DNA of 40,297 nt from Ignavibacteria bacterium (GTDB taxonomy: Bacteria; Bacteroidota; Ignavibacteria; UBA10030), in contig VGVZ01000004.1 in NCBI GenBank assembly GCA_016873805.1, positions 130,864 to 171,160 on the forward strand, in the 5' to 3' direction. Of the stretch, positions 1 to 40,297 are shown in pieces. Position numbers and translations under genes: made by a program. The notes below the pieces were generated by a model that saw nothing but the letters and a program-made list of their open reading frames with translations, was not told the origin of the DNA and searched no databases. The stretch's first letter is position 1; every line of letters starts with the position of its first letter.

Positions 1-267
1 CATCCTCGGGCCCAGAATCCCGTTTCACAGCAACGGGATTTCATCCCGATGTTTAGCAACATTGGGATTCAACAGGAAGGGATTCGGGTTCCAGTGACAG
101 GTACAAAGAAAAACTCCCACAAGGGGAGTTTTTCATCCTCGGGCCCAGAATCCCGTTCTACAGCAACGGGATTTCATCCCGATGTTTGACAACATCGGGA
201 TTCAACAGGAAGGGATTCGGGTTCCAGTGACAGGTACAAAGAAAAACTCCCACAAGGGGAGTTTTTC
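1..267. repeat. Tandem duplication of a 133-bp unit with hairpins and a terminator
   Basis: Two head-to-tail copies (1-133 and 134-267) are nearly identical and differ at only a few bases. Each copy contains two short inverted repeats, ATCCCGTT...AACGGGAT and ATCCCGATGTT...AACATCGGGAT, followed by a hairpin of the form AAAACTCCC-ACAA-GGGAGTTTT flanked by A and T runs. The first copy starts exactly at the window edge, so more copies could lie to the left. The unit sits just downstream of minus-strand tRNA genes, so it may simply be a duplicated 3' trailer and terminator. Confidence 0.9.
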
Positions 268-268
268 T
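240..268 (-). terminator. Rho-independent terminator downstream of tRNA-Leu
   Basis: The stem AAAAACTCCC / GGGGAGTTTTT with an ACAA loop has T runs on both sides, so it can work in either direction. It lies directly after the minus-strand tRNA and tRNA-like sequence. An identical copy is at 107-134 in the other repeat unit. Confidence 0.75.
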
Positions 269-271
269 TTG

Positions 272-360
272 TAGTGCCCAGAACAGGAATCGAACCTGCA
301 GGGCCTTGCGGCCACTAGCTCCTGAAGCTAGCGCGCCCGCCTGCCATGCAGGACAGCATT
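272..360 (-). pseudogene. tRNA-Leu-like mosaic, probably a broken tRNA
   Basis: On the minus strand, the anticodon arm with a CAG anticodon and the long variable arm are identical over 34 bp (302-335) to the intact tRNA-Leu at 398-431. They are joined to a different but well-formed T-arm (GCAGG-TTCGATT-CCTGT) and an acceptor strand TCTGGGC-A ending CTA rather than CCA. The 5' side has no matching acceptor strand or normal D-arm. Instead it holds a short piece around 339-353 that recalls a tRNA-Gly or tRNA-Ala anticodon arm. This fits a recombination product between tRNA genes and is probably non-functional. The 5' limit is approximate. Confidence 0.6.
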
Positions 361-367
361 CGGCGAG

Positions 368-454
368 TGGTGCCCGAGAGGAGACTTGAACTCCTACGGC
401 CTTGCGGCCACTAGCTCCTGAAGCTAGCGCGTCTGCCAATTCCGCCACTCGGGC
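368..454 (-). tRNA. tRNA-Leu (anticodon CAG)
   Basis: Read on the minus strand, acceptor strands GCCCGAG and CTCGGGC pair perfectly. The D-arm GGCGGAATTGGCAGAC, an anticodon stem CTAGC/GCTAG with loop TTCAGGA (anticodon CAG), a long class II variable arm (TGGCCGCAAGGCC) and the T-loop TTCAAGT are all present. The 3' CCA is encoded (TGG at 368-370 on plus). All class II leucine tRNA features are intact, so this is a functional tRNA. It decodes CUG. Confidence 0.95.
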
Positions 455-832
455 ATATCCGGCGGGCAGGTCCGCCAGTTCCCTGGCCGCCGAAACGATG
501 TCTGTAAAGGCGGCCGCCATCTGGGCATATCTCGATGCTGCAATGAGAGAGAACAAGATGATCGGCACCGAATCCGTGGCTGACGATTCCGCTGGCCCTC
601 TTGCCTGGCACAAATATATGAAGAAACCTCTCCAATCACAATCTGAAGCTGCGGCAAAACTCGATTTCTGCAACAAAAGAAATGCCGATCGTGACTCTGG
701 CTTTCACCCAGAATATTTCGTACCATGATCCGGCCTTTTACGGATCCTCTTTTTTTCGGACAGCGTGCCAGCGTACGTACTCCTTCTTTCCGTCCGAAGA
801 GAACATACATCTGATCAAGAAAAAGAATCGCT
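455..832. other. Intergenic region between tRNA-Leu and the phosphate transporter
   Basis: This stretch must hold divergent promoters for the minus-strand tRNA and the plus-strand transporter, but no convincing -35/-10 pair or terminator is visible. Open frames here run into the tRNA and have compositions expected of non-coding sequence. Confidence 0.5.
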
Positions 833-3076
833 ATGGAATTCTATCTCTTTGTCCTCATTGTACTGTTCTGTACTGCCATCGCTGACCTCTATGCTGGAGT
901 TGCCAACGACGCGGTCAATTTTCTGAATTCGGCGGTGGGTTCAAGAGCGGCTTCGCGGGTCACGATCATGATCGTCGCTTCACTGGGAGTCCTTGCCGGC
1001 ACGATGTTCTCCAGTGGGATGATGGAGGTGGCCCGGCGAGGGATCTTCAACCCGGAAATGTTCACCTTCCACGAAGTGATGGTGATCTTTCTTGCCGTCA
1101 TGCTCACAGATATCATTTTGCTCGATTTGTACAATACATTCGGACTGCCGACCTCGACAACCGTCTCAATTGTATTCGAATTGCTGGGGGGTGCCGTGGC
1201 AGTCTCGGTCATCAAAGTGACGCAAATGGGTGGGGTCTTTGGAGATGTTCTCCAGTTTCTGAACACGGAGAGGGTCCTCACGATTATCTCAAGCATCGGA
1301 CTGTCGATCGTGATCGCGTTCGTTTTCGGTGTAACGATTCAGTTCATCACGCGCATCATTTTCACATTTGACTATGAGAAGACGTTTCGGAGATACGGCG
1401 CCCTGTATTGTGGAACAGCACTGACGGCGATCACCTACTTCATCCTTGTAAAAGGAGCCAGTGGATCGGCCGTTCTCACGTCGGAGCACGTGAGCTGGAT
1501 CCGGTCGAACATCGTGGAAATTCTGGTCTACAGCTTCGTCATTTGGGTGATCGTGTGGCAACTCGTGATCTCGCTTACCAAAATCCCCGTGCTGAAGATC
1601 ATTGTCCTCATCGGGACATTTGCGCTCGCCCTTTCGTTCGCCGCGAATGATTTGGTGAACTTCATCGGCGCCCCGATGGGCGCGCTGGGGGCGTATGAGT
1701 TGGCATCGGGGAGCGGCGGCGATGTTGCCAACCTGATGATGGGAGGTCTGGCCGCGCCAGTTCGAGCAAACACGCTGATTCTCCTCGTCGCCGGAGCAAT
1801 CATGGTGATGACCCTCTGGTTCTCGAGAAAGGCACGGTCGGTGACTGAGACCGAAGTCACACTCGGAAGACAGGAAGAAGGAGTCGAACGATTCGAATCT
1901 TCACTGCTGTCGAGGACGATTGTGCGGATGGCGCTGGGTCTCTTTTCGGTCGTTCAGAGAGCCGTACCGCTGACGCTCCAGCGTGCCATCGCGGGACGTC
2001 TCGATCTCTCCAAGGCGAAGCTCGTTGCGGCTGATGATGGTCCCCCTCCGGCATTTGATCTCTTGCGGGCAGCGGTAAATCTCATGGTTGCCAGCGCCCT
2101 GATCTCGTTAGGCACATCACTCAAGCTCCCGCTTTCGACTACGTTTGTGACCTTCATGGTCGCGATGTCCACCTCATTCGCTGACCGTGCATGGGGACGA
2201 GAGAGTGCCGTCTACCGGGTCAACGGGGTTATCACGGTGATCGGCGGATGGTTTTTCACCGCCCTCTTGGCGTTTACCGCGACCTTTGCCTTCGCCTATG
2301 CAATCTATTACGGCAAACTCCCTGCGATTCTCGGTCTCGTGGCGTTTGGATTCTTCTTCTATTTTCGTTCGAATCGCCTGCACAGCACACGCGAGGCAGA
2401 GTTTGCGCGCCGTGAAAGTGAAGTCGGGACGCTGGCGGCTCCTCTGGGCCGGTTCGAAGGGAACATGAAAACCGTCGCGCGCTACATGCGAGATGTTTCG
2501 GAAACGATTCGGGAGTGCTATGAAGGATTGATGAAAGAAGGTCGGAGGGAATTGAAAAACTCCCTCTATCGCGCCGGCACTCTCTCCAAGGATGGAGATC
2601 GGATCGTGACTGACATCCTTGAAGTCATGAAGTCGACTGCAGAGGGAGAACACGCGGCCTCGCCGCGCTACGCGCGCAAAATTGGTGCTCTCCAGATCAT
2701 CGGCATCAACCTCTCATCGCTCACCAACGCGAGTCATACGTATATCATCAACAACCACCAGCCCCTCGACGAGGAACAAATCCAGGAAATGAAGAGGGTG
2801 AGGGAGGAGGCGCTGGGGGTGATCGCTTCGTGCATCACGATGCTGGAAACGAAGGATTTTTCCGAGCTTCCGACGCAGAGGGATCGCCTGGCTCAACTCA
2901 AGGAAACGATCCGCGAATTTGATCGTCACCAAATGAAACGGGTGAAAGCCGGGAAATCGAAAACGAGACAGAGCCTGATCTTCATCGGGACCCTGAACAA
3001 AGCGGAGCGGATTGCAGATCAGGCCATCGTGCTTGCAGACCTGTATGATGAGTCACACACCGAGCTTTCGGCGTGA
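833..3076 (+). CDS. PiT-family inorganic phosphate transporter with PhoU-like C-terminal domain
   Basis: This 747-residue integral membrane protein should carry phosphate (or a metal-phosphate complex) across the inner membrane by cation symport. The two family signatures are present: GVANDAVN near residues 22-29 and FAANDLVN near 268-275, in two homologous halves each with several hydrophobic helices. After the last membrane segments (near residue 510), the final roughly 220 residues are soluble, charged and helical. They resemble the PhoU-like regulatory tail seen on long PiT proteins of Bacteroidota and related phyla, against about 400-500 residues for a bare PiT. The start is ATG at 833, with only a weak A-rich ribosome-binding stretch upstream. 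The gene converges on the repressor at 3104, so it appears to be a single-gene unit. No Pho box was recognised. Confidence 0.9.
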   Translation: MEFYLFVLIVLFCTAIADLYAGVANDAVNFLNSAVGSRAASRVTIMIVASLGVLAGTMFSSGMMEVARRGIFNPEMFTFHEVMVIFLAVMLTDIILLDLYNTFGLPTSTTVSIVFELLGGAVAVSVIKVTQMGGVFGDVLQFLNTERVLTIISSIGLSIVIAFVFGVTIQFITRIIFTFDYEKTFRRYGALYCGTALTAITYFILVKGASGSAVLTSEHVSWIRSNIVEILVYSFVIWVIVWQLVISLTKIPVLKIIVLIGTFALALSFAANDLVNFIGAPMGALGAYELASGSGGDVANLMMGGLAAPVRANTLILLVAGAIMVMTLWFSRKARSVTETEVTLGRQEEGVERFESSLLSRTIVRMALGLFSVVQRAVPLTLQRAIAGRLDLSKAKLVAADDGPPPAFDLLRAAVNLMVASALISLGTSLKLPLSTTFVTFMVAMSTSFADRAWGRESAVYRVNGVITVIGGWFFTALLAFTATFAFAYAIYYGKLPAILGLVAFGFFFYFRSNRLHSTREAEFARRESEVGTLAAPLGRFEGNMKTVARYMRDVSETIRECYEGLMKEGRRELKNSLYRAGTLSKDGDRIVTDILEVMKSTAEGEHAASPRYARKIGALQIIGINLSSLTNASHTYIINNHQPLDEEQIQEMKRVREEALGVIASCITMLETKDFSELPTQRDRLAQLKETIREFDRHQMKRVKAGKSKTRQSLIFIGTLNKAERIADQAIVLADLYDESHTELSA

Positions 3077-3103
3077 GGAGAGTTGATCGGCAGGGAGGAC
3101 GCG

Positions 3104-3754
3104 TCAGAGATCCTTGATAACCTTGATCACTTTCCACATGAAGGTGATATCCTTCTTCTTTACTGCCATCGGTTCATATTCGGGATTGAGGGGAATCAGA
3201 TAAACGAGCTGTTCCTCAATCTTGATCTTCTTCACGGTGTCCTCGTCACTCACCCGTACCACACAGATGTCGCCATTCCGAATGTCGAGCTTGGGACTCA
3301 CGACGATGGTGTCTCCATCCTCGATCCGTGGTGCCATGCTGTTTCCTTTTACCTCGAGGGCGAATGCCTGACTGTCGTTCACATCGTCCACAGAGATATA
3401 GCGTTCGACGTAGTCGGGGTGGAACGTGAGACTCGGCGCGCCTCCCGGAACAGAGGAGAGTAGCGGCAGTGAAACGAGTTGGATCTTCTTGTACCTGCCT
3501 GTCGGAAGAGGGAGGATGTTCGGCACGGGATGGTCGCGGACATACATTTCCCCCTCGCCGGTCAAGAGCCAGTGTGCCGAGACATCCGTGTGCTTCGCAA
3601 TCTTCATCAAGTAGTTTCCTGCGGGAATCTGTTCACCCTTCTCCCATCTCTGAAGCGTTCGCGTCGCGATATCGAGCTTCGCGGCGAGACGTGCCTGTTC
3701 GAGGGATTTTGCGAGACGTGCTTCCCTGATCCGCACTCCAATGGCATTCTTCAT
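3104..3754 (-). CDS. XRE-type repressor with LexA-like S24 autoprotease domain
   Basis: An N-terminal helix-turn-helix (about residues 5-60; IATRTLQRWEKG is the recognition region) is followed by a linker and a peptidase S24 domain. Nucleophile Ser139 lies in GNSM and the general-base Lys175 in TVKKIK. The likely self-cleavage site is Gly104-Gly105 in VPGGAP, where LexA and phage repressors have Ala-Gly. This is the architecture of CI/LexA-like repressors that self-cleave when RecA filaments form. The ATG at 3754 is preferred over the one at 3772 because it has GGAG five bases upstream. The upstream ATG would lie inside the CGACA-N4-TGTCG palindrome at 3767-3780, the likely autoregulatory operator. 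The same palindrome occurs in the promoter of the family B polymerase (27437-27450), so this protein probably controls a small damage-inducible regulon. No phage genes are nearby. Confidence 0.88.
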   Translation of the reverse strand: MKNAIGVRIREARLAKSLEQARLAAKLDIATRTLQRWEKGEQIPAGNYLMKIAKHTDVSAHWLLTGEGEMYVRDHPVPNILPLPTGRYKKIQLVSLPLLSSVPGGAPSLTFHPDYVERYISVDDVNDSQAFALEVKGNSMAPRIEDGDTIVVSPKLDIRNGDICVVRVSDEDTVKKIKIEEQLVYLIPLNPEYEPMAVKKKDITFMWKVIKVIKDL

Positions 3755-3766
3755 GACAGCTCCATG

Positions 3767-3780
3767 CGACATTTATGTCG
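3767..3780. promoter_or_regulatory. Putative operator of the S24 repressor (autoregulation)
   Basis: CGACATTTATGTCG is a palindrome with 5-bp arms CGACA/TGTCG (6 bp with the next A/T pair) and a short A/T centre. It lies 12 bases upstream of the preferred repressor start at 3754. On the minus strand it reads ACGACATAAATGTCG, against ACGACATATTTGTCG in front of the family B polymerase (13 of 15 identical). A -35 TTGACA lies upstream at 3813-3808, with a weak -10 TTCATT at 3790-3785, which would put the palindrome over the transcription start. Confidence 0.7.
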
Positions 3781-3784
3781 TTAC

Positions 3785-3813
3785 AATGAAATCAATTTGC
3801 ATGATAGTGTCAA
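3785..3813 (-). promoter_or_regulatory. Probable promoter of the S24 repressor gene
   Basis: The minus strand shows a consensus TTGACA (3813-3808), a 17-base spacer and TTCATT (3790-3785). The -35 is perfect and the -10 is weak. The putative operator lies immediately downstream. Confidence 0.5.
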
Positions 3814-4099
3814 GCGGAAACTGAGGTCGTGATTCCCGGCGAGACCGCTTGCCGCGAATCGCGGGACATCATCGAACGCGCGCACGGGTCGGGAATGTGG
3901 GGAAACCGTGCGTTTCTTGCATTTGCTCGAAAGGTTGTGTACCATAAATCCAATATCGCAATCCCGGACGTCCTTTGTCACACGGGAGCGTCTGCTCTGA
4001 AGAGGTCCCCGGAAGAAATTGGATTCGCGATGACCCCAGAGGGTCGCCTCCCGCCCCTCCAGACTTTCCAGAACGTACGTGTACACGAAATAACGGCCT

Positions 4100-5260
4100 A
4101 TGGCCCAGCTCACTCCACGGGATGATACGAAGAAGGCGATCAGTGAGATCCTAAAGCGGGTGGACCAGCTTCTGCGGGCGGGTCAGCTCGAACCTGCGAT
4201 GTTGGAAATCGAGCGCGCGAAAAAGCAGGATCCTCGAAACGTCTACGTGAAGGCGTACGAAGAACGGATCCAGTATCTTCTGGAACAGCGACAACAGCAG
4301 CTGGCCGCCGCAGAACAGGACAAAAAAAGGGCGGAGGAGCAGAGGCTCAGAGACATCGAGGAAGCCCGACGCAAAGCGGAGGAAGAGCGCCAGAAGAGCC
4401 TGCGTGAAGCGGAAATGCGCCGTCCGCCTCAGGCGATTCGCGAGGATTTGAAAAAGTTCCAGACCGAGCGCGAGCAACGCAAAGTCCACCCCCCACCCCC
4501 CCCTCCGTCACCACCTCCACCTACCGATCCGGCAGCCGCTATGAAGGAAGAGGCACTGAAGATCTATCGAAAGGTGCTCGAAGAAGTGTGGCTAGACGGG
4601 TCTGTCGGAGAACGTGAGCTCGAACAGCTTCATTCGCTTCGGAGTTCATTTTCGATATCCAGCGTCGAACATGATTCGCTTGAGCGTGAAGTCCGCCACC
4701 GGTACTATCAGACCAGCCTCCATAAGTGTCTGATTGTCGACAAGCTCGGGCCGGAAAGCGACGAGGTGCGTCAACTCCAGGTACGCTTCAAGATCGCACC
4801 GCAGGATCATGATGATATCCTGGCCCGGGTTCAGGGAACCGGCGCGCCGATGGAACGAGCCAACGAAATCCTCTTCATCGATGATGATGAAAAGCTCCTC
4901 CATGTGGTCGCGGAAATGCTGGAGGAGGCAGGGTACGTCGTGAAGGCCGTCACAACGTCAGACGAAGCGTACGGGATTCTCCAGGAGTACTCTCCAGACG
5001 TGATCATCTCGGACATCAATCTCGAAACCTCCACCATGGGAGGATTCACGTTCTATCAAAAAGTGCAGGAATTGGAGCACGCGACAGACATCCCATTCAT
5101 TTTCCTGAGCGGACTGACCGATGAGGTGCTCATCCGGATGGGGAAGGAATTGGGGGTGGACGACTACGTGACAAAGCCCTTTTCGAATGAATCGCTGCTT
5201 GCCGTCATTCGGGGAAAGATCAAACGCTACGAACAACTGCGCAAAAGAAAAAAACGCTGA
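4100..5260 (+). CDS. Coiled-coil protein with C-terminal response-regulator receiver domain
   Basis: This 386-residue cytoplasmic protein has four parts. Residues 10-60 look like a TPR-like helical pair (LLRAGQLEPAMLEIERAKK). Residues 60-127 form a highly charged coiled coil rich in E, R, K and Q. A proline tract follows (131-141), then a helical segment of about 110 residues, and finally a CheY-like receiver (about 256-375). The receiver keeps the acidic cluster Asp261-263, phosphoacceptor Asp305 (ISDIN), Ser337 (LSG) and Lys359 (TKPF), so phosphorylation should be possible. There is no DNA-binding or enzymatic output domain, so the N-terminal coil or TPR region is presumably the output by protein contact. 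No histidine kinase is adjacent. The order is inverted compared with usual regulators, where the receiver is N-terminal. The gene converges on the CDP-alcohol phosphatidyltransferase with a 6-bp gap. Confidence 0.8.
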   Translation: MAQLTPRDDTKKAISEILKRVDQLLRAGQLEPAMLEIERAKKQDPRNVYVKAYEERIQYLLEQRQQQLAAAEQDKKRAEEQRLRDIEEARRKAEEERQKSLREAEMRRPPQAIREDLKKFQTEREQRKVHPPPPPPSPPPPTDPAAAMKEEALKIYRKVLEEVWLDGSVGERELEQLHSLRSSFSISSVEHDSLEREVRHRYYQTSLHKCLIVDKLGPESDEVRQLQVRFKIAPQDHDDILARVQGTGAPMERANEILFIDDDEKLLHVVAEMLEEAGYVVKAVTTSDEAYGILQEYSPDVIISDINLETSTMGGFTFYQKVQELEHATDIPFIFLSGLTDEVLIRMGKELGVDDYVTKPFSNESLLAVIRGKIKRYEQLRKRKKR

Positions 5261-5266
5261 ACATCC

Positions 5267-6136
5267 CTACCTCGTACGCGTGAAAGCAAGTCTTCTTCGC
5301 AACACGCGCCTGCGGTACGTTATCGAGACAATCAGAATTCCGTTCATTCCGACGATGTTCGCCCACAAGTAGAGATCGAGCTCTTTCAGAATCGAAAAGA
5401 GTGTCAGCAGAAACAGCTCGGTGCCAATCCCGAGCAATCCTGAAATGCGCAGTCCGGCGCCGTCGCCATACCAGCGTGCCAGGCCATCCGGATCGCGGAT
5501 ACTTCCCCGGCACCATCGGTCGATTCGAAGCATCAATCGGTCTTGCCACCCATAGATCCCGAGAAACACCTTTTGCAGTGCAAGCGTGAGACGGGGACCC
5601 CGCCGATCTGCCTCCGTCATCTCTTCCGTCAGACGATTTCCCCCATAGATGCCCTCTCCGTGCAGGAACGAGACCTGATAGAATACGTGGTACGAGACCC
5701 GAAGCGTGATGCCCGCGAGTCCTGCGATCGCGAGGACCATACCCGCGAGGTCCTGCGACTCCCGATAGAGATGCCATCCGATGGCGCTGAAGACGGCCAG
5801 GTTTACGACGAAATCTCCAATGGAATCGAGAAATCTCCCCGATCGGCTGAACAGACTCTTCGCGCGGGCCAACTGGCCATCAGCCGAATCCAGAAGATCT
5901 TTCGTCGTGACCGCCAATCCGGCAAGCGGAAGCACCGTTGGATCGCCCCGGGCGTAGAGAGACGCCGCACCGAGTCCCGCGATGATCGAGAGGAGTGTGA
6001 GGTGATTCGGGGTGATCGGGGTGCGGGAGACTATCGTCACGAGGAGACCGGCAATCGGACGGAGGAGATACGTGTTGATGAGTTCGTCGGACTGCCGGGA
6101 TTTGAGCGAGCGTTCGTATGTGACGGGCTCAGGCAT
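5267..6136 (-). CDS. CDP-alcohol phosphatidyltransferase family membrane enzyme
   Basis: The complete family signature D-x2-DG-x2-AR-x8-G-x3-D-x3-D is present at residues 83-108 (Asp83, Asp86, Gly87, Ala90, Arg91, Gly100, Asp104, Asp108). It is followed by several hydrophobic helices in the 289-residue protein. Such enzymes displace CMP from a CDP-alcohol, joining the phospho-alcohol to a second alcohol in the membrane. The gene overlaps the upstream nucleotidyltransferase by 8 bases and is the last gene of a minus-strand operon. The context implies that the neighbour makes the CDP-activated substrate and this enzyme transfers the head group or polyol phosphate to a lipid acceptor. The exact substrate cannot be read from the sequence. 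PgsA or PssA are possible in principle, but the neighbourhood argues for a specialised lipid. Confidence 0.88.
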   Translation of the reverse strand: MPEPVTYERSLKSRQSDELINTYLLRPIAGLLVTIVSRTPITPNHLTLLSIIAGLGAASLYARGDPTVLPLAGLAVTTKDLLDSADGQLARAKSLFSRSGRFLDSIGDFVVNLAVFSAIGWHLYRESQDLAGMVLAIAGLAGITLRVSYHVFYQVSFLHGEGIYGGNRLTEEMTEADRRGPRLTLALQKVFLGIYGWQDRLMLRIDRWCRGSIRDPDGLARWYGDGAGLRISGLLGIGTELFLLTLFSILKELDLYLWANIVGMNGILIVSITYRRRVLRRRLAFTRTR

Positions 6137-6920
6137 GGTCGAGGAGGGGGATGAGGGTGTGCTCCGCGTATTCCAGGTCCTCTTTCGTATCGATTTCCGC
6201 CGCAGGAAAGGAACTGACGTCGATGGCTTTGAGGGGGATCCCTTCGTCGATCATCTGCTGAAACGCCGATTCGTAGTATTCCGATCTTCCATTCCCGTTC
6301 CGCATTCGTTCCCCAAGAATCGCGAACAGGCGGACGGTTGCACGGGGGGAGAAGATCTCGATGCCGAGCGATTCTCCGAACGTCGATCGAAATGAAACAT
6401 GCTTGCTGATTTCGAGGATGTTCGCGTACCGATCGATTCGCACGCGCATCTCCTCCTCATTGTGCTTTCCTGAGACTCTCACGGCTACGCGATTGGCCCC
6501 TCGAGATTGTTTGAGATGCGTCAGAAGATGATGCGAGAAAATGATGTCGCCGTCCAGGAGAAGAAAAGAATGATCCGGTATCGTCTTCTTTCTGCCCCGC
6601 TTGGGCGGTCCCTCTGTCGGGTGATGAAGACAGAACTCACGTGCAATGAAAAGGGAATAGGCGTTGTTGGTAGATCGGAAGGAGGTGTTCTTGACGAACG
6701 CGATCGTCGCGTCGGGGAATCTTCGCCGAAGAAACCGCCGAATGAGGTCATCCCGGTAACCCAGGACGATCGCGATGTCCACGATGCCCGCCGCGTGCAG
6801 TTCCCGGATGATGCGTTCGAGAATCGGAATGCCACCGACCTTCAGGAGACACTTTGGCGTATCGTTCGTGATCGGACGAAGTCTCCTGGACACACCGGCG
6901 GCGAGGATGACGCACTTCAT
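6129..6920 (-). CDS. Nucleotidyltransferase (cytidylyltransferase-like) for a phospho-alcohol or sugar phosphate
   Basis: This 263-residue enzyme has the GT-A-like nucleotidyltransferase fold. The N-terminal LAAGVSRRLRP loop (residues 6-16) binds the NTP phosphates, Lys23 is in TPKCLL, and the metal-binding DGD is at 123-125. It resembles LicC-type phosphocholine cytidylyltransferases and phosphoinositol or aminoethylphosphonate cytidylyltransferases, all near this length. ATG at 6920 is chosen because it starts the conserved MKCVILAAG and forms an ATGA overlap with the stop of the aminotransferase. Longer upstream frames run through that gene. The flanking aminotransferase and CDP-alcohol transferase suggest it makes a CDP-amino-alcohol, but CDP-inositol or a sugar nucleotide cannot be excluded. 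Confidence 0.85.
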   Translation of the reverse strand: MKCVILAAGVSRRLRPITNDTPKCLLKVGGIPILERIIRELHAAGIVDIAIVLGYRDDLIRRFLRRRFPDATIAFVKNTSFRSTNNAYSLFIAREFCLHHPTEGPPKRGRKKTIPDHSFLLLDGDIIFSHHLLTHLKQSRGANRVAVRVSGKHNEEEMRVRIDRYANILEISKHVSFRSTFGESLGIEIFSPRATVRLFAILGERMRNGNGRSEYYESAFQQMIDEGIPLKAIDVSSFPAAEIDTKEDLEYAEHTLIPLLDHA

Positions 6921-7978
6921 CTGGTGATTTGCCCGGGAATGGCGTGAAAGAATGTTCTCATCGTTTCGCGAAGATGTGTGTTTTGTTCGGCTGTTCCGAT
7001 TGTGATACGGATGAAGTCCGTGAACTCTCCCTCTTCGAAAAATTTGATCCGGATTTGTTCCGCTGCAAGATGTTGCTTCAAAGGTTTCACGATCTCCGGC
7101 GGCAGTCGGATAAGCAGAAAGTTTGCGTCGGAGCGGTAACAACGCGCTCCGGGGATATTGGCGAAGAATTCGGTGTATCGATCGCGATCTTCGGTTATCT
7201 TCGACGCAATGGAGGTATAGTACTCGGGAGAATCAAGTGCGGCGAGCGCAAGCTCTTCGGAGATTCTATTGTATCCAAGAAAGCGTGACGCGAATGTGTT
7301 CAGGCGGTTCAGACTCGGACCACAGAGCGCGAAGCCGATTCGGGCCCCGGCAAGGGCGTAGAGCTTCGAGAACGTTCTGAGAATCAGCAGGTTGCGATAC
7401 CGGCTGAGCAACTCTCCCGCGTGCTCGGCGATATCCGGTACGAAACCGCGGTACGCTTCATCGAGAATCACGATGCTCTCCCGAAACGCCTCGGTCAGTC
7501 GATTCAGATCATCGATCGGAAACGAATTGCCCGTCGGATTGTTCGGCGAGGCGATGAGAACGATGCGAGGAGACTCACGATCATAGAGCTCGATCATCTC
7601 ATCCACGTCATAATAGTACGATTCGTTCCCCTGCTTCAGCGCGTAGGTGGTCGTGATGCCGCCGACTTCAGTGGCAACCGATCGATAGTACCACCACGAT
7701 TGCTCGGGGCAGAGGACCCGTTCGCCCGGACCGACATAGCAATGGATTGCCTGCTTAATTAGATCCTCACTTCCTTCGGCCAGGAGGATCTGGTTTTCAG
7801 GGATACCGAGCTCCGTGCTCAACCGCTCGGAGAGCCGGCTCTTGATGCCCCGCGCATAGTCGCGGGAGTACATACTCAGCTTCTCCGTACCAATCGATTT
7901 CAGGACGTCGAAGCAACGGGGAGCAGGCCCATACTGGTTTTCGTTGCGATCAAGGAAGATCGGAGGATGATCTGTCAT
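6917..7978 (-). CDS. HisC/CobD-like class I/II PLP-dependent aminotransferase or decarboxylase
   Basis: This fold-type I PLP enzyme of 353 residues has the PLP lysine at Lys205 in TFSKLYALAGARIG, the phosphate-binding Arg213, SPNNPTG at 145-151 and ILDEAYRGF around Asp173/Tyr176. These fit histidinol-phosphate aminotransferase and its close relative CobD (threonine-phosphate decarboxylase). No other histidine or cobalamin genes are nearby. The gene is translationally coupled by ATGA overlap to the nucleotidyltransferase, so a role in preparing an amino-phosphate substrate is more likely than histidine synthesis. Examples would be phosphoserine or phosphothreonine decarboxylation, or transamination of phosphonoacetaldehyde. 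A GTG at 7984 could be the start, but the in-frame ATG at 7978 is as likely. No clear Shine-Dalgarno is seen. Confidence 0.8.
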   Translation of the reverse strand: MTDHPPIFLDRNENQYGPAPRCFDVLKSIGTEKLSMYSRDYARGIKSRLSERLSTELGIPENQILLAEGSEDLIKQAIHCYVGPGERVLCPEQSWWYYRSVATEVGGITTTYALKQGNESYYYDVDEMIELYDRESPRIVLIASPNNPTGNSFPIDDLNRLTEAFRESIVILDEAYRGFVPDIAEHAGELLSRYRNLLILRTFSKLYALAGARIGFALCGPSLNRLNTFASRFLGYNRISEELALAALDSPEYYTSIASKITEDRDRYTEFFANIPGARCYRSDANFLLIRLPPEIVKPLKQHLAAEQIRIKFFEEGEFTDFIRITIGTAEQNTHLRETMRTFFHAIPGQITR

Positions 7979-8029
7979 GCGCACTCAGGAAGACAACGGT
8001 GATATTAGTGAATCGATTGAAAAAAACAT

Positions 8030-9055
8030 CTACTCGACGACCCATGGTTCCAGCAGATTGCCGCCGATTCCTTCGAGAAAGCGTGAGGGCTTCGTGAGAA
8101 TCAGTCCGGATTCCCGATCATAGATGTTCATCGGATACGTGATGTAGAGGTGTTCTTTCCCCCGAGTGCAAGCGACATACATCAATCGTCGCTCTTCTTC
8201 CAACTCTTCCGGATCAAGCACGGAACGCATGCTGGGAAATCGCCCCTCCAGAGCATAGATGACAAAGACGGTATTCCACTCAAGTCCCTTTGCACTGTGG
8301 ATCGTCGATATCGTCAGGTATTCGGTTTCGTGGCCGGGGGCTTCGACATCGACGATACTTTCATTCGGCGGTTCGAGGGCCATGTCCGTTAGGAGGGAAG
8401 GGACATCATGGTAGCGTTCGGTGATGTTTAGAAACATCTCGAGGTCCTTTTTGCGCTTGTTGTGATCGTCGTATCGGGCCCGAAGGAGCGGTTCGTAGTA
8501 CTGCATGACGTGGTACGCTTTCTCAGCGGGGGGAATGGAGGGGGAAGCCACCTGACGAAGTGTGGCAAAAAGCTTCCGAACATTTTCGGGATGATGCTGA
8601 TATTCGGTCCAGAACTTCGATGTCACCGTTGCCTGCGGAGCCCCCGCGAGCGGGGCAAGCCGCTTGGTGAGGATATCGTCGATCACCTTTTCCGCAGTTC
8701 GAGGTCCCACGCCGTCAAGAAGCAGCAGGATGCGATTCCACGCCACCACGTCGCGTGGATTTTCAAGCACCCGAAGATAAGCCACCACGTCTTTGACATG
8801 GGCTGTTTCCACAAACTTGAATCCTCCAACCTTGACGAAGGGGATATTCGCCTTGCTGAGTTCGATTTCGAGATCGAACGAATGAAAGGATGAGCGGAAG
8901 AGGACAGCAATCTCCTCAAGAGGAATTCCTTCCTCGCGCAACTCGAGGATCCTCTGAACGACAAAGCGCGACTGAACATTCTCGTCCGACGCGATCACAA
9001 GCTGCGGAAGCTCGCCCCCCTCTTTCTTCGTGTAGAGCCGCTTGAAATACATCAT
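8030..9055 (-). CDS. UvrD/PcrA-like helicase, C-terminal half (separate ORF)
   Basis: This is the downstream half of a superfamily 1A helicase, 341 residues. It carries motif V (TISTIHSAKGLEW) and motif VI (LMYVACTRGKEHLYI), plus the 2B-type region between. It lacks Walker A and B, which are encoded by the preceding ORF (9052-10056). The two frames overlap as ATGA, and GAGGAG lies just before the ATG pair, so it can be translated on its own. The combined length of about 675 residues fits a normal UvrD/PcrA protein. A sequencing error, a real frameshift or a genuine two-subunit helicase are all possible. The N-terminal sequence (YFKRLYTKKEGG) joins the other half exactly where intact homologues continue. 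Confidence 0.85.
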   Translation of the reverse strand: MMYFKRLYTKKEGGELPQLVIASDENVQSRFVVQRILELREEGIPLEEIAVLFRSSFHSFDLEIELSKANIPFVKVGGFKFVETAHVKDVVAYLRVLENPRDVVAWNRILLLLDGVGPRTAEKVIDDILTKRLAPLAGAPQATVTSKFWTEYQHHPENVRKLFATLRQVASPSIPPAEKAYHVMQYYEPLLRARYDDHNKRKKDLEMFLNITERYHDVPSLLTDMALEPPNESIVDVEAPGHETEYLTISTIHSAKGLEWNTVFVIYALEGRFPSMRSVLDPEELEEERRLMYVACTRGKEHLYITYPMNIYDRESGLILTKPSRFLEGIGGNLLEPWVVE

Positions 9056-10056
9056 CTCTCCTCATCGATGAGGGCTGGACTCCGCCGTAAAATCTCGTTT
9101 GCGAGGTCGAGAATGGGCTGCGTGCTCCGGTAATTTTCCTGAAGCTTGATCACTTTGCAGGGAGCGAACTCCTTGGGGAAGGAGACAATGTTCTTGATGG
9201 TCGATCCCCGGAACCCGTAGATCGCCTGTGCATCATCGCCGACCACCATGACATTTCGGTATCTGTGGCCGAGATGGGCGACGATATCGGCCTGAATTCG
9301 ATTCGTATCTTGATACTCGTCGACCATCACGTACTTATATCGATCGGAAATCGCGCGGCGGACGGCCTCGTTGTTCCTGAACAGTACGACAAGATTGACG
9401 AGAAGATCATCATAGTCCATCAAATTGTGTACCTTCTTGTAGCGCTCGTACGCGTGATGAACGCTCTGGATGTCGGCTTCCTGTTCAAGGTAGTGGGGAT
9501 AGTCGAGCGCGAGTAAGTCGGTCAGCGAGGTCTGCGTGTTGACGGATCGGCTGTACAAGTCGTAGAGGGTTTCCTTACGCGGGAATCGTTTTTCCTTTGT
9601 ATCGAATTTCAATCGTGTGCGGATGAGATTGATGACGTCCTCGGCGTCGCCTTGATCGAGGATGGAATATGTGGGCTCGAATCCGATAAGGGACGCGTGC
9701 TTCCGGAGAAGCATGTTGGCAAAGGAATGAAAGGTACCGCCGGAAACGCGTTCGCAGCGGCTGTCAAGAAGTATGGCCGCGCGCCGGAGCATCTCCTGTG
9801 CGGCCTTGCGCGTGAACGTCAGGAGCAGAACGTTTTCGGGCTTCACTCCGAGTTCCACGAGATATGCCACGCGGTAGACGACTGTCTGCGTTTTTCCCGT
9901 TCCGGCCCCCGCGATGATCAGATGCGGGCCGTCAACCGAGGTGACAGCTTCAAACTGCGCGTCGTTCAATTCACGCCGGTAGTCCAGGGTGAACGTGCGG
10001 GGCTGGACGAGGGTGAGATCCCCGGAGCCGAGAGGTTTAAGCTTGTATTTCTTCAT
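9052..10056 (-). CDS. UvrD/PcrA-like helicase, N-terminal half (separate ORF)
   Basis: This 334-residue ORF carries the Q motif (LNDAQFEAV), Walker A AGAGTGKT (49-56), motif Ia (TFTRKAAQEM), Walker B/motif II VDEYQD, motif III GDDAQAIYGFRG and motif IV LQENYRST. It then stops at TGA right after RRSPALIDEER. The remaining motifs are in the overlapping ORF 8030-9055, one base out of frame. Superfamily 1A helicases unwind 3'-5' in repair and replication restart. The gene starts 17 bases after the MBL hydrolase stop in the same minus-strand operon. There is no homopolymer slippery run at the junction, which argues against simple programmed slippage. Confidence 0.87.
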   Translation of the reverse strand: MKKYKLKPLGSGDLTLVQPRTFTLDYRRELNDAQFEAVTSVDGPHLIIAGAGTGKTQTVVYRVAYLVELGVKPENVLLLTFTRKAAQEMLRRAAILLDSRCERVSGGTFHSFANMLLRKHASLIGFEPTYSILDQGDAEDVINLIRTRLKFDTKEKRFPRKETLYDLYSRSVNTQTSLTDLLALDYPHYLEQEADIQSVHHAYERYKKVHNLMDYDDLLVNLVVLFRNNEAVRRAISDRYKYVMVDEYQDTNRIQADIVAHLGHRYRNVMVVGDDAQAIYGFRGSTIKNIVSFPKEFAPCKVIKLQENYRSTQPILDLANEILRRSPALIDEER

Positions 10057-10072
10057 GAAGGAATTTGCGACG

Positions 10073-11116
10073 CTACTTCCTGGCCTTCAGCTCTTCGTAG
10101 GTTTTGGTGATGTTACCGAGCGGTCCTGTGAGCGACTGTCGGAAGTTGGGAAACTCCTTCTCGTACGCCGAAAGTTCCTGAAGCACGGCGCTGGTCGTCT
10201 CTTCAAGCGATGCACCTTTTGCAACGTGGCGCTGGACAGCAGGTCCGAGATCGCGCAGGTACCGGATGACAAGCTGGAGTCGGCCCTTCCCGGTCTGCAC
10301 GTCACCATGGCCGGGTATCACCGTCGCAATGTCAAGCTTTTCCACGGCTTCGAGGGTTGGACCCCAGGCAGAGGGAATGGCGTCCCGCATGAATGGTACG
10401 CCGCCGGTCAGCATATCGCCGGAGATCAGGACTTTGGCATCGGCGAGGTAGACGAAAAGATCGCCGCGGGTGTGTCCCTCTCCGAAATAGAGCAGATCGA
10501 TCCGGCGGGATCCAGAGTGAATAGAAGCGCTCTTTTCAAAGGTAAGAGTGGGAAGCGTAATCTCGATGGACTGAAGCTCGGAAAGATATCTTTCCTGGCT
10601 TTCGAGGGTGCGCTGGACCTGGGCAAGATCGGCCTCTGTCAGTGCCGTACCGTCGGGCCGCGTCCTCGACTGAATCTGCGCCTTCAGTTGCGACAGCCGG
10701 GAGGGGAGATCGTTCAGGTTTTGCTTCATGCTGGGAATCGCTATGCCGATGATGTCTTCGCGCGTGTGGTGATGTGCGATGAACTCCGTGCCGGTCGGAA
10801 ACGCCGCCCGATATGCCTGATTCCCCTGCGTGTGATCATTGTGCCAGTGCGTGTTGATGACGTAGCGGACCGGCTTGTCGGTGATCGTTCGAATTTCCGT
10901 GATGAGATCGCGTGCCCAGCTCGGACGCAAATGCGTGTCGACAACAATCACTGCTTCTTCCGTCACGATGAATGCACCGTTGCTCAAGACACCGGGCTTC
11001 CCGATTGCCGCGTAGACTCCGTCAGCCACTTTCTTGATTTCGAAAAACTCCGACGCTGATGATGAGGCGACGAATGTCAAAACTGAGACGATCAACGCTG
11101 TGAAAGACGATCTCAT
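10073..11116 (-). CDS. Secreted metallo-beta-lactamase-fold hydrolase
   Basis: This 347-residue protein has an N-terminal signal peptide (residues 1 to about 21, MRSSFTALIVSV then SSSA) and an MBL domain with the zinc motif THWHNDH (His90, His92, Asp94, His95). Downstream are GEGHTRGD and ISGD, and a late metal-ligand motif VIPGHGD. The layout resembles class B-like and quinoprotein relay-type periplasmic hydrolases; the substrate is unknown. ATG at 11116 is chosen over upstream alternatives because GGAGGGAAGGAAG directly precedes it and the signal peptide begins there. It is the first gene of the six-ORF minus-strand operon, although its function shows no obvious link to the helicase or lipid genes. 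It is divergent to ackA. Confidence 0.85.
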   Translation of the reverse strand: MRSSFTALIVSVLTFVASSSASEFFEIKKVADGVYAAIGKPGVLSNGAFIVTEEAVIVVDTHLRPSWARDLITEIRTITDKPVRYVINTHWHNDHTQGNQAYRAAFPTGTEFIAHHHTREDIIGIAIPSMKQNLNDLPSRLSQLKAQIQSRTRPDGTALTEADLAQVQRTLESQERYLSELQSIEITLPTLTFEKSASIHSGSRRIDLLYFGEGHTRGDLFVYLADAKVLISGDMLTGGVPFMRDAIPSAWGPTLEAVEKLDIATVIPGHGDVQTGKGRLQLVIRYLRDLGPAVQRHVAKGASLEETTSAVLQELSAYEKEFPNFRQSLTGPLGNITKTYEELKARK

Positions 11117-11188
11117 CTTCCTTCCCTCCATTGGTGATGGATTATCACAAAAGATACACAAAAAAAAGTGAAACGGAAGGAGCGGCAC

Positions 11189-11217
11189 TTGAGTTTCGGG
11201 CAACATTGCGCTACCTT
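11189..11217 (+). promoter_or_regulatory. Possible ackA promoter
   Basis: TTGAGT, a 17-base spacer and TACCTT lie about 85 bases before the acetate kinase start. The -35 is fair and the -10 poor. It is offered only because position and spacing fit. Confidence 0.3.
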
Positions 11218-11301
11218 AACACGAGTGAACTCATGCAGCGGACCGCTCGTGAGTTCATTTCATCTCTTTCACTCCCTTCTACGAACCTGATCGACAATCC
11301 T

Positions 11302-12549
11302 ATGAATATCCTGGTCCTCAATTGCGGAAGTTCTTCACTGAAGTTTCAAATCATTCAAACTGATCTGGAGCGCATCGAACAGAATTCCGACGTCCAACAT
11401 GCGAAAGGAGTCATCGAGCGGATTGGCAGCCAATCGCTTGTCACCCTCCAGGCGACGGGTCATGCTCCCCTCAAGAGCGTTGTCCCTCTGAGGGATCATC
11501 GGGCGGCGTTGGACTACGTTGTTCGCTGGGTTGTTTCGGCGGATGCCAACATTCCGGGGATTCGATCGCTCGGTGATATCCAGGCTGTTGGCCATCGGGT
11601 CGTGCATGGCGCCGAAAAGTTCAAACGTTCTGTCATCATCACCGATGATGTGGTCAAAGGGATCGAAGACGTCATTGAGCTTGCACCTCTGCACAATCCC
11701 GCCAACCTGAAAGGCATTCGATCGGCAATCGAGCTCTTCGGTCCGGGGATTCCCCAGGTTGCGGTCTTCGACACATCGTTCCATTCGACGATGCCGGAGA
11801 CGTCGTATCTCTACGCGATCCCCTATCAGCTCTACCGGCGCCACAAAATCCGGAAGTACGGATTTCACGGCACGTCTCACCGGTACGTCGCGTTTCGCTA
11901 CCGCCAGCTCGAATCCGTTTCGCGAGAAGAGGTGGACGTCGTGACCATCCACCTTGGCAACGGGTGCTCCGTCTGCGCAATCAAGGCCGGCGATTCGTAT
12001 GATACCTCAATGGGATTGACCCCTCTGGAGGGTCTGGTCATGGGAACACGCGCCGGCGATATCGATCCCTCGATCATTGAGTTCCTGATGCATAAGGAGG
12101 GTCTCTCGATCAGCGAGGTCGACACGATGCTCAACAAGCAGTCGGGTCTCCTGGGAGTATCCGGACTGACGAACGACATGCGCGACTTGCTTGAGGAAGA
12201 GAAAGAACACCAGGATCGTCGTGCTGCACTGGCTGTCAATGTATTCTGCAAACGCGTCCGGAAGTATGTCGGGGCGTACCTGGCGGACATGGGGGGTGCC
12301 AAATCGGTCATCTTCACCGGTGGTATCGGAGAGAACTCCCCCGTCGTTCGTCAGCGCATCTGCTCCGGTCTCGAATGGATGGGGATCGAGCTTGATGACG
12401 CACTCAACCGAGGCATGAAGGGGGGAAAAGAAGGGATCATCAGCAAAGAGAATTCCCGGATGAAGGTCTACGTCATCCCGACGAATGAGGAACTCCTGAT
12501 TGCGCGCGATACCGTTCGCTGCGTGAAAGATGCTCCCCGCCGCTGGTAG
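11302..12549 (+). CDS. ackA: Acetate kinase
   Basis: This 415-residue ASKHA-fold kinase interconverts acetyl phosphate plus ADP and acetate plus ATP. The first family signature is at the N-terminus (MNILVLNCGSSSLKF, with Asn7). Further motifs are GHRVVHGAEKF, VFDTSFH, the KYGFHGTSH loop, HLGNG, the MGLTPLEGLVMGTRAGDIDP segment, FTGGIGENS and IPTNEELLIARDT. Start 11302 is chosen because the conserved sequence begins there; the longer frame upstream adds residues not found in the family. No phosphotransacetylase gene is in the window, which is unusual since pta often adjoins ackA. It indicates acetate fermentation or acetyl-phosphate turnover. Confidence 0.97.
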   Translation: MNILVLNCGSSSLKFQIIQTDLERIEQNSDVQHAKGVIERIGSQSLVTLQATGHAPLKSVVPLRDHRAALDYVVRWVVSADANIPGIRSLGDIQAVGHRVVHGAEKFKRSVIITDDVVKGIEDVIELAPLHNPANLKGIRSAIELFGPGIPQVAVFDTSFHSTMPETSYLYAIPYQLYRRHKIRKYGFHGTSHRYVAFRYRQLESVSREEVDVVTIHLGNGCSVCAIKAGDSYDTSMGLTPLEGLVMGTRAGDIDPSIIEFLMHKEGLSISEVDTMLNKQSGLLGVSGLTNDMRDLLEEEKEHQDRRAALAVNVFCKRVRKYVGAYLADMGGAKSVIFTGGIGENSPVVRQRICSGLEWMGIELDDALNRGMKGGKEGIISKENSRMKVYVIPTNEELLIARDTVRCVKDAPRRW

Positions 12550-12558
12550 AAAAGGAAA

Positions 12559-12608
12559 GGTGCCTGCAGCAAGCTCGTCGCATCCGACAAGCCTGATTCG
12601 CAGGCACC
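12559..12608. repeat. Nested inverted repeat downstream of ackA
   Basis: GGTGCCTGC at 12559 pairs perfectly with GCAGGCACC at 12600-12608. Inside is a second stem GCTCGTCG/CGACAAGC with a CATC loop and one mismatch. No T tract follows, so it is not a standard intrinsic terminator. It may act as an mRNA 3' structure. Confidence 0.65.
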
Positions 12609-12635
12609 CTCACTAACCCCCGTGGTAACGCTGAA

Positions 12636-12698
12636 AGGAACCTCCCCTGATCATCGGTCCCATTCGGAGCCGATGATATTCCCTTCGGGAGCGTTCCT
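12636..12698. repeat. Long hairpin with 63-base footprint
   Basis: AGGAAC-CTCCC pairs with GGGAG-C-GTTCCT as an outer stem, and ATCATCGG pairs with CCGATGAT as an inner stem around TCCCATTCGGA. It could be a structured RNA, a protein-binding cruciform or a dispersed repeat unit. No known RNA family was recognised. Confidence 0.6.
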
Positions 12699-12847
12699 CT
12701 AGTAATTCCTATCATTTTACTCCCGCTGCAGAAACCTGGATGTCGATTTCGTACGCTTACTATGCCATCCGCCATCAATAGCGCTCAAAATCAGCAGCGT
12801 CAGAAATCCCCGTGCGCTGTTCTGAAGACCGTGACAGAAGATTCTTC

Positions 12848-12876
12848 TTGACAGATCTGGGTCTATCCGCTATATT
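12848..12876 (+). promoter_or_regulatory. Consensus-like sigma70 promoter of the subtilase gene
   Basis: A perfect TTGACA (12848-12853), a 17-base spacer and TATATT (12871-12876) stand about 50 bases before the subtilase Shine-Dalgarno AAGGAGG (12923-12929). Confidence 0.8.
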
Positions 12877-12934
12877 CCACGAAAGTTTGGTCGAATCAGT
12901 TCCCCATCATCCACTTTTCAATAAGGAGGTATGC

Positions 12935-14098
12935 ATGAGATCACGAGTCCTATCTCCCGTGGTCGTGTTGCTGGCGGTAGCGCTTTCAATCTGGGGCTGC
13001 TCAGAGCAGAGATCACCAGTATCGCCGGGTGACGAGTTTGGGACAGTGTCGAATCCGCTCTTCAAGATCGCTCCCGGTCAGGATAGAGTACCCAATTCGT
13101 ACATCGTAGTACTCAAAGGAGATGTTGCGAATGTTCCGGAGGTTGCCTCCGATATGGCGCGTCTCCACGCCGTCGCGATCGGTCACGTATATCAGACCGC
13201 GATCAAGGGATATTCCGCGACGATCCCGGAGGCGAGGCTTGAAGCTGTGCGAAACGATTCCCGAGTTGCGTATGTCGAGTATGACTATGTTGTCTCGGTC
13301 GGACCCGGAGTGCAGGCCAAGCCCGGAGGTTCCGCAGCTCAGACGACACCGTGGGGAATAACACGCGTTGGCGGCGCCGGTGACGGCACAGGGAAGACAG
13401 CTTGGGTGATTGATACGGGTATCGATCTTGATCACCCTGACCTCAATGTGGATGTTGCGCGAAGCAGAAACTTCGTATCTCGAGGGAAAAATAGTCCAGA
13501 TGATGGTCACGGCCATGGGACTCATGTGGCCGGAACGATTGCCGCGATCAATAATTCGATCGACGTTGTCGGAGTGGCGGCAAACGCGTCGGTCGTTGCA
13601 GTTCGGGTGCTCGATAACTCTGGCTCCGGTTCGTACTCCCAGGTCATTGCAGGTGTGGATTATGTCGCGTCCGCTGCAAGCGCGGGGGATGTCGCGAACA
13701 TGAGTCTTGGCGGACCTCCTTCGACGGCACTGGACGATGCTGTTCTGAATGCAGCAGGGAAAGGCATAAAGTTCTCACTTGCCGCCGGCAATGATGGTGC
13801 TGATGCAAATGACTTCTCACCAGCTCGCGTGAATCACACGAACGTATACACCATCTCAGCAATCGCATCGAATGATTGTATGCCCTCCTGGAGCAATTGG
13901 GGTAATCCGCCCGTTGACTTCGCTGCGCCCGGAGTGAGCATCCTTTCTACCAAGAAGGGTGGTGGTACGACGACGATGAGTGGCACCTCCATGGCAGCTC
14001 CGCACGTCGCTGGAATTCTCCTCCTCACCTCCGTGAAAACAGACAGATACGCGTGCAGCGATCCGGATGGGAATCCTGATCCAATCGCACATCGGTAG
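12935..14098 (+). CDS. Subtilisin-like serine protease (S8), lipoprotein with I9 propeptide
   Basis: This 387-residue exported protease starts at ATG 12935, with AAGGAGG five bases upstream. A lipoprotein-type signal ends at Cys22 (ALSIWGC), so membrane anchoring is likely. Residues 53-120 form an inhibitor I9 propeptide (SYIVVLKGDV...VAYVEYD). The catalytic triad is Asp160 (VIDTGID), His197 (GHGTHVAG) and Ser352 (GTSMAAPHVAG), with oxyanion Asn286 (AAGND). The domain ends almost immediately after the catalytic serine region, and there is no T9SS tail, unlike the other secreted proteins here. It is expected to degrade extracellular or periplasmic proteins after self-processing. A strong promoter (12848-12876) and the terminator at 14128 suggest a single-gene unit. 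Confidence 0.93.
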   Translation: MRSRVLSPVVVLLAVALSIWGCSEQRSPVSPGDEFGTVSNPLFKIAPGQDRVPNSYIVVLKGDVANVPEVASDMARLHAVAIGHVYQTAIKGYSATIPEARLEAVRNDSRVAYVEYDYVVSVGPGVQAKPGGSAAQTTPWGITRVGGAGDGTGKTAWVIDTGIDLDHPDLNVDVARSRNFVSRGKNSPDDGHGHGTHVAGTIAAINNSIDVVGVAANASVVAVRVLDNSGSGSYSQVIAGVDYVASAASAGDVANMSLGGPPSTALDDAVLNAAGKGIKFSLAAGNDGADANDFSPARVNHTNVYTISAIASNDCMPSWSNWGNPPVDFAAPGVSILSTKKGGGTTTMSGTSMAAPHVAGILLLTSVKTDRYACSDPDGNPDPIAHR

Positions 14099-14127
14099 AA
14101 GCGCGGACGTACGACATTGTTCACAAG

Positions 14128-14163
14128 AGAGGCGGTTCTGAGAACCTGGAGCCGCCTCTTTCG
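14128..14163 (+). terminator. Intrinsic terminator after the subtilase gene
   Basis: The stem AGAGGCGG/CCGCCTCT encloses a 16-base loop and is followed by a short T run. Confidence 0.7.
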
Positions 14164-14230
14164 ATTTCCATCCACCCACGGCTTCCGAATAATTCTCTTC
14201 TGGCATTTCTTTAGATTTTTTTGCAGACTA

Positions 14231-14412
14231 AGAAGTTGTTGAAAAAGTATTATTCTGTCATTCTGAAGGAGCCCTGCCTGCCCCAAAGGGGTCCTTCGGA
14301 CCGGCAGGCAGGGAAGCGACTGAAGAATCTCGCTTTATGAGTCAGATTCTTCATCCCGCTAATAAACAGCGGGATTCAGAATGACATTGGACCTCGTTTT
14401 TCAACACCCTGC
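14231..14412. mobile_element. MITE-like element with TGTTGAAAAA inverted ends and TA flanks
   Basis: The ends AAGTTGTTGAAAAAG and, inverted, AGGGTGTTGAAAAAC match over a TGTTGAAAAA core. The following CTGTCATTCTGAA and ATGTCATTCTGAA also pair. TA dinucleotides flank both sides (14229-14230 and 14413-14414), as expected for Tc1/mariner or IS630-type insertions. The interior is three further stem-loops (GCCCTGCCTGCC/GGCAGGCAGGG, GAAGAATCT/AGATTCTTC and CCCGCT/AGCGGG) with no coding capacity. Dispersed repeats with TGTCATTCTGA arms are common in related environmental genomes. Confidence 0.7.
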
Positions 14413-14459
14413 TAACAATCCATTTTGGATAACATGCCAAATTTCCACTGTTTCTGTGA

Positions 14460-16589
14460 ATGATGGACGACGCAACGAAGCCCCCCTTGTCAACCAACCT
14501 GGCTGATCAACTCATCGTACTTTCCCAAAACCTCTGGTGGAGCTGGAATCCTCAGGCGCAATCGGTTTTTGCCGAGCTCTCTCCGTATGTATGGGAATCG
14601 ACGTGCCACAATCCTGTTGCCGTTCTTCGGTCACTCTCGCGGCAGGAGCTCGAGGCCCGTCTGAGGGATCGCGATCTCGCGGAACGCGTGAGAGCTGTTG
14701 TATCTGAATTCCACCAGTACGAGCAAGAGACGGAGACGTGGGCGGCCACGCATCCGAACAGGCCCCTCCCCTCAATTGCCTATTTCAGCGCGGAATTTGG
14801 CCTCCATGAATCACTCCGCGTCTACTCAGGGGGACTCGGCGTGCTGGCGGGCGATCATGCGAAATCGGCCAGCGATCTCGGTCTCTCATTCGTTGGCGTG
14901 AGTCTGTTCTATCGGGATGGATACTTCGAGCAGCGGCTCACACCTGAGGGATGGCAGTATGAACTTTATGTTCCGCACAAGGTGGATGATCTGCCCCTCC
15001 AACCAATCGTCGATGCAAATGGAAATCGAATCATCGAATCTGTGGAGATCGGTCATTCGACCGTCTCCTTCACCGCGTGGAAGTTGGACGTCGGCCGCAT
15101 TCAAATCTATCTCCTCGACACAAATATTCCCGAGAACGATCAGCATTTTCAGAAGCTCTCCGCCAATGTGTACGGCGGCGATATGGATACCCGGATCGGT
15201 CAGGAGATTGTTCTTGGCATCGGAGGTGTTCGCCTTCTCCGTTCGCTTGGAATTCATCCCGACGTCTTTCACATGAACGAGGGGCATTCGGCATTTCTTG
15301 TTCTTGAACTCCTGAGGGAACAGCTCTCGAACGGCGTCGGGTTTGATGCGGCTCTCGACTCGGTGCGATCAAAATGTGTTTTCACGACTCACACGCCGGT
15401 CCCTGCCGGGCACGATCGTTTCTCATCGGAATTGCTTGCCCATTCTCTTGGTCGGTTCTGGCGCGCAACCGGATTGTCTCACGACACGCTCATGGGAATT
15501 GGCCGGGTTCGTCCAGAGGACGAAAGCGAGGCGTTCACCATGACGGTCCTCGCCCTGAAGATGTCCAAGGCATCAAATGCGGTGAGCGAACTGCATGGCC
15601 GGACAAGTCGGGAGATGTGGAGATCGCTCTATCCGGATCGGGAGCCGAAGGATGTGCCGATCGGATTTGTGACGAACGGAGTGCATACGCCGAGCTGGGC
15701 GACCGCTCGGGCGCACGAATTCTGGAACAAACGGCTGGGCTTCGACTGGACAGCCAAACTTCTTGATCGCGATTTCTGGCGTCGCATTGAGGAAGACGGC
15801 CTCGCCTCTGATGAGGAGCTCTGGGCGTTCCGCTACACGCTACGACGGGAACTGGTGGAGTTTGTACGGAAACAAATCCGGCGTCGATATCCAGGCGGCG
15901 AAGAAGGAGGATTTGCATCGTTGGAGCGCGTGCTTTCTCCGGACGCACTCACGATCTGTTTCGCCCGCCGGTTTGCGACGTACAAGCGAGCACCGCTGCT
16001 GTTTCGCCACCTCGATCGGGTCCTTCCCCTTTTCGCAGATCCCGAACGACCGATCCAAATTGTGTTCGCCGGGAAAGCACACCCGCGGGACCACGAGGGG
16101 AAGAGGTTCCTTCAGCATATTGTCGAGCTGAGTCGACATCCCCAGCTATTCGGGAGAGTGGTCTTTGTCGAAGAGCACAATATCGCGATCGGCAGAGCGC
16201 TTGTCTCGGGGGCTGACGTGTGGCTCAATAATCCCAGGCGCCCTCTCGAAGCAAGCGGGACGAGCGGGATGAAGGCCGTCATTCATGGCGGACTGAACCT
16301 GAGTATTCTGGATGGATGGTGGCGCGAGGGGTACGACGGCTCGAACGGATGGGCCATCGGGGAGGACAACCACTTCGAGAACGATCTCGACGCGCAGGAT
16401 GAGCACGACTTTGAAAAGTTGATCAGCATTCTCACGGAGAAGGTGATTCCTGAATTCTATGAGCGTGATGAGTCTGGAATTCCGCGCGCATGGATCAAGC
16501 GCATTCGTCACGCGATGCGAACACTCCTTCCGGAATATAACACCGAACGCATGGTGGCGGAGTACGTTGAGCGATCGTATCGTCGTTAG
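14460..16589 (+). CDS. glgP: Alpha-glucan (glycogen) phosphorylase, GT35
   Basis: This 709-residue cytoplasmic enzyme phosphorolyses alpha-1,4-glucans to glucose-1-phosphate. The N-terminus has the NLWWSWNPQAQ block typical of the bacterial/archaeal short phosphorylases with a DUF3417 region. SAEFGLHESLRVYSGGLGVLAGDH follows. The PLP-binding segment near the C-terminus is EASGTSGMKAVIHGG, with Lys605 as the Schiff-base residue. The length fits this subfamily, shorter than the E. coli type at about 800. Start is ATG 14460 or the adjacent ATG 14463; no strong Shine-Dalgarno is visible. A strong terminator follows at 16614. No other glycogen genes are adjacent. The gene suggests stored polyglucose use. 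Confidence 0.94.
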   Translation: MMDDATKPPLSTNLADQLIVLSQNLWWSWNPQAQSVFAELSPYVWESTCHNPVAVLRSLSRQELEARLRDRDLAERVRAVVSEFHQYEQETETWAATHPNRPLPSIAYFSAEFGLHESLRVYSGGLGVLAGDHAKSASDLGLSFVGVSLFYRDGYFEQRLTPEGWQYELYVPHKVDDLPLQPIVDANGNRIIESVEIGHSTVSFTAWKLDVGRIQIYLLDTNIPENDQHFQKLSANVYGGDMDTRIGQEIVLGIGGVRLLRSLGIHPDVFHMNEGHSAFLVLELLREQLSNGVGFDAALDSVRSKCVFTTHTPVPAGHDRFSSELLAHSLGRFWRATGLSHDTLMGIGRVRPEDESEAFTMTVLALKMSKASNAVSELHGRTSREMWRSLYPDREPKDVPIGFVTNGVHTPSWATARAHEFWNKRLGFDWTAKLLDRDFWRRIEEDGLASDEELWAFRYTLRRELVEFVRKQIRRRYPGGEEGGFASLERVLSPDALTICFARRFATYKRAPLLFRHLDRVLPLFADPERPIQIVFAGKAHPRDHEGKRFLQHIVELSRHPQLFGRVVFVEEHNIAIGRALVSGADVWLNNPRRPLEASGTSGMKAVIHGGLNLSILDGWWREGYDGSNGWAIGEDNHFENDLDAQDEHDFEKLISILTEKVIPEFYERDESGIPRAWIKRIRHAMRTLLPEYNTERMVAEYVERSYRR

Positions 16590-16613
16590 TCTCCTTCGGT
16601 TATCGAGTCACAC

Positions 16614-16645
16614 GGGCCCTGTAGAGGAATTCTACAGGGCCTTTT
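16614..16645 (+). terminator. Intrinsic terminator after glgP
   Basis: The perfect stem GGCCCTGTAGA/TCTACAGGGCC is followed by TTTT. Confidence 0.85.
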
Positions 16646-16977
16646 CCTATTCTGCCACACTTGCCAACGGGACACATTTGCTTTTTGGAATAGTTTTTCA
16701 CACGCGTTGGAAACGATCGATATCGATTTCCGACAGTTGGGAACGTTTCCTGAACCATCATTCAATTCTGTTTGAAGCAAGGAATTTCTGAGGCGGCACA
16801 CTTTTTGGCAGGATGTGTGGATTGCACGCAGAACACCAGGTGAACCATTCGCACAAGCCTGGCGCCAGATTGCCTGAGGGGATGGAGCCGGCTGCGGTTC
16901 CAGTTTCTCCGGCTTCACGCGAACGTGTTGGTCAACACATTTCACACTCATTAAGTACCAATCTCGGGAGGAGTCAT
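16646..16977. other. Intergenic region upstream of the C_GCAxxG_C_C protein
   Basis: The stretch holds the leader of the next gene and a clear Shine-Dalgarno (GGGAGGAG at 16966-16973). No promoter, terminator or RNA gene was recognised. GG/GC pairs resembling -24/-12 boxes near 16670 and 16808 have the wrong spacing. Confidence 0.4.
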
Positions 16978-18093
16978 ATGAACGAACAGATAACGCGTCA
17001 TCAGTTCATTCGCAACTCGGCAAAAATCGCCGCAGGCATCGCAGCAGGAGTAGGAGTGATGGGAGCGATGTCCTCAAAGTCGTCCGGTCAGACAACAAGC
17101 TGGCCCTGGCCGTATGCGGAAATCGATGCTGAGGAAGGACGAATCCGCGGTCACCTTGGCTACTATGCGCGAGGATGCTCCTATGGTGCTTATCATGCCA
17201 TTGTCTCTCTGCTTAGCGAAAAAGTGGGGGCCCCCTATACGACAATGCCCACCGAGTTCCTCGAATGGGGAAGAGGTGGCGCGTGGTCATGGGGTACGTT
17301 GTGCGGCGCGCTCACAGGCGCTCTCACCGCCATCAACCTGTGCCAGACGAAAGCAGCCGCAGAGAAGATCGGCAATGAGTTGATCGGATGGTATTGTGGA
17401 GCGTTGTTCCCCTCCGATGTCAGTAACCAATACGCTGTGGCGAAGACCTTCAGGGATAACCGATATGACAAGACTCTTCCGCAATCCTCCTGCGGTTCGC
17501 CTCTCTGCCACGCGTCCGTCTCCACTTGGTGTACGTTCTCGAAATTCAAGCGAGGGGGGAGCGAGCGGAGCGAACGATGTGGACGATTGACAGGCGATGT
17601 CGCGGCGTATTCGATTAAGTTGATGAATGACGAACTCAAGCAACAGTTCAAAGCATTGTACACAACACCGGCGGTTGTCACCTATTGCATGACCTGCCAC
17701 GGCCCGGCGCTGCGTGATGATACGCTCGGCAAGATGACGTGCAGGGTGTGTCACGGCGATCATACCGGCAGTGCGCCTCCAACCTCGGTGACAGCTGATC
17801 AACTGCCCGATGCCGCATTCAAGCTTCATCAGAACTATCCAAATCCGTTCAATCCCTCCACAACAATCCGGTTTTCCATCCCGAAGGATGCGATCGTTTC
17901 ATTGATCATCTACGACATTCATGGGAGGGCAATCAAGAATCTCATCAGCTACGAAGACTACGGACGGGGTTCATTTGAAGTGCATTGGGATGGACGGGAC
18001 AACGCGAATCAGGCTGTGCCGAGTGGAACGTATTTCGCGCATCTCTTCGCAGGAACACACTCGAAAACCATCAAACTGAGTTTGAACAAGTAA
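16978..18093 (+). CDS. Exported C_GCAxxG_C_C/split-Soret-like cytochrome with T9SS sorting domain
   Basis: This 371-residue protein begins with a signal that looks Tat-like (RHQFIRNSAKIAAGIAAGVGVMGA). A cysteine-rich C_GCAxxG_C_C-type domain follows, with Cys67, Cys109 in GTLCGALTGAL, Cys140, Cys172, Cys177 and Cys185. Two c-type haem motifs come next, CMTCH (237-241) and CRVCH (255-259). This combination recalls split-Soret cytochrome c of sulfate reducers. From about residue 281 (FKLHQNYPNPFNPSTTI) to the end lies a T9SS type A sorting domain, so the mature protein should be on the cell surface or in the medium. The start at 16978 has GGGAGGAG eight bases upstream; longer frames lack the signal. 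A surface redox role is inferred. Confidence 0.82.
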   Translation: MNEQITRHQFIRNSAKIAAGIAAGVGVMGAMSSKSSGQTTSWPWPYAEIDAEEGRIRGHLGYYARGCSYGAYHAIVSLLSEKVGAPYTTMPTEFLEWGRGGAWSWGTLCGALTGALTAINLCQTKAAAEKIGNELIGWYCGALFPSDVSNQYAVAKTFRDNRYDKTLPQSSCGSPLCHASVSTWCTFSKFKRGGSERSERCGRLTGDVAAYSIKLMNDELKQQFKALYTTPAVVTYCMTCHGPALRDDTLGKMTCRVCHGDHTGSAPPTSVTADQLPDAAFKLHQNYPNPFNPSTTIRFSIPKDAIVSLIIYDIHGRAIKNLISYEDYGRGSFEVHWDGRDNANQAVPSGTYFAHLFAGTHSKTIKLSLNK

Positions 18094-18120
18094 CCTCTGT
18101 ATCGCTATATTCCGTAATAC

Positions 18121-18156
18121 AGAAACCCCCGGCGTCGAATGACTCACGGGGGTTTC
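18121..18156. terminator. Bidirectional intrinsic terminator
   Basis: The perfect stem AGAAACCCCC/GGGGGTTTCT separates the convergent cytochrome-like gene and the DUF418 gene and can serve both. Confidence 0.8.
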
Positions 18157-18184
18157 TGTTTGTGGACGACAACTAATTCTTCAC

Positions 18185-19447
18185 TCAGCCTGCAACCATC
18201 GGCTGTCTCCGTCGGTACGTGAGGGATCGCCAGAGCCATTCCACCGGTCCGAATCGATACCGTCGTATCCACCATCGACTCAGTACGATTTGCAGGGAGA
18301 AGATTGCGACGGTGAGAACCAACCCCGCGGCCGGTCCCACCTCTCCATAGAATCCCAAACCATAATTGTAGAAGATCAACGTACAAATCACTGACTGCAG
18401 CAAGTAGTTGCTGATGGCAAAACGGCCCACGGCGGCAAGCGGCGCAAGTCGCCGCTTCCATCCGCTGCTCATCGAAAGACGTGTGAGGGCCGCAGCATAG
18501 AAGAGGCAGAGAGCAGGACCCCCAAACGCAAAGCCTGCCGTAGAGACAAACGAGAGGAGCGTCGGTTCGGAGGGGATGGAGTATTCTCTCGCGAGCGCGT
18601 AGATAAGATTTCCGGATATCCCCAGAACCAATCCCCACCAGAATGTGCGACGAATCAGATTCTGATGCGTTGGGAGTTCAGAGAAGATTCGTCGGCGACC
18701 GACGTACAATCCGATCAGAAACATCGCAAAGATGTTTGTGAAATAGAACACAAGTCCCATGTAGTTGAACCTGAGGTCGTCAAGACGTTGAGCGAAGATT
18801 TCTGAAAAGCCACCTTGGGAATATGCCTCGATGGATCGCTGGGAGAGTTCACGGTATTCTTCGGCCTGTTGCGCGAATTGCGCGTCGATTTGTTCTCCTG
18901 CCTCCGGCACCATTCGGCCCAGCTCAAGCATCGTCGCGCCGAGTCCTGTCAGCAGGGCGGGTATCAACAAGAGGACGATTGCCCAGACGATGAGGGTCTT
19001 TGGTTTCCGATTTCGGAAGAGGAGCAGAACGAAGCCGAAGATCGCGTAGGGAACGAGAATATCTCCGTGCCAGATCAAAAACGCGTGGATCAGTCCGACG
19101 ATGAAGAGAACGACAAGTCGTCGTCGATAGAACGGGAGGAAGTTTTTGCCCTGCTCTTCCGCACGAAGCATTTGGATGGCGAGTCCGAGTCCGAAGAGGA
19201 ACGAAAAGAGCGTGATGAACTTACCCTCCGCCGCGAACCGGATCAATCCTTGCGCTACACGATCGACGGTGCCCGTCCACCAATCGGTCGGCATGATGAT
19301 AAGATAAACCGGTGAATTGAAGTACGCCATGTTCACGATGAGGATGCCGAAAATCGCGAAGCCGCGCAGGATGTCGATCGTCTCGATCCGTTCCTGCGGT
19401 TGGACGGGTTGGAATTGAACCTCGGTTGATGCAACGGTGTTCTGCAT
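18185..19447 (-). CDS. DUF418 family integral membrane protein
   Basis: This 420-residue polytopic protein opens with the family hallmark ETIDILRGFAIFGILIVN (about residues 20-37). It has about ten hydrophobic helices and ends with the DUF418 domain (GRFAISNYLLQSVICTLIFYN ... RRYRFGPVEWLWRSLTY). Family function is not firmly known; some members are annotated as acyltransferase-like or transport-related. ATG 19447 is chosen because GGAGGA lies just upstream; the longer frame would overlap the preceding gene. It sits 32 bases after the Asp-box protein in the same direction and ends before a shared terminator. It is probably cotranscribed with the two genes upstream. Confidence 0.88.
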   Translation of the reverse strand: MQNTVASTEVQFQPVQPQERIETIDILRGFAIFGILIVNMAYFNSPVYLIIMPTDWWTGTVDRVAQGLIRFAAEGKFITLFSFLFGLGLAIQMLRAEEQGKNFLPFYRRRLVVLFIVGLIHAFLIWHGDILVPYAIFGFVLLLFRNRKPKTLIVWAIVLLLIPALLTGLGATMLELGRMVPEAGEQIDAQFAQQAEEYRELSQRSIEAYSQGGFSEIFAQRLDDLRFNYMGLVFYFTNIFAMFLIGLYVGRRRIFSELPTHQNLIRRTFWWGLVLGISGNLIYALAREYSIPSEPTLLSFVSTAGFAFGGPALCLFYAAALTRLSMSSGWKRRLAPLAAVGRFAISNYLLQSVICTLIFYNYGLGFYGEVGPAAGLVLTVAIFSLQIVLSRWWIRRYRFGPVEWLWRSLTYRRRQPMVAG

Positions 19448-19479
19448 GCGTTCCTCCGCCGATCGATTGACGACTGAAT

Positions 19480-22086
19480 CTATTTCAAATACACCATCTT
19501 CTGAGTTTTGGTGAAAGTTCCAGCTTCGATCCTGACAAAGTACACGCCGGTTACGAGTCCCCCTGCCTCCCACGAAGCCACGTACGATCCGGCCTCCACG
19601 TCACGATCGATGAGGGTCGCCACGAGCCTTCCGGCAAGATCATAGACGCCAAGCGTCACGTGAACGCGCTGCGGCACGGAGAACGGGATCGCCGTAAACG
19701 CGTTGAAGGGATTTGGGAAGTTCTGATCCAGACGGAATCCGGCAGGCGGAGCATCGGGCGGGATAGTGAACGGAGTGAGCAACGATGTCTCGTAGACGCC
19801 GTTTCCGTGCGTCACGGCGCGGAGCTTTCGATTTGAGGTGGAAATGCTCAAATCCGACACCATGACGGCGTCCGGTAGCCCATCGTTGAGAGAATGCCAG
19901 GTCGTTCCCCGGTTTGTTGTCAGGTAAACGCCCAGATCGTTTCCGATATAGACGTGGTGAGGGTAGATTGGATCGATCGCGATCGCGGATGTCGGAACAT
20001 CGGGGAGCTTTGCTCCAATGTCGATCCAGCTCTTCCCCGTATTGGTCGTCTTGAAGAGATGCGAGGTGCCGAATCCTCCCAATGATACATAAGCAATCGA
20101 TGCGCGGTGAGGATCGACAGCGATTTCCAGATAGTACCGGTCGGGAAGGTCTCGCGTGATGTTTTCCCATGTTCCTCCTCCGTTGGTCGAAACAAATATC
20201 CCGGCTTTCCACGATTCGGGAGCGGTCGCGGCGTAGATTGTGTCGGGAGTGGCTCGCGAGACCGCGAGACTAAGAACAGGATTCTGATCGAGAGACCGAT
20301 TGCTGTTGAGCGTCTGCCAACTGCTTCCGCGATTGAACGATCGATACACCCGATCGCGCGCGGCATAGAGGAGATCAGGTACCGTCGGATGGAGCAGAAA
20401 CGGACCGACGAATGCTGTCGTTGTGGAACTCGGAGGTGAGATACTCGTCCATGTGCTCCCTCGATCAAGGGATCGACGCAGGCTCAGATATTGACTCGAA
20501 CCGTACATGATCTGCGGGTTGTTGGGAGCAATCGCCGTCATGGCTCCATCACCGCCGAGGACCCGAATCCATTCTAGAGATCCATCGTAAATGGCGGTTG
20601 CATTATCCTGCATTCCTCCGATTGCAAGGAGTGAATCGGAGGCAGAACTTGTGTATCCGCCGTAGAACTGGGTGGTCTGCAGGCCGCCGTTCAATCCCTC
20701 AAAACTCTCTCCACCATCCAACGATCGAAAGACGCCTCCGTCGGTGGCAAAATAGATCATGCGCGGGTTCGCGGGATGATATGCGATCGCGTGGTGATCG
20801 GCATGCGCATAGTCTCCCGGTCCTTCGGGACCACCGGCCGGGGTTTTCCCAAATGTCCACTTGTTCCAGTACGACTTCTGTCTCAGATTTGTGCCGCCGG
20901 TCGTCGATTTCCAGATATCGATGCCGCCGCAGATCACCTTGCTGGAATCCGTCGGGTCCACGCCCACATAGTGAGAATACCACCCTTGATAAGTCGCGTA
21001 GTCAAGCAACTCGACGATCTCCCAACTCGATCCGTGGTTCGTCGTCTTGCAGAGCCACGTTCCTGCGCCCGTGAACGATCCGTTTCCGATACTGACAAAA
21101 AGGATGTTTGGAGATGAGCGATAGATCGCAAAATTGGCCTTCCCTCCAAATGTCTCCGGCAGTCCGATTGTCATCTGCTCCCATGATGTGCCGCCATTGG
21201 TGGAGCGATAGAGACCATGCCCGGTACTCCGGAGTCCACCGCACGCGACATACACGTAGTTGGTATCCGACGGGTTGATCACGACGTCCATGGCCATGAC
21301 GACAGGATGCACCCGTGTCCATGACACTCCCGCGTCGAACGAACGATACGTTCCTTCGGTTGTCGCGGCCCAAACGGTCGTCGGTTTTTTGGGATTGATT
21401 CGTACCGCCTGGACGCCGCGCCTTTGCTGATAGGACCAATCAAGACTCTTCGTCCAGGTTTGTCCTCCGTCGGTCGATTTCAGGATGCCAATCCCATAAC
21501 TGCCTCGGGTTGTTCGGATATGGACGCTTGGTTGAGCACCCTGGTGACCGTACACCTCTCCTGTGCCGATGTAGATGATGTTCGTATCGGTGGGGTGAAC
21601 GGCGATGGCTTTCACACTGAGCACCGGGAAACCGGTTCGGATTTGATGCCACGCCTGTGCGCCGACACCGCCGGTATAACTTCTCCAGAGGCCGCCGCTT
21701 GCAGAGCCCGCGTAGATCGTTGAGGGATTCAGAGGATTGATGGCGATGGAAAGCGTACGCCCGCCGATATTATGAGGACCGATCGATTGCCAGCGAGGGA
21801 GGAGCGCTCCTTTCAGGAACAAATTGGAAAGCGGCGGGAGAGAGGTTCGGGAATATTCGAAGCCGTGCGTGTAGGCTGCCTCAGGGATGGTGCGTTCCGG
21901 GTATGCGCGCGCAGCGTGCCAGAAATCGAGCGCCTCTTTCGCGCCGGACGTTCTTCGGCTCGTTCGGTCTGTCTGATGAACCTGCGACTCCGTCGTACTC
22001 CTGTGGCCAGCCGGGCGTACCGAAAGCACAACGGCCAAGACGAATGCAGTAATTCCGATCAGGAAGAGAGGTGGGAGGGATCTCAT
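19480..22086 (-). CDS. Secreted multi-Asp-box (sialidase/Vps10-like beta-propeller) protein with T9SS sorting domain
   Basis: This 868-residue exported protein has an N-terminal signal or anchor helix (FLIGITAFVLAVVLSV). About ten Asp-box (S/T-x-D/N-x-G-x-T/S-W/F) repeats run through residues 200-740, for example STDGGQTW, STNGGTSW, TTNHGSSW, SLDRGSTW and TTNRGTTW. They indicate one or two beta-propellers of the kind found in sialidases, xyloglucanases and Vps10-like glycosyl hydrolase-related proteins. The sialidase FRIP motif is not seen, so enzymatic activity is doubtful. The last roughly 90 residues (LDQNFPNPFNAFTAIPFSVP to KTQKMVYLK) are a T9SS type A sorting domain. No Shine-Dalgarno is obvious at ATG 22086. 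Surface adhesion or glycan binding is the most cautious reading. Confidence 0.88.
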   Translation of the reverse strand: MRSLPPLFLIGITAFVLAVVLSVRPAGHRSTTESQVHQTDRTSRRTSGAKEALDFWHAARAYPERTIPEAAYTHGFEYSRTSLPPLSNLFLKGALLPRWQSIGPHNIGGRTLSIAINPLNPSTIYAGSASGGLWRSYTGGVGAQAWHQIRTGFPVLSVKAIAVHPTDTNIIYIGTGEVYGHQGAQPSVHIRTTRGSYGIGILKSTDGGQTWTKSLDWSYQQRRGVQAVRINPKKPTTVWAATTEGTYRSFDAGVSWTRVHPVVMAMDVVINPSDTNYVYVACGGLRSTGHGLYRSTNGGTSWEQMTIGLPETFGGKANFAIYRSSPNILFVSIGNGSFTGAGTWLCKTTNHGSSWEIVELLDYATYQGWYSHYVGVDPTDSSKVICGGIDIWKSTTGGTNLRQKSYWNKWTFGKTPAGGPEGPGDYAHADHHAIAYHPANPRMIYFATDGGVFRSLDGGESFEGLNGGLQTTQFYGGYTSSASDSLLAIGGMQDNATAIYDGSLEWIRVLGGDGAMTAIAPNNPQIMYGSSQYLSLRRSLDRGSTWTSISPPSSTTTAFVGPFLLHPTVPDLLYAARDRVYRSFNRGSSWQTLNSNRSLDQNPVLSLAVSRATPDTIYAATAPESWKAGIFVSTNGGGTWENITRDLPDRYYLEIAVDPHRASIAYVSLGGFGTSHLFKTTNTGKSWIDIGAKLPDVPTSAIAIDPIYPHHVYIGNDLGVYLTTNRGTTWHSLNDGLPDAVMVSDLSISTSNRKLRAVTHGNGVYETSLLTPFTIPPDAPPAGFRLDQNFPNPFNAFTAIPFSVPQRVHVTLGVYDLAGRLVATLIDRDVEAGSYVASWEAGGLVTGVYFVRIEAGTFTKTQKMVYLK

Positions 22087-22237
22087 GCGCGTTGGCGGTC
22101 GGAAGTGGGCTGTATTCGTATTCGTCTAAGCGGTCGCGTCCACGATCAGGCAACCGCTGCGATATCGTCGTTCTTGTCCCCTCGTGGGCAAAAACATACG
22201 ACTTTCGAGCGCGAATGTCAAAGGAAACCGACGGCTT

Positions 22238-23026
22238 CTACTTCCGAAACGAAACGCTGACTTCCCGATTGAGCTCCACCTTAATGCCCGGATATTTCTT
22301 CATCAGTCTCTTCGCGTCGCTGAGAGAGATTTCCTCGTACTCACTTGCTTCCTGCAAGAATCCTTCGGAATCGAGAAGATCGTCAAGGTTGATGGCGAAC
22401 AATGTAATCACCGATCCCTTCCGGAATGACGCGTTGCTCTCCATCACGCGTCCCTCAACCTCAACAGTCGTCGAGAGCTCAAGGTCACCGACAAGCCATC
22501 GGGCAAGATCGAGTCCCTCGTCGTCGCGTGAACGCGATTTCCGTTCTTTTTTCACGCTGACCTCCGCGCGTTTCTCCTGCGGCATCAAGATGGTCAAGCG
22601 GGAAGGCTGTCCCTTGCTGAACCGGAACGTCACGTACTCATCCTTCATCTTCGGTCCTTCAGATCTTGTCTTCTTCGATCCTGTGCTGACGACGCGATCA
22701 GGGTTCTGGTTGAGACGAACCGTATTGATATCCGTGAACGCAAAGATGGCTCGATGGCCGCGGCTGTCCCTGCTCCGGATCCGACTGGAAGAGACGAACG
22801 TGACACCTTCCCCGTACGAACGGCTTCGGTCCCTGACTTCACTCCACTCGTCCTCTTTTTCGTCGAAAACCTCTTTGAGGATGGCGATGGATTTCCCGTA
22901 TGTCACGGTTTCCTCAATCGTTCCGCTTCCGTCGGTGTTGACCTTGACCACTGTATGAACCTGCAGGCATCCGCTTGCGAGGAATGCAAGCGGCAAAAAC
23001 ATGAGGCAGAATGAACGAAGGTGCAT
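22238..23026 (-). CDS. Predicted lipoprotein of unknown function
   Basis: This 262-residue protein has a classic lipoprotein signal, with lipobox FLASGC placing the lipidated residue at Cys20. The mature part is mostly beta-rich and charged (VVKVNTDGSGTIEETVTYGKS) with no cysteine cluster or catalytic motif I recognise. The pattern of a short beta region with a TDGSGTI turn resembles DUF-type LppM-like lipoproteins, but this is a weak resemblance. It precedes the Asp-box protein by about 150 bases on the same strand and is divergent to the DUF1846 gene. GGAG lies at a usable distance before ATG 23026. Confidence 0.75.
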   Translation of the reverse strand: MHLRSFCLMFLPLAFLASGCLQVHTVVKVNTDGSGTIEETVTYGKSIAILKEVFDEKEDEWSEVRDRSRSYGEGVTFVSSSRIRSRDSRGHRAIFAFTDINTVRLNQNPDRVVSTGSKKTRSEGPKMKDEYVTFRFSKGQPSRLTILMPQEKRAEVSVKKERKSRSRDDEGLDLARWLVGDLELSTTVEVEGRVMESNASFRKGSVITLFAINLDDLLDSEGFLQEASEYEEISLSDAKRLMKKYPGIKVELNREVSVSFRK

Positions 23027-23350
23027 GACTGTACTCCAAGTGTCGTGGCAGGATGGTAATCAAACGATATCAGAAATCTACGCATTTGTGAATTATTAGT
23101 TTCATGTGCCAGTGGATGGGATTGTTGAGGGAGGCCGGAACGGATAGATACTCGGCGTGGAACAACTGCACTCCCCTCATATCCCTCAATCGTGATCATG
23201 AGAGATCGTGGGGAAGCGATCCTTTCATTGAAGAGGTGTGTAGAGGTGTCAAGAAGGATACTCTCTGGTTTTGGAATTGAGACAATTATTTGCTATACGT
23301 AAGCGCTTTCATTTCGCTGAAATGTCTGTTTCTATCGATAGGATAACCAA
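23027..23350. other. Divergent intergenic region with a candidate DUF1846 promoter
   Basis: The region separates the minus-strand lipoprotein and plus-strand DUF1846 gene. On the plus strand, TTGGAA followed by a 17-base spacer and TATACG is a plausible promoter about 50 bases before the ATG at 23351. A minus-strand promoter was not identified. Confidence 0.45.
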
Positions 23351-24868
23351 ATGTCCAAGAGAATTGGATTTGACGACGCGAAGTATCTTGAAACGCAAAG
23401 AGAAGCCATCCTGGAACGCGTCAAACGCTACAAGAACAAACTGTACCTCGAGTTTGGAGGGAAGCTTCTTCATGACTATCACGCATCGCGTGTTCTTCCG
23501 GGCTATGATCCGAACGTGAAAATGCGTCTCATTGGCCAGCTCAAGGACGAGGCTGAGGTTGTCCTCTGCATCTATGCGGGAGATATTGAGAAGCGGAAAC
23601 TGAGAGCGGACTTCGGGGTCACGTATGATGTTGACACCCTCAAACTGATCGATGACTTGAGGGAGTGGGGTGTGGAGATATCAGCAGTCGTGATCACGCG
23701 CTTCAGCCAGCAGCCATCGGCACAGATGTTCAAAAACAAACTGGAACGACGCGGAATGAAGGTTTACACGCATCCGATCACCAAAGGCTACCCCACCGAT
23801 ATTGATCTTATGGTAAGCGACGAGGGATACGGGGCGAATGAGTACATTGAGACGACAAAACCGCTGGTGATCGTCACGGGACCTGGACCGGGGAGCGGAA
23901 AGCTCGCCACCTGTCTTTCACAACTCTACCATGATCATACGCGCGGCCTGGATTCGGGCTATTCCAAGTTCGAGACCTTTCCCATTTGGAACTTACCTCT
24001 CAAGCATCCGGTGAACGTGGCGTACGAGGCCGCGACGGCCGATCTTGGCGATATCAATCTGGTTGATCCCTTTCACCTGGAATCGTACGGAGTTTCGGCC
24101 ATCAACTACAACCGCGATGTAGAAGTCTTCCCTGCATTGAAGAGGATATTGGAACGAATTACGAAAGCTGAATCACCATACAGATCCCCAACCGACATGG
24201 GGGTGAATTCAGTGGGATTTGCGATTACCGAAGACGGCGTGGTGCGAACGGCCGCAAAACAGGAACTGATCAGAAGATTCCTTCGCTACAGTTGCGAGTA
24301 TAGCATGGGGTTTGTCGAGAAGGAGACTGTCCAGAGAGCCGAACTCCTGATGAAAGAACTGGACCTCAAGGAAACAGACCGAAGCGTCGTTCAGCCCGCG
24401 CGGGAAGCGGCGGAAGATGCGCGCCGCTCAGGAAAAGGAAATGAGGGGATGTTTTGCGGCGCTGCGTTGGAACTGGAGGATGGGACGATTATCACAGGAA
24501 AGAACTCTCCATTGATGCATTCCGCATCGAGTCTAATGCTGAACGCCGTCAAACACCTGGCTGGGATTCCGGACCAGATTCATCTCCTCTCTCCTGCCAT
24601 CATCGAATCGGTTGCTCACCTCAAGGAAAAAATCTTGGGAGCAAAGACCGTGAGTCTGGATGTGGAAGAGGTCTTAATCTCGTTGAGCATCAATGCTTCC
24701 ATCAATCCCTCGGCTCAGATGGCGCTTGAGAAGCTCAGCGCGCTGAGGGGATGTGAAGTACACCTGACCCATATTCCCACTTCGGGGGATGAAGCCGGAC
24801 TCAGACGGCTGGGCGTGAACGTGACGAGTGACCCGATTTTCTCGAGCCGATACCTCTTCGTTTCGTAA
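23351..24868 (+). CDS. DUF1846 domain-containing protein
   Basis: This 505-residue protein begins with IGFDDAKYLETQREAILERV and continues with the family's KLYLEFGGKLLHDYHASRVLPGYDPN region. It also has a VTGPGPGSGKLATCLSQLYHD phosphate-binding-like stretch. Length and sequence blocks match DUF1846, a broadly distributed but uncharacterised bacterial family. The glycine-rich GPGPGSGK suggests nucleotide or phosphate binding, which is inference. The ATG at 23351 has no strong Shine-Dalgarno; the candidate promoter lies just upstream. The gene is convergent with the HAD hydrolase. Confidence 0.9.
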   Translation: MSKRIGFDDAKYLETQREAILERVKRYKNKLYLEFGGKLLHDYHASRVLPGYDPNVKMRLIGQLKDEAEVVLCIYAGDIEKRKLRADFGVTYDVDTLKLIDDLREWGVEISAVVITRFSQQPSAQMFKNKLERRGMKVYTHPITKGYPTDIDLMVSDEGYGANEYIETTKPLVIVTGPGPGSGKLATCLSQLYHDHTRGLDSGYSKFETFPIWNLPLKHPVNVAYEAATADLGDINLVDPFHLESYGVSAINYNRDVEVFPALKRILERITKAESPYRSPTDMGVNSVGFAITEDGVVRTAAKQELIRRFLRYSCEYSMGFVEKETVQRAELLMKELDLKETDRSVVQPAREAAEDARRSGKGNEGMFCGAALELEDGTIITGKNSPLMHSASSLMLNAVKHLAGIPDQIHLLSPAIIESVAHLKEKILGAKTVSLDVEEVLISLSINASINPSAQMALEKLSALRGCEVHLTHIPTSGDEAGLRRLGVNVTSDPIFSSRYLFVS

Positions 24869-24986
24869 GGAGCTGATGGGAGACGAGGATAGGAAAACAA
24901 CATTAGCAGAACCAGGCAAGCGGAGTTATGCTTCGTTCGGAGAGTCTCGGCGAATCGGCCTTCGGGCACCGCGTGAGGACAACGCC

Positions 24987-25658
24987 TTAGATGCCGAGAA
25001 TCCGGGGCAGTTCTGTCACGGAGACGATGCGGCAATCGGGATCATCGAACTCAGAGCTGGCAAATTCGCTTCTGACGCCGATGAAGCGGACGTTGGCGGC
25101 TCTGGCCATCTCATAGTCGGCTAACGCGTCGCCAACATACATCACCTCGGACGGCTGGACCTGAAGGTCCCGCAGCGCAACCTCAAGGCCGTCCGGCGAT
25201 GGCTTTGGGTTCTGGATGTCGTCCCCCGTTACGATCGTTCTGAACAAATGCGCGATTCCCGTTCTCTCAAGATCGTTGAAGACGCGAGTTTTGGATCCGG
25301 ATGTCACGAGTCCGAGGAGGAAATTCTTCTCGAGCTTTGTGAGAGTCTCCCGCACGCCGGGGAGGAGCGTGGCGTGTTGTTTCTGGGCCTCCTCAATCCA
25401 GCAGGCGTCTGCCGCGCTCCAGTGTTCTTTTGGCAGTCCGAATGCCTCGTAGGTGTGGTACCAGTTGGGGGAGTACGAGTTCAGGAACTTCTCTTTTGTG
25501 ACTTCGATGCCGAATCGCGCGAACATGAATTCGTACGCTTCATAGTGTACGGAAAATGAATCCAGCAACGTTCCGTCGAAATCAAACAGGAGTGCCCTGA
25601 ATTGATTGCTCGTATTTCTCTTGTCGCGGGCGCCTAACGGTGGATTCGGTTTTGGCAT
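24987..25658 (-). CDS. HAD-superfamily hydrolase, phosphoglycolate phosphatase-like
   Basis: This 223-residue Rossmann-like phosphatase has motif I LLFDFDGTLLDS (Asp26, Asp28), motif II VTSGSKT, the motif III lysine in NPKPSPDGLE and motif IV YVGDALADYEMARAANV. The helical cap after motif I places it among subclass I phosphoglycolate phosphatase or beta-phosphoglucomutase-like enzymes. The substrate cannot be read from the sequence. It lies about 70 bases after the GAF-domain gene in the same direction and converges on the DUF1846 gene with a 118-base gap that shows no clear terminator. Confidence 0.88.
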   Translation of the reverse strand: MPKPNPPLGARDKRNTSNQFRALLFDFDGTLLDSFSVHYEAYEFMFARFGIEVTKEKFLNSYSPNWYHTYEAFGLPKEHWSAADACWIEEAQKQHATLLPGVRETLTKLEKNFLLGLVTSGSKTRVFNDLERTGIAHLFRTIVTGDDIQNPKPSPDGLEVALRDLQVQPSEVMYVGDALADYEMARAANVRFIGVRSEFASSEFDDPDCRIVSVTELPRILGI

Positions 25659-25727
25659 ACGGAGTTCAATCTACTCCTTCCCGCGCCTCAAGTCAAGCAA
25701 CCGGAAAAGCGTGCAAACACCACGTTG

Positions 25728-26297
25728 CTAGTGCGCCTGACCGAATTCAAACCATTGATGCACATCCCGGATCAGCTTTTCGTGATCGAGCTTCAAGTGA
25801 TCGTACATTCTCGCGTTTTCGATCCCGATGCCGCCCAGGTCGGTCAACCCGGAAATGAATTCGTTGTCCAGATCGGAGAATTCCCGAGGTTCCGAGCAAT
25901 AGATCCGGAGAACACCGATAATGTTCTCCCTCACGTAGATCGGAACTGAAAGGATTGACGCGATTCCCTCTCTCTTCGCCTTTTCGGGATACTGAATTCT
26001 GGGATCGGATGTTGCATCCGGAATCCAAACCCACGTTCCGGTCAGACATTCCGAGATGCTTTTTTCCAGACTGATCGGTCCCTTGCGGATATATGCGTCG
26101 CTCAAGCCGTGCGAGGCGCTCACTCTCCATTGCTTCCGGTCCTGATCGAGCAGGTAGATTGAACATGCCTTGACGCCGAGCAGCCGTACCGTATTTTCGG
26201 CGATCACATCAAGGACTTCGCCGTAGTCCAGGGACGAGTTGATCTTCTTGCACACATCTTTGAAGGACTTGAGATACTCCATTTCCTTGGTTTGCAT
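25728..26297 (-). CDS. Single GAF-domain protein
   Basis: This 189-residue protein is essentially one GAF domain (about residues 15-160; VIAENTVRLLGVKACSIYLLD, then ILSVPIYVRENIIGVLRIYCSE and DLDNEFISGLTDLGGIGIENARMYDHL) flanked by short helices. GAF domains bind small ligands or tetrapyrroles. Here there is no kinase, cyclase or output domain, so it may regulate a partner. ATG 26297 is chosen because GGAGGGAGA directly precedes it; an earlier in-frame start lies in sequence without a ribosome-binding site. It is followed by the HAD gene. Confidence 0.85.
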   Translation of the reverse strand: MQTKEMEYLKSFKDVCKKINSSLDYGEVLDVIAENTVRLLGVKACSIYLLDQDRKQWRVSASHGLSDAYIRKGPISLEKSISECLTGTWVWIPDATSDPRIQYPEKAKREGIASILSVPIYVRENIIGVLRIYCSEPREFSDLDNEFISGLTDLGGIGIENARMYDHLKLDHEKLIRDVHQWFEFGQAH

Positions 26298-27427
26298 GGT
26301 CTCCCTCCTTTCCTCATGGTGTGCGGAAAATGATCTTGCCTCCTCAACGCGAGACACGCGTGAGAGTTCACCGCCGGTGTCTTGAGCGATTGAGAATGAG
26401 GACTATGTGTGAGGAATTGCTTCCCCGGAGGGGAGGGCGAGGGTCCCGTTGGAGTGGAATGCCTTGCGAAGCTGCAGAGGTCGTGGAAATCTTGTTTCTG
26501 TTCGTAAGGGATGCGGTCGACGCTGTTTTTGGGGCATTCGTGTCGGCCTGTACTCCACGAGCACCACGCCTTCCCACTTCCCTTGGTATCTACTGATAAT
26601 GTAGTGCTTCGGTCATCTGCAGTCAAGAGGTGTGGCGCAAGTTTCGAGTTACTCGCGCACGATTGTCGCAGGACCACAACAGGAACTTTTCCGGTTTTGG
26701 CGGTAAGCATTTGTTGATGTGATCTTCCGCGCGCGATCTGGTGGCTCAGCGCTCCTCATGCATCTTCGTGCGTCGCTGAAGTTTGCGGGGAAGGATTGGT
26801 TGGTTGTGCTAGAATAGAGCCGGATCTCCCAAACGAGACTGCGAATTTCGCTAAGTCGACATACCTCCAAACGGCCTGCTTCTTATCAATGGGAGGTTTA
26901 AAAATTGGATGCTCTTTGTACATGCCTAGGAAGGTTAGGTTAGTGCTGCCTCATGCTTGCTGTGCAGTGCCTTCATGGAGTAATTTCTGATTCGGGTGGC
27001 GGGTTCAAATCTACTCGTTCCCCGATCTGAAATTAAATCAACTGGCACGGATTCGGCTCATTCATCCCTGGGTGACTCATTTCTCCTTTCATCCCGCGCT
27101 GGCTCTCGAAATCGTTGGCGCTGTGGGAGAGGTGATTGAGAGCGCGTTCAATTTCGGTGCGCTAGCAAAACGCCAATCGGATCGTCTTCTCTCTGGGCAC
27201 CGAAATTGCGGCCTTGTGCGGTTGGAGACGATTTTGCGGGATTCGATTTCGAGAGGCTTTCTTTGTTACTTTCTTTGGCCACAAAGAAAGTAAGCACAAA
27301 GAGTCGCACAATGGCAGAGCTCCTCATTGACGGCTGTTTCTCGTTAACACCCTCCGCACCTTGAGGCAGATCATCTCCGCGTCACACCCTCCAGAGATTG
27401 CTCTGCATAACATATTTATCTTCCCTC
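26298..27427. other. About 1.1 kb without a convincing gene
   Basis: Short open frames occur in all phases, but none has a ribosome-binding site, recognisable family or consistent codon pattern. The part around 26870-27030 is visibly AT-richer than its neighbours. It contains the GAF gene leader and, near the right end, the perfect inverted repeat at 27266-27293. It may be decayed sequence. Confidence 0.5.
27266..27293. repeat. Perfect inverted repeat TTACTTTCTTTG-GCCA-CAAAGAAAGTAA
   Basis: Twelve-base arms pair perfectly around GCCA. Similar TTACTTTCTTTGGCCA sequences occur as dispersed hairpins in many bacterial genomes. A terminator or repeat remnant are both possible. Confidence 0.75.
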
Positions 27428-27456
27428 TTGACAACACGACATATTTGTCGTATCCT
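27428..27456 (+). promoter_or_regulatory. polB promoter with operator in the spacer
   Basis: A perfect TTGACA (27428-27433), a 17-base spacer and TATCCT (27451-27456) form a sigma70-type promoter. Its spacer contains the whole palindrome CGACATATTTGTCG (27437-27450). Repressor bound there would block RNA polymerase. The ATG at 27507 is about 45 bases from the expected transcription start. Confidence 0.75.
27437..27450. promoter_or_regulatory. Putative S24-repressor operator at polB
   Basis: CGACATATTTGTCG has arms CGACA/TGTCG around TATT. The same arms with an A/T centre occur in front of the S24 repressor gene at 3767-3780. Together with one adjacent A, 13 of 15 positions agree. Confidence 0.7.
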
Positions 27457-27506
27457 CCCTCAGGCAGTTCGATCGTGTTTTGAACCCCGTTTTCGGACCA
27501 CTTCCC

Positions 27507-29834
27507 ATGTTCCGTACCATCGCCGGCTGGCTCTTCGATGCATATCCATCCCCGCAGGGGATCACCCTCTGGTTCATCGACCGCAACGGTGAGAAGCACG
27601 TAGCGCTCTTTCCCTTTACTCCCTCATTCTTTCTGCACCTGAATGATGGCGATATTGCGCGTGCGGAGGTGCTGGCGCGGCGTTCACCGGCTCCATTGAC
27701 GCTGACACGAACGGAACGGCGCGAAATCTATTCCAACAATATCTGGAATGTCCTGCAGATCTCCGTTCACGATGCGACGCAGTTCAAGGCCGTGTCGTCG
27801 TACTATGCGCGCTTCTTTCCTCACTTCGCGTTCTTCAATTCCGATCTTCTGCCGGCACAACTCTTTTTCTACGAGACACAGCTCTTTCCTCTCGCATATG
27901 GTGAGTACCGTATCGATGACAACGGCCGGTTGATGGAGTGGACGCTCCTTGATGGACGCGAGCGTGTGGAGTACGAACTTCCTCCCCTTGCCATCATGAT
28001 TATCCGGAATGCCAACGATTTTGTTCCTCCGAAATACCAGCGTACCCTGCAGCTCGAAATCGAGTACGACGGAACGACCTGTACTCTCGAGCAGGAACAC
28101 CCGCGTGAAGTTCTCGAAACGCTGAACTGGCATCTCTATCGCTTCGATCCCGACATCATTCTCACTGAGTACGGCGACGCCGTTCTTCTTCCCAAGCTTG
28201 TCGATCTCTCGCGTCGCATGAATCTTCCCCTCCTTCTCAACCGCGACCAGGGAACGGACTACAACGTATCGCGCGAAACGAGCTTCTGGCAGTACGGCAA
28301 GGTGGTACACAAAGATGGCGCGTTTGAGCTCGCGGGGCGATGGCATGTGGATGTCGATAATTCGTTTACGGTGGTGGAATCGGATCTGGACGGCCTGTTC
28401 GAGCTGGTGCGACTGACCCAGATACCGGGACAGAGACAGGCACGGGCGAGCATCGGGACCGGCCTTTCATCGCTTCAGCTTTCGTGGGCGTATCGGAACG
28501 GCATTCTCATTCCGGCGAAGAAGCGGGAACCGGAAGAATTCAAACCGGCATCCACGCTCCTGCTGGCCGATCGGGGGGGACTCATTTTTCAGTCCCCCGT
28601 CGGATATCACGATGACATCGCTGAGCTTGATTTCGTCTCGATGTACCCATCAATTATGGTGAACCATAATGTTTCTCCGGAAACGGTAAACTGCCGCTGT
28701 TGCGAGAACACGAAGGTGCCGGAGCTGGAGTACACGATTTGTGAAAAGCGGCAGGGAATTATTCCCTCCACGCTGAAGATGGTGGTGGAGAAGCGGGCGT
28801 ACTATAAACAGAAGAAGAAGGAGTTCAAGGGGAAGGATGATGCGCTGTTTCACCGGTACGACCGACGGCAGAATTCTCTTAAGTGGATGCTGGTGTGCTG
28901 CTTCGGATATCTGGGATACAAGAACGCGCGTTTCGGCCGCATTGAAGCGCACGAATCGGTGAATGCGTTCTCCCGCGATGCAATCTTGTTGGCCAAAGAA
29001 ATCGCCGAGAACCAGGGATATGAGCTTGTCCATGCGATCATTGACTGTATGTGGCTCCGCAAGCCGGGGGCGACCGAACGCGATTATGAAGATCTCTGCC
29101 GCGTGATTGCCGGGCGCGTCGGCATCGATATTTCGCTTGAAGGAATGTACAGCTGGATCGTCTTTCCGGCTTCGAAGATGGATCCTGTGATGCCAACGGC
29201 CAACCGGTATGCCGGACTGTACCGGCATGGCGAGCTGAAGATCCGTGGAATCGAATCGCGCCGGCATGACACGCCGAAGTTCATCAAAAATATGCAGGCG
29301 GCAATGCTGTCACGCATGAATGTGGCCCGGAACACCGAAGAGGTTGAAGCGATGGTGCCGGACCTGCTCGATATCGCGGGGGGATATGTGTCGCTGCTGC
29401 GAAGCGGCCGCGCCAATCCGATGGATCTTGTTCTGCGGCGACGAATTACCAAAGAGCCGGAAGAGTACACCAACAACAGCATCAGTGCGGTTGTCTCGAA
29501 GATGGTGGATGCCATGGGCATTCATCTTGCCGCCGGTGAATCGATCGAGTTCATCATCCTTGATCAGTCGGGGAAGAAGAAACCGGAGAAGGCGAAACCG
29601 ATTGCGCTCTACGCGTTTGAGGATGGATACGATATCGAGAAGTACACGGAGCTCGTGCTAAAGGCGATTGAAACGCTCCTGCTGCCGTTCGGTTATCCGA
29701 TGGAAAGGCTGGAAGAGCACTTTGATATTCCAACACCTCGTCGAACACGTGCCGTCAGGGAAATGAATCGTTTCCAACGCCGGCAGATTCCGCTGGTGAA
29801 AGAGCTATCGCTCTTCGAGGGTCTGGATGTATAG
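27507..29834 (+). CDS. Family B DNA polymerase, PolB2-like with degenerate catalytic motifs
   Basis: This 775-residue family B polymerase keeps motif A (DFVSMYPS, Asp375) and a recognisable motif B (KWMLVCCFGYLGYKNARFG from Lys459). In motif B the usual KxxxNSxYG has V, C and F at the N, S and Y positions. Motif C, normally YxDTDS, reads AIIDCMW, with only the second acidic residue (Asp513) left. These substitutions are those I associate with the PolB2 group of archaea and bacteria, implicated in DNA damage tolerance in Sulfolobus. The exonuclease Exo I and II regions (LEIEYDG and DPDIILTEYGD) are also diverged, so proofreading is doubtful. A TTG at 27480 could extend the N-terminus by nine residues. 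The promoter carries an operator shared with the S24 repressor. Confidence 0.9.
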   Translation: MFRTIAGWLFDAYPSPQGITLWFIDRNGEKHVALFPFTPSFFLHLNDGDIARAEVLARRSPAPLTLTRTERREIYSNNIWNVLQISVHDATQFKAVSSYYARFFPHFAFFNSDLLPAQLFFYETQLFPLAYGEYRIDDNGRLMEWTLLDGRERVEYELPPLAIMIIRNANDFVPPKYQRTLQLEIEYDGTTCTLEQEHPREVLETLNWHLYRFDPDIILTEYGDAVLLPKLVDLSRRMNLPLLLNRDQGTDYNVSRETSFWQYGKVVHKDGAFELAGRWHVDVDNSFTVVESDLDGLFELVRLTQIPGQRQARASIGTGLSSLQLSWAYRNGILIPAKKREPEEFKPASTLLLADRGGLIFQSPVGYHDDIAELDFVSMYPSIMVNHNVSPETVNCRCCENTKVPELEYTICEKRQGIIPSTLKMVVEKRAYYKQKKKEFKGKDDALFHRYDRRQNSLKWMLVCCFGYLGYKNARFGRIEAHESVNAFSRDAILLAKEIAENQGYELVHAIIDCMWLRKPGATERDYEDLCRVIAGRVGIDISLEGMYSWIVFPASKMDPVMPTANRYAGLYRHGELKIRGIESRRHDTPKFIKNMQAAMLSRMNVARNTEEVEAMVPDLLDIAGGYVSLLRSGRANPMDLVLRRRITKEPEEYTNNSISAVVSKMVDAMGIHLAAGESIEFIILDQSGKKKPEKAKPIALYAFEDGYDIEKYTELVLKAIETLLLPFGYPMERLEEHFDIPTPRRTRAVREMNRFQRRQIPLVKELSLFEGLDV

Positions 29835-29837
29835 TCG

Positions 29838-29969
29838 TCCTTCGACTTCGCTCAGGACGACTTCCTGCCCGTGGCAGGCGGGCGCTCAGGACGACTTCCT
29901 GCCCGCGGCAGGCGGGCGCTCAGGACGACGACCGGCCAACCGTCACCCTGAGCGCAGTCGAAGGGTGAC
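29838..29969. repeat. Repeat cluster: 34-bp tandem units between inverted arms
   Basis: CTCAGGACGACTTCCTGCCC recurs at 29851 and 29885 with a partial copy at 29919, giving a 34-base period. Each unit has a CCTGCCCG/CGGGCG-like hairpin. The flanks CTTCGACTTCGCTCAGGACG and CCCTGAGCGCAGTCGAAGGG are inverted relatives. Repeats of this CTTCGAC...GCTCAGG type are known dispersed elements in environmental genomes. Confidence 0.75.
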
Positions 29970-29998
29970 GTGAGAGCGAAATGTCATTCCGCTCACAA

Positions 29999-30027
29999 TT
30001 GAAACTCTATTCTCTTTTGCCTATTAT
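29999..30027 (+). promoter_or_regulatory. Strong promoter of the aldolase gene with near-leaderless start
   Basis: TTGAAA, a 17-base spacer and TATTAT predict transcription near 30034, only about six bases before the ATG at 30040. Confidence 0.65.
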
Positions 30028-30039
30028 GCACCACCATTC

Positions 30040-30849
30040 ATGACCATCATGCACTCCCGCGCCGATATTGCACGCCAGCTTGTCCACGTCTGCCATCGTC
30101 TCGCCGAAAAAGGATTTGTCACCGCCACCGACGGCAATGTCAGTGCACGGCTCTCCAGCGGCAATATCCTCACCACACCCACCGCCCTGAACAAAGGAAG
30201 AGTGACCGAGAGCGATCTGGTGGAAATTACGCGAGATGGCAAGCCGATGACCTTCGGACGGCGCCCCTCGACGGAAATCGACATGCATCTGTTTATCTAC
30301 CGGGAGCGGCCGGATGTGCACGCGGTCGTGCACGCGCATCCGACCTATGCGACCGGGTTCGCGACTGCCCGGATTCCATTGACGGATTGCCTCTTTCCGG
30401 AAGTCATTGTGGGCCTGGGAGCTGTTCCGCTCGCACCGTATGCCACTCCATCGACACGCGAGGTGACCGATTCGCTTGTCCCGTTTGTACAGCAGACGAA
30501 CGCGATTATGCTGGCAAACCATGGTGTGGTGACGTATGGAGCCGATCTTGATGACGCGTATTTCAATATGGAAAAGGTGGAACACGCCGCGCATATTGCC
30601 TTCGTGGCGCATATGCTCGGAGGACCTCAACTGCTCACCTCCGAGCAGGTGGAGCGACTTCGTACGATTGCCCAATCAAGCTACGGAAAAGATGTGACAG
30701 GCATGCTGGAATGCCGGACAGCCCGCCAGATCGGTGCCGCGCCAGCTGAACGGTCTGACGCATCGGAAGAAGAGGTGAAACAGCTCATCCGTGAAGTCCT
30801 CACAGAGCGGCTCCGGAAACCAATCACATTATCACAGAACAAAGCGTGA
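30040..30849 (+). CDS. Class II aldolase/adducin-family protein (fuculose-phosphate aldolase-like)
   Basis: This 269-residue zinc-dependent aldolase-fold protein carries the catalytic or metal set: Glu79 (STEIDMH), His98 and His100 (VVHAHPTYA) and His161 (LANHGVVTYG). TDGNVSAR near residue 30 is the phosphate-binding segment. Family members cleave L-fuculose-, L-ribulose- or related phosphates, or act in methylthioribulose-phosphate dehydration. The substrate here is unknown, and no sugar operon surrounds it. The last roughly 50 residues are an extra charged tail. Start is ATG 30040 or ATG 30049. The promoter is so close that the mRNA would be nearly leaderless. The stop overlaps the GTG start of ddl. 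Confidence 0.87.
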   Translation: MTIMHSRADIARQLVHVCHRLAEKGFVTATDGNVSARLSSGNILTTPTALNKGRVTESDLVEITRDGKPMTFGRRPSTEIDMHLFIYRERPDVHAVVHAHPTYATGFATARIPLTDCLFPEVIVGLGAVPLAPYATPSTREVTDSLVPFVQQTNAIMLANHGVVTYGADLDDAYFNMEKVEHAAHIAFVAHMLGGPQLLTSEQVERLRTIAQSSYGKDVTGMLECRTARQIGAAPAERSDASEEEVKQLIREVLTERLRKPITLSQNKA

Positions 30850-31976
30850 ACAGGAAAATCCGTGTGGGTGTCGTGTTTGGAGGCCGATCGGCCGAGCATG
30901 AAGTGTCGCTCGTCTCTGCTGCCTCCATCATCAGAGCGCTGGACAAGGAGCGGTACGATATCTTGCCGATTGGAATCACGCCGGAAGGTCGATGGCTCTC
31001 GTCGCAGGAGGCCGTGACGCTTCTGAAACAAAAGGCGCGCATCGACCACCTGCCGGAACATGTTCTCACTCCCGATCCGCGCAAGAAAGGGCTTGTGCCT
31101 CTCAATCATGCCGGAGCATCGTCGGAAACTCATCCGGTAGATGTCTTCTTTCCGGTCCTGCACGGTACCTATGGGGAGGATGGAACGATCCAGGGATTGT
31201 TCGAGCTGGCGGACGTGCCGTATGTGGGAGCGGGGGTGTTGGGTTCGGCCGTCGGGATGGACAAGGTGGTGCAGAAACAATTGCTTCAGCACGCAAAACT
31301 TCCTGTTGCCCCGTTCCTCTGGTTTACACACGATGGATATCGAACGAACGCAAAGAGATGGATTGCCGCGATCGAGCAAGAACTTCGATATCCCTGTTTT
31401 GTGAAGCCGGCCAATTCCGGTTCGAGTGTCGGGATTTCCAAGGCACACAACCGGAAGGAATTGTTGTCATGGATTGAGCTCGCGGGAGAGTACGATCGGA
31501 AGATCATTGTGGAGCGCGGTGTTGCGAATGCGCGTGAGATTGAATGCAGTGTGCTGGGGAATGACGATCCTGTTGCCTCTCTCCCCGGCGAGATCGTTCC
31601 GTCAAACGAGTTCTACGACTACGATGCGAAATATGTGGATGGGAAGTCGACGGCAATCGTGCCGGCCAAGTTGCCGAAAGCACTTGTGAAAAAGATACAG
31701 CGGCTTGCGTGTGATGCTTACCGCGTGCTGAATTGTGAAGGGATGGCCCGCGTTGATTTTCTCATTCCACGGACGCTGAAGAAACTCTATGTCAGCGAGG
31801 TGAACACGATTCCCGGTTTCACCGCGATCAGCATGTATCCGAAGATGTGGGAGGCCTCGGGATTGCCATATCCCAAACTGCTTGATCGGTTGATTGAACT
31901 TGCCATCGAGCGGCATGCGGCAAAGAACAAGTTGAAAACAACATACCAACCAAAGAAAGATTGGTATAAGGAATAG
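30846..31976 (+). CDS. ddl: D-alanine--D-alanine ligase
   Basis: This 376-residue ATP-grasp enzyme makes the D-Ala-D-Ala dipeptide for peptidoglycan. The N-terminus IRVGVVFGGRSAEHEVSLVSA is the family's first signature. FPVLHGTYGEDGTIQGLFEL, the ATP-grasp loop CFVKPANSGSSVGISKA and the metal-binding VSEVNTIPGFT are all present. The GTG at 30846 overlaps the aldolase stop as GTGA; no other start fits the conserved N-terminus. It stands upstream of ftsB/divIC, separated by a 90-bp inverted repeat. Cell-wall and division genes are thus clustered. Confidence 0.97.
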   Translation: MNRKIRVGVVFGGRSAEHEVSLVSAASIIRALDKERYDILPIGITPEGRWLSSQEAVTLLKQKARIDHLPEHVLTPDPRKKGLVPLNHAGASSETHPVDVFFPVLHGTYGEDGTIQGLFELADVPYVGAGVLGSAVGMDKVVQKQLLQHAKLPVAPFLWFTHDGYRTNAKRWIAAIEQELRYPCFVKPANSGSSVGISKAHNRKELLSWIELAGEYDRKIIVERGVANAREIECSVLGNDDPVASLPGEIVPSNEFYDYDAKYVDGKSTAIVPAKLPKALVKKIQRLACDAYRVLNCEGMARVDFLIPRTLKKLYVSEVNTIPGFTAISMYPKMWEASGLPYPKLLDRLIELAIERHAAKNKLKTTYQPKKDWYKE

Positions 31977-31980
31977 TCTT

Positions 31981-32070
31981 CCTCCGCGTACCTCTGCGTC
32001 CTCTGCCCTCTGCGATTCGCTGTTCAAAAGCAAATCGCAGGGGCGCGGAGGACGCGGAGTGACGCAGAGG
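31981..32070. repeat. About 40-bp imperfect inverted repeat between ddl and the division gene
   Basis: The two arms, CCTCCGCGTACCTCTGCGTC... and ...GACGCGGAGTGACGCAGAGG, pair over about 40 bases with a TGTTCAAAA loop. This CTCTGCGTC/GACGCAGAG palindrome is a common dispersed repeat. It may also serve as a transcript-stabilising structure. Confidence 0.75.
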
Positions 32071-32099
32071 TAAGTGAGACCGAACGGAGATGAGGAGTA

Positions 32100-32444
32100 A
32101 TGGAAGGTGATTTCTACAGACCGGCTCCTGCCCGGCACCGGGTGAAGGATGGACTGAAACGGCTCGTGAAAAACCGGCGACGACTGGTTGTGATTGTTCT
32201 GGGATTCATCCTCCTGATGTACCTTCTCTTCGATAACAAAGGAATCCTTGCGCGCATCGGACTCGAGATGAAACAATCAGAGATGGAGCAGAAAGTTGAG
32301 GAAGCAGAAGCGGAAACGAAGCAGCTTCAACAGCGCCTGAAAGGACTGCAGGGAGACAAGCAAACCATCGAGAAAACCGCGCGCGAGAAGCATGGAATGG
32401 CGCGCGAGGGCGAGACCGTCTACCGCATCAAACCGCAGGAGTAA
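32100..32444 (+). CDS. FtsB/DivIC-type septum formation protein
   Basis: This 114-residue bitopic protein has a basic cytoplasmic N-terminus, one membrane helix (about residues 29-44, LVVIVLGFILLMYLLF), then a long extracytoplasmic coiled coil (residues 54-100) and a short end (KTAREKHGMAREGETVYRIK). The latter is the family's conserved EKxAREKYGMxRPGE block. The protein bridges the divisome's FtsL/FtsQ partners. GAGGAG precedes the ATG at 32100. Its neighbours ddl and rarA are common in such clusters. Confidence 0.93.
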   Translation: MEGDFYRPAPARHRVKDGLKRLVKNRRRLVVIVLGFILLMYLLFDNKGILARIGLEMKQSEMEQKVEEAEAETKQLQQRLKGLQGDKQTIEKTAREKHGMAREGETVYRIKPQE

Positions 32445-32460
32445 CCCGTGGGAGTACGAG

Positions 32461-32841
32461 ATGCACAAGATCGTCGTCAGAGCATGTGTTGTCCTCTTCA
32501 TCAGTTCCTGCACCAGCATCGCCGATCACGCCGAACCGCTGTTCGACATCCGCGTTATCAACTCGTCCGAAGCTCCGCAGTTCATCGACTATGAACGGAC
32601 GTACGAATACAACTTCTCTTCCGTCAATCCCGAATCTGTGCTGACTGTCTTGTGGAAAAACGGCTTCAAGATTTCGCAAGCGTGGCTTCCGATCGACTAT
32701 CGCTGCAAAGATATGATCGGCGCGCGGCTCACCGTGGAACTGGTAAAACCGGATGAGAGAATGAAGAGTTTCGATTTCCGGAACGGCACCGGCCGACTGA
32801 GTTGCGCATCACAGCTGATGTGGTACAGAATATTGAACTGA
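32461..32841 (+). CDS. Small predicted lipoprotein
   Basis: This 126-residue exported protein has a short signal ending in LFISSC (Cys17 likely lipidated). Mature residues are hydrophilic, with no motif I know. It starts at ATG 32461, 17 bases after the FtsB/DivIC stop and with GGGAG upstream. The in-frame longer version overlaps the previous gene and lacks a signal. Function unknown. Confidence 0.65.
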   Translation: MHKIVVRACVVLFISSCTSIADHAEPLFDIRVINSSEAPQFIDYERTYEYNFSSVNPESVLTVLWKNGFKISQAWLPIDYRCKDMIGARLTVELVKPDERMKSFDFRNGTGRLSCASQLMWYRILN

Positions 32842-32893
32842 AGCATTCTTCCGCACGATTCTTCAATCTTCAATTACTAATCTCCAATTTCCT

Positions 32894-34228
32894 ATGTCGG
32901 ACCTCTTCTCCAACGACAAATTGCCCGACCGCCGCAAACCAGCTCCGGTCTCCGCGCCGCTCGCAGAACGAATCCGACCCAAAACGCTGGAGGAGTTCGT
33001 CGGACAGCAGCATCTGATCGGAGCGGGGAAACCGCTGAGACTGATGATCGAGCAGGATGCGGTGTCGTCGATGATTTTCTGGGGCCCGCCGGGAACCGGA
33101 AAGACGACGCTCGCCCGGATCATCGCCAATCACAGCAAGTCAGATTTCCATCAGCTCAGCGCCGTGGCTGCAGGGGTGAAGGATGTGCGTGAAGTGATTG
33201 CCCGCGCGGAGAAGGTCCGGAAGCATCAGCACACATCGACTCTCCTCTTTATCGACGAAATCCACCGCTTCAATAAGGCACAGCAGGATGCGCTGCTCCA
33301 CAGTGTGGAAGAAGGAGTGATCACGCTGATCGGGGCAACAACCGAGAATCCATCGTTCGAAGTGATTGCGCCGCTTCTCTCCCGCTGTCCGGTCTATACG
33401 CTCGAATCGTTGGGACAAGACGAGCTGAACAGCATCATTGATCACGCGCTCCGGACCGATATTGTTCTTTCGAAGCGAAAGATCGCGATCGAGGATCGTG
33501 AGTACCTCATGCTCCTTTCGGGCGGAGACGGGCGCAAACTGTTGAACGGGCTGGAGAACGCCGTCCGCCTCACGAAACCGGAACCGGATGGGAGCGTCAC
33601 GGTAACGAAGAAGAAGATCGAAGAGGCATTCCAGCGGAAATACACGCTGTACGACAAGGCCGGCGAGCAGCACTACGATATCATCTCCGCGTTCATCAAG
33701 AGTCTGCGCGGAAGCGATCCCGACGCCGCGGTCTACTGGATGGCCCGTATGCTCGACGGCGGAGAGGACCCGAAGTTCATCGCGCGGCGGATGGTGATTC
33801 TTGCATCCGAGGATATCGGCAATGCCGATCCGTATGCGCTGACGCTCGCGACATCGTGCTTCACGGCGATCGACTATGTCGGCATGCCCGAAGCGAGGAT
33901 CATCCTGGCGCAAACGGCAGCGTATCTGGCCTCGGCTCCGAAAAGCAATGCGTCGTATCGCGCGATCGAATCGGCCTGGCACGACGTGCGCACGCTCCCG
34001 AATCTCCCTGTCCCTCTTCATCTCCGCAACGCCCCCACAAAGCTGATGGAAGATCTGGGGTACGCGAAGGACTACAAGTACAGTCACGACTTCGACGACC
34101 ATTTTGTCGAACAGCAGTACCTGCCGGATAATCTGAAAGAGAAGACGTACTACGAGCCGACGGAGATGGGAAAAGAAAAGGATATCAAAGCCCGGCTCAA
34201 AGCATTGTGGAAAAGGAGGCAGAAGTGA
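32894..34228 (+). CDS. rarA: Replication-associated recombination protein RarA/MgsA
   Basis: This 444-residue AAA+ clamp-loader-like ATPase has the family N-terminal block ([22 protein letters not shown]), Walker [10 protein letters not shown], Walker [20 protein letters not shown], a sensor 1 [12 protein letters not shown] and the C-terminal domain ([20 protein letters not shown]-like). It acts at stalled replication forks with SSB and RecA. The stop overlaps the next gene as GTGA. No CGACA-N4-TGTCG operator is seen in front of it. Confidence 0.96.
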
Positions 34229-35400
34229 CCTCCCGGGAACGAATGGCGACGGCGATGCGTCTCGGGATTCCCGATCGTGTGCCGGTGATGTGTCAGCTTT
34301 CCCTGGGACACTATTTTCTTCATGCCGGTCTCAAACCGATGGACATCTGGTACACATCGGAGGGATTTGCCGAGGCGCTTGTGACTTTGCAGAAGCGCTA
34401 CCGCTTCGACGGCATTCTCGTCAACCTCCCCGGGCGGGAGCCGGACTATGAGGATTTCATTGAGAGCATCGAACGCGGCGACAGAGAGAGCATCATCCGT
34501 TGGAAGAACGGCGACTACACCCTCTTTCCCGACGATGACAACCCGCACTACTTTCAGTCGGATGGAACGAGATACTTTCCTGCGTTTGGGGAGATTGATC
34601 CGGAACAGCTCTACTACGTGGAGCCGTGGGATGTCGCGGACATCTCGTATCCGCACATGTGGGGATTGAGAGAGGAGGGGCGCGCTTTCCATGATTTCTT
34701 TCCATCGTGCCACTTCGACACAATCCGGAAAGTACGGGAGAAAGCGGGGGAGAGTGTTTCGCTTCATTCAGAGATCTATTCTCCCTGGTCGCAGTTCCTC
34801 GAGCTGTTGAACTATGAACATGCGCTCGTTGCGATTCTCGATGATCCGGGAAAAGCAAAGGCGTGTCTCGAACGATTGACGGAAGGCGCGGTCGATCTCG
34901 CGACGAGGCAGGCATCGTGCGGCGTGGATGCTGTTCTCATCTCCTCTGCCTTTGCCGGCGGTGGATTTCTCTCGCCGCAGCATTACGAGGAATTTGTTCT
35001 TCCGTACGAGAAGAAAGTGATTGAGGGAATTCATGCGAAGCATCCTATGCCGGTCTACACGCACACGTGCGGCAGTATCGGTGATCGTCTTGACCTGATG
35101 GTCGCAACGGGAACGAACGGTATCGACACGCTCGATCCTCCTCCGCTCGGCACTGTTGATCTCGCAGAAGCAAAGAAAGCTCTCGCGGGACGAACGTTCA
35201 TCAAAGGGAACATCGATCCGGTGAACACGCTGCTTCTCGGGAACAGTGAGACGGTCAGGAATGATGTGAAACGGCGTCTCGGTATCGGGATGCCCGGAGG
35301 TGGATACATTCTGAGCTCCGCCTGCTCCGTCTCGCCGCACACGCCGCGCGAGAATATTGAAACGCTTGCTCTTGTCGCCGAAGAAGCGGGGGTGTACTGA
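34225..35400 (+). CDS. Uroporphyrinogen decarboxylase (URO-D) superfamily protein
   Basis: This 391-residue TIM-barrel protein of the URO-D family resembles the corrinoid-methyltransferase-like branch (MtaA/MtbA, CmuA-type) more than HemE. The N-terminus [21 protein letters not shown] and the conserved FLSPQHYEEFVLPYEKKVIEGIH are typical. A metal-binding-like YTHTCGS (His/Cys near residue 280) stands where zinc ligands lie in the methyltransferases. The true HemE N-terminal RxxPVWxMRQAGR is missing, so haem synthesis is unlikely. GTG 34225 is preferred over GTG 34207 because GGAGG precedes it at a good distance. The stop overlaps the next gene as TGATG. Confidence 0.85.
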   Translation: MTSRERMATAMRLGIPDRVPVMCQLSLGHYFLHAGLKPMDIWYTSEGFAEALVTLQKRYRFDGILVNLPGREPDYEDFIESIERGDRESIIRWKNGDYTLFPDDDNPHYFQSDGTRYFPAFGEIDPEQLYYVEPWDVADISYPHMWGLREEGRAFHDFFPSCHFDTIRKVREKAGESVSLHSEIYSPWSQFLELLNYEHALVAILDDPGKAKACLERLTEGAVDLATRQASCGVDAVLISSAFAGGGFLSPQHYEEFVLPYEKKVIEGIHAKHPMPVYTHTCGSIGDRLDLMVATGTNGIDTLDPPPLGTVDLAEAKKALAGRTFIKGNIDPVNTLLLGNSETVRNDVKRRLGIGMPGGGYILSSACSVSPHTPRENIETLALVAEEAGVY

Positions 35401-36098
35401 TGCCATCCGTGCAGTCAACGTCTCTTGTCCGCAGCTCAGCGCAAAACATGGCGCAAGCCTTCCGTGAGCCGCGCGGAAAAGTCTATCTCCTTTACGGGGA
35501 CAACCTCGTCTTCCAGTTTTCACACCGCATCGGGGCCTCGCTTGCAGGGCAGGGGGGATCGATTGCCGTCGTCGACGGAGCGAACCGATTTGATGTGCAC
35601 GCGGTCGTGCGATTCGCGCAGGAGCGTCGTCTTGATCCCGAGGCACTGCTCGACCGGCTATACATTTCGAGGGGATTCACCTGTTACCAGATGGAGGCCG
35701 CGGTGGCCGAGCGACTTCCCGGCTTTCTCAAGCAGATCGGTTCTCACACGGCGTTTATTTTCGGGTTGCTCGATACGTTGTACGACGAGCAGGCGCCTCT
35801 TCGTGACGTCCGGGCGATTCTGAAACGTGTGGTGAGCACACTGAATACGATGAAGGATGAGGGGATTTCAATTCTCCTGACGTGCAGTGATTGGAGGGTT
35901 CATCCCGAGGAGCGCAATCAATTGTTTGCGGAACTGAAACGCTCTGTCGATCGTGTGTATCGTCTGGAGATGGGTGAAGAGAAGACGCCACAATTGTACC
36001 TTGAGCGGGAACGACACGATGCCGCTGTGCCCCGACCGCTGAAGAAGGGAGAGAATACCGATGGGAAGAACCGTACGAACGTTCACAAACATTATTGA
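35400..36098 (+). CDS. RecA/RadA-like protein without Walker A, function unknown
   Basis: This 232-residue protein looks like a RecA-fold core. VYLLYGDNLVFQFSHRIGASLAGQGGSIAVVDGANRFD has the strand-loop-helix pattern of a P-loop but no GxxxxGK[ST]. A hydrophobic strand ending in Asp (AFIFGLLDTLYD) is followed by ISILLTCSDW, where sensor strands would be. ATP hydrolysis is therefore doubtful. The start overlaps the URO-D stop (TGATG), and its 3' end overlaps the next ORF by 38 bases, so expression is tightly coupled. An accessory or structural role with the URO-D protein is possible. I do not recognise the family by name. Confidence 0.55.
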   Translation: MPSVQSTSLVRSSAQNMAQAFREPRGKVYLLYGDNLVFQFSHRIGASLAGQGGSIAVVDGANRFDVHAVVRFAQERRLDPEALLDRLYISRGFTCYQMEAAVAERLPGFLKQIGSHTAFIFGLLDTLYDEQAPLRDVRAILKRVVSTLNTMKDEGISILLTCSDWRVHPEERNQLFAELKRSVDRVYRLEMGEEKTPQLYLERERHDAAVPRPLKKGENTDGKNRTNVHKHY

Positions 36099-36354
36099 CG
36101 ACGAGATTGCCAGCTGGTCGACGTACCGGCATGCACTGCGCAAGGAGGATCAGGAGGCATTTGACGATCTCTTTCGCGCGGCACGGCATCATCTCGCGGA
36201 AAACTTCTATGCGATGCGGACCGTTCCGTTTGAGAGTATCATGATCTCTGTTGCGATTGAACAACAGAAATCAATCAAGGCCCTCCAGAAGCAGGTTGCC
36301 GATCTGGAGGCCCGCGTAGTGAACGGTCCGTCCAGCCGTCAGGCAGAATCATGA
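36061..36354 (+). CDS. Small helical protein overlapping the RecA-like gene
   Basis: This 97-residue, mostly helical and charged protein (DDEIASWSTYRHALRKEDQEAFDDLFRAARHHL) is encoded in another frame across the end of the RecA-like ORF. It has GGGAGAG before its ATG at 36061. The C-terminal third is a heptad-like coil (KSIKALQKQVADLEARV). No family is recognised. The overlap and order imply a functional link with the upstream gene. Confidence 0.65.
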   Translation: MGRTVRTFTNIIDDEIASWSTYRHALRKEDQEAFDDLFRAARHHLAENFYAMRTVPFESIMISVAIEQQKSIKALQKQVADLEARVVNGPSSRQAES

Positions 36355-36812
36355 CACGTGAGCGCAGAAGATTGCCGACGCGAGAACATCAGGGCTCAGA
36401 TTTGGGACTGAAATGTCGAAAAACCCCACAACTCCGGACTGTTAGTGCCTCAACGACCGGGATCTCCCGCAGCGTCGCGCGATAGGTACCAGTAGCGTCC
36501 GAAAGCAATCCCGAGGATGTTTTCCCTAGCGTGGGAACGAATTCAATCTCCTTGACATTCGATCCTTCCTTTGCTACACTTCCATCAGAACTCGGTGAGA
36601 TCGCCGATGCCGTGATTTGCTTCCGAAGACGAAACCCAGACAACTCTCCCCTTCCTCTACACGCGTCTAGGGTGCAGAACTCTACTCAACCATCCCTCGC
36701 CGAAACACGGAAGCAAATCTTCTTTTCGACCGCTGAGCGATAATCGCTCCCGAGTTTGTCGTAGCCTCATCGATCCGGATCCGGATGACTTTGAAATCAA
36801 AGGAGGCCCGCA
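36355..36812. other. Intergenic region upstream of the sigma54 activator
   Basis: No convincing gene is seen in 458 bases. Two overlapping ORFs on opposite strands lack ribosome-binding sites and homology. The right end carries the activator's AGGAGG (36801-36806). No clear promoter or terminator was recognised. Confidence 0.45.
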
Positions 36813-37817
36813 GTGAATGCGTCTGTGAACCATGGAGGCAAGCGCGGGAACGGGACGGAGAATGGGATTGTGGGGAAGAGTCCCGCGATCTTGTCAATTC
36901 TTGATCAACTCAAAAGCATTGCGCTCTCCGACAATACGGTTCTCCTCATCGGCGAAACGGGAGTGGGGAAGGAGCGATTTGCGGAGTACGTTCATCAGAA
37001 GAGCGTCCGCCGGTTCAAACCCCTCGTCAAGATCAGTGTCTCAACCCTGCCGCGCGAGCTTGTTGAAAGCGAGTTGTTCGGCCACGAACGCGGCGCCTTC
37101 ACCAGTGCATCCGCGGAAAAAAAAGGGCTCTTCGAAATCGCGAACGGAGGGACTCTCTTTCTCGACGATATCGACGACCTCCCCTTTGAGATGCAGCCGA
37201 AGCTGCTGCGCTCGTTGGAATCGCGCGAGATCCACCGGATCGGCGGAACCCGATCGATCCCGATCGATGTCCGGTTCATCGCATCGACGAAGGTGAACCT
37301 CAAGGATCTCGTCGATCAGGGTCGCTATCGATCAGACTTGTTCTATCGCCTCAGTGTTGTTCCTGTCACCATTCCGCCTCTGCGGGAACGCCGCGAAGAT
37401 GTTCCGCTGCTCCTGAGTCACTACCTCCGAGAATTCCTGCCTGAGAAAGAAATCGAGATATCCAGGGATGCCCTTCGCGCACTCACCAACTACTCGTGGC
37501 CCGGAAATATCCGGGAATTGGTGAATCTCGTTCTCCGACTTCTCGTTTTTGTGAACGGTAAGATCACCGCCGACGATCTTCCACGAGAAATCAGAGAAGA
37601 AGAGCCGATTGAGATGCTTCTGTCCAGCTGCACAAAATGCCTGACGGAGGAACGGGGTAGCTTCAGCGAAATCGTTTCATGCCTCGAAACAAGACTGCTC
37701 CGTCACGCATTGGAGCTGAGTGACGGAAACAAGTCGCGCGCGGCGAAACTCCTCGGAATGAAACTCTCCACGTTTCGAGATAAAATCTTGCACTACCAGC
37801 TAACGGACTTCCGCTAG
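36813..37817 (+). CDS. Orphan sigma54-dependent transcriptional activator (AAA+, Fis-type HTH)
   Basis: This 334-residue protein has a sigma54-interaction AAA+ domain and a Fis-like helix-turn-helix (NKSRAAKLLGMKLSTFRDKI) but almost no N-terminal sensory part (about 20 residues). Walker A GETGVGKE is at 47-54. The sigma54-contacting loop reads GAFTSA (94-99) instead of GAFTGA. Walker B is LFLDDIDD (115-122). RSDLFYRLSVVPV carries the arginine finger and WPGNIREL is the sensor 2 region. The start is GTG 36813 because AGGAGG lies six bases upstream; no in-frame ATG fits. Lack of a receiver or GAF input suggests constitutive or protein-controlled activity. A near-consensus sigma54 promoter lies 71 bases after its stop, before the Hdr-like operon. 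Confidence 0.9.
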   Translation: MNASVNHGGKRGNGTENGIVGKSPAILSILDQLKSIALSDNTVLLIGETGVGKERFAEYVHQKSVRRFKPLVKISVSTLPRELVESELFGHERGAFTSASAEKKGLFEIANGGTLFLDDIDDLPFEMQPKLLRSLESREIHRIGGTRSIPIDVRFIASTKVNLKDLVDQGRYRSDLFYRLSVVPVTIPPLRERREDVPLLLSHYLREFLPEKEIEISRDALRALTNYSWPGNIRELVNLVLRLLVFVNGKITADDLPREIREEEPIEMLLSSCTKCLTEERGSFSEIVSCLETRLLRHALELSDGNKSRAAKLLGMKLSTFRDKILHYQLTDFR

Positions 37818-37887
37818 GAAATCGGCGGTTTTCCGCCACATCATTTCCAAAGAACGGCAATTCCTTTCATTCTTCATCGATCCCCAC

Positions 37888-37903
37888 TGGCACACTGATT
37901 GCA
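37888..37903 (+). promoter_or_regulatory. Sigma54 (-24/-12) promoter of the Hdr-like operon
   Basis: TGGCACACTGATTGCA fits the consensus TGGCAC-N5-TTGCA, with exactly ten bases between the GG and GC pairs. It is located between the sigma54 activator gene and the hdrC-like gene (start 38093). The upstream part, at 37818-37852, contains an imperfect inverted repeat (GGAAAT-CGGCGG-TTTT-CCGCC...ATTTCC) that could bind an activator. Confidence 0.78.
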
Positions 37904-38092
37904 GTGCTTGGCAGGTTTCACTCTCATCACAATTCCTGCCGAGTCGATGCTTACTCTCGCTCTGTGCATCAGACCACGAGCTCACGCGTTTGTACGATCA
38001 CCGTCGTACTCACACGTTCTTTCGTACGCTCACCTCATCGACGACGGTCGGCGTCTCCGACCGATGAACACGAACAGATTTCAGGTTGCTCC

Positions 38093-39286
38093 ATGAACAG
38101 TCTCTCTACGCCAGGATTGGTGCGCGATGTCCGCAGGTTCGGTACCTTTGATGCGAACGCCTGTCTCAACTGCGGCACGTGCACGATTGTCTGCGATCTC
38201 TCCAACGGATCAATATCGTTTCCCCGCCGGACTCTCCGCAAGGCCCTCTTGGGACTCAAGACTTCGCTCCAGGGGAGTCTGGAACCATGGCTCTGCCACG
38301 ATTGCGGCGACTGCACGATCTATTGTCCGAGGCAGGCAGAGCCGCGTCAATCGATGAACACGCTCAGAAGGTATCTCGCTGCGCAATATGACATTACCGG
38401 CCTCACCTCGAAAGTTCTCACCTCACGGGTATGGGGAATCGGAGCAAATGTGTTTGTTGCTCTTCTTGTGTTTGCTCTGGCACTGGCCTATCACCTGTAC
38501 TATGTCGAGCTGGAAGTCTCAGATCTGCTGACGATGCCCACCGGGATGGAGCACATGTTCGATCTGATCGAGCAGTTTACGATCGTCGTTTTCGCGATTC
38601 CTCTGCTCGTCATGCACGCCAACGCGTATCGGATGTACCGATTCAACGCGCTTCAGCCGGCTGGGCCACGAATTCCGTTTCGACACTATCTGGCCGAAGC
38701 CAAGACCATCGTCGTGCATATGGTCTCGCACAAGAACATCAGAAAATGCGTTCAAGCGGTTCACCAGAAACGGTGGAAGAAGCACTGGCTGCTGGGTCTG
38801 GCATGCACAATCAAGTTCGTGATCGTTATCTTCTTCCTGAGTTGGTTCCAGACAGACAGTATCTACCCTGTGTATCATCCGCAACGATGGCTGGGGTATT
38901 TCGTCACGATTGTGCTGATTGTCGTGCCTATCGATATCATCGTTGGCCGAATCAGGAAGCGCGAAGAAATGCACAAGATCTCGGATCCCGATGATTTCGT
39001 TCTTCCCGTCATGTTGCTCCTCGTGGCGTTGAGCGGGATTGCCCTTCACATTTTCCGATATCTCGAATTCGCGTTGACCGCGCACTTCCTGTATGCGGTC
39101 CATCTCGCTGTCGCCGTTTCGCTCGTTATCGTAGAACTCCCGTTCGGCAAGTGGTCCCATGTGATCTACCGGCCCCTTGCCCTCTTCTTCCAGGCTGTGA
39201 AAGAGCGTGCCGCGAGGGAAACGGCTGTTGTTCCAACTCATCACGCGGGCAATGAACTTGCGACCAAGGAGGCACAAGCCGCATGA
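38093..39286 (+). CDS. QmoC-like fusion of HdrC ferredoxin domain and cytochrome-b-like membrane domain
   Basis: This 397-residue protein has an N-terminal HdrC-type module with two [4Fe-4S] sites (Cys24, 27, 30, 34 and Cys68, 71, 74, 78). About six membrane helices follow (from about residue 116), with histidines in or near them (VMHANAYRMY, ALHIFRYLE, TAHFLYAVHLA) that could ligate haem b. This is the layout of QmoC in sulfate reducers, an HdrC-HdrE fusion passing electrons between quinones and soluble Hdr-like subunits. No HdrB CCG-domain gene is seen. Start 38093 is chosen because the ferredoxin part begins there; AGG is the only weak Shine-Dalgarno. It overlaps the next gene as ATGA and lies downstream of the sigma54 promoter. 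Confidence 0.85.
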   Translation: MNSLSTPGLVRDVRRFGTFDANACLNCGTCTIVCDLSNGSISFPRRTLRKALLGLKTSLQGSLEPWLCHDCGDCTIYCPRQAEPRQSMNTLRRYLAAQYDITGLTSKVLTSRVWGIGANVFVALLVFALALAYHLYYVELEVSDLLTMPTGMEHMFDLIEQFTIVVFAIPLLVMHANAYRMYRFNALQPAGPRIPFRHYLAEAKTIVVHMVSHKNIRKCVQAVHQKRWKKHWLLGLACTIKFVIVIFFLSWFQTDSIYPVYHPQRWLGYFVTIVLIVVPIDIIVGRIRKREEMHKISDPDDFVLPVMLLLVALSGIALHIFRYLEFALTAHFLYAVHLAVAVSLVIVELPFGKWSHVIYRPLALFFQAVKERAARETAVVPTHHAGNELATKEAQAA

Positions 39287-40170
39287 ACGAAGAACCTCAG
39301 AACAAGAAAATCGGCGCAGCGTTGGTGGTCGGAGCCGGCATCGGCGGAATGCAGACCGCGCTCGATCTGGCGGAATCTGGTATCAAGGTCTATCTGGCGG
39401 ATTCTAAACCCTCGATCGGTGGAGTGATGGCACAGCTCGATAAAACGTTTCCGACAAACGACTGCGCCATGTGCACGATCGCTCCCCGACTGGTCGCGAT
39501 TGGGAGACACAAGGACATCGAGCTCATCACGCTGTCGACGCTCAAGAACATTCACGGGGACCCCGGCAACTTCAGAGTCACGCTGCACAAGAAGGCCCGA
39601 TACATCGATGAGACGGCGTGCACCGGCTGCGGTTCCTGCGTGGCCAATTGCCCGGTCCGGCTCAAGCCACAACCGTTGAACGGTGAATCTATAATTCAGC
39701 TTGCTCCGGAAGTGAAAGAGCGAGTCGATCAGATCATTGGTGAACACCGTCATCGGCGCGGACCGCTCATGCTGGTCCTGCAATCGCTCAATGCGGCGTA
39801 CAACTACTTCCCCGAAGATGTCCTCCGGTACGTAGCCCTGGAGATGCGAATCCCCCTCACACAAATTCTGAGGGTTGCCACGTTCTACAACGCGTTCAGT
39901 CTCAAACCGAGGGGCAAACACCTCGTCAACGTCTGTATGGGAACGACCTGCTATGTCCGCGGGAGCGAACGACTGATGGATAAGTTCTCCGACGCACTGG
40001 AGATCAAGCTGGATGAAACAACTCGCGATATGCAGTTTACGCTTAAGAGCGTTCGCTGTATCGGATGCTGCGGGTTGGCCCCTGCGGTGATGGTGGGTGA
40101 ACAAGTCTTCGGAAAGCTAACGGCTCGTGAAGTACCGGGTATCATTCAAAAGTACAGGACGGTAACCTAG
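39283..40170 (+). CDS. Fusion of the HdrA N-terminal FAD/FeS part with a NuoE-like [2Fe-2S] domain
   Basis: This 295-residue protein combines two redox modules. Residues 10-130 match the N-terminus of HdrA: FAD-binding GAGIGG (17-22), GGVMAQLDKTFPTNDCAMC with Cys61/Cys64, and one [4Fe-4S] motif (Cys113, 116, 119, 123). From about residue 140 to 290 it is NuoE/HoxE-like, with [2Fe-2S] ligands Cys218, Cys223, Cys259 and Cys263. The large C-terminal part of HdrA, normally about 500 further residues, is absent. The NuoE part ends naturally, so this is not a broken gene. It suggests a module linking NAD(P)H oxidation (with a NuoF-type partner) to the Hdr/Qmo-like membrane protein. No NuoF gene is visible; an IS element starts directly after it. 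Confidence 0.85.
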   Translation: MNEEPQNKKIGAALVVGAGIGGMQTALDLAESGIKVYLADSKPSIGGVMAQLDKTFPTNDCAMCTIAPRLVAIGRHKDIELITLSTLKNIHGDPGNFRVTLHKKARYIDETACTGCGSCVANCPVRLKPQPLNGESIIQLAPEVKERVDQIIGEHRHRRGPLMLVLQSLNAAYNYFPEDVLRYVALEMRIPLTQILRVATFYNAFSLKPRGKHLVNVCMGTTCYVRGSERLMDKFSDALEIKLDETTRDMQFTLKSVRCIGCCGLAPAVMVGEQVFGKLTAREVPGIIQKYRTVT

Positions 40171-40297
40171 TGGACTGTTACCATAATTAACTGAAAATTC
40201 AGTATCTTGCATGCATTCTCTCATGTATCACATTCAATGGAGGATGTGTGCGCAAACAAAAATATCCCGTTAACCTGAGCAAGAAGCAGCGGAACGA
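40168..40297 (+). mobile_element. Left end of an IS630-like insertion sequence (truncated by window)
   Basis: Sequence after the fusion gene, from TAGTGGACTGTTACC onward, appears to be a left IS end with a TA at its border (40168-40169). A transposase-like start follows at 40248. The element's right end lies outside the window, so boundaries are tentative. Confidence 0.45.
40248..40297 (+). CDS. Start of an IS630-family-like transposase (partial)
   Basis: Only 16 codons are visible (MRKQKYPVNLSKKQRN), starting at GTG 40248 with GGAGG upstream. The Y-x-V-x-LS-xx-xR pattern resembles the N-terminus of IS630 transposases. Too little is available for certainty. Confidence 0.5.
   Translation, partial: MRKQKYPVNLSKKQRN

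Follow-up and report, generated by a model that had tools for sequence, protein, structure and literature searches.

The question raised by this locus is why a gene for a phage-type repressor and a gene for a family B DNA polymerase carry the same palindrome in front of them. A sequence-only reading of the window (the whole 40,297-nucleotide stretch of contig VGVZ01000004.1, Ignavibacteria bacterium assembly GCA_016873805.1, that was analysed) had proposed that the two share an operator, CGACA-N4-TGTCG with an A/T centre, within an SOS-like regulon under the control of an XRE-HTH S24 repressor and not of a winged-helix LexA. A pattern scan found CGACA-N4-TGTCG exactly twice in the window (Table 1), in front of the repressor gene and in front of the polymerase gene as had been described, the latter copy lying exactly in the 17-bp spacer of a TTGACA/TATCCT promoter; the agreement of 13 of 15 bases between the extended sites ACGACATAAATGTCG and ACGACATATTTGTCG was likewise borne out. 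Dinucleotide shuffles of the window gave 0.09 expected copies, and two or more were reached in 1 of 100 shuffles. What had to be revised in the shared-operator description was the gene starts: an ATG at 3772 falls within operator 1 and the repressor probably starts at 3754, which is preceded by GGAG and in whose register Met is nearly invariant among 22 aligned orthologues, and the most likely polymerase start, in the register of its homologues, is the ATG at 27507. The probable repressor promoter, recognised by eye, would place operator 1 over the transcription start. As a separate observation, a UvrD-type helicase on the reverse strand of the window (8030-10056) is encoded by two ORFs with a 4-base overlap, which is either a frameshift or a real two-piece gene.

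Table 1. Coordinates of the features discussed (window positions, except for the DUF72 gene, which is numbered in locus L002)
Feature	Position	Strand	Basis or remark
XRE-HTH / S24-peptidase repressor, 216 aa	3104-3754	-	PF01381 + PF00717
Operator 1	3767-3780		CGACATAAATGTCG read on the - strand; 12 nt 5' of the repressor start codon
Probable repressor promoter	3785-3813	-	TTGACA 3813-3808, 17 bp, TTCATT 3790-3785; by eye
UvrD-type helicase, C-terminal domain	8030-9055	-	ORF and domain match
UvrD-type helicase, N-terminal domain	9052-10056	-	ORF and domain match
polB2 promoter	27428-27456	+	TTGACA 27428-27433, 17-bp spacer 27434-27450, TATCCT 27451-27456
Operator 2	27437-27450		CGACATATTTGTCG; occupies the spacer of the polB2 promoter
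PolB2-type family B DNA polymerase, 775 aa	27507-29834	+	PF00136
iRadA-like protein (mutasome subunit)	35400-36098	+	46% identity (183 residues) with the gene immediately 5' of polB2 in L140
PPB2-like small protein, 97 aa	36061-36354	+	41% identity over 80 residues to the protein between iRadA and PolB2 in L146
DUF72 gene (C53 locus)	L002 923-1870	-	PF01904

The helix-turn-helix domain of the repressor matches PF01381/PF07022 and not the winged-helix domain PF01726 of canonical LexA, and its score against the NCBIfam LexA model (72.9 bits) falls below the 110.95-bit cut-off. It is the sole PF00717 match in the genome, and the only PF01726 match is weak (27.9 bits), lying in an 851-aa frame on contig C21 away from the S24 match; with no PF01726/PF00717 pair in the genome, canonical LexA was rejected. 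Sequence matches relate the N-terminal domain to the P22 c2 and 434 repressors and the C-terminal domain to LexA, UmuD and CI. An AlphaFold model (pLDDT 79.8, pTM 0.53; 22 sequences) predicts five N-terminal helices and an all-beta C-terminal domain, in which no helix of at least four residues is seen, and Foldseek places the N-terminal domain on P22 c2 at 1.3 Å and the C-terminal domain on CI at 2.5 Å. Ser139, Lys175 and Gly105 (the P1' residue) are invariant across the 22 aligned orthologues, and from their motif context we take Ser139 and Lys175 to be the Ser-Lys dyad of S24 peptidases. The expected scissile bond of the window protein is Gly-Gly (residues 104/105) and not the Ala-Gly of LexA: VPGG is present in 20 of the 22 aligned rows of family f1, the window's own included, and VPAG in the other two, as well as in all ten rows of families f2, f4 and f5 (32 rows together, among which some genomes appear more than once).

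The polymerase had been likened to the SOS-controlled E. coli polB product (Pol II), a parallel that we replace, since the protein is instead an archaeal-type PolB2 mutasome subunit. Among NCBIfam models those of the PRK05761 type fit it best, with scores below the cut-offs, and motif C, which is DTD in Pyrococcus abyssi PolB, is IID here (4flt alignment), so that the first Asp of DxD is gone; the same substitution is reported for most PolB2 in section 3.1 of PMC11791011, the paper from which we also take the view of PolB2 as an error-prone polymerase. Homologues of polB2 occur in 73 of the 98 genomes of the order. In the window, genes for iRadA-like and PPB2-like proteins, the latter overlapping the 3' end of the former, follow polB2 at a distance of 5.6 kb, and not in the bacterial order iRadA-PPB2-PolB2 that is kept in relatives such as L146, L178, L183 and L185; neither protein has a Pfam match, and their identities rest on pairwise matches and position. 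Upstream of these two genes there is no strict site, a one-mismatch site at 34096, within the ORF before them (32894-34228), being the only candidate.

Whether the motif stands out in the rest of the genome depends on how it is written. The bare pattern CGACA-N4-TGTCG occurs in 14 places in the 3.2-Mb genome, against about 7 obtained by scaling up the window shuffle rate, whereas the form with an A/T centre, CGACAWWWWTGTCG, occurs in only three, before the repressor, polB2 and a DUF72 gene on contig C53, and no other place comes within one mismatch of ACGACANWWNTGTCGT. The other 11 bare matches lack the promoter geometry (0 of 11), and 9 of them lie inside ORFs of at least 100 aa. It is the A/T centre and the flanks that set the strict sites apart: a chance origin was rejected for A/T-centred sites in promoters and not for bare CGACA-N4-TGTCG. 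The C53 site sits within TTGACA-3-site-TATCCT, the same geometry as at polB2, with a second, weaker site 31 bp away, and a SRAP gene (PF02586) lies convergent beside the DUF72 gene. One bare match, on C36, proved to be a terminator-like hairpin followed by T's, and C14:14691 (AAGACAATTTTGTCTT) was dropped as a candidate as it falls within a 558-aa ORF. Family f6, in which the repressor is missing, also has 0-5 copies of CGACAWWWWTGTCG per genome; since raw counts per genome do not discriminate, we used the placement of sites instead of their number.

We next turn to the conservation of the site in related genomes. All 59 repressor orthologues of the order were examined, unselected, and a perfect YGACAWWWWTGTCR was found within 600 bp upstream of the repressor in 46 of them and a site with at most one mismatch in 56; reversed motifs gave 0 and 1, and shuffles 0 and 0.15, for the same two counts. 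Absence upstream of orthologues, which had been named as an outcome that would speak against a shared operator, is therefore not what is seen, the exceptions being G017, which has the repressor and no site, and G035 and G036, without a site within 600 bp of the repressor. The conserved form is YGACA-W4-TGTCR, and among 94 unique sites A is favoured at -1 and T at +14, flanking the core. The promoter geometry is conserved as well: 41 of 74 unique perfect sites (window, L002 and related loci) lie in TTGACA-3-site-TATnnT with a 17-bp spacer and in one register, where one mismatch was allowed in the -35 and the -10 was taken as TA....T, and at one further site the gap is 4 bp and the spacer 18 bp. 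At perfect sites elsewhere in the fetched stretches this geometry was present in 3 of 25; the other 22, many of them inside unrelated genes, indicate that a sequence match by itself is not a target. Tandem pairs less than 60 bp apart with at least one perfect site are spaced by 31 or 32 bp in 41 of 41 cases (redundant loci included), and pairs of two one-mismatch sites in G001, G002 and G019, outside these 41, by 30 bp.

DUF72 genes were examined as well. Among the best-scoring 30 DUF72 loci (of 48 genomes), a perfect site lies within 350 bp in 14 of 24 from repressor-bearing genomes and in 1 of 6 others. Within the repressor-bearing genomes the site is present at 14 of 14 evaluable homologues of at least 55% identity (G023, with 45 bp of upstream sequence, was left out as not evaluable) and at none of the nine of at most 51% identity.

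A natural comparison for the polymerase is offered by genomes in which the same cassette lies beside LexA or in which the repressor is missing. We compared 45 polB2 loci with at least 600 bp of upstream sequence, G030 and G049 (less than 600 bp) having been dropped from 47. A site with at most one mismatch was present in 25 of 27 cassettes from repressor-bearing genomes in which LexA is not adjacent (two of them only with one mismatch), and in only 2 of 18 cassettes that are LexA-linked or come from repressor-less genomes (G003 and G040). Fourteen of the 16 cassettes in repressor-less genomes had no site, nor had any of the five LexA-linked ones (G017, the second copy in G027, G077, G088 and G089). 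The two misses among the 27 have sites nearby or elsewhere: in G053 about 5 kb upstream, before DUF72, and in G052 at the DUF72 locus on another contig. Later stretches (G003, G004, G024, G025, G041, G005, G058 and others) were chosen for a listed site, which makes the figure of 25 of 27 partly selected. Among the best-scoring 30 polB2 loci of the 73 genomes, chosen regardless of site, 12 perfect sites were found in flanks of up to 1.5 kb, all in the 22 cassettes that are repressor-bearing and not LexA-linked and none in the 8 others, and longer stretches revealed sites further upstream for several of the remaining loci. Fisher tests gave 3e-8 for the cassettes and 0.006 for repressor versus LexA, values that overstate the significance because related genomes are not independent. 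Overall, the sites at repressor, DUF72 and polB2 genes, together with a genome holding one S24 protein and no paired LexA, support the SOS-like regulon under an XRE-HTH S24 repressor that had been predicted from the DNA sequence.

The distribution of the two types of regulator over the order is uneven. Repressor orthologues are present in 59 of 98 genomes (the window's own included), one in each and the others at 50-77% identity, in families f1, f2, f4 and f5, and are missing from f3 (0 of 3) and f6 (0 of 22). A PF01726 and PF00717 pair denoting a true LexA, with coordinates paired by hand, is present in 21 of 98 genomes, of which 14 (13 from f6) are without the XRE repressor and seven have it; G012 and G081 have, in addition to these 21, partial PF01726 matches beside an S24 match, and 25 genomes, several of them incomplete, have neither the repressor nor any of the 21 LexA pairs. 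Six of 14 extracted lexA upstream regions (L220, L221 and L224-L227, all f6) contain a different operator, CTGTA-N6-TACAG, which we take to be close to the E. coli SOS box. Beyond the order, a sample of 395 genomes of the phylum gave repressor matches at E<=1e-40 in 10, all within this order. Seven loci were found in named genome records, four of them strong (55-62% identity) and from Ignavibacteria, Ignavibacteriae or uncultured Chlorobi, and three partial matches from cyanobacteria.

Two further observations were made on the side. G027 has two PolB2 cassettes, one on C30 (L084) beside the XRE repressor and with sites, the other on C44 (L222) beside LexA and a SRAP-like gene and without sites. 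Upstream of iRadA, L220, L221, L222, L229 and L231 share a conserved leader, TTGGGTYGTTGA..TCAAGCCCG, with a hairpin and then a T-rich stretch behind it; over the five sequences the hairpin has 13 pairs, 5 of them changed on both sides in at least one sequence. Rfam gave no match on the sister-genome loci with this leader, which is possibly an attenuator of the LexA-type PolB2 operon.

The genome under study has repressor, DUF72 and polB2 at separate places, but in seven relatives (G045, G046, G047, G048, G053, G054 and G055) a single contig carries all three inside 12 kb, and in most of the seven the repressor and DUF72 genes are divergent and share tandem sites; iRadA-like genes precede polB2 in relatives, and an SPL-like radical SAM ORF, identified by eye, lies 3' of polB2 in L128, L129 and L140. 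Sites also occur before further genes. A Y-family polymerase carries one in G043 (L166), and perfect sites were found at 6 of 30 Y-family loci, all f5 (L192, L199, L201, L206, L207 and L212); the other 24, some of them in repressor-less genomes, have no perfect site, and the locus of this genome's own Y-family polymerase (L204) has no site. Radical SAM genes bear sites in L182 (by Pfam) and in L152 and L167 (by eye). The operator occupies the promoter spacer of a DUF5131 gene (L150, G035) and of TcmP-like genes (L153 and L155, G049; both called by eye, Pfam giving only PF22560 for L153), which suggests that these genes belong to the regulon in G035 and G049. Three further perfect sites embedded in promoters were noted in L156 (G056), L159 (G055) and L160 (G057), and in many other stretches fetched around perfect sites no repair gene was seen.

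The sites, their geometry and conservation, their link to the repressor gene and the absence of LexA lead us to consider it likely that the repressor is a phage-repressor-like substitute for LexA that controls a PolB2 mutasome regulon. A repressor dimer, with a helix-turn-helix like that of P22 c2 or 434, would recognise CGACA-N4-TGTCG with an A/T centre; at the polB2 and DUF72 promoters, where the 17 bp separating -35 from -10 are taken up by the operator, bound repressor would exclude RNA polymerase, and at its own gene, where the operator probably overlaps the transcription start, it would repress itself. When DNA is damaged, RecA filaments would prompt the repressor to cleave itself at the hinge preceding its S24 domain. 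Its loss would induce the genes for the PolB2 translesion polymerase, DUF72 and the repressor. In relatives the iRadA-PPB2-PolB2 operon would also join the regulon and, in some of them, so would genes for a Y-family polymerase, an SPL-like radical SAM protein and DUF5131/TcmP-like proteins.

The cleavage step admits a different reading, in which the repressor binds its sites and derepression comes about through Clp proteolysis, an antirepressor or another stress signal, Gly-Gly being cut poorly by RecA-stimulated self-cleavage. The Gly at P1 in 20 of 22 rows of the window's family would fit it, as would HdiR, whose full derepression requires Clp processing according to the account in PMC8565304; given that the dyad and Gly105 are invariant, that Ala-Gly is retained in orthologues with the same operator and that several site-bearing genes are DNA repair genes, we think it unlikely.

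The binding step could in turn be doubted, inasmuch as direct binding of the repressor is deduced from the site and G003 and G040 have sites without a detected repressor, so that another DNA-binding protein might recognise CGACA-N4-TGTCG and the repressor gene be just one of its targets. This is made very improbable by the site that 56 of 59 genomes have in the 600 bp before the repressor gene, by its absence from 5 of 5 LexA-adjacent cassettes and by a palindrome of fixed spacing, as fits a dimeric HTH_3 repressor. We give almost no credence to the view that the protein is an immunity repressor of a prophage or mobile element and the second site a chance match, even though its N-terminal domain resembles P22 c2 and 434 and the phage matches listed (10 of 243 records) are annotated as CI-type or LexA-family at 31-34% identity, the phage and plasmid matches listed together (10 of 243 and 15 of 345 records) being CI/XRE-S24 relatives at 27-34% identity. 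Such an element would hardly account for a single orthologue in each of 58 of the 97 relatives, at 50-77% identity, for the lack of any match outside the order among 395 phylum genomes (E<=1e-40) or for the conserved targets and promoter geometry.

A LexA substitute of this kind would not be new in kind, because phage-type S24 repressors run the SOS response in Bacteroidetes, where the main text of PMC8565304 (Sanchez-Osuna et al. 2021) describes non-canonical LexA proteins with operators CTAA-N5-TTAG or GGA-N5-TCC and an extra alpha-helix predicted in the C-terminal domain. By that account they share with the protein studied here an S24 peptidase joined to a PF01381 phage-type HTH, a genome without canonical LexA, palindromic operators of fixed spacing, autoregulation (here predicted) and targets that include error-prone polymerase, SplB-type and SRAP genes. 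They differ in operator (here CGACA-N4-TGTCG), in the core target, which here is the PolB2 mutasome, and perhaps in the C-terminal domain, in which the model here shows no helix of at least four residues. The word "Ignavibacteria" is absent from the main text of that paper, and the regulator here belongs to Ignavibacteria-type genomes. In the same paper HdiR of Streptococcaceae, a group without LexA, is also a phage-type S24 repressor that controls its own gene and an error-prone polymerase, but it clusters with Streptococcus phage repressors, belongs to another clade and has UmuC as its polymerase. FddR of Francisella, as described in PMC13148647, is likewise a co-opted, autoregulated phage-like S24 repressor with divergent targets, yet its operator is GTG-N11-CAC and canonical SOS genes are not induced in Francisella. 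By analogy with these three, the regulator here is predicted to act as they do.

The target set is that of a known neighbourhood, as lexA, SRAP and DUF72 are reported near bacterial polB2 by Timinskas et al. 2025 (PMC11791011), in whose main text the word "operator" does not occur. As in the PolB2-iRadA-PPB2 mutasome portrayed there and by Makarova et al. 2014 (PMC4104785), PolB2 here lacks the first Asp of DxD, iRadA-like and PPB2-like genes are present, and DUF72 and SRAP lie nearby in some relatives. The known mutasome has LexA among its neighbours, as have cassettes in sister genomes studied here, whereas the controlling repressor proposed for the window is not LexA, and the window, unlike the known mutasome, splits polB2 from iRadA-PPB2. 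The new elements here are the regulator and its operator; among the open-licence papers listed by the searches, titles and the beginnings of abstracts gave no LexA substitute or CGACA-N4-TGTCG operator for Ignavibacteria.

On a wider view we lean towards the reading that, within one order, an archaeal-derived PolB2 mutasome has come under two damage-sensing repressors that are unrelated to each other: in one family a winged-helix LexA, with CTGTA-N6-TACAG at several lexA promoters, and in four families an independently recruited phage-type repressor acting at CGACA-N4-TGTCG in the promoter spacer. If true, an SOS master regulator would have arisen from a phage repressor independently for at least the third time, and the states before and after the swap would still be visible, including genomes with both. 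With the same cassette standing beside a true LexA in sister genomes, the order would offer a natural experiment in regulator replacement. The regulator would extend the theme of phage repressors turned LexA substitutes beyond the groups in the cited papers and provide a regulatory setting for the little-studied bacterial PolB2 mutasome and DUF72, and for Ignavibacteria-type genomes that lack LexA it would mean a predicted damage response in which the operator is defined and the targets are listed.
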